Origin: Pseudoalteromonas spongiae UST010723-006
GTDB lineage: Bacteria > Pseudomonadota > Gammaproteobacteria > Enterobacterales > Alteromonadaceae
Assembly: GCF_000238255.3 (NCBI RefSeq)
Contig: NZ_CP011039.1
Coordinates: 1,289,001-1,353,000, forward strand
Direction: 5' to 3'
DNA length: 64,000 nt
The notes beneath the pieces are model-generated. The model searched no databases and was not told the origin of the DNA. It saw only the letters and a program-made list of their open reading frames with translations. This document shows, one piece after another, positions 1 through 64,000 of this stretch. Both the position numbers and the translations under genes were made by a program. Positions within the stretch are counted from its first letter, which is position 1; each line of letters starts with the position of its first letter.

Positions 1-233
1 CTGTGATTTTTATTTAACTCTGTTAAATGTGGCATTTCAGCTTGGCAATATTGGCACCATGTTGCCCAAAACTTAAGGTAAACGGGTTTTTCCTTTAGTA
101 ACTCGTTTAAGTTAATAGTCTCGCCTTTTAGGGTATGGCTAATTAAATTAGGTGCTTTGTCGCCAACCTTAAGCGGTGATGCAAACAAAGGGGTGGCAAG
201 AGTAAGTAACACAAAAGCCAGTATATTTTTCAT
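1..233 (-). CDS. TlpA/ResA-like thioredoxin-fold protein, 3' end outside the window
   Basis: The 77 visible codons start at the ATG on the complement of 231-233 and run off the left edge. Residues 1-18 form a signal peptide (MKNIL, hydrophobic core, FAS). A KVGDKAPNL segment typical of the AhpC/TSA-TlpA fold follows, then the redox motif WCQYC with cysteines at 60 and 63. Family knowledge: such periplasmic thioredoxins take electrons from a CcdA/DsbD membrane domain and reduce exported disulfides, for example in cytochrome c maturation. The gene starts 10 bases after the CcdA-like gene on the same strand, so the two probably form an operon that is a split DsbD. The exact substrate cannot be read from the sequence. 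Confidence 0.85.
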   Translation of the reverse strand, partial: MKNILAFVLLTLATPLFASPLKVGDKAPNLISHTLKGETINLNELLKEKPVYLKFWATWCQYCQAEMPHLTELNKNH

Positions 234-243
234 ATTAATATCC

Positions 244-927
244 TTAAAACGTGATTTGAAAATAGAAATAAAGGGCCACGCCAATCAGCAAGGCCGCCAA
301 TATGTATTTGAAGCCGTTAAGCCAAGGGCCGCTTTTTGGCAGCGAGTTCAAAACGTTGGAGAAAATACCCGCAATAAACAGTAAGGCACTTAATCCAAGT
401 GCAAATGCGAACAAATAAATGGGGCCAACGAGTGGTGCTTGCTCAGTTGAAACATACATCAGTAACATACCAAGTACCGGCGAAGTGCAGGGCGCCATTA
501 CCAAGCCGGATAACGCACCACTGACAAATACATTGAGTGGCGCATATGAACTGAATGAACTTTTGGCGACAGAAAGCTGCGGCATGTTTATCCAGCCAAG
601 CATCCATGCAGCCATGACTAAGCAAAAACTACCCGCAATAAATAACATTGCAGGGTGGGTGGCGACACTGCCAAACAAATATCCCAGCTTGGCGGCAAAA
701 TAACCTAATAAACTGTAGCTAAGTGCAAGACCTAACACATATAAACAGGTATATGCTGTTGACTGGTAAACATTGTTTGCATGCTGGCGTACCACTGCAA
801 CGGTAATTGGCAGCATCGGGTAAACACAGGGTGTTAGGCTGGTTAATACGCCTGTTACAAATATTACCAGCACCACATACAGCGAAGCTTTATCGCTGAC
901 GAGGGCTTCTTGAATAAACATTTCCAT
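244..927 (-). CDS. CcdA/DsbD-type thiol-disulfide transmembrane electron transporter
   Basis: This 227-residue, strongly hydrophobic protein has about six membrane segments. It carries the paired cysteine motifs of the DsbD beta domain: TPCVYP (Cys34) in the first helix and APCTSPV (Cys147) in the fourth. Family knowledge: the two cysteines relay electrons from cytoplasmic thioredoxin across the inner membrane. The length fits a stand-alone CcdA-like module rather than full DsbD, which also has periplasmic domains. The thioredoxin-fold protein encoded just downstream is the obvious acceptor. A copper-resistance (ScsB-like) or a cytochrome c role are both possible. Confidence 0.87.
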   Translation of the reverse strand: MEMFIQEALVSDKASLYVVLVIFVTGVLTSLTPCVYPMLPITVAVVRQHANNVYQSTAYTCLYVLGLALSYSLLGYFAAKLGYLFGSVATHPAMLFIAGSFCLVMAAWMLGWINMPQLSVAKSSFSSYAPLNVFVSGALSGLVMAPCTSPVLGMLLMYVSTEQAPLVGPIYLFAFALGLSALLFIAGIFSNVLNSLPKSGPWLNGFKYILAALLIGVALYFYFQITF

Positions 928-1116
928 ACTGAGCTCGCTTTAAAAATTGGCTTGCATCAGTGTTGCTGTTATTTGCCCCAAACCCTATTAAATCGATATA
1001 AAATCCATCTAAAATAAATATATTTATATATTTTTCAATGTATTAAGTTCTAGCTTGGCGTTTGTTAAAGGTTTTGTTTTGCTGTGCTTTGATTTATTAT
1101 TTAGGCCTATTTTGAT

Positions 1117-3516
1117 TTGTGGATGGATGCGCTGTTGTTTCGTTTTAGTGATTATGAATTTGAACCAGAAACAGGTTACCTAACGCGGTTGAACGATGCC
1201 CAAACTCAGCAGCCGGTGTTACTGCGAAATAAGGTTGCTAATTTACTGACCTATTTTTTGCAGCACCCAAATGAACTCATTGCTAAAGAAACCTTGCTTA
1301 CACATTTATGGCAGCATGGTGACTATCGCGAATCAGCATTAACGCAAAGTATTCGTGAGTTACGTTTGGCCCTAAACGATGATGCTAAATCGCCGTGTTA
1401 CATTAAAACAATTCCACAACGTGGTTATCAGTGGATTTGCCCAATAACACGTGACGTAAATCAGGCAGAATCAAAGCATTCTGAACAACCAACAGCAAAA
1501 AAAATACAGACAGAAAACACGTTAAATAAATCCCTAGGTTTATGGATTGTTGTGGGCGTTTTAATGTTAGCCGGGTTAATATTGGCTATTGGAATTTGGC
1601 AACTTAATAGCGGTAATGTTGCTAACCATAGCGAACAACAAAACCAAGTTACATCGCGTTTGCGAGTAATGGTGCTGCCGTTTATTAACGATACACAACA
1701 GCCAAGCATGGCATGGCTAGAACATGGCCTGTCAGATATGTTGGCGGTCGATTTAAAGCGCTCTCAACGGGTTGATGTGATTTCGCCCTCTGAGGCACAT
1801 TTATCGTTGTTGAAAAATGAGTTGCCGTGGCCCGCAATGCCAGTACAAATACGTAACTTACTCGATAAACTTGGGGCAAATGTCGCTATTTTCGCAAGTG
1901 TGCGCATGCATCAGCAAAAACAAGTTATCGACTTTCAGGCAATCTATTCTGATGGACGCATCAAACAGGGTAGTTTGAGCTATGACGAGTTAGCGTCGCA
2001 TATTGAAGTTATCTCGCAGCAGATCCTAGCAATGATAAACGTTCATAAACACAATAATAAAAAAGCGCTTCCTGATATTTCCGCAATGGCGATCGCTCAA
2101 GGCATGCAAGCATTGCAAACCACGGGTGCTGCAGAGGCGATTAAATATTTTCAAGCAGCAAACACCATATCGCAAACAAATTGGGCAAGCGCTTATTTGG
2201 CAAGAAGTTATATTGCTGTGGGAAAATGGTCAGAGGCTCGCATCGAATTTAGTAAAATTGGGCAAAACGACCTAAAATACGACCCACTACTTAATGCCTT
2301 TATCGCGTATTGGCAGGCAATTATCGCGACACGTCAAGGCAGTAGCGACCAACACGCTTTGATTGAGAAAAGCATTCACGCCAGTATCAACAGCCAAGAC
2401 CCACAATTAATCGCAGAAAGTTATCGTTTACAAGCGTCATTGGCTTGGCAAGCAATGAAATGGCAGCAACATGATGAATTACTAAAAAAAGCAGCGAAGT
2501 TAACTGATAATTATACTGAGTTAGCCGCAACGGCAGATTCACTATTCTATTTGGGCCAACCAAATAATGTGGGGCTAGAAAAAAGCCCGTATAACGATTT
2601 AGCCAAAAATAAAGAGCGACTCACTAAGGCGCTGAGTTTTTACCAAACCCTCGGCAATCTAGAAAAAATCGCGGCAACACAACTGGCGATTGCACAAAAC
2701 TATTATTTTGACCAAGAAAAACGTGAAATCGCTTTGCAAGATGCATTAGCGCGCTTTGCCGAGCTTAACTTACCGTATGAGTTAGCAATGGCAGAACTTT
2801 ATGCGGGTTTTTATCATATGCAATTGCACCAAGGACAACTTGCTGAGCAGTATTTTAAGCAAGCAAAGCATGGGTTTGAAAAGCTGGGTGCCAAATCGGC
2901 GTTGCCGTGGGCTGATTTTTATATAGCGTTTTCCTACCTTGATCAAGGACTAGATCAAAGTGAACTGGGCCGCCATGGACAAAACCCAGAAATGCTTAAG
3001 CGAGCGATTAATGCGTTTCAGACACTATTACCGAATACGCAATCGGATGTCATAAAAGCAAGCAGTTATGTATTTGTTGCATGGGCATACACCGACTTAC
3101 AACAGTTTGATAAGGCGAAGCATGCACTTAAATTAGCGTTAACCCATTCCAGCGACCCTGCGTTAACCTTAACAAATGAATATGCGCGTTATTCGTTAAT
3201 GTATATTTACCTACTGCAAGACCAAGCGCAAAAAGTGCTGGAAATAGAAAAACGCCCTTGGCGTACAAGACTACAAGCGGTTTATGTCGCCAAAGCGTAT
3301 GCTGCATTAGCGCAATATAATAAGGCGGCCAACACGCTTAATGATTTAAAAGAAGTAATGCCGGGGTATTTCACAATACAAGATAACGACCTGCTTGAAG
3401 CCTATCGCAGACAAAATAGGGCAGGCAGTATCATGCTCGAGCAAACTCTGCCTAAAGCGCATTCCGTTTATTGTGAAACAGATTGGTCGATTGATATCAG
3501 TAAACATGCTAACTAA
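1117..3516 (+). CDS. CadC/ToxR-like membrane-anchored transcriptional regulator with TPR domain
   Basis: This 799-residue protein begins with an OmpR/PhoB-type winged helix (about 10-105, ending in the typical IPQRGYQW segment). A single membrane helix follows at about 140-162 (GLWIVVGVLMLAG). A periplasmic part comes next, with a TolB-like segment (RVMVLPFINDT) and helical TPR-like repeats from about 300 to the end. The architecture is that of CadC/ToxR one-component regulators that sense a periplasmic signal and bind DNA directly. Start choice: a TTG at 1117 lies about 12 bases after an AGG and an ATG is at 1123. Neither has a good Shine-Dalgarno sequence. It diverges from the CcdA-thioredoxin pair, so that pair may be a target, which is only inference. 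Confidence 0.85.
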   Translation: MWMDALLFRFSDYEFEPETGYLTRLNDAQTQQPVLLRNKVANLLTYFLQHPNELIAKETLLTHLWQHGDYRESALTQSIRELRLALNDDAKSPCYIKTIPQRGYQWICPITRDVNQAESKHSEQPTAKKIQTENTLNKSLGLWIVVGVLMLAGLILAIGIWQLNSGNVANHSEQQNQVTSRLRVMVLPFINDTQQPSMAWLEHGLSDMLAVDLKRSQRVDVISPSEAHLSLLKNELPWPAMPVQIRNLLDKLGANVAIFASVRMHQQKQVIDFQAIYSDGRIKQGSLSYDELASHIEVISQQILAMINVHKHNNKKALPDISAMAIAQGMQALQTTGAAEAIKYFQAANTISQTNWASAYLARSYIAVGKWSEARIEFSKIGQNDLKYDPLLNAFIAYWQAIIATRQGSSDQHALIEKSIHASINSQDPQLIAESYRLQASLAWQAMKWQQHDELLKKAAKLTDNYTELAATADSLFYLGQPNNVGLEKSPYNDLAKNKERLTKALSFYQTLGNLEKIAATQLAIAQNYYFDQEKREIALQDALARFAELNLPYELAMAELYAGFYHMQLHQGQLAEQYFKQAKHGFEKLGAKSALPWADFYIAFSYLDQGLDQSELGRHGQNPEMLKRAINAFQTLLPNTQSDVIKASSYVFVAWAYTDLQQFDKAKHALKLALTHSSDPALTLTNEYARYSLMYIYLLQDQAQKVLEIEKRPWRTRLQAVYVAKAYAALAQYNKAANTLNDLKEVMPGYFTIQDNDLLEAYRRQNRAGSIMLEQTLPKAHSVYCETDWSIDISKHAN

Positions 3517-3649
3517 CAGTGCTTTAATCACTATCGTTTTACCAGTCATTTTGTGCCTTTATGTAAGCTGGGTGGTTATTGCTTGCTTCATGTATAAGGG
3601 TTACAAATTCGCTGAATACCAAGGCTGTTTTTCTTTACAGCCCTCATTT

Positions 3650-3835
3650 TGCGTGTCTTTATCGCGGTGCTTGATATGTTGCCTAGCGATCTAAATGAAT
3701 ACAAACCAAAGCTTGCACGCTCAGCTCACATCCCTTACCTGGATTTTGTTCACAACAATGATAAAAGTTTGCGTAAGAGAACTGTTCGCCTGCGCTTGTT
3801 GATTTTCTACTGCGTTATCGCTTATTTATGCTGAC
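3650..3835 (+). repeat. Degenerate copy of the MITE-like intergenic repeat
   Basis: The stretch aligns along most of its length with the complement of about 12430-12626. Shared blocks include TTTATCGCGG, a CTAGC/CTAGCG block, CAAAGCTT, a CTCAC...CCCTTACCT block, AGAAC.GTTCG and GTGTTATCG-like ends. Its spurious translation resembles that of the other copy, which shows common descent. The terminal inverted repeats are not recognisable, so this is a decayed or truncated copy. Confidence 0.65.
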
Positions 3836-4143
3836 TAACCCCATTGCGTTCTCGGCATTGTTTAAATATCGTGAAAATAAGCATGAAAGCTTAATAGGCT
3901 TTCATGTAAAAAACAGCTAACCCGCATCGCTGCCTTACATATCAATCACCGCCTTATCGGATTATGGAGCAGAATTCACTTTATCTGTGTAAACAACAAT
4001 TCGATATGCGTGGCGTGGTTATTTTTTGACGATACGACAGGCTCGCTTAAGGTGACTTAAACGCTTACTTTGTAACCTAATGTGTTTTTAAAAACATAAT
4101 CATGGCTAATTTTACGAAAAGATCGAAATATGACTAGACAAAT

Positions 4144-4155
4144 GACACCGGTGTC
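4144..4155. promoter_or_regulatory. Perfect 12-bp palindrome, possible LacI-family operator
   Basis: GACACCGGTGTC is a perfect palindrome with a central CG pair, preceded by AAT as in the second site 20 bases downstream. It matches that second site at TGACA.CGG/CGTGTC positions only partly, so it may be a weaker site for the same regulator. Confidence 0.4.
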
Positions 4156-4174
4156 TTTATTATCCTCATTAACA

Positions 4175-4192
4175 AATGACAGCGCTGTCATT
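4175..4192. promoter_or_regulatory. Perfect 18-bp palindrome, probable LacI-family operator
   Basis: AATGACAGCGCTGTCATT is a perfect palindrome with a central CG, the form usual for LacI-family sugar regulators. An almost identical site lies at 4605-4624, just before the TonB receptor gene. No LacI-type gene is present in this window, so the regulator would be encoded elsewhere. Confidence 0.6.
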
Positions 4193-4317
4193 ATTTTCCC
4201 TTGTAAGTAATGTGAATTAAGATTTGAGGGCTCCACTTCTATCATTCTGCCCAGTGATAGGGGCCCTCAATTAGCTAACACAGAGTTAACCAACGTAACG
4301 TTAAGCAAAGCGCTTTA

Positions 4318-4348
4318 TCAGGCAATGTAATAATTGCCTGACATTTTT
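4318..4348 (+). terminator. Hairpin with short T run, possible terminator
   Basis: TCAGGCAAT and ATTGCCTGA form a 9-bp stem around a six-base loop, followed by CATTTTTC. No gene ends close upstream on the plus strand, so its purpose is unclear. It could insulate the TonB receptor promoter. Confidence 0.4.
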
Positions 4349-4604
4349 CTAAAATCGCTCCAAGCACCTGATCCGACCTCCACCTGATTAAACTTTTCTT
4401 ACAGATTAAGCTTTACAGATAATATTCGCCGTATGTTATAGTAAAAAGGTCGCTAGCCCCCGTATTTAGCGGGTGTTATGAAAATTTATTATTGCAAATG
4501 TAAATAAACTGTTCTTATTTGTTATATATAAATGAACGCGATTGTTTAAAAAATGCAAAAATAATTGTAGCGATATTGTAATTTTACGTGTAAGGTTTGT
4601 TATC

Positions 4605-4624
4605 AGATGACAACGCTGTCATCT
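4605..4624. promoter_or_regulatory. Near-perfect 20-bp palindrome upstream of TonB receptor gene
   Basis: AGATGACAACGCTGTCATCT has one mismatched pair flanking the central CG and shares the core ATGACA.CGCTGTCAT with the site at 4175-4192. It ends 53 bases before the receptor start codon, a position suited to repression of that promoter by a LacI-family protein. Site and spacing are seen; the regulator is inferred. Confidence 0.65.
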
Positions 4625-4677
4625 TCACTGGGCAGAAAGTGAATTAAACCAAAACAAAATGATTCAAGGGGAATCCT

Positions 4678-7335
4678 GTGTTAGCTAAAAATTTCAAAAA
4701 AAGCTTATTAGCAGTTAACATCGGTTTAGCAATGGGCGCTGGTTTTTCAGGCGTGGCTGTTGCAGCTGATTCAGAAGTACAAGCAAAAGAAGATGTGGAA
4801 GTAATTGAGGTACGTGGTATTCGTCGCTCTCTTGCAGCATCGGTAAATACTAAACGTTTCGAAAACTCAGTTGTAGATGCGCTTACAGCTGAAGATATCG
4901 GTAAACTTCCAGATTCTGACGTAGGTCAGTCTTTAGCACGTATTCCGGGTATTTCTGTAAATAGAACATTCGGTCAAGGTAGTTCAGTTTCTATCCGTGG
5001 TACAGACCCACGTATGACACTAACAACGCTTAACGGCCAAAACGTAGCGTCAACTGGTTGGTATGACCAAATGAACATTGACCGTTCATTCAACTATTCA
5101 ATGCTTCCACCTGAGCTTATCGGTGGCATGGAAGTTTATAAAACTTCTCAAGCGAATATTGTTGAAGGCGGTATTGGTGGTACGGTTATCGTTAAAACTC
5201 GTAAACCGCTTGACCTAGATGCAAACACTATTTTCGGCTCAGTTAAAGGCGAATATGGTTCAATCAATGAAAATGTAGCACCAGATGTATCAGCGTTATA
5301 CAGCTGGAAAAATGATGCTGAAACTTTTGGTGTTTTAGTATCAGGCGCTTACGTTGACCGTGAATATCTTCGTCGTGGTACAGAAGCAGATTTAGATTGG
5401 GGTGGACGTTCGTCTATTCAGCCTTCAAGCTTCCTACAAGAGCAAGAGCGTACGGCATTAAACGTAGCACTACAGTATCGTCCAACTGATAACCTTGAGT
5501 TCGGCGCATCAGTTATGATGCTAGAACTAGGTGCAGACAGCATCGGTGCAAACATGTACATCGAAACTGATACAGATTGGGGTGACGGTGAGTCAGTTTG
5601 TCAATCTAAAAACTCAGCTGGCGTTTGTACATACAGTGATACTCCTGAAAATGCAGCTTCTCGCGTATTCTTCCAAAACTGGGCTCGTCAAGGTGAAATG
5701 ACATCTGACACAATCGAGTTAAATGCTAAATACGAAGGCGATAACTACACAGTAAAAGCAGTGGCTGGTAGCACGAAAGCTGACGGTGGTACTCAAATGA
5801 GTGCAAACTTTGGCTACGGTTGGTGGGGCGATCGTTTTGGCGAAGTTAAATGGGCTGGTGTAGTAGACGCGACAGGCAAAAAAGTTGACATCGATGGCCG
5901 TGACATGGGCTTCACTGTAGATCAACTTGATACGACAGTTGGTACATCTCAGTGGACTGGTATTAAAGGTCCTAACTCAGATGAAGAAGTTTATGCGCAG
6001 GTTGATTTAGACCTTGACGTAGATCTAGGTGCAATTAACAAGTTCAAAACGGGTATTCGTTACACGCAACACGAATTCGAGCGCTTCCAATACAGTGCAG
6101 TATATGGCGACGGTGCAAATGTATTTAATACGAGCGATTTATACAGTGGCACAATGGAGCTAGGTTCAGAAGGTTGGACTATTCCAAAAGCAAACCTAGA
6201 CGCGATGATCAATTCAACTGTATCACTAGTGGATGAGTTTGTATACTCACGCCCAGGTTACGGTAAAATTGAAGAAGATAACCTTTCTGCATACGCAATG
6301 TTTGAGTTCCAAAGTGACGGCTTACGCGGTAACTTCGGTGTTCGTTACATTTCAACAGACGTAACGTCTAAAGGTCATTATATTGATAACTCACCGGCAG
6401 ACAAATTAGGTACTAACGCAGGTTGGAGTACGGGTCTTACTTCGGCTGAAGGTGATTACAGTGACTTCTTACCGAGCATCAATATTGCGTATGACCTATC
6501 AGAAGATATGATTTTACGTTTTGCTGCGTCACAAGCGATTACACGTCCTAACTATGACGCGCTATTCTTAGCAAGCCTTGACGGATACCCAGATGACCGT
6601 CGCGGCAACGAAAACATCACATACGGTAACCCTGCACTTGAGCCAATGAAAGCATCTCAAGCTGATATCAGCTTAGAATACTACTATGGTGACAGTAACT
6701 TATTTGCAGTGACTTTCTTTATGAAAGACATCAGCAACTTTATCGTAGGTACAACTGAAGACAATGTTGCTATCGGTGTAATTAACAACGATTTAGAAAC
6801 GCCAGCTGATAGCTGGATCGTTAATAACTTCGTTAACGCGGGTGGCGGTACAATTGACGGTATCGAATTCCAACTTAACCATGCATTTGGCAATGGTTTT
6901 GGTGTGAACGCTAACTACACGTACTCAGATGCTGAAGCGCCTAAAGAAGTATACACAGATCAGCTAAGCGTTTTCTCTGAGTCGTCTAAGCACACGGGTA
7001 ACTTAGTTGGTTACTGGGAAAATGAGACGTTCTCTGCGCGTGCGGCATACAACTACCGTTCAGAATATATGATCCGTGAATACGGCGCATATTATGGTAA
7101 CCGTATGCACGATGATTACGGTTCGCTAGACCTATCATTCGGTTGGAATGCAACGGATAACATCGCAGTACGTTTAGAAATTGTAAACTTAACTGCTGAA
7201 GATGATATCCAATACGGTGCAGCATCAGGTACAGATTCTAATGTACAAGTTAAACCTTCACTTAAAGATGGCTTCCCAGTATGGTCATTCGAAGGTGAAA
7301 CAACTTATAAACTTGGTGTGAACTTCACGTTCTAA
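4678..7335 (+). CDS. TonB-dependent outer-membrane receptor (carbohydrate type)
   Basis: This 885-residue receptor starts at a GTG that is well placed after AAGGGG. The signal peptide spans residues 1 to about 29 and ends in AVAVAAD. It is followed by a TonB-box-like VEVIEVRGI segment, a plug domain (about 55-180, with SVSIRGTDPRMT and GGIGGTVIVKT), and a long beta-barrel ending in the aromatic terminus KLGVNFTF. Family knowledge: receptors of this subtype (TonB-dependent receptor, RRSLAASVNTKRF...EDIGKLPDSDVGQ) import oligosaccharides or other nutrients across the outer membrane. The palindromic operator upstream and the halogenase/SapC genes downstream match a recurrent Alteromonadales uptake cluster. 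The substrate is not visible. Confidence 0.93.
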   Translation: MLAKNFKKSLLAVNIGLAMGAGFSGVAVAADSEVQAKEDVEVIEVRGIRRSLAASVNTKRFENSVVDALTAEDIGKLPDSDVGQSLARIPGISVNRTFGQGSSVSIRGTDPRMTLTTLNGQNVASTGWYDQMNIDRSFNYSMLPPELIGGMEVYKTSQANIVEGGIGGTVIVKTRKPLDLDANTIFGSVKGEYGSINENVAPDVSALYSWKNDAETFGVLVSGAYVDREYLRRGTEADLDWGGRSSIQPSSFLQEQERTALNVALQYRPTDNLEFGASVMMLELGADSIGANMYIETDTDWGDGESVCQSKNSAGVCTYSDTPENAASRVFFQNWARQGEMTSDTIELNAKYEGDNYTVKAVAGSTKADGGTQMSANFGYGWWGDRFGEVKWAGVVDATGKKVDIDGRDMGFTVDQLDTTVGTSQWTGIKGPNSDEEVYAQVDLDLDVDLGAINKFKTGIRYTQHEFERFQYSAVYGDGANVFNTSDLYSGTMELGSEGWTIPKANLDAMINSTVSLVDEFVYSRPGYGKIEEDNLSAYAMFEFQSDGLRGNFGVRYISTDVTSKGHYIDNSPADKLGTNAGWSTGLTSAEGDYSDFLPSINIAYDLSEDMILRFAASQAITRPNYDALFLASLDGYPDDRRGNENITYGNPALEPMKASQADISLEYYYGDSNLFAVTFFMKDISNFIVGTTEDNVAIGVINNDLETPADSWIVNNFVNAGGGTIDGIEFQLNHAFGNGFGVNANYTYSDAEAPKEVYTDQLSVFSESSKHTGNLVGYWENETFSARAAYNYRSEYMIREYGAYYGNRMHDDYGSLDLSFGWNATDNIAVRLEIVNLTAEDDIQYGAASGTDSNVQVKPSLKDGFPVWSFEGETTYKLGVNFTF

Positions 7336-7349
7336 TTCATGTTTTAATA

Positions 7350-7378
7350 AAAACCCAGTATTGTTACTGGGTTTTTTT
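7350..7378 (+). terminator. Rho-independent terminator after TonB receptor gene
   Basis: AAAACCCAGTA and TACTGGGTTTT form an 11-bp stem with loop TTGT, continuing into a run of T. It lies 14 bases after the receptor stop and 18 bases before the next start, so it probably attenuates rather than fully separates the downstream genes. Confidence 0.85.
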
Positions 7379-7395
7379 CGTTTTGGAGCACAAAA

Positions 7396-8907
7396 ATGAT
7401 AAAAAAAGTCGCTATTCTAGGTGGGGGCACTGCCGGCTGGTTAGCTGCAAATCATTTAGGGCATGCGCTTTCAGCAACTGATATCGAAGTTACACTTATC
7501 GAGTCAGAAGACGTACCGTCAATAGGTGTTGGCGAGGGCACCGTTCCATTTATTAAAGATACACTGCAAAAGTTTGGCATCTGTGAAGTTGATTTACTAC
7601 TCGGTTGTGACGCAACGTTTAAGCAAGGTATAAAATTCACCAACTGGATGGATAAGACCCGTCACGGTGAATGTAACCATTATTACCATCCGTTCGAATC
7701 CCCATACCCAAATGAGTTTGATGTCACTAACTATATGCTAGGCGAGGGGAGTGAATTACGCTTTGATGATGTAACGATACAATCAGCTGTTTGTGAGTTA
7801 GGATTAGCGCCGAAACTTGTTTCTTCAGCTCCTTACCAGGGCGTTCTAAACTATGCATATCATTTTGACGCCGCGAAGTTTGCATTATTATTAGCACGTA
7901 ACGCCAAAGAAAGGTTTAACGTTAAACATTTAAAAGCAACGGTTGAGAACGTACAACTTGATGATACCGGTAATGTAAAAGCAGTAACGAGTGTCAATGG
8001 TGATACACTTGCTTTCGACTTTTTTGTTGATTGTACAGGTTTTGCATCGCTGCTTATTGATAAAGCACTTAATGTACCCTTTGTTAGTAAGGCGGACGAA
8101 TTACTAACGGATAAGGCGCTTGTTAAACAAGTGCCCCTTAACCCTAAACAAGGGATTTTTCCATATACCAAAGCAACGGCACATCAGGCAGGTTGGATAT
8201 GGGATATTCCGTTAACCACCCGACGTGGCACTGGTTTTGTCTATGCCAGTGAGTTTATGAGTGAAGATGACGCACACCGTAAATACGCACGCTACTTGAA
8301 TTTAGATGCAGACAAACTTGATGTAAGAAAAATCAACATGGAAGTAGGCTACAGAGAAGTGTCGTGGTATAAAAATTGTGTGTGTTTAGGCCTTGCACAA
8401 GGATTTTTAGAGCCGCTTGAAGCGACTTCAATCTTATTAACCGATTTTACAGCAGATCTGCTTGCTAAAAACTTTCCAAAAAATCAATCTGATGCAGATG
8501 TGATGCGCGATGATTTCAATAAAGCTGTGACATATGCATGGGATAGAACGACGGATTTTATCAAGCTACATTATTGTATTTCTGATCGTCAAGATTCTGA
8601 TTTTTGGTTAAAAAACCAATCATTGGCGCACAGCTCTGAAGAACTTAAAACACGCTTAGCCAAATTTAAGATCAGACCACCGCACCGTCAGGATTTTTTT
8701 AGTCGCTTTGATCTTTTTGATGAAAAAAATTACCTCTATGTACTGTACGGTATGCGCTACCCAACGTCTAAACCGCACTGTTCTGAGCAAGAGGTCAAGC
8801 TAAGTCGTGAACTATTGGCACGTAACAAAGAAATGCTGTCAATGGCGCAAGAAAAACTACTGTTAACGAGTGAGTGGTTAACTAAGTTGAAGCAAGCAGT
8901 ACGTTAA
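7396..8907 (+). CDS. Flavin-dependent tryptophan-halogenase-like protein
   Basis: This 503-residue protein has the FAD-binding GGGTAGW motif near residue 10, GVGEGT at about 46, and the halogenase hallmark WIWDIP at 267-272. A lysine (K76, in TFKQGIKF) sits where PrnA has its catalytic lysine. EPLEA at 339-343 matches the segment carrying the catalytic glutamate of PrnA. Family knowledge: such enzymes turn FADH2, oxygen and halide into HOX and halogenate electron-rich aromatics. The context (TonB receptor before, 2OG-oxygenase-like protein and SapC after) is that of orphan marine family members, not a tryptophan-derived antibiotic cluster. The key residues are intact, but the true substrate, and even whether it halogenates, is unknown. 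A flavin reductase partner is not encoded nearby. Confidence 0.88.
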   Translation: MIKKVAILGGGTAGWLAANHLGHALSATDIEVTLIESEDVPSIGVGEGTVPFIKDTLQKFGICEVDLLLGCDATFKQGIKFTNWMDKTRHGECNHYYHPFESPYPNEFDVTNYMLGEGSELRFDDVTIQSAVCELGLAPKLVSSAPYQGVLNYAYHFDAAKFALLLARNAKERFNVKHLKATVENVQLDDTGNVKAVTSVNGDTLAFDFFVDCTGFASLLIDKALNVPFVSKADELLTDKALVKQVPLNPKQGIFPYTKATAHQAGWIWDIPLTTRRGTGFVYASEFMSEDDAHRKYARYLNLDADKLDVRKINMEVGYREVSWYKNCVCLGLAQGFLEPLEATSILLTDFTADLLAKNFPKNQSDADVMRDDFNKAVTYAWDRTTDFIKLHYCISDRQDSDFWLKNQSLAHSSEELKTRLAKFKIRPPHRQDFFSRFDLFDEKNYLYVLYGMRYPTSKPHCSEQEVKLSRELLARNKEMLSMAQEKLLLTSEWLTKLKQAVR

Positions 8908-8925
8908 TTTTACTTTAGAGGTTTT

Positions 8926-9573
8926 GTGGAAATTATAAATCCAGATAAAAAAATAGCGGTTTTTGATTATGATGAGTCATCACGCACCGAAGAACTCGCG
9001 TTTTTAACACAAGGGTTAGATCATTTATTTGTTCTGCCTGAAGTTCTAAATGTAGAAAATGTGCCCGATGCATCAGGTGCGAGAGCACTTTCAACGGTAC
9101 ACTTAAGTGACCGTTTAAATCTTGTCAATTTTCTACAATTAAAGACAATGCCAATGGGACATTGGCTTTTTAATAGTATCAGTCAAGCTGCGTCCCAATT
9201 TGGGTTAGGGAAAACGCGAAACATTCGCCAGTTTAAGTTTCATCGCACTTGGGCAAATAGAATAGAACAAGGTTGCAATACCATCGCACATCGACATGCC
9301 CAAAAAGATTGGGCTGCACCTCATGTGGTTGCAATTTTATACGTTGAATGTGCCCCAGGAAGTGCCGATTTAGTGTTTGTTGATGACGACTCAAATGTAA
9401 TGCGAGCAGAGCATATCAGTCACTACAATGCAAAGCTGTGCACCACAATTGATAGTAAAGCAGCAAGATTAGTGGTCCACGATGCGACGTATTTGCACGG
9501 CACGACAGAACATGCGCTTGATCAAACTAGATCTTGCATTATTTTTGAAGTAGGATTTCCACCATTAACATAA
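8926..9573 (+). CDS. Putative 2OG-Fe(II) oxygenase-like/cupin-fold protein
   Basis: This 215-residue protein starts at a GTG after TAGAGG, 18 bases behind the halogenase-like gene, so it is probably cotranscribed. The C-terminal half has the pattern of a double-stranded beta-helix metal site: HRHAQKDW near 125, a later histidine pair in LHGTTEH near 191-195, and an RSCIIFEVGF segment whose arginine could bind 2-oxoglutarate. Family-level assignment only: similar proteins recur beside halogenase-like and SapC genes in marine bacteria. The metal ligands are not proven and the substrate is unknown. It could act on the same molecule as the halogenase-like protein. Confidence 0.55.
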   Translation: MEIINPDKKIAVFDYDESSRTEELAFLTQGLDHLFVLPEVLNVENVPDASGARALSTVHLSDRLNLVNFLQLKTMPMGHWLFNSISQAASQFGLGKTRNIRQFKFHRTWANRIEQGCNTIAHRHAQKDWAAPHVVAILYVECAPGSADLVFVDDDSNVMRAEHISHYNAKLCTTIDSKAARLVVHDATYLHGTTEHALDQTRSCIIFEVGFPPLT

Positions 9574-9687
9574 CATTCATATTTTTTGGGCTTGTTTTTT
9601 ACTAATGCAACCCATATAACGGTATAAACGCTGATTAATTGTTAGCAAAACTATTTATAATTATTAGAATTCCACTGGAGCAGTAAG

Positions 9688-10398
9688 ATGACGGACGTAA
9701 TAAAGCCACTTCATAATGTTGAACATAAAGATGTTAAAATTAAAAACGGTTTCAACACAGACCTAGTTAAAGATCAACACTTAGTACCAGTTGTGGCGCA
9801 CGAATTTGCACGTGTAGCTAACGAATACCCAATTGTATTTGTAAAAAATAACGAAACTGAAGAATTCCAGCCAGTTGCAATGTTAGGTCTTGAGCCTGGT
9901 GAGAACCTATTTGTTAAAGATGGCAAATGGCAGGGTGCTTATCTTCCACACGCACTTACGCGTTACCCGTTAGTACTGAGCAAGAACCCTGAAAATGAAG
10001 AGCAACTATTTGTTGGTATCAACGAATCTAGCGACCTTGTAAACAAAGAAGAAGGTAATGCACTTTTCGATGAAAAGGGCGAAGAAACAGATTACCTTAA
10101 GCGTCGTAAAGAAGGCTTAATTGCGTTTGTTGAATTCTCACAAGTTACTGCTGCGTTCACTAAGTTCCTAGCTGATAAAGAACTACTTATCCCGCAAACA
10201 CTAACGCTTGAAATTAAAGGCGAGAAGCGTGATATCAATGGTATCTACCTAATCGACGAGAAAAAACTAAACGAGATGGCTGATGACGAGTTCTTAGAGC
10301 TTCGTAAGCGTGGTTACTTACCACCAATCTACTCGTTCTTAACATCAATGCCTCAAGTAAATCGTCTTGCACGTTTAAAAGCAGAGCACGGTGCTTAA
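9688..10398 (+). CDS. SapC family protein
   Basis: This 236-residue protein starts at an ATG after CTGGAGCAG. Segments such as HEFARVANEYPIVFVKN, AMLGLEPGENLFV and GKWQGAYLPHALTRYPL are characteristic of the SapC family. That family is named after a Campylobacter S-layer-associated protein, but in marine and Caulobacter-type bacteria it is found beside TonB receptors. No signal peptide or membrane segment is visible, so it is probably cytoplasmic. A 114-base gap separates it from the oxygenase-like gene, so it could have its own promoter. Its terminator at 10420-10447 closes the locus. Molecular function unknown. Confidence 0.85.
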   Translation: MTDVIKPLHNVEHKDVKIKNGFNTDLVKDQHLVPVVAHEFARVANEYPIVFVKNNETEEFQPVAMLGLEPGENLFVKDGKWQGAYLPHALTRYPLVLSKNPENEEQLFVGINESSDLVNKEEGNALFDEKGEETDYLKRRKEGLIAFVEFSQVTAAFTKFLADKELLIPQTLTLEIKGEKRDINGIYLIDEKKLNEMADDEFLELRKRGYLPPIYSFLTSMPQVNRLARLKAEHGA

Positions 10399-10419
10399 TT
10401 TAACGGCTAAACGTTAAGT

Positions 10420-10447
10420 AAAAAAAGCGCCAGTTGGCGCTTTTTTT
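10420..10447. terminator. Bidirectional terminator between sapC-like gene and ydcH-like gene
   Basis: AAAAAAAGCGCC and GGCGCTTTTTTT pair around the loop AGTT. The stem is flanked by A on the left and T on the right and so can serve both converging transcripts. Confidence 0.9.
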
Positions 10448-10461
10448 GTGTTTGTTGTTTG

Positions 10462-10710
10462 TTAATTTTCTTTATGTGTTTTCAGCATCGCGTACAGCTC
10501 GTCTTTTAGGTGTAAACGACGCATTTTTTGTTTTTCTAGGTATGCGTCAGAAGTATTTTCAACGCCTTCTTCAATGCGGATCACTTCGTGATCAAGATCG
10601 TGGTATTCCTTAAATAATTTAGAAAAGTGCGCATTAGTCATTTTTAATTCGCGAATTTCTTCATTAAACTCTGGAAACTCATGATGCATGTCGTGTTTTT
10701 CAATAAACAT
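10462..10710 (-). CDS. DUF465 (YdcH-like) small protein
   Basis: This 82-residue, highly charged, helical protein contains the segments HHEFPEFNEEIRELK, FSKLFKEYHDLDHEV and RRLHLKDELYAML, the hallmark of the DUF465/YdcH family. It has no signal peptide and is probably a short coiled-coil cytoplasmic protein. It lies 12 bases behind the DksA/TraR-like gene on the same strand and is likely cotranscribed. Function unknown in the family. Confidence 0.85.
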   Translation of the reverse strand: MFIEKHDMHHEFPEFNEEIRELKMTNAHFSKLFKEYHDLDHEVIRIEEGVENTSDAYLEKQKMRRLHLKDELYAMLKTHKEN

Positions 10711-10722
10711 GGGTGTTATTCC

Positions 10723-11037
10723 TTATTGTGCACAGTTGATACAAGTTTGAACATAGGGTAATGCATGTAAACGCTCGCGTGATATTTCGCTCTCGCACTG
10801 GCTACAAATGCCATAATTATTGTTTTCTAAGCGCGAAATAGCGGCATTTACTTGTTGTAATTCCAATTTTGCCTCATGGCGAATGCCGTCGAGCACTTGG
10901 TCGTTTTCACTCTCTGTCGCTTGCTCTGCAAAGTCTTGCGAGCGACCTTTTTTAAAATCTGAACCAATCGCATTGATGCGTTTATTGAGTTCGATTTGTT
11001 TTTCTTTAAGCTCGATTAAAATTGCGTTTTTGTTCAT
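10723..11037 (-). CDS. DksA/TraR family C4 zinc-finger protein
   Basis: This 104-residue protein has an N-terminal coiled coil (about 5-70) with the acidic tip DFAEQATESENDQVLD. A C-terminal zinc finger follows, with cysteines at 78, 81, 99 and 102 (CSQC...CINC). Family knowledge: DksA-like proteins insert the coiled coil into the RNA polymerase secondary channel and alter promoter response, often with ppGpp. It is shorter than DksA (about 150 residues) and resembles the DksA-like proteins with the DFAEQATE signature. A stand-alone accessory regulator is the best reading. GGAGGC lies just before the ATG. Confidence 0.85.
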   Translation of the reverse strand: MNKNAILIELKEKQIELNKRINAIGSDFKKGRSQDFAEQATESENDQVLDGIRHEAKLELQQVNAAISRLENNNYGICSQCESEISRERLHALPYVQTCINCAQ

Positions 11038-11217
11038 AACGCCTCCTATTCTTTAATTATTAATCTACGCCGCTTTGATGGGATTGCGTTGATCTAGCGC
11101 AAAAAAATAACGCCTTTGTGCTGTTCATCGAAAATGCTTGAAATTGACGCGTTTGCCTTGCAAATTGAATAGAGTGTTTTGTTCTTTGTTGTTGCTTCTT
11201 GACTTAGACCACTAGGA

Positions 11218-11292
11218 CTACAAAGCCACGCCGCGATCAAAAAAGCTTTGGATTTGAACAGAATTTAGACCACAAAGATCAATACGCTCTAA
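11218..11292. repeat. Possible highly decayed end of the MITE-like repeat
   Basis: Blocks GCCGCGATCAAAAAAGC and AAAGATCAATA recall one end of the element at 12590-12654 (GCCGCGATAAAAGC and GAAGATCAACAGAC), in the same order. The match is weak and could be chance. It sits directly upstream of the isoaspartyl peptidase gene. Confidence 0.25.
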
Positions 11293-11311
11293 AAACAAAA
11301 GGAAAACAATA

Positions 11312-12328
11312 ATGAACAAACGACTCGCAACTGCGTTTTTAACAGCGTTTTTATCTACTAGCGTGTTTGCATCCAGTGAACAGCCTTTCTCAATCGCCAT
11401 TCACGGTGGAGCAGGCACGATAGACAAAAGTAAATTTACCCCTGAAAAGGAAGCGGCGTATCGCGCTAAACTGCAAGAAGCAGTAGAAGCAGGTTATAAA
11501 GTGCTTGAAAACGGTGGTGAGAGCTTAACGGCGGTCACTACAGCCATTAATATTTTAGAAAATTCGCCGTTTTTTAACGCCGGCATTGGTGCCGTTTACA
11601 CTTATGATGGACACCATGAACTTGACGCATCAATTATGGATGGGCGCGACCGTCAAGCGGGTGCCGTTGCGGGTGTAAAGCACATTAAAAACCCAATCGA
11701 TTTAGCACGGTTAGTAATGGAAGAGTCTGTACACGTGATGCTAAGCGGCAATGGCGCAGAACAATTTGCTAAGAAAAACGGCATGAGTTTAGTTAATAAC
11801 AGTGTGTTCGACACCGAGCACCGATATAAAGCGCTAGAACGCGCTAAAAAGAAACTCAATAAAACAGAGAACTACCAAGCAAATCATCGTGCACTGCCTG
11901 AGCAATATAAAATGGGCACGGTCGGCGCTGTGGCGTTAGATAAACACGGTAACTTGGCAGCTGGTACGTCAACGGGTGGTATGACGGCAAAACGCTTTGG
12001 TCGTATTGGTGATTCGCCTGTGATTGGTGCGGGTACCTTTGCCGATAACCGTTCATGTGCGGTGTCTGCTACAGGCCATGGTGAATATTTCATCCGTTAC
12101 AGTGTGGCGTCTGATATTTGTGCTCGTGTGCAGTATCAAGGCAAAACCATTCAGCAAGCCGGTGATGAAGTAATTCATGATGTACTTAAACCAATAGGGG
12201 GCACAGGTGGTGTAATTATTGTTGATAGTAAAGGTAATATTAGTCTGCCATTTAATACCAAAGGCATGTATCGCGCGTCAAAACTGGCAAATCAGCCTAC
12301 CTATGTGGCAATTTTTAAAGACGAATAA
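11312..12328 (+). CDS. iaaA: Secreted isoaspartyl peptidase / plant-type L-asparaginase
   Basis: This is a 338-residue Ntn-hydrolase. Residues 1-21 are a signal peptide (MNKRLATAFLTAF...FASS), so the enzyme is periplasmic or secreted. FSIAIHGGAGTI opens the mature domain, GGESLTAVTTAI and FFNAGIGAVY are typical family blocks, and the autocleavage site is the Gly-Thr bond in MGTVGAV. Thr203 would become the N-terminal nucleophile, followed by GTSTGGMT substrate-binding residues. Family knowledge: it hydrolyses beta-aspartyl peptides and asparagine. E. coli IaaA lacks a classical signal peptide of this kind, so export suggests nutrient scavenging. AAAAGGAAAAC precedes the ATG. Confidence 0.9.
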   Translation: MNKRLATAFLTAFLSTSVFASSEQPFSIAIHGGAGTIDKSKFTPEKEAAYRAKLQEAVEAGYKVLENGGESLTAVTTAINILENSPFFNAGIGAVYTYDGHHELDASIMDGRDRQAGAVAGVKHIKNPIDLARLVMEESVHVMLSGNGAEQFAKKNGMSLVNNSVFDTEHRYKALERAKKKLNKTENYQANHRALPEQYKMGTVGAVALDKHGNLAAGTSTGGMTAKRFGRIGDSPVIGAGTFADNRSCAVSATGHGEYFIRYSVASDICARVQYQGKTIQQAGDEVIHDVLKPIGGTGGVIIVDSKGNISLPFNTKGMYRASKLANQPTYVAIFKDE

Positions 12329-12338
12329 CGGCGATTTT

Positions 12339-12654
12339 TTAGGGTCTGTTGACCTTTCAAGTTTGTTTTTGCAGCAGTTTGATTGGGTTTTATACAAGGC
12401 AGAGGCTGCGTGGCATAGTTATTCTATGTGAGTCAGCCGATAACACAGTTGAAAACCCAATCAAGCGCTGCCGAACGGTTCTTTTGAGCGCACTTTTTTC
12501 ATTGTTTCCTATATGGATGTAGGTAAGGGGCGTGAGCAGGACGCGGAAGCTTTGCTCGATATTCGCTTAGATTGCTAGCCCACACACCGAGCGCCGCGAT
12601 AAAAGCACGCTCACACATAACGAAAATAGAACAGCGAAGATCAACAGACACTAG
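12339..12654 (-). repeat. MITE-like element with terminal inverted repeats
   Basis: This 316-bp non-coding element is bounded by TTAGGGTCTGTTGACC and, on the complement, CTAGTGTCTGTTGATC (13 of 16 positions equal). Inside, GATTGGGTTTT (12381-12391) and AAAACCCAATC (12452-12462) form an internal inverted repeat. A decayed copy lies at 3650-3835 and an isolated terminus at 17085-17113. A 61-codon open frame on the complement is merely a translation of the repeat. No transposase is encoded; mobilisation in trans is inference. Confidence 0.75.
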
Positions 12655-12666
12655 TTGAATAAAATT

Positions 12667-12703
12667 AAAATAAGGGAAGCGCAATGCTTCCCTTATTTTA
12701 TGA
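12667..12703. terminator. Strong bidirectional hairpin before hrpA
   Basis: AAAATAAGGGAAGC and GCTTCCCTTATTTT form a perfect 14-bp stem with loop GCAAT, flanked by A/T runs. It sits between the repeat element and hrpA and would stop read-through from either side. hrpA must then be transcribed from within the 50 bases before its start or by read-through. Confidence 0.75.
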
Positions 12704-12752
12704 CAATCAATTTGTTATTATTGGCCTTTTGAAATTCCGCTTTATTCTATCT

Positions 12753-15700
12753 ATGGCTAATCCACAACAGCAGCTCTATTCACTCTTAAAAAATTGTCTT
12801 AAGAAAGATCAGTTTTTCTTCAAACGTCGCCTCGATGGTGTGAAAAAAATAAATGATGAAGCAAAACAGGTGAAGGTGCTTACCACAATTACAAAAGACA
12901 TTGAAAAAAGCATCGAGCTGAGGGAGTTACGTTTAAAGCAACTGCCAAAGGTGAGTTATCCAGTAAACCTACCAGTTAGTCAGAAAAAAGACGATATTAA
13001 AAAAGCCATTAGCGAAAATCAGGTGGTGATTGTCGCGGGTGAAACCGGTTCAGGTAAAACCACTCAGTTACCTAAAATTTGTTTAGAGCTTGGCCGAGGT
13101 GTTGCAGGTTTAATTGGCCACACCCAACCACGCCGATTAGCTGCGCGCAGTGTTGCCGCCCGTGTTGCTGAGGAAATTGGCACTACCATAGGTGATAAAG
13201 TGGGTTTTAAAATTCGCTTTAGTGATCAAGTTTCTAACTCAAGCTATTTGAAGCTGATGACTGATGGTGTGTTGCTTGCGGAAATTCAACAAGATAGATT
13301 TTTAAACCAGTACGACACCATCATTATCGATGAAGCGCACGAACGCAGTTTAAATATCGACTTTATTTTAGGTTATTTGAAAAACCTGTTACCCAAACGC
13401 CCCGATTTAAAACTGATTATCACCTCGGCAACCATCGATCCCGAGCGATTTTCAAAGCATTTTAACAATGCGCCGATTATTGAAGTATCGGGCCGCACTT
13501 ACCCTGTTGAGGTACGTTACCGTCCGTTAACGGAAATCGACAAAACAGAGATGGAAGCAGAGGGCGATCAACTGCAAGGTATTTTTGATGCGGTTGATGA
13601 GCTATTGCAAGCTGGGCCGGGCGATATTCTTATTTTTATGAATGGAGAGCGTGAAATTCGCGATACTGCCGATGCGCTCGCAAAACGCGGCCTTGCAAAT
13701 ACCGAAGTGCTGCCACTTTATGCGCGCCTTTCAAATGCTGAGCAAAATCGTATTTTTGCCTCGCACTCTGGCCGTCGTATTGTATTGTCTACTAACGTTG
13801 CAGAAACGTCACTTACGGTTCCGGGCATTCGTTATGTTATCGATCCTGGTACGGCACGCATTAGCCGATACAGCTACCGTACTAAGGTTCAACGTTTACC
13901 AATTGAAGCAATTTCGCAGGCCAGTGCCAATCAGCGTAAAGGGCGATGTGGTCGTGTGGCGGAAGGTATTTGTATTCGTCTTTATTCAGAAGAAGACTTT
14001 TTGGGCCGCCCTGAATTTACCGACCCTGAAATTCTACGCACAAATTTAGCGTCAGTTATTTTGCAAATGTTGGCACTTGGCTTAGGCGATATTGCGAAAT
14101 TCCCATTTGTGCAAGCACCAGATAACCGTAATATTACCGATGGTCTTCGCTTACTCGAAGAAATTCAGGCAATTACACCGGTTACACGAAAGAAAGATTA
14201 TAAGCTGACTAAAGCAGGGCGCGAATTAAGCCGCTTACCAGTTGACCCGCGGCTAGCTAAAATTGTGCACGCAGCGAAAGATTTCGACACCATGTTCGAA
14301 GCGATTGTGATTGTGGCGGCGTTATCGATTCAAGATCCACGAGAATTCCCGCAAGACAAAAAAGCCAAAGCACAAGAAAGCCATAGCCGCTTTGCGGACA
14401 AAAATTCTGATTTTATCGGCTTTTTAAATTTATGGCGTTATTTAGAAGAGCAACAACAAGCGTTGTCGCGCAGCCAATTTAGAAAGCTTTGCCAAAACGA
14501 ATTCTTTGCTTATATGCGTGTGCGTGAATGGCAAGATATTGTTTATCAACTGGTATCAACATGCGAAGAAATGGGTTTTAAAATTAACCAAAACCCGAGC
14601 GATTACGAAGCAATTCATAAGTCAATTTTGGCAGGTATGCTCAGCCACATTGGTATGAAAGATGAAAATCAGCAATACACAGGGGCGCGTCAAAGTAAGT
14701 TCTTTGTATTCCCAGGCTCAGGTCTTTTCAAAAAGTCACCGAAATGGTTAGTGGCCGCAGAGCTCGTTGAAACCAGTAAACTCTTTGCCCGTATTAATGC
14801 CAAGATAGATCTTGCATGGGTTGCGCCACTTGCACAGCATTTGGTGAATCGCAGTTACAGTGAACCGCACTGGCAAAAGAAAGCGGGCGCGGTAATGGCG
14901 TTTGAACAGCAAACCCTATATGGCTTAACCATTGTGTCACGTAAAAGTGTGCAATTTAATAAAATAGACGCCAAGTTAAGCCGTGAAATTTTTATACGCA
15001 GTGCGTTGGTTGAACAACAGCTTGGTCAAAGTGAAAGCTTTTTAAACTTTAATCAAAAGCTGATTGATGAAGTACAAGATCTTGAGCACAAAGCGCGCCG
15101 TCGCGATATTTTAGTCGATGAAGAAACCTTGATGGACTTTTACCATCAACGATTGCCAGATAACATCACCAGTCGCGTTGAGTTTAATACTTGGTGGAAG
15201 AGTAAAAAGAAAACTGAGCCAAAATACCTGCATATGGATAAAGCGGCGTTAATGCAACATGATGCGGCTCATATTAGTAAAGACAATTACCCTGACGTTT
15301 GGCAGCAAGGCAATTTGTTCTTCCCGTTAGAATATCATTTTGAACCGGGGCAAGCATTGGATGGTGTAGTGGTGCAGGTGCCTTTAGCGCTGTTAAACCA
15401 AGTGGAAGATACAGGTTTTGATTGGCATATTCCGGCGTTTCGTCATGAGTTAATAACTGCGTTAATCAAATCGTTACCGAAAACAACGCGCCGTAATTTT
15501 GTGCCAGCGCCTAATTACGCTGATGCCGTAATGGCGTCGCTTGAGCCAATGCAGGGCAGTTTTATTGAAGCAATCAGTAAGCAGTTATTGCGTATGTCAG
15601 GTATTACAATTAAAGCACAAGAATGGGATTATTCTGCGTTGCCAAGTCATTTGAAACTTCAGTTTGCCATTAGAGATGATAAAAATAAATTGCTTGCAAG

Positions 15701-16646
15701 TGGTTTCGACTTAACTGAGCTTAAAGAAAAACTGAAAGGTAAAGTAAGTGACAATCTTGCCAAAGTGGCTGAAAAAGGCATAGAACAAAGTGACTTAATT
15801 GAATGGTCATTTGGTGAATTACCGGCATCTTACGTACAAAAACAAGGTCAGTACGAGGTTAAGGCGTATCCAGCTTTAGTAGATGAAGGAAAATCCACAA
15901 GCATTAAATTGTTTGATGCTAAAGACAAAGCAGATAGTGCACACTTAAAAGGCTTACGCCGTTTAGTGTTATTAAACATTCCATCGCCGATTAAGTATTT
16001 ACAGCAAAAACTGCCAAACAAGGCGAAGTTAGGCCTTTATTTTAATCCGTTTGGTAAAATTAACGAACTGATTGACGATTGTATTGCCGCCGCAGTTGAT
16101 GGCATTTTGGCTACGAGCAGCGCTGTACGCGATGAGCAATCGTTTTCCGAGATTAAAGAAACCATTCGCGGTGAGTTGGGTGATGCAGTTGTTGCTATTG
16201 CACTCGATGTTGAAGCGGCACTTAGCCTAGTTAGTGGCTTGAATAAAAAGCTTAAAGGTAAAACTGATCTCACTATGATCTTGGCGCAAGGCGATATTAA
16301 AGAACAGTTATCACAGCTTATTTTTAAAGGCTTTGTCACCCGTCACGGCGCCAAGCGCATCAAAGATGTGATCCGCTATTTAAAAGGCATTGAGCGACGA
16401 TTAGAAAAACTGCCGATTGACCCGCATCAAGATAAACTTAAAATGTTGGATGTGGAAAAAGCACAAAAGCTACTTAGCGATGCACTTGGTAAAGCGCGTT
16501 CAAACAGTGAAAAACAGAAACTTGAGGAAGTACGCTGGATGATTGAAGAACTGCGCATTTCAATGTTTGCACAGAATTTAGGTACAGCGTATCCTATCTC
16601 GTTGAAGCGCATACAAAATGCAATCAAAGAGAGTAGTGGCGAATAA
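12753..16646 (+). CDS. hrpA: ATP-dependent RNA helicase HrpA
   Basis: From the ATG at 12753 the protein has 1297 residues, close to the 1300 of E. coli HrpA. The family N-terminus (RRLDGVKKIND) begins soon after. An open frame extends 23 codons further upstream but overlaps a terminator hairpin. DEAH-helicase motifs are all visible: GETGSGKT (Walker A), DEAH, SAT, TNVAETSLTVPG and QRKGRCGR. They are followed by the winged-helix/HA2 region and the long C-terminal DUF3418 region. Family knowledge: a 3'-5' RNA helicase that resolves collided or stalled ribosomes. The resemblance to E. coli HrpA is strong along the whole length. Confidence 0.96.
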   Translation: MANPQQQLYSLLKNCLKKDQFFFKRRLDGVKKINDEAKQVKVLTTITKDIEKSIELRELRLKQLPKVSYPVNLPVSQKKDDIKKAISENQVVIVAGETGSGKTTQLPKICLELGRGVAGLIGHTQPRRLAARSVAARVAEEIGTTIGDKVGFKIRFSDQVSNSSYLKLMTDGVLLAEIQQDRFLNQYDTIIIDEAHERSLNIDFILGYLKNLLPKRPDLKLIITSATIDPERFSKHFNNAPIIEVSGRTYPVEVRYRPLTEIDKTEMEAEGDQLQGIFDAVDELLQAGPGDILIFMNGEREIRDTADALAKRGLANTEVLPLYARLSNAEQNRIFASHSGRRIVLSTNVAETSLTVPGIRYVIDPGTARISRYSYRTKVQRLPIEAISQASANQRKGRCGRVAEGICIRLYSEEDFLGRPEFTDPEILRTNLASVILQMLALGLGDIAKFPFVQAPDNRNITDGLRLLEEIQAITPVTRKKDYKLTKAGRELSRLPVDPRLAKIVHAAKDFDTMFEAIVIVAALSIQDPREFPQDKKAKAQESHSRFADKNSDFIGFLNLWRYLEEQQQALSRSQFRKLCQNEFFAYMRVREWQDIVYQLVSTCEEMGFKINQNPSDYEAIHKSILAGMLSHIGMKDENQQYTGARQSKFFVFPGSGLFKKSPKWLVAAELVETSKLFARINAKIDLAWVAPLAQHLVNRSYSEPHWQKKAGAVMAFEQQTLYGLTIVSRKSVQFNKIDAKLSREIFIRSALVEQQLGQSESFLNFNQKLIDEVQDLEHKARRRDILVDEETLMDFYHQRLPDNITSRVEFNTWWKSKKKTEPKYLHMDKAALMQHDAAHISKDNYPDVWQQGNLFFPLEYHFEPGQALDGVVVQVPLALLNQVEDTGFDWHIPAFRHELITALIKSLPKTTRRNFVPAPNYADAVMASLEPMQGSFIEAISKQLLRMSGITIKAQEWDYSALPSHLKLQFAIRDDKNKLLASGFDLTELKEKLKGKVSDNLAKVAEKGIEQSDLIEWSFGELPASYVQKQGQYEVKAYPALVDEGKSTSIKLFDAKDKADSAHLKGLRRLVLLNIPSPIKYLQQKLPNKAKLGLYFNPFGKINELIDDCIAAAVDGILATSSAVRDEQSFSEIKETIRGELGDAVVAIALDVEAALSLVSGLNKKLKGKTDLTMILAQGDIKEQLSQLIFKGFVTRHGAKRIKDVIRYLKGIERRLEKLPIDPHQDKLKMLDVEKAQKLLSDALGKARSNSEKQKLEEVRWMIEELRISMFAQNLGTAYPISLKRIQNAIKESSGE

Positions 16647-16738
16647 ATATCACAAGCAAATGTAAATTTTTTGTTATTGGAAATCGGCATTTGCTGTGGT
16701 AATAATAAACCTGCGACAGGAAGTTTAGGGGAAATCTA

Positions 16739-17035
16739 ATGTTGTATGAAGACAAGCGTAATTTTTTTCGCATGTTAGTAAATGCCGAAGCACAGCTAGT
16801 AATTTTAGACTCAGAAGCTGGCCGTAAAATTGATGGTGTATGCCGAGATTTAAGTGCTACGGGAATGGCAATTGAAATTGATGAACCATTAGAGGTAAGC
16901 ACACAAGTAAAAGTGCGCATCGATGCCACCAATAACAGTGTGCCGGCACTTGATGCACTAGCAACTGTGGTGCGCTGCAGCGAAATAGAAGATCAAGAAT
17001 ATTTGCTGGGTTTAGAAGTACTGGAAATAAATTAA
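16739..17035 (+). CDS. PilZ domain protein (cyclic di-GMP binding)
   Basis: This 98-residue single-domain protein has RNFFR at about 7-11 and DLSATGM at about 38-44, the two PilZ motifs (RxxxR and D/NxSxxG) that bind cyclic di-GMP. Residues for both are intact. The start is an ATG after AGGGGAAATCTA. It is followed by its own terminator, so it is a monocistronic unit after hrpA. As a stand-alone PilZ protein it would act as a c-di-GMP adaptor; the partner is unknown. Confidence 0.88.
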   Translation: MLYEDKRNFFRMLVNAEAQLVILDSEAGRKIDGVCRDLSATGMAIEIDEPLEVSTQVKVRIDATNNSVPALDALATVVRCSEIEDQEYLLGLEVLEIN

Positions 17036-17060
17036 AAGAGGAGCATGATGCTCCTTTTTT
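17034..17060 (+). terminator. Rho-independent terminator after PilZ gene
   Basis: AGGAGC and GCTCCT pair around ATGAT and run into TTTTTT. It begins at the PilZ stop codon. Confidence 0.8.
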
Positions 17061-17084
17061 AATGGCAAAATCTACCTGAAATAA

Positions 17085-17113
17085 AACGAACTTGAAAGGT
17101 CAATAGACCCTAG
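17085..17113 (+). repeat. Isolated terminus of the MITE-like repeat
   Basis: AACTTGAAAGGTCAATAGAC followed by CCTAG is the terminal part of the element at 12339-12654 (AACTTGAAAGGTCAACAGAC on its complement) with one difference. The rest of the element is absent, so this is a solo end or deletion remnant. Confidence 0.65.
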
Positions 17114-17210
17114 ACCTTAGCGTTACTTTATTGAATATAAAGAATTTAGTGTTGACATAATGCGCTAAGGGCGGCAACGTAGTTTTGATTTTAGCAAAAA
17201 GGATATGTGT

Positions 17211-17480
17211 ATGTGGTCATGGATAATGATAGTACTAGGCCTAGTCGCATCTGGGTATTTTACCGATGTGTATTCTGAATCAAACTTGCAAGCGATAGTG
17301 TGCCCGATTATTTTTGTGATACTGATTATTACCACTTTAATTAAAGCATCACTTCTTTCATCTGGTCTTAGTAACTCTAGAAGCGGAACCCATGGAACTA
17401 GCTTTAGTGGCGGTGGATTTCTCAGTGGTGATAGTGGTTCAAACGGTGGCGATTGTTCTGGCGGGGGCGGTGACTGTTAA
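17211..17480 (+). CDS. Small membrane protein with Gly/Ser/Cys-rich tail, unknown function
   Basis: The ATG at 17211 has AAAAGGA at a proper distance; an in-frame ATG at 17205 is too close to it. The 89-residue product has two hydrophobic segments (about 2-17 and 28-45, rich in I and V) and then a low-complexity tail of Ser, Gly and Asp ending GGDCSGGGGDC. Such Gly-rich Cys-containing tails recur in small bacterial membrane proteins (TIGR04222-like tails). I do not recognise a family with certainty. It sits alone between the PilZ gene and convergent rlmI. Confidence 0.6.
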   Translation: MWSWIMIVLGLVASGYFTDVYSESNLQAIVCPIIFVILIITTLIKASLLSSGLSNSRSGTHGTSFSGGGFLSGDSGSNGGDCSGGGGDC

Positions 17481-17497
17481 ATTTGAAACTTAAAAAG

Positions 17498-17532
17498 AAC
17501 TGTCAGATGCAATAACCTGAATCTGACAGTTT
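17498..17532. terminator. Hairpin between convergent genes
   Basis: AACTGTCAGA and TCTGACAGTT form a 10-bp stem around a 14-base loop, placed between the small membrane protein gene and rlmI, which converge. A T-rich stretch follows on the plus strand only loosely. Confidence 0.6.
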
Positions 17533-17538
17533 AAGTCT

Positions 17539-18729
17539 TTATAATACCTTACAGATAAGGCCTTTAAGGTAGAATCCTTCAGGGTATTCCCCCGCAATTG
17601 GGTGATCTGGAGCTTGATTTAATCGTTCCATAATACGCAGCTCTCGGCCCGCATCTAATGCCGCATCGGCAACGACTTTTTGGAATAAATTCTGTTCCAT
17701 TAAACCAGAGCATGAGAAGGTTAATAACGTGCCACCTGGTTTTAAAATTTGCATGGCAATCATATTGATATCTTTATAACCACGGCATGCACCGGTCAAT
17801 TGTGCTTTGCTGTCTGCAAACTTAGGTGGATCCATTACAATCGTATCGAATTTTACGCCGTTTTCACGGTATTCACGCAGTAATTTGAAAACGTCTTGTT
17901 TGATAAAGTCTACTTTTGATAGATCAAGATTGTTATGCTCGACATTGCGTTTGGCAATGGCAAGTGCACTCTCCGATACATCGACATTAGTCACTTTTTC
18001 GCAGCCTGCTTTTAATGCGTACAGACTAAATGTACCTGTATAGCTAAAGCAGTTAAGTACGGTTTTATCTTTCGAGAAACGACTCAGCGCATTACGACTA
18101 TCGCGTTGGTCTAAGTAAAAACCGGTTTTGTGGCCGCCTAAAATATCCACTTCCAACGCCAAGCCATTTTCCATTATTTTAACCGGCTCGGTTGGTGCAC
18201 TGCCGTGTAATACGCCAGTAATTGGCTCCAAGCCTTCTTTTTTGCGTACATCAACGTCAGACCGTTCATATACGTTACAACCTGGGAATAATTTAATTAG
18301 TGCTTGTACTAATTCGCCTTTATGGCGTTCGGCACCGGCACTTAGTAACTGGCACACTAAGTATTTATCAAACTTGTCGATGGTGATGCCCGGTAGGCCG
18401 TCTGATTCTGCTGCACACAATCTAAAACCGGTTAGCCCACCTTCTTCAATAACATAATCGCGTAAACTAAGGGCCTGTTTTAATCGGGTATAGAAAAAGT
18501 CTGTATCAACAATGGTATTTTCATCAAACGACCAAACACGTGCGCGAATTTGTGATTGCGGACTGTAAGCAGCAATTGCTAAAAATTTACCATCTGCATC
18601 GTAAACGCTAACGGTGTCACCTAAGCCCGGGTTGCCCTTAACTTTTTTAATGGCTTTAGAAAAAATCCAAGGGTGTTTGCGCTTTAACGACTTTTCACGC
18701 CCTGGTTGAAGATAAATAACCCCAGACAT
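17539..18729 (-). CDS. rlmI: 23S rRNA (cytosine-C5)-methyltransferase RlmI
   Basis: At 396 residues the protein matches the length of E. coli RlmI. It has an N-terminal PUA domain ([31 protein letters not shown]), an [12 protein letters not shown] middle region, and a Rossmann methyltransferase domain with [14 protein letters not shown], the catalytic-type VMDPPKF motif and TFSCSGLM, whose cysteine is the likely nucleophile. Family knowledge: it methylates C1962 of 23S rRNA with S-adenosylmethionine. Transcribed alone on the minus strand. Confidence 0.95.
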
Positions 18730-18825
18730 AATGGCTCCGGTTGTTGCAGATAAAAAAGGTCGTTATTTTAGTTAACCTCGTAGGTGCTTACAAGTAGAAT
18801 ACGCTTTTGCAGTCGGACAATTGCT

Positions 18826-19437
18826 ATGAAGATTCTTATTGCCACAGATATTTTTGGTGAAACCCCATCACATTTGGCGCTCTGTGAACGCTTAGCGTTA
18901 CATCATTCAGTTACGTCTCTTTCCCCGTACGAGTATAACCCCCCTGCATTTGCGAATGAATCAGACGCCTATCAGAATTTTTTACAATCAGGTGGTATGG
19001 ATAACTATCTGTTACGCTTAAAAAGTTTGGAAAATGCGGGTGAAATTGACATAGCCCTTGGTTTCAGTGCTGGCGGCGCGGCAGTTTGGGCGGGACAACA
19101 CTTGTTGCCGTCACTTAAAAAAGCGATAGCTTTTTACCCGGGGCAGATCCGACACTTTCTAGAAGTGCAGCCTGCTGTGCCTTGGCATATTGTGTTTGCG
19201 CAATACGAAGCGCATTTTGACCAAAACCAAATAATTGATGCGTTGTTGCCAAAAACTGCGCTTTCTCTTTATCGCGCGCCATATCGCCATGGCTTTGTAA
19301 ATCCAGATTCGCTGCAGTTTAATCACACGGCAAGAGAGCAGGCAATAGCCTGTCTTTTGCAAAGTATTGACGCCGTTGAAGGTGACAGTTTTGCGAATTA
19401 CTATGAAAAATTTGGCAATACTAGAGTGACCGACTAA
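18826..19437 (+). CDS. Alpha/beta-hydrolase, dienelactone-hydrolase-like
   Basis: From the ATG at 18826 the product has 203 residues. It opens with MKILIATDIFGETP, an alpha/beta-hydrolase first strand. The nucleophile elbow is GFSAGGAA (Ser in G-x-S-x-G), and YRHGFVNPDS near residue 164 supplies the likely catalytic histidine. The strand KKAIAFYPGQIR and a conserved acid before HGF fit the dienelactone hydrolase subgroup. An in-frame start 14 codons upstream has no better ribosome site. Substrate unknown. The acylphosphatase gene follows after 36 bases. Confidence 0.65.
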   Translation: MKILIATDIFGETPSHLALCERLALHHSVTSLSPYEYNPPAFANESDAYQNFLQSGGMDNYLLRLKSLENAGEIDIALGFSAGGAAVWAGQHLLPSLKKAIAFYPGQIRHFLEVQPAVPWHIVFAQYEAHFDQNQIIDALLPKTALSLYRAPYRHGFVNPDSLQFNHTAREQAIACLLQSIDAVEGDSFANYYEKFGNTRVTD

Positions 19438-19473
19438 GTTTGTTTAAACGGTTGCTATTAAATTGGTGTGGAT

Positions 19474-19746
19474 ATGTCAGAGCGAACCTTAAAAGCTATT
19501 GTCGCTGGGCGCGTACAAGGGGTTTTTTATCGCGCGTCAGTCAAGCAAGTTGCAGAGCAATTAGGCATTAGTGGCTATGCAAAAAATCTTGCTAATGGTG
19601 AAGTAGAAGTTGAAGCCACTGGCCAAGACTTAAAACTCATTAAGTTCACTGAGTTTTTAGAGCAAGGGCCAAGTAAAGCTGAGGTGGAAAAGGTGTCGTG
19701 GGATTATATTCAAACAAAACAGTTTAATGGCTTTGAGGTACAATAG
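19474..19746 (+). CDS. yccX: Acylphosphatase
   Basis: The 90-residue product from the ATG at 19474 covers the whole acylphosphatase fold. Signature 1, GRVQGVFYR, holds the phosphate-binding Arg20, and GYAKNLANGEVEVEATG holds the catalytic Asn38. Family knowledge: it hydrolyses carboxyl-phosphate bonds such as acetyl phosphate or 1,3-bisphosphoglycerate. A GTG two codons upstream is an equally possible start, as neither has a strong ribosome binding site. Confidence 0.93.
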   Translation: MSERTLKAIVAGRVQGVFYRASVKQVAEQLGISGYAKNLANGEVEVEATGQDLKLIKFTEFLEQGPSKAEVEKVSWDYIQTKQFNGFEVQ

Positions 19747-19806
19747 CGAAAAAATTAGTACCTTTGCAATTCACTGATTATACTTACATTTATAACTAAC
19801 AAAAGA

Positions 19807-22050
19807 ATGCTCTCACGTATGAAACTACGCTTACTTTATGTTGCCTGCGCGCTTGCTTGCGCCCCTTCGTTTGCTCAATCAACTAAAAGTGATATGGAGG
19901 TGATTGAGGTCTATGCTACAAAACGTGCACAACCGATTAAACAAGTAAGTGTAACCCTGTCGAGAATAGATGGTGAGCAGATTAATGCAGAGCAGTTAAA
20001 AGACATCACCGCCATCGGTCATTTAATTCCAAACGTTAAAATCTCCCAAAATGCCGCAGAGGGTACAACGCCCGCTGTAAATATCCGTGGCGTTGGCCTA
20101 ATTGATTACAACACATCAAATACATCGCCTATTGCGATTTATCAGGATGATGTATCTGTTGGTGCTGCCAATAATCAATTAGTTAACTTATTTGACATCG
20201 AAAGCGTCGAGGTGCTGCGCGGACCGCAAGGTACCTTATTTGGACGCAATAGTACCGGTGGGGCAATATTAGTTCGTAATAAGTTACCTGAGCTAAATAA
20301 TTTAGATGGCTACATAAAAGTAGGGCGAGGTAATCTAAACTTTGGTTTGCTTGAAGGTGTGGCGAATCTTCCGTTGAGTGATTCAATCGCGGCGCGCGTA
20401 GCGGTGAGCTCAAAAGAATATGATTATTCTACCAACAATTTACTTGCTGATTCAGAACAAGCGAATATGGTGCAAACCGATTATCGTATTGCTGTTTATG
20501 GGCAATGGGATAACTTTGATATGCTGTTCAAAATCAATGGCAATGACTGGGATGGCCGAGTAAATCCAGTTGGCTCTATTGGCATATTTAAAAATCCTGC
20601 CGATGGTTCTTTATGCAGTAAAGACGAACTTGGCTCAAATAGCTGCTTTGATGCGTTTGGCTTTAACGATGGCAGTGAGAATTTTTTCGATGTTATGGTG
20701 AATAATGAGCAAGAACACGATACGGAAAATATTGGTGCGTCGCTAAAACTTAATTATCAATTTAACGATGTAACTCAGCTCACTAGCATTACTGCATATA
20801 ACTCCCTTAACCGCGATCACGGCTTCAATTGTGACGGCAGTCCAGCCCAGCTATGTGAAGGCCATTTGGGTACCAAAGATGATGCGTTTAGTCAGGAAAT
20901 TCGCGTATCGTCAAAGTTTGATGTTGGGCATTTAATGGCGGGCTTGTTTTACTTACATGAAGATATTAAACAAAATAACTTCAATGACATTCTGCGTGAC
21001 CTACGTGGCGTGCTTGATCCTAGTTTAACGACGACCTTCTTTTATGATAATACCATTAACGTTGAATCTGCAGCCTTGTTTGCCCAGTTTGATTGGCAAG
21101 TCAATTCGCAATTTACCGTGGTGCTTGGCACGCGCTATACCGATGAAACGGTTAAATATGAATCCGATAGCGATTTAAACCTTGTGCTCGACCCAAGTGA
21201 TTTGCTTGGACAAACAATTGATTACTACAGCGTGTCTGGTGATGAAAGCGATGAGCAGCTATCAGGAAAGTTAGCGCTTAATTATCAAACATTAAATGGC
21301 ACGCAATTTTATTATTCACTTTCCAATGGTTATAAAAGTGGCGGTTACTATGGCGGCTTTATTGCCACCGAAGAGCAGGCAAAGCTAGCTGCATATGGTC
21401 CTGAATATTTGATTGCGAATGAATTGGGCCTGCGTACAGAGCTGTTTGATAATGCGTGGAAAATGTCAGCTGCGGCGTTCCATTATGATTATCAAGATCA
21501 GCAAGTGTTTATGAATCAGGCGAGCGCTACACCTAATGCGCCACCGTTACAGCTTTTAGAAAATGTCGCTTCATCAACAATCTATGGTGTGGAAGTTGAA
21601 AATACGTGGTTTGTCGGCAGCGATTTAGATATCGTGCTTAATATCGGTTACTTGCCTCATGCAGAGTTTGACGAATATACCGATCCACTTGGTAATCAGC
21701 TTACCGATAACCGTTTACCATTTACATCTGAATGGAATATTTCAAGCAACGTAAATTACCGCATTAATTTTGATAAAAGCGAACTTACGTTTGGCATTGG
21801 TAACGATTACCAGTCGGAATACTACTTTGACCAGAACATGAATGAGTTTGCGATGCAGGATGATGTATTGTTATGGCATGCAAACGTATCGTATCGTATC
21901 GCAAATTGGCATGTTAATCTGTGGGGTAAAAACTTAACAGATGAAGAGTACAGCCACTTAAAGTTCGACCTGAGCTCATTTTTAGGCATGCTCGAAGATT
22001 TTAAAGCCGAAGGCCGTCAATATGGCGTAAATCTGCGTTATCAATTTTAA
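19807..22050 (+). CDS. TonB-dependent outer-membrane receptor
   Basis: This 747-residue receptor has a signal peptide ending near residue 23 (CAPSFAQS) and a TonB-box-like MEVIEVYAT. The plug domain contains PAVNIRGVG and the canonical VEVLRGPQGTLFGRNSTGGA. The barrel ends in YGVNLRYQF with a terminal Phe. The plug resembles the iron/catecholate-style and general FecA-like receptors rather than the carbohydrate subtype at 4678. ATGs at 19807 and 19819 are both possible starts. Only 21 bases separate it from the hybrid kinase gene, suggesting cotranscription. Ligand unknown. Confidence 0.92.
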   Translation: MLSRMKLRLLYVACALACAPSFAQSTKSDMEVIEVYATKRAQPIKQVSVTLSRIDGEQINAEQLKDITAIGHLIPNVKISQNAAEGTTPAVNIRGVGLIDYNTSNTSPIAIYQDDVSVGAANNQLVNLFDIESVEVLRGPQGTLFGRNSTGGAILVRNKLPELNNLDGYIKVGRGNLNFGLLEGVANLPLSDSIAARVAVSSKEYDYSTNNLLADSEQANMVQTDYRIAVYGQWDNFDMLFKINGNDWDGRVNPVGSIGIFKNPADGSLCSKDELGSNSCFDAFGFNDGSENFFDVMVNNEQEHDTENIGASLKLNYQFNDVTQLTSITAYNSLNRDHGFNCDGSPAQLCEGHLGTKDDAFSQEIRVSSKFDVGHLMAGLFYLHEDIKQNNFNDILRDLRGVLDPSLTTTFFYDNTINVESAALFAQFDWQVNSQFTVVLGTRYTDETVKYESDSDLNLVLDPSDLLGQTIDYYSVSGDESDEQLSGKLALNYQTLNGTQFYYSLSNGYKSGGYYGGFIATEEQAKLAAYGPEYLIANELGLRTELFDNAWKMSAAAFHYDYQDQQVFMNQASATPNAPPLQLLENVASSTIYGVEVENTWFVGSDLDIVLNIGYLPHAEFDEYTDPLGNQLTDNRLPFTSEWNISSNVNYRINFDKSELTFGIGNDYQSEYYFDQNMNEFAMQDDVLLWHANVSYRIANWHVNLWGKNLTDEEYSHLKFDLSSFLGMLEDFKAEGRQYGVNLRYQF

Positions 22051-22071
22051 TTCTTGTTCGGAAAGCAGTAG

Positions 22072-24723
22072 ATGATCAGAACACGTGGGATATACTTTTT
22101 ACTGATTTGTTGGTGTTTGCTGAGTCCAATTTTGGCCTCAGCAACTGTTCTGTCTGAAGAACAACTCGGTAGTAATGTATTAACCCACGCGGTACAAATT
22201 GATAACTCACAGCCTCTAAGCTTTCCGCTGAGCTTTCAGGAATCCCTAACTTGGCAACACAAAGCACAAGCCGTAAAACGACCTAATATATTTGGCGATG
22301 AAGTGTGGTATGCGCTTTCAATTGATAATCAACTCGCGACTGGTGATTATGTATTTGCGCCGTCAAATTTTATGGCAGATGACATTGAGGTACGGGTTTT
22401 TGCCAAAGATGACGTACAAACCACGTATTCGGGCGCTAATTACCCATTAAATGTGCCATTTCATTTCGCCAATCGTGTTCACTTAAAACAAGGTGAGCAA
22501 TATATGGTGATTATGCGCATCACCAGTAACTATTTTTACACTGCGCCAAAAGTAACGGTTAGTCACACCTCCAAGTTTGAACAGCAAGCAACCGTAAATT
22601 CTACCATAATGCTGCTTTGTTTCGGCATTGGCTTAGCGCTTGGGTTATATAATTTACTGATTTACTTTGTGTCGCGAGAAAAAATGCATTTGTACTATGC
22701 ATTGTTTACCGCGTCGTGGGTATTCGCGTGGAGTCATTTCTTTTTAATTCCACAGCAGTTATTTAATGTTAATACGGCGTCTGTTCATTGGTTGGGCTTT
22801 ATTTTGCTGCCGCTTACCAATGCACTGTTTTTTATTCCGTTTTTACGACTGGATGAACGCTTTCCCCAATTGGCAAAAGTCGCTTTATGGATCGGTTATG
22901 GCGCGCTCGCCGGCATTCCCATAAGTTTGTTTATGCCAGGGTTCGGCTTTATCTGGGCCACGCTCGTTACTGGAACCATGATGGTGATTGGCATGGCGTC
23001 TGGGTTACTTAGTTGGCAACATGGTTTTAAACCAGCCCGTTATTTTATTTTGGCTTACATTGCAATGCTGCTGCCGAATATGGTGGGCAATTTAAATAAC
23101 TTAGGGTTATTGGGCGATGTTAACGCAAACTTTTACTTGTACGGTTTAATTGGCACCACGTTAGATGCCTTGTTATTGGCGTTTGCGGTGGCTGATAAAT
23201 TGCGTTTAATTAATCAGCAAAATATCGATTTAAGTCAAAACCTAGAACTAAAAGTACGTGAACGTACCATCGCTCTGGAAGTATTGACTGATGAGCTTAA
23301 AGACGCAAATCAGGCAAAATCACGCTTCTTAGCCAATATGAGTCATGAAATTCGTACGCCTATGACCTCTATTTTAGGCTATGTGGATACCTTAAACAGT
23401 GATAACACGTTAACGCCAAACGAGCAGCGTCATGCGCTTAAAGTCATCCAAAAGAACAGCCGACACTTACTAAGCTTAATTAATGACATCCTAGATGTAT
23501 CTAAGATTGAAGCAAACAAACTCACCATTGAGCAAGTACCAACAAATATCTTCCAGCTACTTTCCGAGGTAGGTTCTATTTTGGGGCGCCAAGTGCGCGA
23601 TAAAGGCCTTGAATTTAATATTGATTACCATTTTCCGCTGCCTAATACCATCATGTCAGATCCCGTTAGGTTGCGCCAAATTTTACTTAACTTAGCCAGT
23701 AACTCAGTTAAATTTACCAAAAAAGGCAGTGTCAGTATTAAGGTTGAAATGGAAGAAGACGACCTGAAAATTACCATTGTTGATACGGGCATTGGCATGG
23801 ATGAGCAGGCCGTTAAAAAGTTATTTACGCCATTTCATCAGGGCGATATATCGACCACACGGCAATATGGTGGCACTGGTTTAGGTTTACATATTTCCAA
23901 AAACTTAATTGAGCGCTTGGGTGGTTTAATTAATGTTTCGAGCAAACCAGGCAAAGGATCAAAATTTAGTTTTACACTGCCATGTTATACAACCACAGAA
24001 ACCAAATGGCTTGATTCATACCAAGTCACTCAAGAAGCGAATACCAAGAAAAAACAATCTGGCGAGGTTAAAAAGCTCGAAGGCAGTATTTTGCTGGCAG
24101 AAGATCACCCTGATAATCGCCTATTTATATCCCGAATGCTTGAGAATTTAGGATTTCAGGTTACGTGTGTTGAAAATGGCGCACTGGCAGTTGATGCCAC
24201 CTTTACTGATGAGTTTGATATTATTTTGTTAGATATTCAAATGCCAGTGATGGATGGTATTGAAGCCCATGAATTAATGCGCTCAACCGGTGTATCGTGC
24301 CCGATTTTGGCCCTTACTGCTAATGCTATGACAGATGAAATTAAACACTATTTATCAGTAGGATTTGATGATCATATTGCCAAACCCATTGATCAAACCG
24401 AGTTTTATGAAAAGCTTAGCAAGTATACCGGTATACCAATTGAAGTCGCGGCCATTCCAGAGCAAGACTTAAAAATTATGCGTTTGCAATTTATTAATAA
24501 CTTAATGGAACAAAAAGCCCTCGCTGAGCACCTATTTTGTTTAGGTGATAATAAAGAGTTGGCAAAACTGTGCCATGCAATTTATGGCGCGGCAGGTATG
24601 TTTGGCTTTGATGAGTTGGGTCAAATGGCTAAAGGTTTAGAAGGCGCCTTGAAATCACAATCACAAAAAGATATTAGCTCATCGTATCAATCATTTATGC
24701 GCTCGATTAAACAGGTGAGTTAA
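22072..24723 (+). CDS. 7TMR-DISM hybrid sensor histidine kinase with REC and HPt domains
   Basis: This 883-residue protein has, in order, a signal peptide (about 1-24), a periplasmic 7TMR-DISMED2-like beta domain (about 30-170), seven membrane helices (about 180-375), and a short coiled coil. HisKA follows with SHEIRTP (phospho-His425), HATPase_c (NLASNSVKFT, DTGIGM, GGTGLGL), a receiver with LLDIQMPVMDG (Asp721) and a C-terminal HPt domain with CHAIYGAAGMFG (His835). All phosphorelay residues are present. Family knowledge: such proteins sense extracellular ligands and pass phosphate through His-Asp-His to an external receiver. No response regulator with an output domain is adjacent. The tight linkage to a TonB receptor suggests coupled sensing and uptake. 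Confidence 0.92.
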   Translation: MIRTRGIYFLLICWCLLSPILASATVLSEEQLGSNVLTHAVQIDNSQPLSFPLSFQESLTWQHKAQAVKRPNIFGDEVWYALSIDNQLATGDYVFAPSNFMADDIEVRVFAKDDVQTTYSGANYPLNVPFHFANRVHLKQGEQYMVIMRITSNYFYTAPKVTVSHTSKFEQQATVNSTIMLLCFGIGLALGLYNLLIYFVSREKMHLYYALFTASWVFAWSHFFLIPQQLFNVNTASVHWLGFILLPLTNALFFIPFLRLDERFPQLAKVALWIGYGALAGIPISLFMPGFGFIWATLVTGTMMVIGMASGLLSWQHGFKPARYFILAYIAMLLPNMVGNLNNLGLLGDVNANFYLYGLIGTTLDALLLAFAVADKLRLINQQNIDLSQNLELKVRERTIALEVLTDELKDANQAKSRFLANMSHEIRTPMTSILGYVDTLNSDNTLTPNEQRHALKVIQKNSRHLLSLINDILDVSKIEANKLTIEQVPTNIFQLLSEVGSILGRQVRDKGLEFNIDYHFPLPNTIMSDPVRLRQILLNLASNSVKFTKKGSVSIKVEMEEDDLKITIVDTGIGMDEQAVKKLFTPFHQGDISTTRQYGGTGLGLHISKNLIERLGGLINVSSKPGKGSKFSFTLPCYTTTETKWLDSYQVTQEANTKKKQSGEVKKLEGSILLAEDHPDNRLFISRMLENLGFQVTCVENGALAVDATFTDEFDIILLDIQMPVMDGIEAHELMRSTGVSCPILALTANAMTDEIKHYLSVGFDDHIAKPIDQTEFYEKLSKYTGIPIEVAAIPEQDLKIMRLQFINNLMEQKALAEHLFCLGDNKELAKLCHAIYGAAGMFGFDELGQMAKGLEGALKSQSQKDISSSYQSFMRSIKQVS

Positions 24724-24813
24724 ATTTTCCCGATTTATGCTTAACCCGTTTAGCTTTAATTTAGGTATGTAATGACCGTTTTAGGTGTTTTGCCTATTAA
24801 ATTATTGAGATAC

Positions 24814-24842
24814 AAAAAAACCGCCAGTTGGCGGTTTTTTTT
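24814..24842. terminator. Bidirectional terminator between hybrid kinase gene and metG
   Basis: AAAAAAACCGCC and GGCGGTTTTTTT form a 12-bp stem with loop AGTT, lying between the two converging genes. Confidence 0.9.
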
Positions 24843-24961
24843 AGTGTGTATTTTCTACCAATTTACTTGAATAGCTGTTCATGCTAGCGGGTATATATTT
24901 TGCTAACAGCGTCTGAATTTACCCTGCGCCATTTCTGAACACACTCTCAACAGAATTGCTA

Positions 24962-26989
24962 TTACATTACACGCATACCCGGCTCTGAACCGTCATCTGG
25001 GTTTAAGATGTAAATCTCTTTACCGCCAGGACCTGCAGCAAGCACCATACCTTCAGACATACCAAAGCGCATCTTACGTGGTTTAAGGTTTGCAACCATA
25101 ACTGTAAGCTTACCCTCAATATCTTCTGGTTGATACGCTGACTTAATGCCTGCAAATACTTGGCGTGTTTCGCCGCCTAAATCAAGTGTAAGCTTTAATA
25201 GTTTGTCTGCGCCTTCAACGTGCTCTGCTTTTGCAATTTTGGCAACGCGTAGGTCAACCTTTGCAAAGTCGTTAAACTCAATTTCGTCAGCAATTGGCTC
25301 TTTTGCCAGTGGGCTATTTGGGTCAACTGCCGGTTTTGTTGGTGCAAGGCTTTCTTTTGATTCTTCAAGCATAGCGTTGACTTTATCCATTTCTACACGT
25401 TGCATAAGCGCTTTAAACTTACTAATTTCATGACCAGTTAGTGCTGTATTAATGCTCTGCCATGTCAGTTCGGTGTTCAAGAACGTTTCTACTTGCTCGG
25501 CCATTGCTGGAAGCACAGGCTTTAAGTAAGTCATTAATAACTTGAATAAGTTTATACCCATTGAACACACAAGGTGCGCTTCGTTTTGGGTCTCTTCGTT
25601 CTTAATTAACACCCACGGTGCTTTAGCATCAATATATTGGTTTGCTTTATCCGCTAACGCCATAATCTCACGAATGGCACGGCTGTACTCACGATTTTCA
25701 AACGAAGCTGCAATGCTTTCTTGTGCGTTTACAAACTCAGCAAGTAATTCAGGCTCTGCAATATCAGTGCTTAACTTGCCATCAAATTTCTTGGTGATAA
25801 AGCCAGCGCAACGGCTCGCAATATTCACTACTTTGCCGACCAAGTCAGAGTTAACGCGCTGAGCAAAATCTTCTAGGTTTAAGTCTAAATCAGTAATACC
25901 TGAGTTTAGCTTCGCCGCGAAGTAGTAACGTAAGTATTCAGGGTTGTTAATGTGATCTAGGTATGTGCGCGCTTTAATAAAGGTGCCTTTTGATTTAGAC
26001 ATTTTAGCGCCATTTACCGTTACAAAGCCGTGAGCAAATACATTGTTTGGCTTTCTAAAACCTGCACCTTCTAACATTGCTGGCCAAAACAGGCTGTGGA
26101 AATAGACAATGTCTTTACCAATAAAGTGATATAGCTCTGCATCTGAATCGGTTGACCAAAATGCGTCGAAATCTAGGCCAGATTTATCACATAAGTTTTT
26201 AAAGCTTGCCATGTAACCAATTGGTGCATCTAACCATACGTAGAAGTATTTACCGGGTGCACCAGGAATTTCGAAACCAAAATACGGTGCATCACGGCTG
26301 ATATCCCACTGCTGTAGGCCATCTTCAAACCACTCGTTTAGTTTGTTTGCCATTTCGCCTTGAATTGCGCCTGAGGTTAACCACGATTTCAACATGTCTT
26401 CAAATGCTGGTAAATCGAAGAAGTAATGCTCAGAATCCTTTAATACTGGTGTTGAACCAGACATCACAGACTTTGGTGCTTCCAATTCAGTTGGGCTGTA
26501 AGTTGCGCCACATGCATCACAGCTATCGCCATTTTGGTCTTCTGCTTTACAGCGAGGGCACGTGCCTGTTACAAAACGATCGGGTAAGAAAATGCCTTTT
26601 TCTTCGTCAAATAGCTGAGAAATAGTACGTTTTTTAATATAGCCGCCATCATTTAGACGGTTATAAATTAACTCAGAAAACTGTTTATTTTCCTCTGAGT
26701 GAGTGCTGTGGTAATTATCAAATTTAATATGAAAGTCAGCAAAGTCGCGCTGGCGCTCAACACTTACATTCGCCACCATTTCTTCTGGTGTAATACCTTG
26801 TTTTTGCGCGTTTAGCATGATCGGCGTACCGTGCGCATCATCGGCACATACATAATACGTTTCGTGACCACGTAATTTCTGGAAGCGCGACCAGATATCC
26901 GTTTGAATATACTCAAGTAAATGGCCTAGGTGAGTCGGGCCATTTGCATAAGGCAATGCACTTGTAATTAAGATTTTTCTTTGCGACAT
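24962..26989 (-). CDS. metG: Methionyl-tRNA synthetase
   Basis: The 675-residue enzyme has the class I signature HLGH near residue 21, a zinc-knuckle insertion with CPRC and CDAC around 145-161, KMSKSKG near 329, and a C-terminal EMAP/Trbp tRNA-binding domain (about 570-675, [26 protein letters not shown]). This is the long dimeric form found in E. coli. It ligates methionine to its tRNAs. The gene is divergent from apbC, an arrangement conserved in Gammaproteobacteria. Confidence 0.97.
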
Positions 26990-27162
26990 ATCGTTTACCG
27001 TAAACTAGTGTGGTGACAACACCATTAAAATACCCAACGGGTAACACCTAACTTGTGAAAGCGAATATTAAACAGTACAACAAGCTAAGTTTAAAACTGG
27101 AGTTAAGGTCAGGAATATTACATAATTCCAGCGCGTATTTCATTAGCCAAATGAAGATTTAC

Positions 27163-28275
27163 ATGTTTAATATTAAAAATCTTTTCCGAGGGTCCAAAGC
27201 AGCCGAAAAAGCGCTGAAAAAACCACAAAATTCCGACTTATTTGAGCAAATAAACAGTTTGCTCGGCGATTATCGCTCGGACGTCTTTCCTGTGGGGTTA
27301 CAACAAGCGTGTAGTTTAGTCTCGGTGGATGATGTTGACGGTGTTAACGTTGCTCTAACGCTTCATTTTGCTGCCACGACAGAGCAGCCTGCAATCGCCG
27401 CGTTTCTTTCAGAACAACTGCAAAAACCGGTGCACGTGAGTGTGCAGGTGCAATTGCTCGAGCCTTTTCGCCATAGCACGATTAAACATATTATCTTAGT
27501 TGCCAGTGGCAAAGGTGGTGTCGGTAAATCAACCAGTGCCGTTAATTTGGCTCATGCGTTGAAGCAAAATGGTGCAGCCGTCGGGGTGCTAGATGCCGAT
27601 ATTTATGGCCCATCTATTCCATTATTACTGGGGCTTGAAGACCAAAAACCGCAAGCGAAAGACGATAAGACTTTGCTACCTATGAGTAAAAATGGGCTTG
27701 CAGCACAATCAATAGGCTTTTTGCTAGGCAAAGAGGATGCGACGGTGTGGCGGGGTCCTATGGCATCCACAGCGCTGATGCAGTTACTAAACGAAACCGC
27801 GTGGCCTGAACTTGATTATTTAATTGTGGATATGCCACCGGGTACGGGAGATATTCAGCTCACCATGTCGCAAAAAATTCCCGCAAGTGGCGCTGTGATT
27901 GTTACGACACCACAAGATTTAGCGCTTGCTGATGCCAATAAAGGCATCGACATGTTTAATAAAGTTAAAGTGCCGATTTTAGGTTTGCTTGAAAATATGA
28001 GTTACTTTCACTGTCAACATTGTAATGGTATCAACCACGTATTTGGTGAAGACGGTGGTAAAGCACTTGCCCAGCGTATTGATGTACTATTACTTGGCCA
28101 AGTGCCGCTGGCCCATGCCATTCGCGAAAGTGGCGAAGCAGGTGAGTTTATTTCACATAATGCTGACAAGGCGCTCGTTGCCATTTATAATCGAGCGGCA
28201 AAACTTATTGCTAGTCATTTGTTTTATCAAGGAAGTGGCAGCAATCCCGTCGAAATTATTATAACGGACGATTAA
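27163..28275 (+). CDS. apbC: Iron-sulfur cluster carrier ATPase ApbC/Mrp
   Basis: Starting at the ATG at 27163 the protein has 370 residues, as E. coli Mrp (369). In-frame starts at 27055 and 27151 would add a non-conserved extension. An N-terminal MIP18-like region (about 15-85) precedes the P-loop ATPase with the deviant Walker [10 protein letters not shown], the LDADIYGPS block and DMPPGTGD. A CxxC (CQHC) near residue 287 is the usual Fe-S binding pair. Family knowledge: transfers Fe-S clusters to apoproteins. It is followed by dcd after two bases. Confidence 0.94.
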
Positions 28276-28277
28276 CT

Positions 28278-28868
28278 ATGCGATTATGCGATACCCATAT
28301 AAAAGAGTATCTAAACGCGGGTAAAATTAGCATTGATCCTGCACCAAAAGATGACATGATTTCCGGTGTGACGGTCGATTTACGATTAGGCAACAAATTT
28401 CGTGTATTTCAGGATCATAAAGCACCCTATGTTGATTTAAGTGGTCCAAAAGAGTTGGTGTCTGCGGCAATGGAATCGATTATGAGCGATGAAATTGTGC
28501 TAGAAGAGGGAGAAGCATTCTTTCTACACCCGGGTGAACTTGCCCTCGCTATTACATATGAAAGTGTCACTTTGCCAGACGATATCGTAGGTTGGTTAGA
28601 TGGCCGTTCGTCGCTTGCGCGTTTAGGCTTAATGGTTCACGTAACCGCTCACCGAATTGATCCAGGTTGGTCGGGTAATATCGTTCTTGAGTTTTATAAC
28701 TCAGGCAAATTGCCATTAGCCCTTCGCCCGTATATGAAAATCGGGGCGCTGAGTTTTGAAACCATGTCTGGTCCGGCAGAGAACCCTTATAACCGCCGTA
28801 AAGACGCAAAATATAAAGGTCAATCTGGCGCTGTGGCTAGTCGTATTAGTGACGACAGCCAGTCTTAA
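28278..28868 (+). CDS. dcd: dCTP deaminase
   Basis: The 196-residue product matches the E. coli enzyme (193). [16 protein letters not shown], the active-site block [27 protein letters not shown] and [25 protein letters not shown] are family signatures, including the catalytic glutamate in VLEFYN. It makes dUTP from dCTP for thymidylate synthesis. It is coupled to apbC. Its TAA overlaps the stop of the converging DTW gene by three bases (28865-28867 against 28866-28868). Confidence 0.96.
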
Positions 28869-29458
28869 TCGTTTTGTTTGTAGCGTGCTCGCACTTCTGC
28901 GGGCATGTGCTTAAATTGATTCTCCATCATTGCCTCTAATGCCGCGTAGGCGGGTTCCATCGGTAGTTTTTCCGTTAAGTTTAGCGCGTAAGCAATCGCC
29001 TCTAAGCTCGATAAGCTATCCATACGGTTGGCTTTACGAATATGATACCGATTTTCAGGTAGCTGGCTAAAACTCACCTGTTTAAACTGACTCAAAATAT
29101 CCAGACTAAAAAACAGTTTATTCGCTTTTTTCCAGGTACCATCAAGCACGATAAAATGGGTAAGGTGTGACGCGGTATTGTTGTCTTCTAGTGGCACAGC
29201 ATTTTCTGTTGGGTACAAAAGGGCACTGGAATTTTGTGGCAGTTCGTTGAGTGCGTCAAAGTCTTCAGGTTTTTCACCTACTAAAACCGTTATATTTGAA
29301 TAAATCAACTCGGCCAATCGCACTGTATTCTTTGCGTTTTTCTCTTCGCCTTTGTGTTGCAATACAATGATGTTGATGCAATTAGAAAGGGTTTTAACGT
29401 GTGCACATATGCAATCAGTTTTAACAAAGTGACATGTATTACAAGTGGGGCGGGCCAT
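28865..29458 (-). CDS. DTW-domain tRNA-uridine aminocarboxypropyltransferase
   Basis: The 197-residue protein has a cysteine-rich N-terminus ([14 protein letters not shown]) that could bind zinc and the DTW-family core [13 protein letters not shown], followed by [27 protein letters not shown]. Family knowledge: the DTW enzyme TapT (YfiP) of E. coli makes acp3U at position 47 of tRNAs from SAM. This protein has a shorter N-terminus, so it may be the TapT orthologue or a related DTW protein. It converges on dcd with overlapping stops. Confidence 0.8.
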
Positions 29459-29654
29459 AGGTGTGTAGTTTCGTCGCTAAAATGAGTAGTTTAATAGTCC
29501 GTGTTACTTCATTCAAGCACGCCGATTGATGCGTTAAATAAAAACTAAATATTGTGCTAAATATAGGAACTAACAGTTAATTTTTAAATCGGAATAGAAA
29601 AGTGGCGCATCTTGGTTTAATGTTAAAGTAAGTTAAATACTTTAATAGCTTACT

Positions 29655-29996
29655 ATGAGTGAAATAGACGTAAACATTAATTCAGATGCACTGTTTGCTA
29701 TGCAAGATCTGCTGCAAGATCAATTCTTACCTACCTTAGAATTCTGCCTGACAGAATTTGACCGCCTTTATCAAGATCTTGAAAACGATTTTGATAGTAA
29801 TTTAACCGAGGCAACGCGACATGCCCATAGTTTAAAATCAAATGCGGCGCAATTTGGTGCAGACTCGCTTGCGCAAATCGCGAGACAACTCGAACACGCG
29901 CTTAACGAGTCAAATATGGCCCTAGCCAGCGAATTAAAAACGACTTTGCCCGCGCATATTTCTGCTACTAAAGACGCAATAAATAGACTGGTTTAA
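29655..29996 (+). CDS. Orphan HPt phosphotransfer protein
   Basis: The 113-residue helical protein consists of one HPt domain, with HSLKSNAAQFG (phospho-His58) and IARQLEHALNE. Family knowledge: it accepts phosphate from a receiver and passes it to another. There is no adjacent two-component gene; the closest partner candidate is the hybrid kinase at 22072, which already has its own HPt domain. An inverted repeat TTAAAGTA/TACTTTAA lies at 29623-29645, just before the start, and the ribosome binding site is poor. Confidence 0.85.
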   Translation: MSEIDVNINSDALFAMQDLLQDQFLPTLEFCLTEFDRLYQDLENDFDSNLTEATRHAHSLKSNAAQFGADSLAQIARQLEHALNESNMALASELKTTLPAHISATKDAINRLV

Positions 29997-30097
29997 TTAT
30001 TTTATTCCATTAGTGTGTTTATCCTTTCGCTTTTAATGCAAATGCGATAGCCTGTGGCTTGAGCACGCGTTAGCTTTCAATTGATATATGCTTTTAT

Positions 30098-30123
30098 CGG
30101 ACTTATGTAACGACATAAGTCCG
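30098..30123. repeat. Perfect inverted repeat
   Basis: CGGACTTATGT and ACATAAGTCCG form an 11-bp stem with loop AACG in the gap between the HPt gene and alaA. There is no T run, so it may be a regulatory or RNA-processing hairpin rather than a terminator. Confidence 0.5.
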
Positions 30124-30190
30124 TTGCGCGTTTGGTTGTTATAAAAATAGAGCGTTTAAGGTAAACGCAAAAATTTGTATTTGGGGACGT

Positions 30191-31408
30191 TTGGCAGTGT
30201 TTAAAAAAAGCGATAAGTTACAAGGGGTTTGTTACGACATTCGTGGGCCAGTTTTAAAAATGGCACGCGAAATGGAAGATCAAGGGGAACAGGTATTAAA
30301 GTTAAATATTGGTAACCCCGCCGCCTTTGGCTTTGACATGCCAGAAGATATGTTAAAAGACATTATTCGAAATATGAGCGCTGCACAGGGTTATTGTGAC
30401 TCAAAAGGCTTATATTCGGCCCGCGTTTCTATTTATCAATACTACCAAAATAAACAGTTTTCTAACTTATCAATCGATAATATTTTCATTGGTAATGGCG
30501 TTAGTGAGCTTATTCAAATGGCGACTCAAGCTTTGCTTAACAGCCAAGATGAAGTGCTGATCCCGGCGCCTGATTATCCACTTTGGACCGCATCGGTTAA
30601 GTTGGCTGGTGGTAACCCAGTGCACTATTTGTGTGATGAAGAGCAAGATTGGTTTCCAGATATCAATGATATTAAAAGTAAAATTACGTCAAATACCAAA
30701 GCAATAGTGCTGATTAACCCAAATAACCCAACGGGCGCTGTTTACGACAAAGCATTGCTTAATGATCTGTTAGGTTTAGCAAGAGAGCACAATTTACTGG
30801 TATTTAGTGATGAGATTTACGAAAAAATCATCTACGACAACACGCCATACACCTCGATTGCAAGCCTGTGTGACGATGTACCAATTATTACCTTTAATGG
30901 GTTAGCAAAAACCTATCGCGCAGCGGGCCTTCGCATGGGTTGGATGGTACTAAGCGGTAAAGTGTCATTGTTAGATGAGTATATGCAAGGGCTCGAAATG
31001 CTTGCATCAATGCGTTTGTGTGCAAACGTACCTGCACAATATGCTATTCAACAAGCATTAGGTGGTGTGCAATCAATCGACGATCTGATTTTGCCAGGCG
31101 GCAGATTGTATCAGCAGCGTAATATGACATATGAAGGCTTGAACGCCATCGATGGTGTTTCGTGTGTAAAACCAAAGGGCGCCCTGTATGCGTTTGCTAA
31201 GTTTGATCGTAAGCGTTTTAATGTCGATGATGACGAAAAGCTGATTTTAGACTTACTTAAGCAAGAGCGCACTTTATTAGTGCATGGACGTGCGTTTAAT
31301 TGGCCGGATCCAGATCACTTCAGGCTTGTGTTTTTGCCACACCCAGACCAATTAACTCCTGCGATAGAGGGAATACAGCGCTTCTTTGCTAATTACCAGC
31401 AGCGCTAA
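30191..31408 (+). CDS. alaA: Glutamate-pyruvate aminotransferase AlaA
   Basis: The protein has 405 residues, exactly the E. coli length. The start codon is a TTG placed after GGGGACG; no ATG fits. It contains CYDIRGPVLK, LNIGNPAAFGFD, the AQGYCDSKGLYSAR block, INPNNPTGAVY, DEIYEKI and the PLP lysine motif FNGLAKTYRAAGLRMGWM. It makes alanine from pyruvate with glutamate. The 3' end overlaps the converging M15 peptidase gene by 20 bases. Confidence 0.94.
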   Translation: MAVFKKSDKLQGVCYDIRGPVLKMAREMEDQGEQVLKLNIGNPAAFGFDMPEDMLKDIIRNMSAAQGYCDSKGLYSARVSIYQYYQNKQFSNLSIDNIFIGNGVSELIQMATQALLNSQDEVLIPAPDYPLWTASVKLAGGNPVHYLCDEEQDWFPDINDIKSKITSNTKAIVLINPNNPTGAVYDKALLNDLLGLAREHNLLVFSDEIYEKIIYDNTPYTSIASLCDDVPIITFNGLAKTYRAAGLRMGWMVLSGKVSLLDEYMQGLEMLASMRLCANVPAQYAIQQALGGVQSIDDLILPGGRLYQQRNMTYEGLNAIDGVSCVKPKGALYAFAKFDRKRFNVDDDEKLILDLLKQERTLLVHGRAFNWPDPDHFRLVFLPHPDQLTPAIEGIQRFFANYQQR

Positions 31409-32072
31409 TATTGCTGACATACTGAGGATAAATTGTATCGAGTTGGTCAACTAAACTTGGCCAACCTGCCACATTTGAGTTTATCAGTAGCTTTTCAAGC
31501 AATTCTTTAGAGTGAATATTGCTGTAGTATTGCGCGCGGCTGATATGACTAATATGCCACGGCTCCTTTGCAACGCCCCCATTAAATTGCCTATAAGGTA
31601 AGAAAAATCCATACGTTTCAGCGTGTTGTTCAAGCCACTTTGCAAGTTCAAAAAACGGTCCACCCGACGCATACTCTTGTTGGCTAAGCGCCAATTGATA
31701 ATCATCATCTACCTTATTTGCGTCAAACACGTCTAGATCGGTGCCAAAGTGATGTCGACTTGCCCCAGGAATCGCACTAAACACCATGATTGCTTGGCAT
31801 TTGTCTTGTTCGTTTAAGTGAGTTAAATCGACCGGCTGGTCGTTGATATCAAACACAGGCCTGATTTGGTTAAACTTATTGTTCCAAATAAGGCTCTGCC
31901 TTTCAAAATCACGAAAGCTAGATGCAAGAGAAAGAGTAATATTGCACTTGCTTGCTGCAACTTGCATTTGCTTAAGGTCGCGTACAATCGATTGCTCAAC
32001 TAAGCGACCGTGATAATCGCATAAATGCGCTTGTGTAAGACCAAGCGCAGCCTGTTCATCTAGGTTAAACAT
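31389..32072 (-). CDS. M15-family D-alanyl-D-alanine carboxypeptidase-like peptidase
   Basis: The 227-residue protein has [13 protein letters not shown] (zinc ligands His and Asp in SxHxxGxAxD) and EPWHISH with the third zinc ligand, the VanY/DacY pattern. There is no signal peptide, so it is probably cytoplasmic, perhaps in muropeptide recycling as an LD- or DD-carboxypeptidase. Its start overlaps the dapE stop by 13 bases, so it is translationally coupled to the DAP-synthesis operon. Confidence 0.8.
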
Positions 32073-33193
32073 TTAACTAAAATGGCCTCATACACATCAG
32101 CAAGGATCTCAAGATCGCGTGCGTTTACACATTCATTAACTTTATGAATGGTTGCATTGATAGGACCCAGTTCAACCACTTGTGCGCCTGTTTGTGCAAT
32201 AAAACGCCCGTCAGACGTACCACCTGTGGTTTCAACCGATGTATCAATATGCTGTACATCTTTAATGGCTGCTACGGTTGCTTCAAGTAGTGGACCTTCA
32301 TCGGTTAAAAAAGGCAGTCCGTTGTAAACCCAGCGAATATCATATTCAAGTCCGTGATGGTCTAAAATAGCGACAGTACGCGCAGTGAGCTCATCAGCGG
32401 TTACTTCAGTGCTGTAGCGAAAGTTAAATTGCACTTCAACGCTACCAGGGATGACATTACCTGCACCAGTACCACCGTTTATATTTGAGATTTGAAAACT
32501 GGTGGCTGGGAAGTACTCGTTGCCATTATCCCATTGCGTATTTGCCAGTTCGTCCAATGCGGGGGCAGCTAAATGAATTGGATTTTTTGCAAGATGCGGG
32601 TAGGCGACATGGCCTTGCACACCTTTCACAGTAACAAACCCGGTCAATGAACCGCGACGACCATTTTTAACCACATCGCCTAAGGTATGGCTAGATGAAG
32701 GTTCGCCTACTAAGCACATATCAATTTTTTCGTTACGGGTTTCTAATACGTCAATCACCTTAGTTGTGCCGTTAATAAACGGGCCTTCTTCGTCTGAGGT
32801 AATTAAAAAGGCGATACTTCCTTTATGATTTGGGTGTTTTTCAACAAAACGCTCAGTGGCAATCAGCATAGCGGCAAGCGAGCCTTTCATATCAGCGGCG
32901 CCGCGACCGTGAATATAGCCGTCGAGTAAATTACCCGAAAACGGTGGTTGATGCCATGCATCTGTTGGCCCAGTTGGTACTACATCGGTGTGACCTGCAA
33001 AACAGAATAATGGTGCTTCAGTGCCTTTGCGCGCCCACATGTTTAATGTGTCGGTAAAAAATAAAGACTCAATATTAAACCCGAGCGGTGTTAGCAGTTC
33101 GGCCATTAAATCTTGGCAGCCAGCATCATCTGGTGTCACTGAGGGCTTTTGAATAAGCGCTTGCGTAAGGCTTACTACATTGTAATCACTCAT
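32060..33193 (-). CDS. dapE: Succinyl-diaminopimelate desuccinylase
   Basis: The 377-residue M20 metallopeptidase has [38 protein letters not shown] and a C-terminal [13 protein letters not shown]...EFGP-like block (here [13 protein letters not shown]), which together give the two-zinc site. It performs the penultimate DAP/lysine pathway step and supplies peptidoglycan precursor. It starts 4 bases inside the yffB-like gene, as in E. coli, which shows the same order. Confidence 0.95.
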
Positions 33194-33534
33194 GAGAAAA
33201 TACTTTGGTATTGATCTGCTTTAAAGCCTAAATGGAATTCGCCATTTTTTTCTAAAATAGGACGCTTAATCATGGCTGGTTGCTCTACTAATAGTGCTAC
33301 CGCAGACTCGGCGTTAAGATTCTCTTTAGTTGCATCATCGAGCTGGCGGTAGGTCGTGCCACGCTTATTCAATACTTGTTGCCAATCTAGCTGTTGGCAA
33401 AAGTTATTTACCATCTCTGAGTTTACACCGTCTTTGCGGTAGTCATGAAAAGTGTATTCAATGTTGTTTTGTTCAAGCCACTTTTTTGCTTTTTTAATTG
33501 TGTCGCAGTTTGGAATGCCAAAAAGTTTAATCAT
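33190..33534 (-). CDS. yffB: ArsC/Spx-family reductase-like protein YffB
   Basis: The 114-residue protein has [18 protein letters not shown], with Cys11 in the position of the ArsC nucleophile, and the family ending [17 protein letters not shown]. Family knowledge: ArsC/YffB proteins have a thioredoxin fold and use glutathione; the YffB substrate is not known. It lies directly upstream of dapE, sharing 4 bases, a neighbourhood conserved in enterobacteria. Confidence 0.88.
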
Positions 33535-34039
33535 GGTTAATTCGTTTTGTTAGTTTAAATAAAATATCGTTTGCGGCGGTTACGCGGCTCGCTTGATAAT
33601 AACATTTATCAAGCACCTTGCTTAAGCGTTCAGGTTCAAGCAGTAAAATGCTCGCGAAAACACTGTGATGTTGTTTACGAAAATCAAAGCTAGCAACAAG
33701 TTGCCCAGCAGAAACCAAATCGCCAACCTTTAGGTGTTGTTTGAAGCCTGTCATTGGTAGAGATTGTTCATCTAGATTGACGAGCACGAGCAATTTAAGG
33801 CCTTGCTTTGATTTAAAGACAAACTCTAAACCACCTTGATTGACTGAGAGCAGAGTGCCTGAGAATGGCGCGAAAAGCTGATAATTGCTGATTTCTAATT
33901 CAACCCCTAATCCCAACAATTGATTGCGTACTAATGGGTTTGCGGCGTCGCTTTGCTTTATCACCCGACCGGAAAATGGCGCGTGAATAGCGAGGGCTGC
34001 ATGTTTAACGCTGTAAAAATCTTGTTTTAACACGCGCAT
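33527..34039 (-). CDS. PTS EIIA-Glc-like protein lacking both active histidines
   Basis: The 170-residue protein follows the EIIA-Glc fold: APFSGRVIK and FAPFSGTLLSV strands, LLGLGVELEI, the LKVGDLVSAGQLVASFDF block. By eye alignment with Crr, the phosphohistidine H90 position (VHFGID) reads VLVNLD with Leu86, and the accessory H75 position reads Leu71. Phosphotransfer should therefore be impossible. It overlaps yffB by 8 bases and the ACT gene by 1, so it is a member of the dapE operon. It may be an allosteric regulator that mimics one EIIA state. Family membership rests on sequence pattern only. Confidence 0.7.
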   Translation of the reverse strand: MRVLKQDFYSVKHAALAIHAPFSGRVIKQSDAANPLVRNQLLGLGVELEISNYQLFAPFSGTLLSVNQGGLEFVFKSKQGLKLLVLVNLDEQSLPMTGFKQHLKVGDLVSAGQLVASFDFRKQHHSVFASILLLEPERLSKVLDKCYYQASRVTAANDILFKLTKRINHD

Positions 34040-34425
34040 TAGCTATCAACCACTTTATAGCCTGCTTTTGATAAGTGAGTTGCGGCGTCATTAATTAATG
34101 ATTTCTTCACCAAAATATAATCGGTATCAAATGTTGAGATTGCGAAAATGGAAATCTTTGCACTTGCGAGTACGCCCGAAATATTAGAAAGAATACCGGT
34201 CATAGAAAACCCAAGAGGGCCTAAAACCTCAAGCGCTGCCCAATCTTCTTCTTGCTCGTTTGAATCAAGTTTTACATGAGATGGGCATACAACCGAGAGC
34301 TCATCATAGGTGCGCGCAATAAAAAACACCTTGCTTTGATAAACGGCAGGTGGAATAGGTGTGTCTACGTCAAAACTGTGAATCGTAAAGGTTTCTTGCA
34401 TTACGGCTAACGTTTGTTGAGACAT
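34039..34425 (-). CDS. ACT-domain (ACT_7/CASTOR-like) regulatory protein
   Basis: The 128-residue protein shows an ACT-type ligand domain: an AVYQSKVFFIARTYDELSVV first part, DWAALEVLGPLGFSMTGILS, and SKISIFAISTFDTDYILVKK-like strands (here AKISIFAISTFDTDY). Family knowledge: ACT domains bind amino acids, and stand-alone versions of this type are often unassigned. It begins the operon with the EIIA-like protein, yffB, dapE and the M15 peptidase, which suggests sensing of an amino acid such as lysine, an inference. Confidence 0.75.
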   Translation of the reverse strand: MSQQTLAVMQETFTIHSFDVDTPIPPAVYQSKVFFIARTYDELSVVCPSHVKLDSNEQEEDWAALEVLGPLGFSMTGILSNISGVLASAKISIFAISTFDTDYILVKKSLINDAATHLSKAGYKVVDS

Positions 34426-34504
34426 ATTACTCCCAAAAATCCTTGTGGTTTATAGCCTTACAATATCAAAAAAAATATCATCTGTAAGGCTATTTTCAAC
34501 CTGA

Positions 34505-36652
34505 TCAGCGGCTTTCTTGCGTTGCCTGTATCGCAGTTAATGCAATGGTGTAAACAATGTCGTCTACTAAGGCGCCACGAGATAGATCGTTTACCGGCTT
34601 GCGCATACCTTGCAGCATTGGACCGATAGAAATCAGGTCAGCGCTTCGTTGTACTGCTTTGTATGTTGTATTTCCTGTGTTGAGGTCTGGGAATACAAAC
34701 ACTGTTGCTTTACCGGCAACTTTACTGTCTGGTGCTTTTTTCTTCGCTACGCTTTCCATAATTGCAGCGTCGTATTGCAGTGGACCATCAATTAATAGAT
34801 CAGGGCGCTTTGCCTGAGCAAGTTCGGTAGCTAAACGTACTTTTTCAACGTCATCACCAGTACCTGATGTACCTGTGCTGTAGCTGATCATCGCAACGCG
34901 TGGTTCAATGCCAAATGCGGCTGCGCTATCAGCCGATTGAATGGCGATATCGGCCAATTGCTCTGCTGTTGGATCAGGGTTAATTGCACAGTCGCCGTAA
35001 ACCAATACTTGATCTGGTAAAAGCATGAAGAACACAGATGATACCAGTGAGCTATTTGGCGCTGTTTTAATCAATTGTAGCGGCGGACGAATTGTATTGG
35101 CTGTGGTGTGCACCGCGCCCGAAACAAGGCCATCCACTTTATTCTCTGCGAGCATCATGGTGCCTAACACGACGTTATCTTGCAGTTGCTCTTCGGCAAT
35201 AACTTCCGTTAAGCCTTTGTGTTTACGTAGCTCAACCATAGGCGCAATGTAGTTTTGTCGTACAATGCTCGGATCTTGAATTTCAACGTTATCGTTTAGC
35301 TGCACACCTTGTTGCTCAGCAATACGTTCAATTTCTTCACGGTCACCAAGTAAAACGGTACGGGCAATGTTACGCTCGCCGCAAATTGCCGCAGCTTTAA
35401 TTGTGCGCGGTTCGTTGCCTTCAGGTAAGACAATGGTTTTTTGCGCTGAGCGTGCAGTAGATGACAGCAAATGACGAAACGCTGGCGGAGACATTTTACG
35501 ATTTAGCGCAACGCCCTGCGTCAGTGATTCTAACCAGTCTTTATCAATATGACGGGCATTATGGTCTTTTACTTTTTCGATACGTTGTTCATCGTCTACT
35601 GGTACTTCAAGATTAAAGCTTTGTAGTAGAATCGAGGTGCGCCAAGTGTCGTTTTCTGTACAAATAATTGGCAGACCAGTATCAAACGCTTGTTCGCACA
35701 ATTTTAAAATGCGTTCTTCAGGTTTAAAACCACCTGTTAACAGTACCGCACCAATTTTTGTACCATTCATTGCTGATAAACAGGCTGCAACTAATACATC
35801 CGAGCGATCGCCCGGGGTTACTAATAATGCACCCGGTGAAAAGTGGTTAAGAATATTTGATACGGTACGTGCACAGAATGTAACGCTTCTTAAACGACGA
35901 TGCTCGATATCACCGTAATTTAAAATTTCGGCGTTGAGGTGCTTGGCTAAGTCCATTACGCGCGGCGCAACTAAATCTTGGTACCAAGGCACCGAACCTA
36001 ATAACTTAAACGGCTTTTTACGAAATAGTGGCAGCGATGCAATGCGATTAAGCTCAATTTGCAAGCTTTCATCATTACTTGGCTCGATAAAGTCGGTGCG
36101 AATATTACCTTCTTCATCCAGTGGTGCATTTACTTTATTGAAAATACAGCCGAGTACGCGAGGGTGTTCAACACCACCGTATAAACTTGCTGCTAGCTCA
36201 ATACGGTCTTCAATTTCGTCTACGTCATCGTTACTTGGCGTTAAAACAAATACAATGTGTGCACCAAGGGTTTGTGCAATTTCACGGTTTACGCGGCCAA
36301 CATAAGGTTGCTTACGTGTCGGTACCATACCTTCAATAATCGCAACATCATCTTTGCCAACGTGTTTTTCAAAACGTCCGACAATTTCTTCGAGTAAAAC
36401 TTCAGTTTTACCGTCGCCAATCATTTGCTCCGCGGTATGTAAATCGATTGATTTCGCAGGGTTAATGGTTGAGCCAATTTTAACGATTTCGGTAGATAAC
36501 TCAGGCCCTGTTTTTTTACCGCGAGGCTGCGAAATAGGTTTAAAAAAGTTAACTTTTACCGATTTTTTTTCAAGGGCACGTACCAAGCCAACAGAAACCG
36601 AGGTAAGACCAACGCCCGTTGATACGGGAATAAGCATAATACGATGTGACAT
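34505..36652 (-). CDS. pta: Phosphate acetyltransferase
   Basis: The 715-residue enzyme has the long E. coli form: an N-terminal P-loop-like domain ([18 protein letters not shown]), a DRTGG middle domain (ILLTGGF-like), and the catalytic C-terminal PTA domain with [30 protein letters not shown] and [12 protein letters not shown]. It converts acetyl-CoA and phosphate to acetyl phosphate. The gene overlaps the ackA stop by one base. No terminator separates it from the ACT gene 80 bases on. Confidence 0.96.
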
Positions 36653-37848
36653 TAGCGTGCCTCCACAAGCTTATGTGCATCCATCGCGATAACCCATTCT
36701 TCGTTGGTTGGCACAACAAGCACTTTTGCACCTAATGGGTTTGACGCGATTACGCCACTATTACCAAAGCGTGCTGCAAGGTTGGCATCGTTATCAAGTT
36801 CAAACGCAAAATAAGCCAGTAATTGAATGACTTTTTCACGAATAAGCGATGAGTTTTCGCCAATGCCACCGGTAAAAGCAATGGCATCAAGCTGACCTAA
36901 TGGTACAACGTATGACGCGATGTACTTAGCAAGGCGGTAACAAAACACATCAAGAGCAAGCTTAGCTTGTACATGATTTTGCTCGGCTGCTTCTTCAATT
37001 TCTCGACAATCGCTCGAAAGTTCGCTTAAGCCAAGTAAGCCACTTTGTTTATTAAGTAATGCGTCGATTTGGCTGTTTGAATAGTCAAGTGTGGTTGATA
37101 GGTAGTTGTAAAGACCTGCGTCTAAATCGCCTGAACGCGTACCCATTACAAGGCCTTCAAGCGGTGTTAAACCCATACTGGTATCAACGCTTTTGCCATT
37201 TTTAACCGCTGTAACAGAGCAGCCATTGCCTAAGTGCGCAGTAATAATCGCACTTTGTTCTATTGGCTTATTAATTAATTTAGCGGCTTTGTTAGCAACA
37301 AAGAAGTGGCTCGTGCCGTGGAAACCGTAACGGCGCACCCCGTGCTCTTTGTATAGCGAAAGCGGTAGCGCATATAAGTATGCTTGCTTTTCCATTGTTT
37401 GGTGGAATGCCGTATCAAATACTGCAACTTGCGGTAAGTTTGCAAATGCCGCTTGTGCAGCGCGAATACCCATTAAATTAGCTGGATTGTGAAGTGGTGC
37501 GAGAGCAACATTACTTTCGATGCTATTTAATACAGCATTATCAATGATTACTGAGCCGGTAAATGCTTCGCCGCCATGAACGACGCGATGACCTACCGCA
37601 ATTAAGCTGCTACTTAAGTTTTGCTGTTTAATTAGATTAACGATTTCTGCAATGGCAGTGTCGTGCTGTGCCCCTTTTGGTAATTCGATTTTATGCTTTT
37701 CACCGTTAAGTTTGTAACTTAGCGATGCATTATCAAGTGATAAACACTCGGCTAAACCCGTTAGGCTTGCTGCGCCAGTTGTGGCATCGATAATGGCAAA
37801 TTTTAAACTTGAACTTCCACAATTTAATACGAGCACATTGTGCGACAT
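36652..37848 (-). CDS. ackA: Acetate kinase
   Basis: The 398-residue enzyme shows [12 protein letters not shown] (sugar-kinase phosphate loop), [37 protein letters not shown] and [10 protein letters not shown], which are all the family motifs. It converts acetyl phosphate and ADP to acetate and ATP, as in overflow metabolism, and can produce acetyl phosphate in reverse. It is first in the ackA-pta operon. Confidence 0.97.
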
Positions 37849-37987
37849 AGTTAATGGTTTCCTTAAATAGATTTTTCGGCAGTCATTTCAGACTATGGTA
37901 TACTTGACTTTATTAGTTGCAATTTTACCCTAAAATTTACTTTTTCGTTAGGTAATTCTAGAAACTCAATGCAATTTCGAGGTGGTA

Positions 37988-38434
37988 ATGCAAAAATCGA
38001 TGTTAGCGCAAATTTCTGATGGGCATCATTACAGCAAAACATGGCCGTTGGAGCCTAAATTAGGCGCTGTATTTTTGGAGTTTCGTGTCATAAAGGCAAC
38101 TAAGCTTGCCATTAAAGTTGTGCCTTTGCTTGCGGTGTTAAGTGTGTTTGTGCAGGTAAACTTTTTAAGTCTTGAATATTTACCGCAAGCGTTAACCTTT
38201 TCTTTATTTTTGTTGTCAATGCCAGTGCAAGGTTTGTATTGGTTAGGTAAGCGTGCCAATACGTTGCTACCGCCCCAAGAAGCGGTGTGGTTTCGCGAGG
38301 TTTACGGCAAAATGACTGAGCACGGGGTCGAGCCGCCAGTATCAATTACCAAACCGCGTTACGGCGATTTGGCATATCTGCTTAAAGAGGTGTACGAAAA
38401 AATGGATAATGCGTTTAAACGCGATCTTTTTTGA
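37988..38434 (+). CDS. yfbV: UPF0208 membrane protein YfbV
   Basis: From the ATG at 37988, placed after CGAGGTGG, the product has 148 residues. HYSKTWPLEPKLG, FRVIKATKLAIK and MPVQGLYWLGKRANTLLPP match the E. coli YfbV family. There are two membrane segments (about 45-63 and 68-88). It diverges from ackA in the same way as in enterobacteria. Recent work on E. coli links YfbV to chromosome terminus organisation or membrane morphology, but a biochemical role is not known to me. The GTG at 37982 is a less likely start. Confidence 0.9.
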   Translation: MQKSMLAQISDGHHYSKTWPLEPKLGAVFLEFRVIKATKLAIKVVPLLAVLSVFVQVNFLSLEYLPQALTFSLFLLSMPVQGLYWLGKRANTLLPPQEAVWFREVYGKMTEHGVEPPVSITKPRYGDLAYLLKEVYEKMDNAFKRDLF

Positions 38435-38446
38435 ATATCCTGTGAA

Positions 38447-38483
38447 AACAAAAAGTGTCAGGGCTTTAGCTGACACTTTTTGC
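38447..38483. terminator. Bidirectional terminator between yfbV and rlmA
   Basis: AAAAAGTGTCA and TGACACTTTTT form an 11-bp stem around GGGCTTTAGC, flanked by A and T runs, between converging genes. Confidence 0.85.
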
Positions 38484-38505
38484 TTTCGAGAAATGCCTTG
38501 TAAGA

Positions 38506-39315
38506 TTAAGCATTGCCTTTGTTAAACACACTTACATAAAACGACAAAGTCACTGTAAAAGGTGTTTTCTCGCTGAGAGAGTGCCAATGCTCCGGGCGGA
38601 ATTTCCACGCAAATGGTGTCATTTTAATTAATTCGGTTAACGCATCGAGCTCTAAACTAACTACTTCGGTATGTAACGTATGGCTTTGCAGGCTAAAGCC
38701 TGTTGGCGCTTCAACTGGTTGATGTGGTCTTACTTCGTTATAAATAATCGATTTTAACTCAGTTAAGTGGTTATCACCTGGGCTTGCAACAATTAGCGCA
38801 CCGTTGTCGTTTACAAGACGATTTAATTCATCGCTAAACAGTGGTGAAAATACACTGGTTACAATATCAAACGCTGCATCGTTAAATGGTGCATTCGACG
38901 ATGAAGCAACACTAAAATGGCAATTTTTAAAGCGCTTAGCAGCATATTTAACCGCAGGTTTTGAAATGTCGAGCCCGTAAGTCGTTGCGACATTCTCACA
39001 TTCATCAAATTTGTGGGTATAAAAACCTTCGCCACAACCAACATCTAGCAACGTGCTGTTGTTCTCCAGTGCTTCAATCTGTTGGCAAATCGCATCGCGT
39101 AAAAAATTATAGTGACCACGGGCTAAAAACGCGCGTCGTGCCATAACCATTTCTTTGTTATCGCCCGGATCTTTACTTTTTTTGTTTTGCACGGGCAGCA
39201 GGTTGATATAACCTTCTTTGGCTTTATCAAAACTGTGGTTATTGGCGCAAATTAAACGATGTGTGTCATCGGCAAGTGGCGTCTGGCACATAGGGCAAAA
39301 ATAAAGTTGAGACAT
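38506..39315 (-). CDS. rlmA: 23S rRNA (guanine-N1)-methyltransferase RlmA
   Basis: The 269-residue protein has an N-terminal zinc site (CPMCQTPL...LICANNHSFD) followed by KEGYINLLP and GDNKEMVMARRAFL, the RlmA family start. The methyltransferase core has LLDVGCGEGFYTH and FDIVTSVFSP. Family knowledge: it methylates G745 of 23S rRNA with SAM; related TlrB confers macrolide resistance in Gram-positive bacteria. Stand-alone gene. Confidence 0.92.
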   Translation of the reverse strand: MSQLYFCPMCQTPLADDTHRLICANNHSFDKAKEGYINLLPVQNKKSKDPGDNKEMVMARRAFLARGHYNFLRDAICQQIEALENNSTLLDVGCGEGFYTHKFDECENVATTYGLDISKPAVKYAAKRFKNCHFSVASSSNAPFNDAAFDIVTSVFSPLFSDELNRLVNDNGALIVASPGDNHLTELKSIIYNEVRPHQPVEAPTGFSLQSHTLHTEVVSLELDALTELIKMTPFAWKFRPEHWHSLSEKTPFTVTLSFYVSVFNKGNA

Positions 39316-39418
39316 TTAAATCTGGTTACACGATAAATAATCGCATGATTATAACCTTAAACCACCAGCAGATACGAGATTAGTGCACCATAAACTCGGC
39401 TCTTTCAAAATATGTGGT

Positions 39419-40081
39419 TTAGCGCGCTAAATACTCGTTGTCGTAAAAGGTTCTTACCCAATGAGGGCGATAAATAATTAACACCGTCATTGCCATGCCG
39501 TTGATGGTGGCTTCTGGAAACCAGATGAGGCTTGCTAAAAACGTGTAATTATCAAGTAATGTTTGCCAATCATAGTGGCCAGAAAAATAATGATAGCCTG
39601 TCATTAAGCCAATATGAAACACGGCGGTAAGGCCAGCGCCTAAAAAGCTATTAACAAAGATATAAACAAATAAATGGCGGGTAATGTATTGGTAGCACAA
39701 TAAAAACAGTGCGTAGCTAAACAAAATAGGCAAAAGCGAGGTAAACAGGGCATAGCTGCCAATTTGTTCAAACGGCACTAAACCAAGACCTAACTGTAAA
39801 CTATGGCTAAGCGCTGCAGTGAGAATTGCAAGGCGAGGACCAAGCGTTAACGTTACACCGGTCAGCGCTAAAACGTGAATATCAAGACCGAGATAAAGCC
39901 CAGCCTTGAGTGACCAAAAGCCAACTAACATTAGGCTGATGGCGAGCACGCTTCGCTGCACAACTTGATTTGATAATAGAATATGACGCGTGGGCGCATT
40001 CAGTGATTTAATCACTGCAATTGCAAATAACAACAAACAGGTTAATTCAGCTAAATCAAATTGCACAGGGTTACCTACCAA
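39419..40081 (-). CDS. CbiM-like energy-coupling-factor permease (COG3235-type membrane protein)
   Basis: The 220-residue protein is mostly hydrophobic with about six membrane segments. The segment LGLDIHVLALTGVTLTLGPRLAIL resembles the CbiM/NikM fold, where an N-terminal histidine coordinates the metal. Here the N-terminus does not begin with the MHI motif, so metal transport is not certain. It is 9 bases behind xthA on the same strand. No ECF ATPase or other component is nearby, so it may work with components elsewhere, or alone. Confidence 0.6.
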   Translation of the reverse strand: MVGNPVQFDLAELTCLLLFAIAVIKSLNAPTRHILLSNQVVQRSVLAISLMLVGFWSLKAGLYLGLDIHVLALTGVTLTLGPRLAILTAALSHSLQLGLGLVPFEQIGSYALFTSLLPILFSYALFLLCYQYITRHLFVYIFVNSFLGAGLTAVFHIGLMTGYHYFSGHYDWQTLLDNYTFLASLIWFPEATINGMAMTVLIIYRPHWVRTFYDNEYLAR

Positions 40082-40090
40082 TTGACTCGG

Positions 40091-40897
40091 TTAAATATCA
40101 AATGTTGCCCAAATTGGCGCGTGATCTGATGGCTTTTCAATGCCGCGCAGCTCGTAATCAATATCTGATTCGATGCACTTTGCTGCAAGCGCTTTGGTTG
40201 CTAGTACAACATCAATACGCAGACCGCGGTTATCATCAAACCCTTTAGAACGGTAGTCAAACCACGAGTACTTTTCTGTGGCGTCTGGCGTTAATGCTCT
40301 GAAGGTATCAACAAATCCCCAATCGAGCAGGCGAGCAAGCCATTCGCGTTCTTCTGGTTGGAATGAACATTTACCAGTTTTTAGCCAGCGTTTACGATTA
40401 GGCTCACCAATACCGATATCTAAATCGAGAGGTGAAATATTAATATCACCCATTACGATAATTTGCTCTTCAGGATCATGACTTGCTAAATAAGTCATTA
40501 AATCGAGATAGAACTGACGTTTGTATGGGAATTTAGTTTCGTGGGCAATGTTGTCACCCTGCGGGAAGTAGCCGTTTAAAATTTTAACCGGATTACCGTT
40601 TTTATCTGCTACTGTCGCAATAATCATGCGTTTTTGCGATTCTTCAGTATCGGTCGGAAAGCCTTTTTCAATTGCGATTGGCGCTTGTTTAGTAAGAACC
40701 GCCACGCCGTAATGCGCTTTTTGACCATGAAATGCAACGTGATATCCCATCGCTTCAACATCTTCGATAGGGAAAGCTTCATCATGTACTTTAATTTCTT
40801 GAAGGCCAATTACGTCAGGCTGATGCTTGTCGATAACCGCTTGTAGTTGATGCAAACGAGCACGTAAGCCGTTTATATTAAAACTGATAACTTTCAT
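40091..40897 (-). CDS. xthA: Exodeoxyribonuclease III
   Basis: The 268-residue protein matches E. coli XthA (268) with [26 protein letters not shown] (metal-binding Glu), [23 protein letters not shown] and the catalytic [10 protein letters not shown]. It repairs abasic sites and 3' blocks and has 3'-5' exonuclease activity on duplex DNA. An in-frame overlap with the following CbiM-like gene is absent (9-base gap). Confidence 0.96.
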
Positions 40898-41043
40898 TGT
40901 TCACCTTGTTATCCACATCTGAGATTAGTGTGCACTAGTCTAACAAAAAACAAGCGTGTCACGTTAGCTTTTTACTCTTTCATAGTCAGCCGCTTTTATT
41001 TAAATTAATATAAGGTAAACCAATTAGTTAGTTTGTTCTTAAA

Positions 41044-44000
41044 ATGCTGCATATTATTCAATCAAACCGTATGGAAGCGCTTCAGCTTCACTTATCTCAG
41101 TCGCTGATGCACAGCCCCAATCCGAGCATTTTTAATAAAGAACAAGTATTGGTGCAATCACCCGGTATGGCGCAGTGGCTAAAAGTGTTGATTGCCGAGC
41201 AGCATGGTGTCACTGGGCAAATCGATTATGTGTTGCCTTCAAGTTATATTTGGCGTTTATATCAAAGCTTGTTGTCAGATGTGCCACAAGAATCGTCATT
41301 TAACAAAAATAATATGGCGTGGAAGCTATTTAATATTTTACCTAATTGTTTAGAACAAGCGGAATTTGCACTGTTAAAACAGTACTTGGTGGATACGCAA
41401 ACAGCGCTCGATAACGATACGCGATTATTTAGTTTGTGCGAAAAAATTGCCGATGCCTTTGACCAATATTTAATGTATCGACCAGTCTGGTTAGAGAGCT
41501 GGCAGCAGGGCGATGACGAACTTGCCGATGTCGATATATCAATTGCACCGTGGCAGCCCATATTATGGCGAAAACTAGTTGAGCATACGAAAACACTTGG
41601 ACAAAACCCATATCACCGTGCGAATCTGCATCAAGATTTAATTGCATCTCTAAACCAAAATGCAATTAATTTATCTCATCAAAATTTATACATATTTGGC
41701 TTGTCTGCCATTCCCAGTCAGCAACTTGAAGTGTTTCAGGCATTAGCCAAGCATATTGATGTGTACATTTATTTATGTAACCCAAGTAAACACTACTGGG
41801 GCGATGTGGTTGATGAAAAAACCAAAGCGAAAATTATTGCCAATTATGACGTTAAACCAAATATTGATGCCGAAGGCGAGGACTATTACATTGTAGGTAA
41901 TCCACTTTTGGCATCATGGGGTAAACTAGGGCGCGAATATTTAGAGCAGCTGGTGGAATTAGATGCACAGTGGACTGATATATTTATTGAAGCGTTTGAT
42001 GAGAATTTACTGGGTCAATTACAACAGGAAATTTTTGAATTAGCGTTTAAAGGCATGCCGCTTGCTAGTGACCCAACTTGGTTTGTATCAGATGAGGGCA
42101 AGTTAACTTATAGTGAAAACAAAGGCTATTCGTCGTTTCAGTTTGCGCGCTGCCATAATGCACTTAGAGAAGTAGAAGCGCTGCACGACCATTTGTTGAA
42201 CTTATTTAGTGCTGACGATAGCTTATCACCGCGCGATATTATTGTGATGATGCCTGATTCGGGACAGTACAGCCCATATATTGAGGCGGTATTTGGCAGT
42301 GCAAAAGACAACCGTTACATTCCATTTGCGATTTCTGACTTAGGTGTTGAGCAAGAAAAACCAATCGTAAACAGCTTTATTAAACTTGCTGATTTAGGCG
42401 CGTGCCGTTTTTATGTATCTGATATTTTGGACTTATTACAAGTTGACGAAATCTCAACAAAGTTTGAAATTTCGAGCGAAGAACTCAATCAAATTGGTTA
42501 TTGGTTAGAGCAGGTTAATATTCGCTGGGGCATTGATGGCGAACATAAGGGCGAATTTAACCAACCTAAAATTGCCATTAACAGTTGGCGACAGGGGTTA
42601 TCGCGCTTAATACTGGGGTTTGCCAGCAAAGACGAAAACACCGAATTTAACCAGTTATTTGCCGCCGATCAAGTTGAAGGCATGGCAGTTGAAACGCTGG
42701 CTAAATTAATTCGTTTTTTTGATGCACTTGAACAAACGCAAAAAGAGTTAAAAGCCAGTGGCAACTTAGCTGATAAAGTAAAGCAGTTGCAACAACTTAC
42801 AATGCGCTTTTACGCAAGTGATATAAGCCAAAATAACGATTTAGGCTTTGTACAAAAAGCACTCGAACACGTTTTGCAGCACTTTGAAAACAATGATCAT
42901 ACTGGCGCGGTATCACAAGTGCTAATGGTGCATATTCTCAAGCAGCAACTGATGCAAAAAGGGGTTGGCCAGCGCTTTTTTATGGGCCAGGTAAACTTTT
43001 GTACTTTAATGCCTATGCGTGCAGTGCCCTTTAAAGTGGTGTGTATTTTAGGCTTGAATGATGGTGATTATCCGCGCACTGTGCAGCCACTGGGATTTGA
43101 TTTACTTCAGCACAGCAAACCACAAAAAGGTGACCGTTCACGTAAAATGGACGACCGTTACTTGTTTTTAGAAGCAATTTTAAGTGCCCGTGAACATCTG
43201 TATCTAAGCTATATCGGTAATTCGTGTGTGGATAATTCGGAGCGTTTACCGAGTGTTTTAGTCAGTGAATTAACAGACTATTTATCCCGAGTGTTTGAGC
43301 ACGGTAAAGATAGACTAATTGAATCGTTAACGGTTAGACACTACTTGCAGCCGTTTAATCCTGCGTATTATCAACAATCGCACCTGCAAAGCTATAACCC
43401 GATTTGGTTACCAAAACAAACGCCTGCAACGGGTCAAAACGAACCGTTAGTTGCAGATATCGACACGCAAGTTGATTTAGCGCTGTTTATTCAGCAATTA
43501 CTTGCACCACAGCAATCGTTTTACCGCTCCACCATTGGTGCACGATTAGGTGACTATCAATTTAATAATCAAGATGACGAAACCTTTGCCTTAGACGGTT
43601 TAACGCGTTATCGCTATTTGCAAGAAATTATCGAGCGCGATTATCTCAGTAATGCCCCTAATTTAGCGGCAATTATTGCAAGGGGCGATTTACCGCAAGG
43701 TGCGGGTGCCGAACTCGCGTTCGATAACATGGTGAATACTGTAGAGCCTTTGTTGATGGAGTTAAAGCGCCATCAGATTATTACAGGTGATGAAACACCC
43801 ATTGAGTCAACACGTGTTGATTTGTCACTATCAATGTTGAGAATAAGTGGGGCATTAAAACCTGTATCGTTGGCGACGCAATATTTGTATCGCCCAACAG
43901 CTAAATTAAAAGCAAAAGATAAAATTGCCGGGTATTTATATCACCTTGCGGGCTCAGCCAGTGGTGATGTAAACAGCACCGTGTTTTTATCTCTTGATGG

Positions 44001-44325
44001 CTATATTGAATACCAGCAACTGAACCAAGACGAGGCATTAAGTCAGCTTGAAAAATGGGGTGAGCTATATCTCTGTATGTTTACTCGACCGTTGCCACTG
44101 TTTGCGACGACTGGATTTAGCTATTTGCAAAAACGCGATTTTGCCGCGGCCGAAAACACGTTTTCAGGTGCCTCGTTTGTTGGTCAAAACGAATTGAGCG
44201 ATCCGTATATTGCGCTTGATTTTACCTCCCTAGAAAGTGTCGCTGAAGAGTTTATTGAATTAACCGAAACCTATCTTGCACCGATAGACGCCATTATTAC
44301 GGAGCATAAATATGCAAAATCTTAA
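41044..44325 (+). CDS. recC: Exodeoxyribonuclease V gamma subunit RecC
   Basis: The 1093-residue protein carries the RecC-type blocks EQVLVQSPGMAQWLK, YVLPSSYIWRLY, FGLSAIPSQQLEVFQAL and MPMRAVPFKVVCILGLNDGDYPR. Its helicase domains lack an ATP-binding loop as expected for RecC, which recognises Chi and scans DNA. The start is 12 bases after no clear Shine-Dalgarno sequence. recB begins inside its last 14 bases, showing coupling. E. coli RecC has 1122 residues. Confidence 0.95.
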   Translation: MLHIIQSNRMEALQLHLSQSLMHSPNPSIFNKEQVLVQSPGMAQWLKVLIAEQHGVTGQIDYVLPSSYIWRLYQSLLSDVPQESSFNKNNMAWKLFNILPNCLEQAEFALLKQYLVDTQTALDNDTRLFSLCEKIADAFDQYLMYRPVWLESWQQGDDELADVDISIAPWQPILWRKLVEHTKTLGQNPYHRANLHQDLIASLNQNAINLSHQNLYIFGLSAIPSQQLEVFQALAKHIDVYIYLCNPSKHYWGDVVDEKTKAKIIANYDVKPNIDAEGEDYYIVGNPLLASWGKLGREYLEQLVELDAQWTDIFIEAFDENLLGQLQQEIFELAFKGMPLASDPTWFVSDEGKLTYSENKGYSSFQFARCHNALREVEALHDHLLNLFSADDSLSPRDIIVMMPDSGQYSPYIEAVFGSAKDNRYIPFAISDLGVEQEKPIVNSFIKLADLGACRFYVSDILDLLQVDEISTKFEISSEELNQIGYWLEQVNIRWGIDGEHKGEFNQPKIAINSWRQGLSRLILGFASKDENTEFNQLFAADQVEGMAVETLAKLIRFFDALEQTQKELKASGNLADKVKQLQQLTMRFYASDISQNNDLGFVQKALEHVLQHFENNDHTGAVSQVLMVHILKQQLMQKGVGQRFFMGQVNFCTLMPMRAVPFKVVCILGLNDGDYPRTVQPLGFDLLQHSKPQKGDRSRKMDDRYLFLEAILSAREHLYLSYIGNSCVDNSERLPSVLVSELTDYLSRVFEHGKDRLIESLTVRHYLQPFNPAYYQQSHLQSYNPIWLPKQTPATGQNEPLVADIDTQVDLALFIQQLLAPQQSFYRSTIGARLGDYQFNNQDDETFALDGLTRYRYLQEIIERDYLSNAPNLAAIIARGDLPQGAGAELAFDNMVNTVEPLLMELKRHQIITGDETPIESTRVDLSLSMLRISGALKPVSLATQYLYRPTAKLKAKDKIAGYLYHLAGSASGDVNSTVFLSLDGYIEYQQLNQDEALSQLEKWGELYLCMFTRPLPLFATTGFSYLQKRDFAAAENTFSGASFVGQNELSDPYIALDFTSLESVAEEFIELTETYLAPIDAIITEHKYAKS

Positions 44326-47300
44326 ACCTATGGCGATGCCGCTGTGCGGCGCAAACTTAATTGAGGCAAGCGCGGGTACCGGTAAAACGTATACCATCAC
44401 AGCACTATATTTACGGTTACTACTTGGCTTTACTCAAGAGGGCAAACGTACAACGCCGCTCAGTATTGAACAGATTTTAGTTGTAACGTTTACCGAAGCG
44501 GCCACCGCGGAAATTAAAGACAGGGTAAGGCAGCGTTTAATTACCTTGCGTGACACACTGCTGGGTAAAGAAACCAATGATCAGGTAGTTAACGAGTTAG
44601 TAAGCCAAATAGATGATAGCCACAGTGCGTTTTATCAAATCGACAGTGCAGTTAAATCGCTCGATGATGCCGCCATTTTTACGATTCATGGTTTTTGTCA
44701 ACGTATGCTTAAACAACATGCGTTTGAATCAGGAATGGCGTTTAATTTGCAATTTATTATGGATCAGAGTGAATTGCTTGAGACCGCGATTAAAGATTTT
44801 TGGCGTCAATTTGTTTTTCCACTTGAAAAGCAGAGCTACGCGGCGGTAACCAGCTGTTTTGCATCACCGGATGTATTACTTAAAAATTTATTTGGATTAT
44901 TGAGCCGTACAGGCGTTGAAATTACGCCGCATTATACCTTTGAGCAAGCGCTTTCGTTACAAAATGCCCTTTATGAGACTACAAGTACGCTTAAACAGCA
45001 GATCTTAGCGCAAGAATTTATCGGCTTTATTGAAAACACGCCGTTTAAAAAATCAAAGCCCATTGCGAGCAGTAAAAACTTAGCATTATTAAACGCCTAT
45101 TGCCAAAGTGATGAGGTCATTTTTGAAGGCGCATCAAAACGTTCGTTTGAAATCTGGGGTGAGCAAGCATTTGCGGATAAAGGCAATTATTTAAAAGATA
45201 AAACACCGGTTAGCCATCAACTTGCAACCTTATTTGATGAAGCGGCAACGCTAAAAGCACAGGCCGAAGCAGCATTGCCAGTGTCGATTTTAATTAGTGC
45301 GTATCACTACCTTGTTGATTGGTTACTCAGTGAAAAACAAAAGCATCAGCTGATTAATCCGGATGATTTATTACAAAATTTAAGTTTAGCGCTTGAAACT
45401 AACACAAGTGGTGAGCTGGCGAATGCAATTTTAAGCCAGTACCCGGTTGCACTAATCGATGAATTCCAAGATACCGATCCTATTCAATACGGTATATTTG
45501 CCAATATTTATTTAAACAATAACAGCGTATCACATAACGACAACGCATTGATTATGATTGGCGATCCTAAGCAAGCTATTTATGGATTTCGTGGCGCTGA
45601 TATTTTTACCTACATTGACGCCAAGCGCCAAGTACCGTTAGAAAGTCATTACACACTGGATACTAACTATCGTTCTTCGCAGCAAATTGTTGATGGTGTA
45701 AACAGTATTTTCGCTAACAAAGACGATAGTTTTATTTTTAATAAAGACATTCCATTTAGCAAAGTAAAGGCGTTTGGTAAAAGCAGCGAGTTGGGATTAT
45801 TTGTTAATGAAGAAAGTAAGTCGGGTATTCATTTTTGTGTATTCGATGAACTCGATGACACCGTGGCTAAAGGACAAGGGGATAATCACCTTGCTAACAT
45901 TTGCGCCTCGCAAATTGCCGAACTATTAATTGATGCCGCAGCGGGACGTGCCAAATTGGAAGGTGACGCGTTAAAGGCAAGCGATATTGCGGTACTCGTC
46001 AGGGATCGCAACCAAGCAAATTCAATTAAAAGCGCCCTTTATAAATGTGGCGTTGCCAGTGTGTTTTTATCGCGCGATAGTGTGTTTGAAACGCCACTCG
46101 CGAGTCACTTATTGACTTTTCTTTCTGCGCTTATTACCCCCTACAATGAAGCGATTTTTCGCGGCGTTTTAGTGGGACCGCTGTTTGCGCTAAATTATTC
46201 ACAAGTGCATGCATTAACGCAAAATACCAATGCATGGGAAGAAACCTTAGAACACTTTGCCGAGCTAAAATTGTTATTACAGCAAAAAGGCGTAATGGCG
46301 GTGATCGAATCATTAGTCGAATTAAATGCGCTTCCGAGTCGTTGGCAGCAAAAAGGCTGGGATGTACCACGCTTGCTAACGGATATTCGGCATTTAGGTG
46401 AATTATTACAGCAAAAACAGCTGGCGCTGAACAGTTATCATCGTTTACTGCATTGGCTTTATGATCAAATTACTAAATTCGCGGCAGAAGGTTCGCAACT
46501 GCGTCTAGAAACCGATCAACAACTGGTGAACATTGTAACCATGCACGGCTCAAAAGGGCTGGAATACCCTGTTGTGTATATGCCGTTTGTTGCAAGCTTT
46601 AGAGAAAATAACGATGCGGTTTATCATAAAGACGATGGCACACTTATTTATGATTTAGCGCCTGACGATGACGCGAAAGCGCTGGCAAGTAAAGAAAGTC
46701 TTGCTGAGGACTTACGCCTTTTATATGTTGCGCTAACGCGCGCGGTACATTATTTAGTGGTGGGCTTATACAACTGTAAAGATGGCCGCAGTAAAACCCC
46801 AGGTATTGCAAAAACGCCTTTAGGGCATTTGTTACTTGATAAAGATGATATTGATACGGGGCATGACTGGTATAGCCAATTGCGCGGATTTTGCGATAGC
46901 CATAGTGGTTTAAGCGCGTCACTTTATAGTGCACCAGAATCGCCGGTAGTGTTACCTCAAGCAGCCAACACGTTTGATCAATTATTGGTTAAACAAAAAA
47001 CGAAAAGCGTACCAAATAAATGGCGACTTTCGAGTTTTTCATCATTAACTAAGTCGTCTCATGGCGATAGCAGCTCGTTTGATTACAAGCAAGGTGCTAA
47101 TGATGAAATGCATTTACTCGATTGGCAAGAGAGCACTACTGCAATCGTACAAAATGAGTTTAGCTTTCCAAAAGGCGCCAATGCCGGTAGTTGCTTACAC
47201 GCCATTATGGAAGAGATTGATTTTAACGCTGCTGAACAGCCAGTTTTCGAGCAAAAAGAACCGCTTGCAGATGTTGTGGAAAAGCAGTTACTCGCATATC

Positions 47301-47881
47301 AAATAGATGATGGTTGGAAGGAGGTTGTTGAAAACTGGATTAAACAGTTATTAGCTAAGCCACTAGCGCCACTTGCCATATCAATGGAACAGTTAGATAT
47401 GACGCAGTGCCTAATCGAAATGGAGTTTATGCTGCCAGTAAACGAATTAGTGACCCGCAAACTTAACGATATTTTGTTAGTACAGAGTCGCGACCATTTT
47501 ACACCGCTTACAAGCGCTACCATAAGCGGCATGCTGAAAGGTTTTATCGATTTAATCTTTTGTTTTGATGGCCGTTACTTTGTGCTCGATTATAAGTCGA
47601 ATTATTTAGGCGATAGCGGCGAAGATTATAATCAAGACAATATGGAAACTGTGATGAGTTCACATCACTACCATTTGCAATACTTACTCTACACGGTAGC
47701 GTTACACCGTTTGTTAAAACAACGCATTGCTAATTACGACATTCACACCCATTTAGGGGGCAGCCTTTACTTATTTATGCGCGGTATGCCAACGGGTAAT
47801 GGCGTGTATTACAAAGCACCCGATGTTGAGCAAGTGCTTGCATTAGATAGCTTATTTGATAAGGGGACATTCAATGCGTGA
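44312..47881 (+). CDS. recB: Exodeoxyribonuclease V beta subunit RecB
   Basis: The 1189-residue protein (E. coli 1180) has the UvrD-like Walker A EASAGTGKTYTI, VVTFTEAATAEIKDR, the ALIDEFQDTDPIQYGIF and GDPKQAIYGFRGAD helicase motifs, and TMHGSKGLEYPVVY. The C-terminal nuclease domain shows DLIFCFDGRYFVLDYKSNYLG, with the catalytic Asp and Lys. It unwinds 3'-5' and cuts DNA in double-strand break repair. Coupled to recC and recD. Confidence 0.97.
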   Translation: MQNLKPMAMPLCGANLIEASAGTGKTYTITALYLRLLLGFTQEGKRTTPLSIEQILVVTFTEAATAEIKDRVRQRLITLRDTLLGKETNDQVVNELVSQIDDSHSAFYQIDSAVKSLDDAAIFTIHGFCQRMLKQHAFESGMAFNLQFIMDQSELLETAIKDFWRQFVFPLEKQSYAAVTSCFASPDVLLKNLFGLLSRTGVEITPHYTFEQALSLQNALYETTSTLKQQILAQEFIGFIENTPFKKSKPIASSKNLALLNAYCQSDEVIFEGASKRSFEIWGEQAFADKGNYLKDKTPVSHQLATLFDEAATLKAQAEAALPVSILISAYHYLVDWLLSEKQKHQLINPDDLLQNLSLALETNTSGELANAILSQYPVALIDEFQDTDPIQYGIFANIYLNNNSVSHNDNALIMIGDPKQAIYGFRGADIFTYIDAKRQVPLESHYTLDTNYRSSQQIVDGVNSIFANKDDSFIFNKDIPFSKVKAFGKSSELGLFVNEESKSGIHFCVFDELDDTVAKGQGDNHLANICASQIAELLIDAAAGRAKLEGDALKASDIAVLVRDRNQANSIKSALYKCGVASVFLSRDSVFETPLASHLLTFLSALITPYNEAIFRGVLVGPLFALNYSQVHALTQNTNAWEETLEHFAELKLLLQQKGVMAVIESLVELNALPSRWQQKGWDVPRLLTDIRHLGELLQQKQLALNSYHRLLHWLYDQITKFAAEGSQLRLETDQQLVNIVTMHGSKGLEYPVVYMPFVASFRENNDAVYHKDDGTLIYDLAPDDDAKALASKESLAEDLRLLYVALTRAVHYLVVGLYNCKDGRSKTPGIAKTPLGHLLLDKDDIDTGHDWYSQLRGFCDSHSGLSASLYSAPESPVVLPQAANTFDQLLVKQKTKSVPNKWRLSSFSSLTKSSHGDSSSFDYKQGANDEMHLLDWQESTTAIVQNEFSFPKGANAGSCLHAIMEEIDFNAAEQPVFEQKEPLADVVEKQLLAYQIDDGWKEVVENWIKQLLAKPLAPLAISMEQLDMTQCLIEMEFMLPVNELVTRKLNDILLVQSRDHFTPLTSATISGMLKGFIDLIFCFDGRYFVLDYKSNYLGDSGEDYNQDNMETVMSSHHYHLQYLLYTVALHRLLKQRIANYDIHTHLGGSLYLFMRGMPTGNGVYYKAPDVEQVLALDSLFDKGTFNA

Positions 47882-49688
47882 ACTACTTATTGAATATGAC
47901 AAAATCGATCAGTTTGACCTTAATCTGGCGAGCATATTAGTACCAGATATCGATTCTAAAATATTTTACCTAGTACTGTTATTAAGCCGTGCGGTGCGCT
48001 CTCAGCACTCATGTTTACCGCTTGAAAGCATTGATAAAGACGACCCGTTTAATCTTGCTCTCACTGAATATGGTAAAAAGCAGTCGCCATTTACAACTGA
48101 TGATGACTTTTGTGCACTTTTGCAGGTACACCACAGCGTAGGGGAGCAACAGCCACTTCGTTTGTTTGCAAAACACCTGTATTTTGCTCGCTATGATGAT
48201 TATGAGCGTGAGTTTGTAGAGGCGGTAAAGGCAAGAAATGCACTTTCTACTACCCTCGATTTAACTGAGTTGGGTAATTTGCTGTCGCATTATTTTAAAG
48301 ACTCAGAGGCCCTTGACTGGCAAAAAGTGGCCTGCGCCGTAGCCTGCTTAAAACGTTTTTGTATTATTTCTGGTGGACCGGGTACAGGTAAAACCACCAC
48401 AGTAACTAAATTGTTGGCAATTCTACAATCGCTCTACAGCAAGGTACCACTAAAAGTGCAACTTGTTGCGCCAACAGGCAAAGCCGCGGCGAGACTGAGT
48501 GAATCGATTGCAGGTGCAAAGCAACACTTGAATATTGATTCGCAAATTGCAAAGCATATTCCAGACACAGCGCAAACCTTGCACCGTTTGTTGGGGGTGA
48601 TCCATTTATCTAACAAGTTTCGCCACAATCGACAAAACCCGCTCGACGTGGACTTAGTGATTTTAGATGAAGCCTCGATGGTTGATTTAGCCATGTTAGC
48701 TAAACTATTTGATGCATTACCAAGTCATGCGCGAGTTATTTTATTAGGTGACAAAGACCAATTATCGTCGGTTGATACGGGTAATGTACTGTCAGATTTA
48801 TGTCGCCCGTTAACGTTAGGTGTCGATCATAATTACACACCAGAGACGGCAAAAGCCCTTGCGCAGCTACTTAATATGCCAATGAATGCGGCAAAACCAA
48901 CCTTGTATGAGCTCAACGATAACCTTGCTTATTTGCAAGTTAGCCACCGTTTTAAAACCGACAGCGGCATAGGGCGATTAGCAAAAGCGGTTAATAGCAA
49001 TGATTTGAATGCCCTGAATGAGGTATATCACTCAAACAGTGCAGATTTGATGTTTAGCTCGCTTGAGACTGATTTTAAGGGATTTATTGACCGTGCAGCC
49101 GAGCGCTACAGTGTTTATCTTGCAGCAATACGCAATGGCGACAGCATTCGCGACATTCATTTAGCGTTCGCAAACTACCAAGTCCTGTGTGCAACGCGTG
49201 TTGGGCCGTATGGTACCAACGAACTCAATATGAAAATTGAGAAACAGCTTGGCCAGCAGCAGTTAATTAAACGCACTGGTAATTTTTATATTGGTATGCC
49301 AATTATGATCAGCGAAAACAATTACCAGCTTAATTTATTTAACGGTGATATTGGCATTATCATCGAAGACGAAAACGGTCGATTGATGGCGAGCTTTATT
49401 GACGATCAAGGTGCTGAACGCGTGATTTCAACAACCCGTTTACCGCAATTTGATACTGTTTATGCAATGACAATTCATAAATCGCAAGGCTCTGAATTTA
49501 AACATGTTGCTATGTTACTACCAGTTAATTCACCGGTACTCAATCGACAGTTGGTATACACAGGCATTACGCGTGCGAAAGAATCGTTTGAATTGGTATC
49601 GTTAGCGGGAGGCTTAGAGCGCGCCATGGCACGCACAGTATCGCGATACTCAGGTCTGTATGCGCGTTTTCAACGTAATGAACGCTAG
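47874..49688 (+). CDS. recD: Exodeoxyribonuclease V alpha subunit RecD
   Basis: The ATG at 47874 follows AAGGGGAC at the right distance, so I prefer it to a TTG 6 codons upstream. It overlaps the last 8 bases of recB. The 604-residue product has ISGGPGTGKTTTVTKLL, VAPTGKAAARL, VILDEASMVDLAM, LLGDKDQLSSVDTG and the C-terminal TIHKSQGSEFKHV of RecD/Pif-type 5'-3' helicases. It ends the recC-recB-recD operon; thyA, ptrA and recBCD linkages of E. coli are not seen. Confidence 0.96.
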   Translation: MRELLIEYDKIDQFDLNLASILVPDIDSKIFYLVLLLSRAVRSQHSCLPLESIDKDDPFNLALTEYGKKQSPFTTDDDFCALLQVHHSVGEQQPLRLFAKHLYFARYDDYEREFVEAVKARNALSTTLDLTELGNLLSHYFKDSEALDWQKVACAVACLKRFCIISGGPGTGKTTTVTKLLAILQSLYSKVPLKVQLVAPTGKAAARLSESIAGAKQHLNIDSQIAKHIPDTAQTLHRLLGVIHLSNKFRHNRQNPLDVDLVILDEASMVDLAMLAKLFDALPSHARVILLGDKDQLSSVDTGNVLSDLCRPLTLGVDHNYTPETAKALAQLLNMPMNAAKPTLYELNDNLAYLQVSHRFKTDSGIGRLAKAVNSNDLNALNEVYHSNSADLMFSSLETDFKGFIDRAAERYSVYLAAIRNGDSIRDIHLAFANYQVLCATRVGPYGTNELNMKIEKQLGQQQLIKRTGNFYIGMPIMISENNYQLNLFNGDIGIIIEDENGRLMASFIDDQGAERVISTTRLPQFDTVYAMTIHKSQGSEFKHVAMLLPVNSPVLNRQLVYTGITRAKESFELVSLAGGLERAMARTVSRYSGLYARFQRNER

Positions 49689-49951
49689 ATAGAAAAAGCG
49701 CACAAAAGATAACTAGGGTTTAACTTGAACTGGCGACTTATGACCTACTTTTTTGAAAGTAAGTCGCTAACAGCAAGGTTAGCGGCAAATATCGTTTAAA
49801 GTTTTATCTGATAGGTCGATAGCAAGTTAGGAGCGAGGTTAAAAAGGAACGCGAAGGCATATTAAAACTTGGTAACGATTATGCATAGTTTAACTAAGTG
49901 TGCCAAACAGGTATGTTGGTATAACACCGATACTACTATGAGGGTTCTATT
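49689..49951. other. Gap after recD with inverted repeats
   Basis: No gene found. GCGACTTA/TAAGTCGC (within 49731-49767) and CGCTAAC/GTTAGCG (49765-49784) form adjacent stems without T runs. Nothing else recognised. Confidence 0.4.
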
Positions 49952-50098
49952 ATGATTAGTCGTGAATATTGTAAAGCATTAGAGTTGAAAGTTTTTAAAA
50001 CGTCTAAACAGGTACGCAGTTTAAAAGGGCAGTTGTTCTTTTTTCGATTACTTTCAATGGTATTCATGATGTTGTTTATTATTGGCAACATTAATTAG
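49952..50098 (+). CDS. Predicted 48-residue single-pass membrane peptide
   Basis: The ATG at 49952 follows TGAGGGTTCTAT, a good ribosome binding site. The product begins MISREYCKALELKVFK, is basic and polar to about residue 28, and ends in a hydrophobic segment (FFFRLLSMVFMMLFIIGNIN) that should insert in the membrane. I recognise no family. The coding potential rests on the ribosome site, the clean frame and the plausible topology; orthologues in relatives would be needed to confirm it. Confidence 0.5.
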   Translation: MISREYCKALELKVFKTSKQVRSLKGQLFFFRLLSMVFMMLFIIGNIN

Positions 50099-50160
50099 CA
50101 AAACGAATATGACGTTAATACTCGAGTTAATGGTTTGAGTTTTCGTTAAGGGTGTTCACG

Positions 50161-51138
50161 CTAACGCGTCATTTTCTTAACGAAAACTACCACGAACAGG
50201 GCTAGAGAGAAGCTACCGCAAAAAGCTTCGACAGCGGCGATAAATCGGGAATAGCCAAGGGGCGTTATGTCACCGTATCCTAAGGTTGTAAAGGTCACTA
50301 CACTAAAGTAAAGGCTGTTAACCAGCGCCATTAAATTTTCTTGCGTGTTTTGCGTTGAACTGAACTGAATTGTGTCACCATTAAAACTTACGCCAAACGT
50401 AAAGTAACCTAGAGCGCAAAGCAGAATCAGCATCATCGAAAAGAAAATAACGTTTACAGGGCGCTCGCCATAGCCGCACAAGATATCGAAAAACTTAGAG
50501 GCAATGCGATGTCTTGAAAATTTGGGATATTGATGCCTGCGCATAATCAGTACTTTGTGATTGAATTTGCCTGATAGCTCTAACAGTCCTTGATTCTCTG
50601 CGGCATTTCGAAGATCGCGATAGATCTCTTCAGATTGTTCAAAATAATCCAATGCTTTGTCACTGTCGTTTTGTTTTTCAGCTTTTCGCGCAAGATTTTC
50701 TTGCAATAAGGTGTGCCCTAACTTCATATTGTCGATACGTGCACCGACTAGTTTGATGCCAAGTAGGTTTGTTCCCTCTAATTTGGCACAATGTAAATTG
50801 GCATCACGTAAATCGGCTTTCATCAGTGACGCATCACGAATACAGGTATTGTAAAGATGCGCGTTTTGCATATTTGCGCGATAAAAGTTGCTGTACGATA
50901 GGTCGAAATTTTCACCGTGGTGATTGACTAGGTTAAGCCCGGTAAGGTCAGCTCGTTTTAGCTGTAAGCCTTTTAATAAGCCGCCGCGTTTGGCATAGCG
51001 CTCTAATTTTTCTGTTAACGCTAAGCCACTTTTATCGTATTTTTGATCGTGCCAAAAACAATAGCCGCCACCCATATCAAGCTCACGACATTGCTCGTTT
51101 TCAGGCGATACATATTTACATTTTGGTGCATTGCTCAT
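50161..51138 (-). CDS. Pentapeptide-repeat protein with ion-channel pore domain
   Basis: The 325-residue protein has an N-terminal Cys/His-rich segment (CKYVSPENEQCRELD, GYCFWHD). Then come pentapeptide repeats of A(D/N)LXX type (LKRADLTGLNL, FYRANMQNAHL, LMKADLRDANL, KLEGTNLLGIKL; about 57-135) and a linker. The C-terminal part has two membrane helices flanking the potassium-channel selectivity filter TTLGYGDI (284-291). The pore motif is intact. The combination fits a family of pentapeptide-repeat channels; gating by the repeat domain is inference. It is followed by the response-regulator/TPR gene upstream on the same strand, 56 bases apart. Confidence 0.85.
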   Translation of the reverse strand: MSNAPKCKYVSPENEQCRELDMGGGYCFWHDQKYDKSGLALTEKLERYAKRGGLLKGLQLKRADLTGLNLVNHHGENFDLSYSNFYRANMQNAHLYNTCIRDASLMKADLRDANLHCAKLEGTNLLGIKLVGARIDNMKLGHTLLQENLARKAEKQNDSDKALDYFEQSEEIYRDLRNAAENQGLLELSGKFNHKVLIMRRHQYPKFSRHRIASKFFDILCGYGERPVNVIFFSMMLILLCALGYFTFGVSFNGDTIQFSSTQNTQENLMALVNSLYFSVVTFTTLGYGDITPLGYSRFIAAVEAFCGSFSLALFVVVFVKKMTR

Positions 51139-51194
51139 AGATCAAAAATATCAGATATTGAATTCTTTAAGCCTAGCACTTAGCTAAGGTTTTG

Positions 51195-52841
51195 CTAATT
51201 TGATTGTGAATAAAGTTTAGCTAACTTGTTGTATTCAAACTTAAGATCTTCAAGTCGTTTAGCGTGTTGACGCGGCAATGCCATACCTTCGACCAAGCGA
51301 AAATTACTGCGACATTTTTCCAAAATAACATCGGCTGCTTGATTTGCTCGAGGCAAAAGCTGTAATAGGGCTTGCAGTAAGTTAAGTGCGCTCCCCGTAT
51401 TCATAGGTGCGTATTTAAGTGCCATTTCAAATTGCTCAATAGCGTTTTGAAAATCGCCTTGTTTATACAGCTCAATGCCACGGACATTATGCTGCTCAAA
51501 CTCGGTCTGATGATTTGCAAGCGACTCGTTACGCTCTTGTAATTGCTTAAGGGTTTGCCCATCGCATTCGTTCAGTCCTTTGTATTTTTCAAGCTGCGCG
51601 TTGGCATCGTCAAATTCACCTAAATCAAATAGTGCCATAACAGAATCAGGCAATACGGAGCTACTTAATGATTGTTCAGCAATATAAGGCGCTATCATTT
51701 TTTTCGCATCTAAAAAGTCGCCTTCACTGACACTTAATCGCGCTTCGCAAAAGGTATTAAACTCTTTAAACAATGCATGTTGCTTTGTAACGGTAGGGTC
51801 GTTTTGTGCTTGACGCAAACTCCCTTTAATTTGATTACTTAGGTCAGCTTTTTCTTCTTTTGAGTTAGCCAAATGGAGTTGGCTGAACATGGCACGAATG
51901 TAGTTAAACTGATAATCAATATGGGCAAATGCGGTGCCTTTAGACATGGCGAGCAGGGTGCCGTGGGCTTTAATAAGCGCCTCAAGATCGTTGTTAGCTT
52001 GCGCGATTTCAGCGAAGGTTTTTTGCCTCGCAAATGAATGCGGTGAAATATTGCAACTTTGCTCGATAAGGAAAAGCGATTCTTTCCCTTGATCAATATG
52101 GTTTAAACATAAGGCTTTAATATCTAAGGCATCGATATTAAAGCGGTTTTGCCCGAGTAATTCGTCACAAATACGAATCGCTTTGCCGTACTGCGCCAAA
52201 AACATGCAAGTTTGTGCCATATAAGTTAGCGCCCAAGTGGGCCGTGCTGTTGCTAAAATATTACCAAGTAATTCAAAGGCATTTTGGTATTGCCCTAAAT
52301 CAAAGTAGATCTGACAGACACGTTTATAACAAAATTGGGCATTACGCGGCTTATCTTTGGCTATTTTTAAGTAAATTTGCACAGCGGCTTCTAGTTGGCC
52401 GTCTTCGATTGCCTGATTCGCGTCAAAAAATAGCTTCTTTTTGTTGGAGAGCTTACTTAAGCGTGTTTTTAACATACCACTTGAAAACGGCTTAATTAAA
52501 TAATCGTCAGGCTCAATTTCAAGTACCGACAAAACAACTGAACGAGTACTTTCCCCTGTAACTAAAATGGAAATACTGTGGCGAGATAATTTGTTTAAAT
52601 ACTTAAGCTCTTCTAAAAACTGTTTACCATTTCGGCCTTGTCCAAGGTTATAATCGATAAACACAATATCAACAGAATCTTTGTCAATTTTATTAAGCGC
52701 GGCTTCGCCGGAATCGTAAAATGAGACATTATTGGCGCCCAGTTGTATCAACATACCTTTAAGCAGTTGTTGGAACGATTTCTGGTCATCAATAATTAAA
52801 ATGGACTTATCTTTGAGTGGATTTTCGCTGTTTTGACTCAT
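51195..52841 (-). CDS. Response regulator with receiver and TPR domains
   Basis: The 548-residue protein has an N-terminal receiver (about 10-135) with the acidic pair Asp18-Asp19 and phospho-Asp63 in FIDYNLG, the Thr in LVTGES and Lys in LIKPFSSG. TPR helices follow (about 140-540). No DNA-binding or enzymatic output domain is visible, so it should act by protein contact. It resembles Vibrio and Shewanella response regulators with TPRs that act in chemotaxis or surface control. It lies upstream of the channel gene on the same strand. Confidence 0.88.
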   Translation of the reverse strand: MSQNSENPLKDKSILIIDDQKSFQQLLKGMLIQLGANNVSFYDSGEAALNKIDKDSVDIVFIDYNLGQGRNGKQFLEELKYLNKLSRHSISILVTGESTRSVVLSVLEIEPDDYLIKPFSSGMLKTRLSKLSNKKKLFFDANQAIEDGQLEAAVQIYLKIAKDKPRNAQFCYKRVCQIYFDLGQYQNAFELLGNILATARPTWALTYMAQTCMFLAQYGKAIRICDELLGQNRFNIDALDIKALCLNHIDQGKESLFLIEQSCNISPHSFARQKTFAEIAQANNDLEALIKAHGTLLAMSKGTAFAHIDYQFNYIRAMFSQLHLANSKEEKADLSNQIKGSLRQAQNDPTVTKQHALFKEFNTFCEARLSVSEGDFLDAKKMIAPYIAEQSLSSSVLPDSVMALFDLGEFDDANAQLEKYKGLNECDGQTLKQLQERNESLANHQTEFEQHNVRGIELYKQGDFQNAIEQFEMALKYAPMNTGSALNLLQALLQLLPRANQAADVILEKCRSNFRLVEGMALPRQHAKRLEDLKFEYNKLAKLYSQSN

Positions 52842-52901
52842 TTATATACAGATTAGCGCTAGATTCTTATAACTATAGCAAGTTAACCACAATAGAAAAT
52901 A

Positions 52902-53594
52902 ATGTCGATCAAATATCAGTTAAAACGTAGTAAAAATCGTAAAACACTCGCTATAAAAATTAAAGCAAAAGAAGTGTTTGTTTATGCCCCTATGCATTTA
53001 AAACAAGACTTTATTGAACAATGGTTAATGCAAAAACAAGGTTGGATTAATAAGCACTTAGAAAAGCAGATTAAACGTGTTGATGTAGCGTCGGTATTAA
53101 CGCAAAAAACACTCACTATTTTAGGTGAAGAGATCAATTTAATATTTGTAGAAGGGCAGGTAAAAAGTAACGTTGAATTAGTTGACGGGGTACTGTCTAT
53201 TAACACATCGCGACGAGTAAAAAATGTAAGTGATAAGCAGCTGGCATTAATCGCTGATTTTGCAAAAAATAAACTTACTAATTATTGCAGCGCCAAGGCG
53301 CAGAGATTGGCAAAGCAAATCAAGGAGTCATTTCACAGTGTAAGTGTTAAACATGTGCGCAGTCGTTGGGGCGCATGTGATTCGAGACGACGATTACAAT
53401 TTAATTTGCAGCTAGTAAGTGCACCGTTATGGGTAATTGAATATGTTGTTGCACATGAGGTAGCGCATTTAAAAGTGATGGATCATAGCCGTAGGTTTTG
53501 GCATACGGTTGAGAGTATCTATCCAGATTATCGAAAAGCTGAACACTGGCTTAAAGAAAACGGATATAAATTGGATGTATTTAAACTTGAATAG
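52902..53594 (+). CDS. YgjP-like (DUF45) metallopeptidase-fold protein
   Basis: The 230-residue protein has the HExxH site HEVAH (185-189) with a later His in DHSRRFWHTVESIYPDYRKAE, plus RSRWGACDSRRRLQFNLQLV, the family signature. It is the YgjP/UPF0028-type M48-like family. The catalytic residues are present. Role not established; DUF45 proteins are sometimes linked to restriction-like systems, but no such genes are nearby. Divergent from the response-regulator gene. Confidence 0.8.
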   Translation: MSIKYQLKRSKNRKTLAIKIKAKEVFVYAPMHLKQDFIEQWLMQKQGWINKHLEKQIKRVDVASVLTQKTLTILGEEINLIFVEGQVKSNVELVDGVLSINTSRRVKNVSDKQLALIADFAKNKLTNYCSAKAQRLAKQIKESFHSVSVKHVRSRWGACDSRRRLQFNLQLVSAPLWVIEYVVAHEVAHLKVMDHSRRFWHTVESIYPDYRKAEHWLKENGYKLDVFKLE

Positions 53595-53619
53595 ATTTAG
53601 ATGAGCTTCAGAAAGAAAG

Positions 53620-53704
53620 TGGTGGAGGGGGACGGATTCGAACCATCGAAGGCAATGCCGTCAGATTTACAGTCTGATCCCTTTGGCCGCTCGGGAACCC
53701 CTCC
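53620..53704 (-). tRNA. tRNA-Tyr (GUA), copy 1
   Basis: Read on the complement, the 85-base gene begins GGAGGGGTTCCCGAGCGG, has the anticodon GUA (complement of 53668-53670) in CAGACTGTAAATCTG, a long type-II variable arm, the TTCGAATCC T-loop and an encoded CCA end. The acceptor stem GGAGGGG pairs fully with CCCCTCC. Confidence 0.96.
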
Positions 53705-54177
53705 ACTGAAGTAGGCGCAATATTAGTGAAGCTTTATCTTACTGTAAAGCACTTTTTATAAAAAAGTGGTCAACCGCTCAAAATGCAATCATAACTGCTA
53801 AATTTCATACAAAACCACTCAAAGTAACCGCCAAAAGCATTTTTGTTATTCATATTTGATGTTCGTGACACATAGGGACACAAGTTAATTTGTTTAGTTG
53901 GAAAAGAATAATTTATGTTAGGCAGTAACGTTCAATTATTTGTTAACGTAATCGAGCGTTATTTTACGCGTTGTGAATACAGGCATTTTTGATAACGAGT
54001 TGGTCAGTGTATTTTGTGTGTTGAAATTTAAATTATAGGTATGTAATTAATCGCTAAGTGAGTATCAATAAGATAAATAGTTTGACTTAGCACCAGATAA
54101 CATTTCACTTTTTGGAATTTGGAATTTGGAATTTGGAATTTGGAATTTGGAATTTGGAACTTGGAATAAAAGAGAAG
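53705..54177. other. Spacer between tRNA-Tyr genes with tandem repeat
   Basis: No gene found. Near the downstream tRNA it contains the heptanucleotide tandem repeat described below. The rest is AT-rich and has no recognised signal. Confidence 0.6.
54114..54167. repeat. Heptanucleotide tandem repeat (GGAATTT)n
   Basis: Six perfect copies of GGAATTT run from 54114 to 54155. They are followed by GGAACTT and a partial GGAAT. Such repeats may change length by slipped-strand mispairing. It lies 11 bases from the 3' end of the second tRNA-Tyr gene, so its effect would be on tRNA 3' processing or on nothing. Confidence 0.85.
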
Positions 54178-54262
54178 TGGTGGAGGGGGACGGATTCGAA
54201 CCATCGAAGGCAATGCCGTCAGATTTACAGTCTGATCCCTTTGGCCGCTCGGGAACCCCTCC
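54178..54262 (-). tRNA. tRNA-Tyr (GUA), copy 2
   Basis: It is identical in sequence to the gene at 53620-53704 over the whole 85 bases, with anticodon GUA at the complement of 54226-54228, the type-II variable arm and the CCA end. Both genes have the same strand, with copy 2 upstream, so one promoter to the right may serve both. Confidence 0.96.
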
Positions 54263-54374
54263 ACGAGAACGAGGCGAATATTAACAAACTAAAAAATTAA
54301 GTAAAGGTTAAAGCTAAAGTTTTTTTTAATTTTGTCGATAACAGCTTTGTTATCAATCAGATTGACTATTAAAG

Positions 54375-54884
54375 ATGCAAATCGAACAAATCATCACACA
54401 TGAAGCGCAACTTGGAGAGCAACTTTCTCACAGTGTTAAAGAGCAGCGCCATTCTGATTTTGCACTTTTACTTTCTTTATTAAGTAATGACGCAACGGAG
54501 TTTTCGCAATTTCAGCTAATAAAAAGCGAAAAGTCACCGACTGCGGATCCGGTTCTTTCATACGCGAAGGTCGCAGCAGGCCCGAAAAAGCCATTAGCAA
54601 GTGAACCGTTTAACGGCTTGCTTGGCGAACACAATCGTACATTGTTAGAAAACCAAGGGTTAATCGCGATTCAATTTAATGAATGTTTAAAGCCCGAACC
54701 TTTCACTTGTAAGAATGATAAAAACTATATTCCTCCCCTAGTTGTTGATAATTGTCCGCCTGCGGTGCAAAAGAAGTTGCACAGTGCTAAACAAGTGGGA
54801 CTTAACAATAACGAAATGGATATCGACAATTTCTATCAAAGTATTGAAAAGAGCCAAGAGTACAGCTTCGCTTCTGTCGCTTAG
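54375..54884 (+). CDS. Conserved gammaproteobacterial protein, VC2046/SO_2500-like
   Basis: The 169-residue protein has an N-terminal block (EAQLGEQLSHSVKEQRHSDF, LLLSLLSNDATEFSQF) that resembles, from memory, the VC2046/SO_2500 family of Vibrio and Shewanella. That family is annotated only as conserved hypothetical. It has no signal peptide, membrane segment or enzyme motif. It has no operon neighbours, and a weak hairpin follows the stop. The start ATG is preceded by no clear Shine-Dalgarno sequence. Function unknown. Confidence 0.6.
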   Translation: MQIEQIITHEAQLGEQLSHSVKEQRHSDFALLLSLLSNDATEFSQFQLIKSEKSPTADPVLSYAKVAAGPKKPLASEPFNGLLGEHNRTLLENQGLIAIQFNECLKPEPFTCKNDKNYIPPLVVDNCPPAVQKKLHSAKQVGLNNNEMDIDNFYQSIEKSQEYSFASVA

Positions 54885-55364
54885 TTAAGCTGGCCGTAGC
54901 GGCTCACACGGCTCTTTTGTTAAATACTTACTGAATCTTTCGTAACGTTAATCTTTGTATAAATAGCGGCAGTTATTAGCGTGCTTGCCATTAAATATAT
55001 ATTTGACGTGTTTATGTCTTTTTTCAAAATGCGTTATGTGAGTGGTCGTTGGTCGGGTAGTGGCTTAATGTGTGGGCTAAATGTTTTGCTTTTTGTTCGT
55101 AATTTAGCCAAAAGGAAAAGTTAAGCGGAAAAAACTGCATAAAAACTTATCGCGAAACTCAATTATTATCATCCATGTGCATTATCTGAATATATCTAAA
55201 AAATGGGTATTTTGGTATTGATAGATGGGGTTGAGAAATAGGGCGCTCTATCTAATTGGGCCACCCTATTAAAACTTTCAGTCAACGTTTTAATTTTGGT
55301 GATAGGCTAAGACAATGTTGCTTATGCTAATGGAATATAGATTTAAAAAGTGATTAAGGCTTAC
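54885..55364. other. 480-base gene-free stretch
   Basis: A GCCGT/ACGGC stem followed by TCTTTT just after the stop may terminate the preceding gene. GGCTAAAT and ATTTAGCC (55075-55115 region) form an 8-bp inverted repeat. I see no gene, tRNA or known RNA structure. Confidence 0.5.
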
Positions 55365-55823
55365 TTAGCTACCATGACACTTTTTAAACTTTTTACCACT
55401 ATCACATGGACAGGTATCGTTTCTGCCTAGCTTAGTTTCGTTATGAGGGGTAAGGGTGCCATCTAAATAGCGCCATTGATCTTCTTCAATAACAAAGTTT
55501 GATACTTCTTCAAGCTGGCAGTAGTAGCCGTCGCAAATATACTCTGCTTTAAAATGCACTTGGGCTGAATTGCCTTGCTCATTAAAACTATTCACCGTAA
55601 GTTTTATAAAATCAGCAAGTTCAGCAAATAACTTTATTTCTCTAACACTGTTTTCGGCACGTTTAGTCAGTGCATAGGTGTTATGAATATATTCACTGTT
55701 ATTTACACAGTATGCAGAATAGCGAGAGCGCATTAGCTGCTCTGCATTATCTGCTTTTTTTTCACCATTGATGATGGGTGCACAACATTGCTCAAATGCT
55801 TGTGCTGTTCCACAGTAACACAT
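55365..55823 (-). CDS. ychJ: YchJ-like protein with SEC-C motifs
   Basis: The 152-residue protein opens with CYCGTAQAFEQCCAPIINGEKKADNAEQLMRSRYSAY, the UPF0225/YchJ family start with a zinc-binding cysteine set. It ends with the SEC-C motif CPCDSGKKFKKCH, as in SecA tails. The central NTF2-like domain has a DGTLT segment. Function unknown; zinc binding is suggested by the motifs. It is a single gene with no terminator seen in front of sulA. Confidence 0.9.
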   Translation of the reverse strand: MCYCGTAQAFEQCCAPIINGEKKADNAEQLMRSRYSAYCVNNSEYIHNTYALTKRAENSVREIKLFAELADFIKLTVNSFNEQGNSAQVHFKAEYICDGYYCQLEEVSNFVIEEDQWRYLDGTLTPHNETKLGRNDTCPCDSGKKFKKCHGS

Positions 55824-55853
55824 AAATAGATTTCGTTTTTCAAAACCAGCATT

Positions 55854-56291
55854 TTAGCAGAGAGTAGGGTTTGCCGTCACACCTTTGCTAGCTGCAAAGT
55901 GGTAAAAATAGCCATTAAACTCTGTTTGGTTTGCATAGAGTGAACTAAGTGTTACTTCATCAAGCATATTTGTCCACGATACAACTGCACCAAAATTGCC
56001 ATTTTTTAGCGCAGAATTAACCACGTATTCAATATTAATAAGATGACGCTGGCGAATAATAAGCAGTTTGCTGTGGTCGATAGATAAACTTTCTAACAGG
56101 GTTTTACTTGGCACTGCATCGGGTGCAAGCAGCAGTGTCCATTTATTTTCGCAGGTATGCTTTTGCAGTATTTCAATAAGTGCCAATGTTTCTTGAATGT
56201 CATCTTGCACATTAATAACTTTCAGCTTGTCTGTATCTTGTGTTGAAACCTGTACAGCGTGCTGTGATGAAAGGTGTTGAGCTTGTAACAT
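55854..56291 (-). CDS. sulA: SulA, SOS-inducible inhibitor of FtsZ
   Basis: The 145-residue protein matches SulA in the central block KWTLLLAPDAVPSK, LLIIRQRHLINIEYVV and LKNGNFGAVVSWTNMLDE (E. coli: QWLTPQQKLSR, LRTGNYSVVIGW). It should bind FtsZ and stop division after DNA damage. It is somewhat shorter than the E. coli form (169), with a different N-terminus. The LexA box at 56300-56315 directly precedes the start, which supports the identity. The gene is not linked to lexA. Confidence 0.85.
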   Translation of the reverse strand: MLQAQHLSSQHAVQVSTQDTDKLKVINVQDDIQETLALIEILQKHTCENKWTLLLAPDAVPSKTLLESLSIDHSKLLIIRQRHLINIEYVVNSALKNGNFGAVVSWTNMLDEVTLSSLYANQTEFNGYFYHFAASKGVTANPTLC

Positions 56292-56299
56292 AACGATAC

Positions 56300-56315
56300 C
56301 TGTTTAAATATACAG
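56300..56315. promoter_or_regulatory. LexA box of sulA
   Basis: CTGTTTAAATATACAG matches CTGT-N8-ACAG perfectly, within a longer TAC...GTA context similar to the E. coli consensus. It lies 9 to 24 bases before the sulA start, overlapping the likely transcription start and ribosome binding site. A further half-site pair (ACTGTATAAACTACTGTAT on the complement) is next to it, just upstream. Confidence 0.9.
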
Positions 56316-56374
56316 TGGAATTATCTATACAGTAGTTTATACAGTATTTTGTTTCAAGCACTTTTTGCTATTTT

Positions 56375-56845
56375 TTACACAATTTTTTCAGATTGGATTA
56401 TTGCGTCATTAATATTCTCATATAAATCAGCAGCTTGCTTTTTTGCATCGGTGATTTGTTTTGCTTGGAGTAGCGGCTGTAGCTTACCAATTGCCTCTAC
56501 CGCTTCTATCGAGCCTTGGCTTTCAGCTAGGTATAACCAGGTATATGCGTGATACACGCTTTGCGGTAATCCGGCACCTTTTGCGAACATCATGCCTAAA
56601 TAAAACTGCGCTTTTACATGACCTTGCAGGGCAGCGAAACGCATATATTTGGCAGCACCAACATCATTTTTGGCTTTTGACATGGTGACTGAGGTTGCAA
56701 ACAAACGTTCGGCATCTTGCTCTACAATGGTGTGGGCTTTTTGAGTTAGTTCTTTTTTGATCGCAAGTAATGTAGAAAGAATAAGGTGTTCTACTTCCTC
56801 TATTGTTAATGAATCTACTTCAATGGAATTATTTTCGTCGGACAT
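56375..56845 (-). CDS. Sel1-like repeat protein
   Basis: The 156-residue protein carries two Sel1-type repeats: GAAKYMRFAALQGHVKAQFYLGMMFAKGAGLP and YHAYTWLYLAESQGSIEAVEAI (given by pattern, about 64-125). They are helical and mediate protein contacts. The N-terminal part is acidic and helical. No signal peptide, so probably cytoplasmic. It lies on the same strand as sulA, 59 bases from the LexA box. Function unknown. Confidence 0.7.
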   Translation of the reverse strand: MSDENNSIEVDSLTIEEVEHLILSTLLAIKKELTQKAHTIVEQDAERLFATSVTMSKAKNDVGAAKYMRFAALQGHVKAQFYLGMMFAKGAGLPQSVYHAYTWLYLAESQGSIEAVEAIGKLQPLLQAKQITDAKKQAADLYENINDAIIQSEKIV

Positions 56846-57142
56846 ATGCTTCCTTATTGCTAATCAACCTAAGACAAGGTTAATAATTTTTTTACGGTGA
56901 TTGTTAGAAACGTTCCGATTAAAACGTGTTTAAATAAAATTACGAGTGACCAGACGTTGATCTGGCACCTTTAAAATTACGTTGCATGGTGAACGTTTAT
57001 CTCAATCTAAGCGTGATGAATTACCCTAAGTTTAGAAGCTTTTGTTTTTTTCACTTAATTTCATTTCGAAATGACTTAAAAATTTAATTTTTGCTGTGTC
57101 ACTGGTATGATCATCGCCCCCTTAAGACACAGTAACGAAATC
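56846..57142. other. 297-base gap before purine permease gene
   Basis: No gene. A short CCAGA/TCTGG inverted repeat occurs near 56950-56970. I looked for a purine riboswitch or a PurR-like palindrome and found neither. Confidence 0.5.
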
Positions 57143-58432
57143 ATGTTTGAGCAACTTTTTAAAATTAACCAACAGGGCAGTACGGTTAAACGTGAAGTGA
57201 TCGCTGGCATCACCACATTTGTCACTATGGTGTACATAGTATTTGTAAACCCTGCAATGTTAACCGAAGCAGGCATAGACCAAGGCGCAGCATTTGTAGC
57301 CACCTGTTTAGCCGCAGCAATTGGTTGTTTTATTATGGGGTTTTGGGCCAATTACCCAATCGCACTGGCACCAGGCATGGGGCTTAACGCATTTTTCACA
57401 TATGGCGTAGTGCTAGGTATGGGCTACAGCTGGCAAAGTGCACTTGCCGCGGTGTTTTTCTCTGGCATTATCTTTTTACTGTTAAGTTTATTTAAAGTGC
57501 GTGAGTGGATTATTAATGCCATTCCTCTTGTTTTAAAGCGCGCAATTGCCACCGGTATTGGTGCATTCTTAGCGTTAATCGCCCTTAAAAACTCGGGTAT
57601 TATTGTGGCAAGCCCTGAAACCTTGGTACAGCTTGGTGATATAACCCAAGCGGGCCCGTTACTTGCAATTATTAGTTTCTTTTTTATCGCAGCGCTTTTA
57701 TACCGAGATATTAAAAGTGGCGTGCTGTTTAGTATTTTAGGTGTCACCGCTATCGCGTTAGCATTTGGCTTAGTTGAATACAACGGCATTGTTTCAATGC
57801 CACCATCACTTGCACCGACCTGGATGGAATTGGACTTTGCCAGCGCACTAGAGCTTTCAATGCTTAGTGTGATTTTTGCTTTCCTTTTTGTCGACTTATT
57901 TGATACCTCAGGCACACTTGTTGCGGTGTCACAAAAAGCCGGTATTGCTGATGAAAAAGGCAATATTCCACGTATGGGCCGCGCTCTTAGTGCAGATAGT
58001 TGTGCAACGATCGCGGGCGCAACGTTAGGTACATCAACAACGACTTCTTATATTGAATCTGTTGCTGGGGTATCGGTTGGCGGCAAAACAGGTTTAACAG
58101 CTGTTGTTGTTGGTATCTGCTTTTTATTAATGCTGTTCTTTGCACCGCTTGCGGCCATGGTACCGGCTTACGCCACAGCTGGCGCAATTTTATATGTTGC
58201 TGTATTAATGTTACAAAACTTAAAACTGATTGATTGGGATGATATGACAGAAGCCGTGCCTGTGGCCGTTGTATTATTAATGACACCGCTTACGTTTTCG
58301 ATAGCGCACGGTATTGCATTAGGTTTCATTGCTTACACAGCAGTAAAAGTAATGTGCAATCGCGCAGAAGAAGTGAGCATTAGCGTTTGGGTGTTATCTA
58401 TTCTCTTTGTGGTTAAGTTCGCTCTACTATAA
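57143..58432 (+). CDS. NCS2-family purine (adenine/hypoxanthine-type) permease
   Basis: From the ATG at 57143 the protein has 429 residues with about 12-13 membrane segments. It opens with TVKREVIAGITTFVTMVYIVFVNP and contains PIALAPGMGLNAFFTYGVV, FVDLFDTSGTLV and the STTTSYIESVAGVSVGGKTGLTAV block, the AzgA-like subfamily signatures. It is a proton or sodium symporter for purine bases; the exact base cannot be told. An in-frame start at 57107 adds 12 non-conserved residues. It is separated by 45 bases and a small hairpin from the glycerophosphotransferase gene. Confidence 0.88.
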   Translation: MFEQLFKINQQGSTVKREVIAGITTFVTMVYIVFVNPAMLTEAGIDQGAAFVATCLAAAIGCFIMGFWANYPIALAPGMGLNAFFTYGVVLGMGYSWQSALAAVFFSGIIFLLLSLFKVREWIINAIPLVLKRAIATGIGAFLALIALKNSGIIVASPETLVQLGDITQAGPLLAIISFFFIAALLYRDIKSGVLFSILGVTAIALAFGLVEYNGIVSMPPSLAPTWMELDFASALELSMLSVIFAFLFVDLFDTSGTLVAVSQKAGIADEKGNIPRMGRALSADSCATIAGATLGTSTTTSYIESVAGVSVGGKTGLTAVVVGICFLLMLFFAPLAAMVPAYATAGAILYVAVLMLQNLKLIDWDDMTEAVPVAVVLLMTPLTFSIAHGIALGFIAYTAVKVMCNRAEEVSISVWVLSILFVVKFALL

Positions 58433-58477
58433 AAATAAACGGGGCGCTGTTTGCGCCTTTAACACAACGGATTATTT

Positions 58478-59527
58478 ATGCGTAAGTACCTTTTCTTTAT
58501 CTCTCAAAATTACAGTTATGCGATTTTACGCCCGTTACAGCAAGAAATTTGGCGCCGCGGTGGCGAGGTTGCTTGGTTCTTGTGGGGTAATGAAGTTAAT
58601 GCGAACTATTTAAAAGAAGATGAGCAGGTACTTAAATCAGTTGATGCAGTAAAAGCATTTAATCCAGATGCGGTATTTGTTCCTGGTAATACGGTACCGC
58701 GCTTTTTCCCAGGCGTTAAAGTGGCGGTGTTCCATGGTTTTAACGCGGGTAAGTTAAATAGACGCGGTAACAATGACCATTTCAATATTCGTCAATGCTT
58801 TGATTTATATTGCACCCAAGGACCAGATACTACCGAACCGTTCAAGCTGCTTGCCAAACAACATGGCTATTTTAATGTGGTCGAAACAGGCTGGCCTACG
58901 CTTGATCCATTATTTACTGACACGCTAACCGAGCCGACAGCCAATAAAAGTAAGAAAACGGTGTTAATGTGCTCGACGTTTTCTCGCAATTTAACGTGTG
59001 CACCGCATTTGTTCGAGCAAGTTAAAAAACTTAGCACAACGGGAAAGTGGCAATGGCTAGTGCAATTTCATCCTAAAATGCCAAAACATATTGTTGAGCA
59101 ATATAAATCCCTTGAAAGCGAACATTTACAGTTTGTTGAAACCGATAATGTATTACCGCTGCTTAAACAGGCTGATGTGATGTTGTGCGATACATCGTCA
59201 GTGATTCAAATGTTTTTAGTGCAAAATAAACCGGTCGTAACGTTTAACAATATTGATCCTAAACCGTATATGGTTAATTTCACTGAGCCTAATTTACTTG
59301 AAGAAAAGCTGTCATATGCATTGCAATCTCCACACGACCTTACTCAGCAGATTGGCGAGTATATAAAGCAATTGCATCCGTATCGCGATGGGCAATCGAG
59401 TGGCCGAGTACTGGATGCGGTTGAGAAAGTATTACTGGGTGAACTTACTGTTGAAAAAACTAAACCACTTAACTTTATTCGCAATTTTAAGCTAAGAAAA
59501 AAGCTCAAATACTGGAAATTCAATTAA
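58478..59527 (+). CDS. CDP-glycerol glycerophosphotransferase-like protein 1
   Basis: The 349-residue protein has the Glyphos_transf-type pattern: VFVPGNTVPRFFPGVKVAVFHGFNAGK in the first half and the second-half motif LLKQADVMLCDTSSVIQMFLVQNKPVV. TagB/TagF-family enzymes have the same D/SSxxxEF.xxKPV nucleotide-binding motif. It probably transfers glycerol phosphate from CDP-glycerol to a glycan. No transmembrane segment is seen. It belongs with the second paralogue and the cytidylyltransferase downstream. Confidence 0.75.
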   Translation: MRKYLFFISQNYSYAILRPLQQEIWRRGGEVAWFLWGNEVNANYLKEDEQVLKSVDAVKAFNPDAVFVPGNTVPRFFPGVKVAVFHGFNAGKLNRRGNNDHFNIRQCFDLYCTQGPDTTEPFKLLAKQHGYFNVVETGWPTLDPLFTDTLTEPTANKSKKTVLMCSTFSRNLTCAPHLFEQVKKLSTTGKWQWLVQFHPKMPKHIVEQYKSLESEHLQFVETDNVLPLLKQADVMLCDTSSVIQMFLVQNKPVVTFNNIDPKPYMVNFTEPNLLEEKLSYALQSPHDLTQQIGEYIKQLHPYRDGQSSGRVLDAVEKVLLGELTVEKTKPLNFIRNFKLRKKLKYWKFN

Positions 59528-59595
59528 AAAACTTTGCCTGATGTTAAGTTTTTGTGAGATCATAAAAATGTCACATAAATCGTTTAGGCAGTTCA

Positions 59596-60669
59596 ATGAA
59601 GGTTATTTTTGATATTCAACATCTGTATTATTTACCGCAGTATTTACCGGTAATTGATGCACTCAAAGCGCACAACACAGAAATTGAATTGGTTGGCTAC
59701 AAAACTGACGACGAAGATTTAAACCGCATTATCGAGAGCGCATTAAACGAGACACAGTTAACTATCAAAATTGTACACAATTGGCAAGATGCGTTAGCCC
59801 ATTACTTAGCGCAAAAAGCAGATTGGTTAGTCTTTGGCAATGCCGTTGCAGATTTAGAACAGCTCCATACAGTGAGTAAAACCGTATTGATGCAACATGG
59901 TGTCGGCCCGAAAAGTTGTTATTATGATGTATCTAAAAATCCAACCACTGTGCGATTTGTTGAAGGTGAAAAGCGCCTGAGTAATCTTCAAGCCATGTTT
60001 CCCAATGGTAATTTTGTAGATAGTGGCTATGCAAAGCTGGATCCTGCTATCAATCGCACATCGACTACGCGTACTCTTGCATCTCTCGGCTTAGATGAAT
60101 CTAAACCAACCTTACTCTACGCACCTACTTTTTATCCCAGCTCGATAGAACTGTTTGCCAAATCATTTCCAAGTGACTTTGAAAATTACAATATTATCTT
60201 AAAGCCACATTTTTTCTCACTGACAAAACCGCGTTATAAAAAGCAAAAAGCCTTGTTAGAAAATTGGGCTAAGCAAGACAATGTGTATTTAGCAGGTGTT
60301 GATGAATTCAATTTACTCGAATTTATGGCAATTTCAGATGTTATGTTATCAGATGCATCGTCGGCAATATTTGAATTTGCAGCGCTAGATAAACCGGTTA
60401 TTTGGTGTGATTTTTACAAATTACGCTGGAGTTACCGAGGTATTTTCTCTTATCGATTTAAAAAACGCATTGATGAAAGCATTGAGGTATTTCATCAATT
60501 GTGCGAACGAGCGGAAAATTATAAAGCACTTACACAGTGCGTAAAAAATGCGGTTGATAACTCAAAAGCAAAACAAAATATTAGAGCGCAAGTTACTGAA
60601 GAATATGTGGGGAAAGTTGACGGGCAGTGTGCCAAGCGTATTGTTGATTACCTATTAAAGCATTCATAG
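59596..60669 (+). CDS. CDP-glycerol glycerophosphotransferase-like protein 2
   Basis: The 357-residue paralogue has TVLMQHGVGPKSCYYD, LLYAPTFYPSS, KPHFFSLTKPRYKKQ and MLSDASSAIFEFAALDKPVIWCDF, the family motif with the acidic residue and SS intact. It has diverged from protein 1, so they likely perform different steps, for example priming and extension. It is 68 bases behind the first gene and 122 before the cytidylyltransferase gene. Confidence 0.78.
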   Translation: MKVIFDIQHLYYLPQYLPVIDALKAHNTEIELVGYKTDDEDLNRIIESALNETQLTIKIVHNWQDALAHYLAQKADWLVFGNAVADLEQLHTVSKTVLMQHGVGPKSCYYDVSKNPTTVRFVEGEKRLSNLQAMFPNGNFVDSGYAKLDPAINRTSTTRTLASLGLDESKPTLLYAPTFYPSSIELFAKSFPSDFENYNIILKPHFFSLTKPRYKKQKALLENWAKQDNVYLAGVDEFNLLEFMAISDVMLSDASSAIFEFAALDKPVIWCDFYKLRWSYRGIFSYRFKKRIDESIEVFHQLCERAENYKALTQCVKNAVDNSKAKQNIRAQVTEEYVGKVDGQCAKRIVDYLLKHS

Positions 60670-60791
60670 CTTTCCGCAAATCTCAGCTCAGCGGTTTGTA
60701 TTTGTGGCTATTTGTAATTATACGGTCAACCTTGCGCCTTACTCGTGGTATAGTACGCGCCAAGCACATACCACAGAACTATTGCAATTTA

Positions 60792-61190
60792 ATGAAAAGA
60801 GTAATTACTTTCGGCACGTTTGATGTTTTCCATGTTGGCCATGTACGAATTTTAGAACGCGCCCGTGAATTTGGAGATTATTTAATCGTGGGCGTCTCAT
60901 CTGATGCCCTTAACTATTCAAAAAAAGGCCGTAACCCTATTTACTCTCAAGAAGACCGCAAAAAAATTATCTCGTCATTACAGTTTGTTGATGAAGTATT
61001 TTTTGAAGAGTCTTTAGAGCTAAAAGGCGACTACATCGAACAGTTTGAAGCAGATGTCTTAGTCATGGGTGATGATTGGCAAGGAAAGTTTGATAACTAT
61101 AAATCACAATGTGAAGTGGTTTACCTACCTCGTACTCCCTCTATTTCCACAACAGAAATTATTGAAGTTGTTCGTGCAACTGAACGCTAA
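60792..61190 (+). CDS. Glycerol-3-phosphate cytidylyltransferase-like enzyme (TagD/GCT-like)
   Basis: From the ATG at 60792 the 132-residue product is of the TagD length (129). It has FGTFDVFHVGHVRIL with the catalytic HxGH (14-17), and RTPSISTTEI (114-123) equivalent to RTxGISTT, which binds CTP. The longer frame to 60696 adds a hydrophobic, non-conserved extension. Family knowledge: it makes CDP-glycerol from glycerol 3-phosphate and CTP. The enzymes before it would use this product. A related ethanolamine- or pantetheine-phosphate substrate is possible but less likely given its neighbours. Confidence 0.85.
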   Translation: MKRVITFGTFDVFHVGHVRILERAREFGDYLIVGVSSDALNYSKKGRNPIYSQEDRKKIISSLQFVDEVFFEESLELKGDYIEQFEADVLVMGDDWQGKFDNYKSQCEVVYLPRTPSISTTEIIEVVRATER

Positions 61191-61220
61191 AAAAAAGGCT
61201 AACCCAGATGGGCTAGCCTT
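61190..61220 (-). terminator. Terminator of the alpha-glucosidase transcript
   Basis: On the complement AAGGCTAGCCC and GGGTTAGCCTT form an 11-bp stem with one G-T pair, followed by eight T. It lies 80 bases after the GH13 stop and directly after the cytidylyltransferase gene on the plus strand, where no T run follows. Confidence 0.8.
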
Positions 61221-61299
61221 ACGTTCACATGGGAAGAACAATATGTAATTCTTTCGATTAGTTAAAATGGTAATTCCATTTACCCTGCGTTAGTAACTT

Positions 61300-62910
61300 T
61301 TACACGTCCTCTTTTGCAAATATCACATAGCCAAAGCCACTTAATGTCGCGCTCTCATACTGGTGTGATTTAATTACTTTACCTTGTACGTCAACCGTTT
61401 GGCTATGTTCGCCTAGGTTGAAATAACAGACTAATGTTTTGCCGTTATAGCTACGCTCAAAGCCTAAAATATGTTCGTCGCTTTGCGTAAATTTAATGTC
61501 ACCAAAAAGCAGCGCATCATGTTGCTTGCGCCAAGCTAAAAATTGTTGGCAATGTACTAGCGCAGAAGTTTCGTCAGCTTGTTGTGCGTCAATTGCGACA
61601 TCTTTATGCGCGTCAACCACAGGTAACCAAGGTTCAACAGTTGAGAAACCACCGAATTCATCTTCACGCTGCCAAGGCAATGGCGTACGACAGCCATCAC
61701 GACCTTTAAAGTTTGGCCAGAAGGTAATGCCGTAAGGGTCTTGTAATTGCTCAAAGGTGATTTCAGCTTCACCTAAACCTAATTCTTCACCTTGGTACAA
61801 ACACACACTGCCACGCAAACTTGCAAGTAACGCATGTAGCATTTTTACTTGCTCATGATTAACAATACCGTTCTTGCTCCAACGCGATGAAACGCGTTCT
61901 ACATCGTGATTGCTAAATGCCCAACATGGCCAGCCTTCAGTCATTTGCGATTCAAGGGTTTCAACTGTGTTTCGAATGTAACTTGGGCTGTAGTCTTTTG
62001 TTAATAGCTCAAAACTGTAACCCATGTGCAGTTTGTCGCCACCTGCTGTGTACTCATTCATGGTGGCAAGTGAATCTTCAGATGAAATTTCACCAAGGGT
62101 CACAGCGCCCGGGTATTTGTTCATTAGCGTGCGAATTTCCTGCATAAATGCCAGGTTTTCAGGCTGGGTGTTGTTGTAATAGTGATACTGAAATGCGTAT
62201 GGATTATCTTCACTAAACCCACGACCTTGCCTTAAATGCTTTGGCTTTGCAGGGTTATCACGCAGTTGCGCGTCGTGATAACAAAAGTTAATAGCATCTA
62301 AACGGAAGCCATCAACACCGCGAGCTAACCAAAACTCAACGTTATCTAATACAGCATTGCGCACATCTTCATTGTGGAAGTTTAAATCGGGCTGCTGTGT
62401 TAAAAAGTTATGTAAATAGTATTGGCAGCGACGCGGCTCCCATTGCCATGCACAACCGCCGAAAATTGATAACCAGTTATTTGGTGGTGAACCATCTTCA
62501 TTGGCATCAGCCCACACATACCAGTCGGCTTTATCGTTTGTTTTGTTTTCACGACTCTCAATAAACCAAGGGTGTTGATCTGAGGTATGACTCAATACTT
62601 GGTCAATCACAATTTTAATATCGCGTTGATGAGCTTGCGCGATGAGTTCGTCAAAATCAGCAAGAGAGCCAAATAATGGGTCGATATCGCGATAGTCGCT
62701 TATGTCGTAACCAAAATCTTTCATTGGCGACTTAAAAAACGGCGAAATCCATACAGCGTCAACACCAAGCGCTTTAATATAATCAAGTCGCTTTATTATT
62801 CCCTGTAAATCGCCAACACCATTATTTGTAGTGTCTTGAAAGCTGCGTGGGTAGATTTGGTAAATTACCGCGCCTTTCCACCAATTTAGTTGCGCTGTTA
62901 GTTTCGACAT
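61300..62910 (-). CDS. GH13 alpha-glucosidase
   Basis: The 536-residue protein has the GH13 motifs DVVIDQVLSHTSDQHP-type region II (here VIDQVLSHTSDQHPWF), region II GFRLDAINF with the nucleophile Asp205, region III GEISSED with the acid/base Glu274 and region IV FSNHDVERVSSRW with Asp336. The start YQIYPRSFQDTTNNGVGDLQGII is typical of cytoplasmic alpha-glucosidases of the maltase/oligo-1,6-glucosidase subfamily. There is no signal peptide. It should release glucose from maltooligosaccharides or isomaltose after uptake. It diverges from the TonB receptor at 63557, which probably imports them. Confidence 0.92.
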   Translation of the reverse strand: MSKLTAQLNWWKGAVIYQIYPRSFQDTTNNGVGDLQGIIKRLDYIKALGVDAVWISPFFKSPMKDFGYDISDYRDIDPLFGSLADFDELIAQAHQRDIKIVIDQVLSHTSDQHPWFIESRENKTNDKADWYVWADANEDGSPPNNWLSIFGGCAWQWEPRRCQYYLHNFLTQQPDLNFHNEDVRNAVLDNVEFWLARGVDGFRLDAINFCYHDAQLRDNPAKPKHLRQGRGFSEDNPYAFQYHYYNNTQPENLAFMQEIRTLMNKYPGAVTLGEISSEDSLATMNEYTAGGDKLHMGYSFELLTKDYSPSYIRNTVETLESQMTEGWPCWAFSNHDVERVSSRWSKNGIVNHEQVKMLHALLASLRGSVCLYQGEELGLGEAEITFEQLQDPYGITFWPNFKGRDGCRTPLPWQREDEFGGFSTVEPWLPVVDAHKDVAIDAQQADETSALVHCQQFLAWRKQHDALLFGDIKFTQSDEHILGFERSYNGKTLVCYFNLGEHSQTVDVQGKVIKSHQYESATLSGFGYVIFAKEDV

Positions 62911-63030
62911 CGTTTTCTCATTACTATCTGATGCTAAATGCTTTTTTACGTTTGCGTTGCCATTTCGCAGTATCTGTTTACTGCGAATAACCGTCAGCTT
63001 ACGTCATATAGCGGCTGCGAGTAAAAAGCC

Positions 63031-63044
63031 TACATACGTATGCA
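63031..63044. promoter_or_regulatory. CG-centred operator-like palindrome, site 1
   Basis: TACATACGTATGCA has a perfect 10-bp core CATACGTATG and shares ATACGTATGCAGT with site 2, 348 bases downstream. It is 121 bases from the GH13 start. It fits the LacI-type operator form. Confidence 0.55.
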
Positions 63045-63147
63045 GTGAAAATAGTTGTAAGAAGAGAAGTCTTTGGAACGATATTTATTGGTCACACTAA
63101 ATAACCAATTTTAATATTTATTGTTAAAATGTACTAAAATAATGCCT

Positions 63148-63168
63148 TAAATTGGTAATACCAATTTA
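63148..63168. repeat. Perfect palindrome around TTGGTAATACCAA
   Basis: The core AAATTGGTAATACCAATTT with matching flanks gives a 21-bp odd-centred palindrome. Such a motif could be an operator or a repeated intergenic element. A related half (ATTGGTTTTG) follows. Confidence 0.45.
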
Positions 63169-63378
63169 TCATTGGTTTTGTATTGCACCTTTTAAGTGCA
63201 GGTTATACTCAGTTTGTGCTGAATTTGCACTGAATTAGCCCGTATTTGTGATGGTTTTATGTCATTTTCTTTAAGTTAACGTTTTGTTTGATGTTACTTT
63301 TAAAAAACACTTATTAATCAATCTATAACAAAAAATAAATGTAAAATATTTGTAACCAAAAGCGCCATTGCATAAATT

Positions 63379-63392
63379 TGAATACGTATGCA
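63379..63392. promoter_or_regulatory. CG-centred operator-like palindrome, site 2
   Basis: TGAATACGTATGCA matches the consensus TGCATACGTATGCA at 13 of 14 positions and lies 165 bases before the TonB receptor start. The pair of sites flanks the divergent region, as expected for joint control and looping by one repressor. The regulator is not in this window. Confidence 0.6.
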
Positions 63393-63556
63393 GTTTGTTG
63401 TGGTTGCTAAATTTATAGCGTTACTATCACTGTCGGCAACAAACGCGAACTCATTTGGTGCAACTGCTACAAATACTGTCAGTAAGCTATATTCGTTTAG
63501 TGATGTTATTTCGCACCATGATTTGCACTAGCAATAGTCAATCGGGAACAAAATTT

Positions 63557-64000
63557 ATGTCTATTTTCAAACCAAGTATGCTGACGCTGGCAATGGTCGC
63601 AGCAGGTGTAGGCTCTGCAAACTTATATGCTGCAGAGAACCAAAACAACGATAAAGAACAAGAAAAAGAAGTTGAGGTTATTGAGGTTACAGGCTTTCGC
63701 GCAAGTTTAGTTAAAGCCATTAACACCAAGCGCTTTTCACCAGAAGTGGTTGAATCAGTATCAGCAGAAGACATCGGTAAATTACCAGACTCTTCAATTG
63801 CAGAATCAATTGCACGCTTACCGGGTCTAGCCGCTCAGCGCTTAGACGGTCGCGCAAGTCGCGTTACTATTCGTGGTTTTGGTGAAGACCATGTTGGCAC
63901 AACATTTAATGGTCGTGAACAAGTATCGATAACCGATAACCGCGGTGCAGAATTAGATTTATACCCATCAGAAATCATGAGCGCGGTAACAGTTTATAAA
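63557..64000 (+). CDS. TonB-dependent receptor, N-terminal part, truncated by the window edge
   Basis: The 148 visible codons start at the ATG at 63557, preceded by ATCGGGAAC. The signal peptide covers residues 1 to about 26 (LTLAMVAAGVGSANLYAAE). An acidic stretch and VEVIEVTGFRASLVKAINTKRF follow, then EDIGKLPDSSIAESIARLPGLAAQRLDGRASRVTIRG plug-domain motifs (given by pattern) and a MSAVTVYK strand at the edge. The carbohydrate subtype is the same as at 4678. Divergence from a GH13 alpha-glucosidase suggests maltooligosaccharides as ligand. Confidence 0.9.
   Translation, partial: MSIFKPSMLTLAMVAAGVGSANLYAAENQNNDKEQEKEVEVIEVTGFRASLVKAINTKRFSPEVVESVSAEDIGKLPDSSIAESIARLPGLAAQRLDGRASRVTIRGFGEDHVGTTFNGREQVSITDNRGAELDLYPSEIMSAVTVYK

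Follow-up and report, generated by a model that had tools for sequence, protein, structure and literature searches.

A predicted small RNA and an exchangeable receptor-enzyme cassette at a LacI-type operator locus of Pseudoalteromonas

Genes, motifs and operators of the locus

The locus lies in a 64,000-nucleotide stretch of a Pseudoalteromonas genome (hereafter, the window) and comprises four genes in one direction, encoding a TonB-dependent receptor, a flavin halogenase-like protein, a putative oxygenase and a SapC protein (Table 1). A sequence-only reading had proposed these genes together with a LacI-type operator 5' of the receptor gene; the open reading frames, the Pfam analysis and an exact operator match showed that both are real. 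The receptor was assigned to TIGR01782 by NCBIfam (617 bits versus a cut-off of 310). The Pfam scores were 432 bits for the halogenase-like protein with PF04820 (cut-off 21), 33.5 bits for the oxygenase-like protein with PF13759 (cut-off 27) and 249 bits for SapC with PF07277 (cut-off 28.9). The translation of the oxygenase-like protein contains His and Asp residues, of the kinds that make up a His-Asp/Glu-His iron triad. No PDB sequence matched SapC at E ≤ 1; the SapC family has a role in surface-layer formation. Pfam found no carbohydrate-active enzyme among the four genes; enzymes of this kind are encoded at other operator sites.

The motifs GGGTAG, KQGIKF, WIWDIP and EPLEA were all found in the halogenase-like protein of the window, for which the same reading had pointed to WIWDIP, an FAD motif, a lysine and a glutamate. 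We take GGGTAG to be the FAD motif, the Lys and Glu to be catalytic residues and WxWxIP to be the halogenase motif. The closest solved relatives of this protein were 9lu2, 9ltb and 2pyx, to which it is nearer than to BrvH; 6frl, which we take to be BrvH, scored below 26 other PDB sequences. Xcc4156 is reportedly a flavin-dependent halogenase as well.

Table 1. Genes and predicted regulatory features of the locus, in window coordinates.
Feature	Position	Strand	Remarks
Predicted small-RNA promoter, TAGACA-17 nt-TATTAT	4135-4163	+	10/12 consensus match
Operator ATGACACCGGTGTCTT, CCGG type	4142-4157	+	One mismatch; between -35 and -10 of the small-RNA promoter
Predicted small RNA, ~179 nt	4170-4348	+	Start inferred from promoter
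Operator ATGACAGCGCTGTCAT	4176-4191	+	Exact; just 3' of the predicted small-RNA start
Seed 1, CCCUUG	4198-4203	+	Predicted hairpin loop; complements receptor Shine-Dalgarno region
Seed 2, TTCTGCCCAGTGA	4245-4257	+	Around loop 4247-4252 of second hairpin 4224-4270
Intrinsic terminator of the small RNA	4318-4348	+	9-bp stem, T-rich tail
Operator ATGACAACGCTGTCAT of the receptor gene	4607-4622	+	Exact pattern match
Leader hairpin TTCACT-GGGCAGAA-AGTGAA	4624-4643	+	Predicted target of seed 2
Hairpin GATTC-AAGGG-GAATC with Shine-Dalgarno 4666-4671	4661-4675	+	Predicted target of seed 1
TonB-dependent receptor	4678-7335	+	885 aa, GTG start; Pfam TonB plug and barrel
Exchanged block	5340-9658		No blastn match (E ≤ 1e-10) to near relative P1-9/G205
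Flavin halogenase-like protein, PF04820	7396-8907	+	503 aa; WIWDIP kept
Putative 2OG-Fe(II) oxygenase, PF13759	8926-9573	+	215 aa, GTG start
SapC, PF07277	9688-10398	+	236 aa; fixed right-hand cassette end

Two further operators, ATGACACCGGTGTCTT and ATGACAGCGCTGTCAT, were recognized upstream that the sequence-only reading had not listed. When at most one mismatch was allowed, the operator pattern occurred at 21 sites in the genome and the reversed-pattern control at none; by our own reading, 6 of the sites fall inside ORFs and 15 between them, so that chance may account for a part. Both nagB/nagX and nagK-nagA have an exact copy of the receptor-type operator, and a copy with one mismatch separates nagP from a GH20-like gene, the nag genes being named by NCBIfam equivalogs above cut-off. 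The CCGG type represented by ATGACACCGGTGTCTT also occurred at glk/edd/pyk-like genes. Because the same operator type stands at the nag (GlcNAc) genes, an amino-sugar regulon of the NagR type is predicted, with the receptor locus as a member. The sugar-responsive control suggested earlier is thus likely and can be narrowed. Four LacI-type matches were found in the window's genome, of which L026, beside pgi and a nag-type site, matched none of the listed NCBIfam models over cut-off.

Conservation and pairing of the predicted small RNA

The small RNA predicted upstream of the receptor operator had a fold z of -4.7, with none of 200 shuffles equally stable. A comparison of window positions 3500-4750 with 4227 Rfam models gave a single match (E 2.8), on the opposite strand and outside the small RNA, and none on the RNA at E ≤ 5. 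Seed 2 is an exact 13-nt complement of positions 4625-4637 (shuffle mean 0.03 at ≤1 mismatch). The Shine-Dalgarno was unpaired with a probability of 0.80 in the leader alone, and paired to the RNA with a probability of 0.83 in the predicted duplex.

Among 99 genomes of the genus, 82 (the window's own included) matched window positions 4100-4720, and 75 loci in 72 genomes were read; the 10 unread genomes include G182, which matches near the upstream operator only. As G127, G232 and G235 were each read twice, the 75 loci correspond to 72 genomes and the 63 loci considered below to 60. The upstream operator was present in these 63 of the 75 loci, all of which contained seed 2, while 61 contained seed 1 and 61 contained both. 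Both seeds were found in 27 of 28 diverged representatives (<80% identity to each other), compared with a mean of 3.0 and a maximum of 7 in 200 shuffles and with 0/14 in a downstream control, the seed definitions (UUUGCC variant included) having been chosen after the sequences were seen. A promoter counterpart matching at least 9 of 12 consensus positions was detected in 59 of the 63 loci, where random positions average 7.3; the loci under 9 were L082-L084 and L090, and the script returned 7-9 for the window lineage because the promoter there sits one operator further upstream. A strict pattern of the two leader elements occurred once each in 70 of the 99 genus genomes and was absent from 29.

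The duplex energy of small RNA and leader had a mean z of -2.4, as compared with +0.4 for the reversed sequence and 0.0 for the downstream control (n = 19). Taken singly, it was weak in 9 of the 28 representatives (>10 of 200 shuffles did equally well), and in L101 the reversed sequence outscored the real one. The seed-2 hairpin showed compensatory changes across the loci, 17 of the 63 belonging to neither hairpin class and being left out of the tally. In the main hairpin class (CUGCCM), the two positions that close the loop had T-G (a G-U wobble on the + strand) 10 times and A-C never, and pair 3 was formed in only 13 of 19, with C-A in 5. Taken together, these data lend good in silico support to the predicted pairing between the small RNA and the leader. 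The upstream operator was absent from 12 of the 75 loci. Six of these, mostly one close group, had also lost the leader loop. In the other six, which have no local RNA, the loop is still present, with a single base altered in one of them; a weak pattern search turned up no convincing copy elsewhere.

The far promoter might instead yield a long receptor leader in which CCCUUGA folds on its own Shine-Dalgarno, so that mRNA from the far promoter would be untranslated and mRNA from the near promoter translated. Terminator candidates were found in only 19 of the 63 loci, of which about 8 look convincing to us, and the RNA may therefore run into the receptor leader in many species. The 44 loci with no candidate fit such an arrangement in cis, as does a mean probability of 0.53, over the 28 representatives, that the Shine-Dalgarno pairs with upstream sequence in the long transcript. 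We nevertheless regard it as unlikely, since a clear terminator intervenes in the window and its three closest relatives (L083-L085), as well as in L101-L103 and L150, and since Shine-Dalgarno pairing in the window's long transcript was 0.01 versus 0.97 in the duplex. That a transcription factor binds the conserved TTCTGCCC and CCCCTTGA as DNA, and that they are not RNA seeds, appears very improbable: the seed-2 hairpins covary, with 10 T-G and no A-C at the loop-closing positions, and the two seeds correspond to distinct elements of the leader, including the ribosome-binding site. Short conserved sites amid diverging surroundings are, however, also typical of DNA sites, and the C-A seen in 5 of 19 at pair 3 in the main class would be a wobble on the opposite strand only.

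Exchange of receptor and enzyme genes at a fixed slot

In the near relative P1-9 (G205), both flanks of the locus are kept and the enzymes differ. The match to the window stops at 5339 and resumes at 9659, with 86.5-93% and 97% identity in the flanks. At this relative's locus (L112), SapC was 97% and the receptor 53% identical to those of the window, the first 45 receptor residues being identical. Among 21 loci, 31 of 210 pairs had SapC proteins more than 88% identical, yet receptors less than 60% identical. As shown by such comparison, the locus behaves as a cassette slot, in which the leader, the receptor N-terminus and SapC are fixed, and the receptor body and the enzymes are replaced together. 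The receptor N-terminus, which carries the signal peptide and, as we read it, the TonB box, is part of the fixed end; the barrel falls in the swapped part.

The cassette survey covered 53 stretches, some of them the same genome from two collections, with at least 4.3 kb downstream and ORFs of at least 150 aa; SapC was reached in 30 of the 53, and several ORFs remained unclassified. A halogenase-like gene was common among the stretches. Co-conservation of the four genes as a set, on which the sequence-only reading had made its proposal depend, was not borne out, an ORF matching the PF13759 protein being present in the window's stretch alone. Of 295 genomes sampled from the order, only the window's own had a match to the oxygenase-like protein at E ≤ 1e-15. 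The protein does recur, at 48% identity, at L077 in a single genome from a different genus, where its neighbours are a halogenase-like gene (59% identical) and the end of a receptor (70% identity across 204 aa). This neighbourhood, the slot survey and the receptor-halogenase comparison upheld the proposed tie of the halogenase-like gene to the receptor, so that the earlier interpretation stands for this tie and for sugar-responsive control.

Among receptor representatives (<95% identity; 38 of 53), the six of the Cupin_8 type were 72-94% alike and 32-41% alike to the others. This Cupin_8 link is that of one receptor clade, perhaps of one event; L117 carries both Cupin_8 and halogenase-like genes. 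A partial Mantel test, run on the 12 loci in which the receptor is followed directly by a halogenase-like gene on the + strand and the stretch includes SapC, gave a modest receptor-halogenase correlation given SapC (r 0.40, p 0.019), and the receptor also correlated with SapC (r 0.38, p 0.044). In an alignment of 56 halogenase-like proteins (44 of them representatives at <90%), the Lys and EPLE columns were conserved in all 56. WxWxIP was kept in all four paralogs elsewhere in the window's genome and in 7 of 52 slot proteins (window included; overlapping collections), the proline being missing in 45. The intact WIWDIP emphasized earlier is thus present in the window and is an exception at the slot.

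Proposed mechanism and related systems

We consider it fairly probable that an operator-controlled RNA limits translation of the receptor, and that receptor-matched tailoring enzymes travel with the receptor between fixed ends. A LacI-family repressor would hold both the receptor promoter and the upstream promoter at the operators found there, and GlcNAc-type inducers would free both. The upstream promoter would then give rise to a structured RNA of about 180 nt, consistent with the complementarity and covariation observed, whose loop CUGCCC would pair with the loop of the receptor-leader hairpin and whose CCCUUG would pair with the Shine-Dalgarno. Both pairings jointly would block receptor translation and so act as a brake, of the incoherent feed-forward kind, on a membrane protein made in abundance. 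A repressor RNA induced together with its target is unusual, which counts against such a brake. Recombination replaces the receptor body together with the halogenase-like and oxygenase-like genes and leaves the leader, the receptor N-terminus and SapC in place, as the comparison of relatives shows. Because the enzymes are replaced along with the receptor, their most likely target is that receptor or its ligand; these cytoplasmic oxidative enzymes may modify the co-travelling receptor before export, and SapC may be their common helper.

A more tentative reading takes the oxidative enzymes (halogenase-like, DUF6445, PF13759 and Cupin_8) to be dedicated modifiers of their own TonB receptor. Matched pairs would swap as units into a fixed slot, with the double-loop antisense RNA as its left end and the SapC helper as its right end, forming a plug-in system that changes the transporter and not its regulation. 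Possible, though in our judgment rather doubtful, is that the enzymes form or break down a small aromatic compound and are linked to the receptor only through a shared nutrient island. BrvH, a distant relative, slowly brominates free indole according to PMC5945002, and the own paralog L037 has no adjoining receptor-sized ORF; against this, enzyme class tracks receptor type at a single fixed slot, and absence of the WxWxIP proline in 45 of 52 slot proteins would be odd for fixed small-molecule halogenation. Receptor swapping could also serve escape from phages or toxins, with the enzymes as passengers or as masks of surface residues and sugar uptake unchanged. TonB receptors do serve as phage receptors, and replacement of the barrel with retention of the receptor N-terminus would suit this purpose, but the enzyme sets change along with the receptor and PADLOC assigned none of the halogenase-like, oxygenase-like and SapC proteins to a defence family, and we think this explanation improbable.

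To our knowledge, halogenase-like genes beside TonB receptors have no known physiological role. In the relatives examined here, the receptor and the enzymes are exchanged jointly at one chromosomal slot where the WxWxIP proline is mostly missing, and these two features suggest that the enzymes act on that receptor or on the ligand it takes up. Under our preferred model of an RNA-limited receptor with co-travelling enzymes, the small RNA would place a gammaproteobacterial sugar receptor under a further, predicted level of translational control, tied to a LacI-type regulon and with its pairing predicted to the base.

ChiX RNA blocks translation of the enterobacterial chitoporin chiP, an outer-membrane channel for chitin sugars; its gene lies apart from that of its target, and a decoy mRNA lifts its repression. 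An RNA is likewise predicted here to control an outer-membrane sugar importer, and the window RNA has no Rfam match. The FopS RNAs of Bacteroides thetaiotaomicron, as described in PMC11697453, similarly repress translation of SusC-like (TonB-dependent) glycan transporters, but they form a 14-member paralogous family with the RNA-binding protein RbpB, whereas the window RNA adjoins its single predicted target, both with LacI-family operators. The Shewanella NagR regulon with omp-Nag, according to PMC2996990 and PMC5343134, combines a LacI-family regulator of GlcNAc genes with a TonB receptor, as proposed here; "halogenase" does not occur in either main text, nor "SapC" in that of PMC2996990. 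BrvH is a flavin-dependent halogenase whose natural substrate is given as unknown in PMC5945002, and "tonb" has no occurrence in the main text of that paper, so that the BrvH-TonB link drawn by the sequence-only reading found no backing there. Within the same genus, the ong cluster of Pseudoalteromonas prydzensis ACAM 620, a strain that has been modified genetically, has TonB receptors for chitin-derived sugars; according to PMC9537276, whose main text contains no "halogenase", it is regulated by OngR, of the RpiR type, and its specificity is for oxidised chitooligosaccharides. The window's genome has a cluster resembling it (L036), in which two halogenase-like genes follow the receptor; the two-element target is absent from the leader of this ong-like receptor.

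Genes and operators of the locus

The positions and families that the sequence-only reading had assigned to the four genes were borne out by ORFs and by Pfam and NCBIfam profiles. The receptor is of the TIGR01782 type, the halogenase-like protein contains the FAD motif, WIWDIP, and EPLEA, the third protein narrowly passed the PF13759 cut-off, and the SapC match was clear. A single SapC copy and five full-length PF04820 matches were found in the genome (4.75 Mb, two contigs; window at C1:1289001-1353000). In our reading of the translations, an evident signal sequence is absent at the start of the halogenase-like, oxygenase-like, and SapC proteins.

Coordinates of features in the window and in fetched loci (L-numbers; G000 is the window's own genome, G212 another genome)
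Feature	Place	Position	Remark
CadC-like regulator with TPR repeats	Window	1117-3516	Profile matches; upstream of the four genes
LacI-type operator	Window	4142-4157	465 bp upstream of receptor operator
LacI-type operator	Window	4176-4191	431 bp upstream of receptor operator
Predicted small RNA	Window	4170-4348	179 nt
Terminator, small RNA	Window	4318-4348	
LacI-type operator	Window	4607-4622	Receptor operator
Seed 2 target in leader	Window	4625-4637	
Shine-Dalgarno (seed 1 target)	Window	4666-4671	
TonB receptor	Window	4678-7335	+ strand; GTG start
Halogenase-like gene	Window	7396-8907	+ strand
PF13759 oxygenase-like gene	Window	8926-9573	+ strand
SapC	Window	9688-10398	+ strand
Nag-type operator, one mismatch	L036 (G000:C2:1136000-1155900)	11585	Ahead of receptor
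Receptor of ong-like cluster	L036	11680-14715	
Two halogenase-like genes	L036	14905-17957	Directly after receptor
LacI-family protein	L026	5119-6207	
LacI-family protein	L027 (G000:C1:1352900-1372800)	12635-13651	
Halogenase-like gene and flanks	L037 (G000:C2:228000-247900)	9118-12050	
Second leader match	L119 (G212:C1:1474000-1485000)	G212:C1:1482435-1482566	

The operator pattern ATGACANCGNTGTCAT, with at most one mismatch, was found at 21 places in the genome, the window's three included, and at 0 with the reversed-pattern control; by our reading, 15 lie between ORFs and 6 inside ORFs. Operators with an RCGY centre were exact at nagB/nagX and nagK-nagA and, with one mismatch, lay between nagP and a GH20-like gene, next to pgi (our sequence reading) and a LacI-type gene, and ahead of the ong-like receptor in L036, which has two halogenase-like genes after it. 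Those with a CCGG centre were found at glk, edd-eda-gap, and a pyruvate-kinase-like gene, and a pckA-like gene has two operator places, one CCGG and one TCGC. The Nag names (NagB, NagX, NagA, NagK, NagP) are NCBIfam assignments above curated cut-offs, and edd was likewise named by NCBIfam; glk, eda, gap, and the pyruvate-kinase-like and pckA-like names are our sequence readings. The two subtypes largely split amino-sugar from central-carbon genes, and the window's small-RNA promoter region holds one of each. As the operator type is common to the nag genes, the four-gene locus is predicted to belong to an amino-sugar regulon, resembling the NagR regulons known from Shewanella and Xanthomonas (PMC2996990, PMC5343134). 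Four LacI-type matches were found in the genome; the LacI-family proteins of L026 and L027 look alike in their DNA-binding part.

A predicted small RNA upstream of the receptor

The first of the two extra operators sits inside a good promoter match, TAGACA-17-TATTAT, between -35 and -10. The predicted RNA had a fold z of -4.7, with 0/200 shuffles as stable, and an Rfam search matched it to no family. Over 13 nt, its loop sequence TTCTGCCCAGTGA (seed 2) is exactly complementary to the receptor leader, where shuffles gave an expectation of 0.03 matches with at most one mismatch, and CCCUUG in a second loop (seed 1) is complementary to the Shine-Dalgarno. Both targets lie in predicted hairpin loops of the leader, so the predicted contact would be a double loop-loop contact; taken whole, the leader folds no more stably than its shuffles do (z -1.0).

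Window:4100-4720 was matched in 82 of 99 genus genomes, its own included; in 81 the match falls within the receptor leader. In the named genome collection, a strict leader pattern returned 56 stretches, every one from Pseudoalteromonas, and a strict two-element target occurred exactly once each in 70/99 genomes and in none of the other 29. Among 75 loci read for the small RNA (72 genomes), a second operator lay about 300-505 bp upstream of the receptor operator in 63 (60 genomes), with a promoter match of at least 9/12 in 59 of these. The sequence that follows has strongly diverged (28 clusters below 80% identity); by seed definitions fixed only after the sequences had been inspected, seed 2 was kept in 63/63 loci and seed 1 in 61/63. 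Both seeds were present in 27/28 representatives, against a mean of 3.0 and a maximum of 7 in 200 shuffle rounds and 0/14 downstream controls. Duplex energy against the leader gave a mean z of -2.4, compared with +0.4 when the sequence was reversed and 0.0 when a downstream stretch was used (n=19); it was individually weak in 9/28 representatives, and in one locus (L101) the reversed sequence gave the better energy. Covariation is seen in the seed 2 hairpin. Among the 8 distinct members of the UUUGCCC class, pairs 4, 5, 8, and 9 vary on both sides, and pair 8, with three pair types, is paired in 8/8 where 3.8 would be expected. Of the 19 distinct members of the CUGCCM class, 18 have G-C or A-U at pair 4 (14.2 expected), while 13 form pair 3. 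All these counts come from related sequences and so do not represent independent events. Neither class fits 17/63 loci. In L100 (genome G064), a long ATTGA tandem repeat lies between the upstream operator and the otherwise kept seeds, and in L119 a partial duplicate of the leader stands at about 8.5 kb, in front of another TonB receptor.

Because terminator candidates were found in only 19/63 loci, the main rival to a separate RNA is a cis-acting long leader. However, the window's long transcript is predicted to fold in that manner at 0.01, whereas the Shine-Dalgarno is predicted to be covered at 0.97 in the duplex. The upstream operator is absent in 12/75 loci; in six of these the leader loop is also lost, which fits co-loss, although five of the six look like one close group. 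The other six keep the loop, one with a changed base, and a pattern search for the RNA elsewhere in these genomes found none, a weak test that misses the window's RNA too.

Exchange between the leader and SapC

The sequence-only reading had also proposed a conserved four-gene system, which did not hold: in 53 stretches from overlapping named and unnamed collections (SapC reached in 30), the gene content between leader and SapC was variable. The receptor was followed by one or two halogenase-like genes on either strand, DUF6445, or Cupin_8, mostly with a second SapC, and a PF13759 oxygenase occurred in the window alone. A comparable group, made up of a receptor, a halogenase-like, and a PF13759 gene, adjoins a SapC in another genus (L077).

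The exchange block was directly visible against P1-9 (G205), the nearest relative by the leader/RNA region (96% identity). The DNA matched over 2002-5339 at 86.5-93%, with a short gap at 3880-3970, and not again until 9659, from where identity was 97%; the first 45 receptor residues were identical, the whole receptor 53%, and SapC 97%. Among 21 loci, 31/210 pairs combined a SapC identity above 88% with a receptor identity below 60%. Receptors with Cupin_8 and without a halogenase-like gene (6 representatives) were 72-94% alike and 32-41% to others; enzyme class thus tracks receptor type, although these receptors form a single clade, and L117 carries halogenase-like and Cupin_8 enzymes together. 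Over 12 loci, receptor distances correlated with those of halogenases (r 0.38, p 0.025; given SapC, r 0.40, p 0.019) and of SapC (r 0.38, p 0.044); no such correlation linked halogenases to SapC (r 0.02).

WxWxIP was kept in 7/52 halogenase-like proteins of this slot, the window's included; at the position of the proline, 21 of the others have A, 17 have G, 6 have D, and 1 has S. The motif was kept in 4/4 full-length paralogs that the window's genome has outside the slot and in 10/44 representatives below 90% identity, those four included; the Lys and EPLE columns were intact in 56/56 aligned proteins. With the proline mostly replaced, the slot proteins thus do not appear to be uniformly canonical halogenases, and hydroxylation or other oxidation seems as plausible as halogenation. 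By our reading, L027, just beyond the window end, is a starch/maltodextrin-like locus with a TonB receptor-like ORF directly followed by a WQWQIP halogenase-like gene, and with GH13-like, MFS-like transporter, and LacI-type regulator genes. In L037, a halogenase-like gene lies between the genes for a GNAT-like acetyltransferase and for a methyltransferase-like protein that begins with a signal-like stretch (our reading); a receptor-sized ORF is absent in the fetched stretch.

Proposed mechanism and related systems

A NagR-type protein would repress the locus and amino sugars would induce it, while the predicted RNA would block receptor translation. The halogenase-like and oxygenase-like enzymes may act on the receptor, reached only before export, or on its ligand, reached only after full import, with SapC as a possible helper. 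In outline, this retains the sugar control and the tie of the enzymes to the uptake machinery suggested by the earlier reading, without its conserved four-gene system. Since RNA and receptor are both under LacI-family operators, the pair would be expected to act as an incoherent feed-forward brake, and the one CCGG-type operator at the window's RNA promoter suggests that the state of central-carbon metabolism may act as an additional, separate input.

Interest centres on the predicted RNA and on the receptor-enzyme cassette that is swapped; among the hits listed by searches of open-licence PMC papers, there was no prior description of the RNA, the exchange slot, or the WxWxIP proline loss there. 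Pseudoalteromonas receptors import chitin-derived sugars, as the ong system of P. prydzensis shows (PMC9537276), the ong cluster serving oxidised chitooligosaccharides; the word "halogenase" is absent from that paper's main text. The FopS RNAs of Bacteroides act as repressors of SusC-like transporters (PMC11697453), so RNA control of a TonB-dependent sugar transporter, as predicted here, is known in kind.
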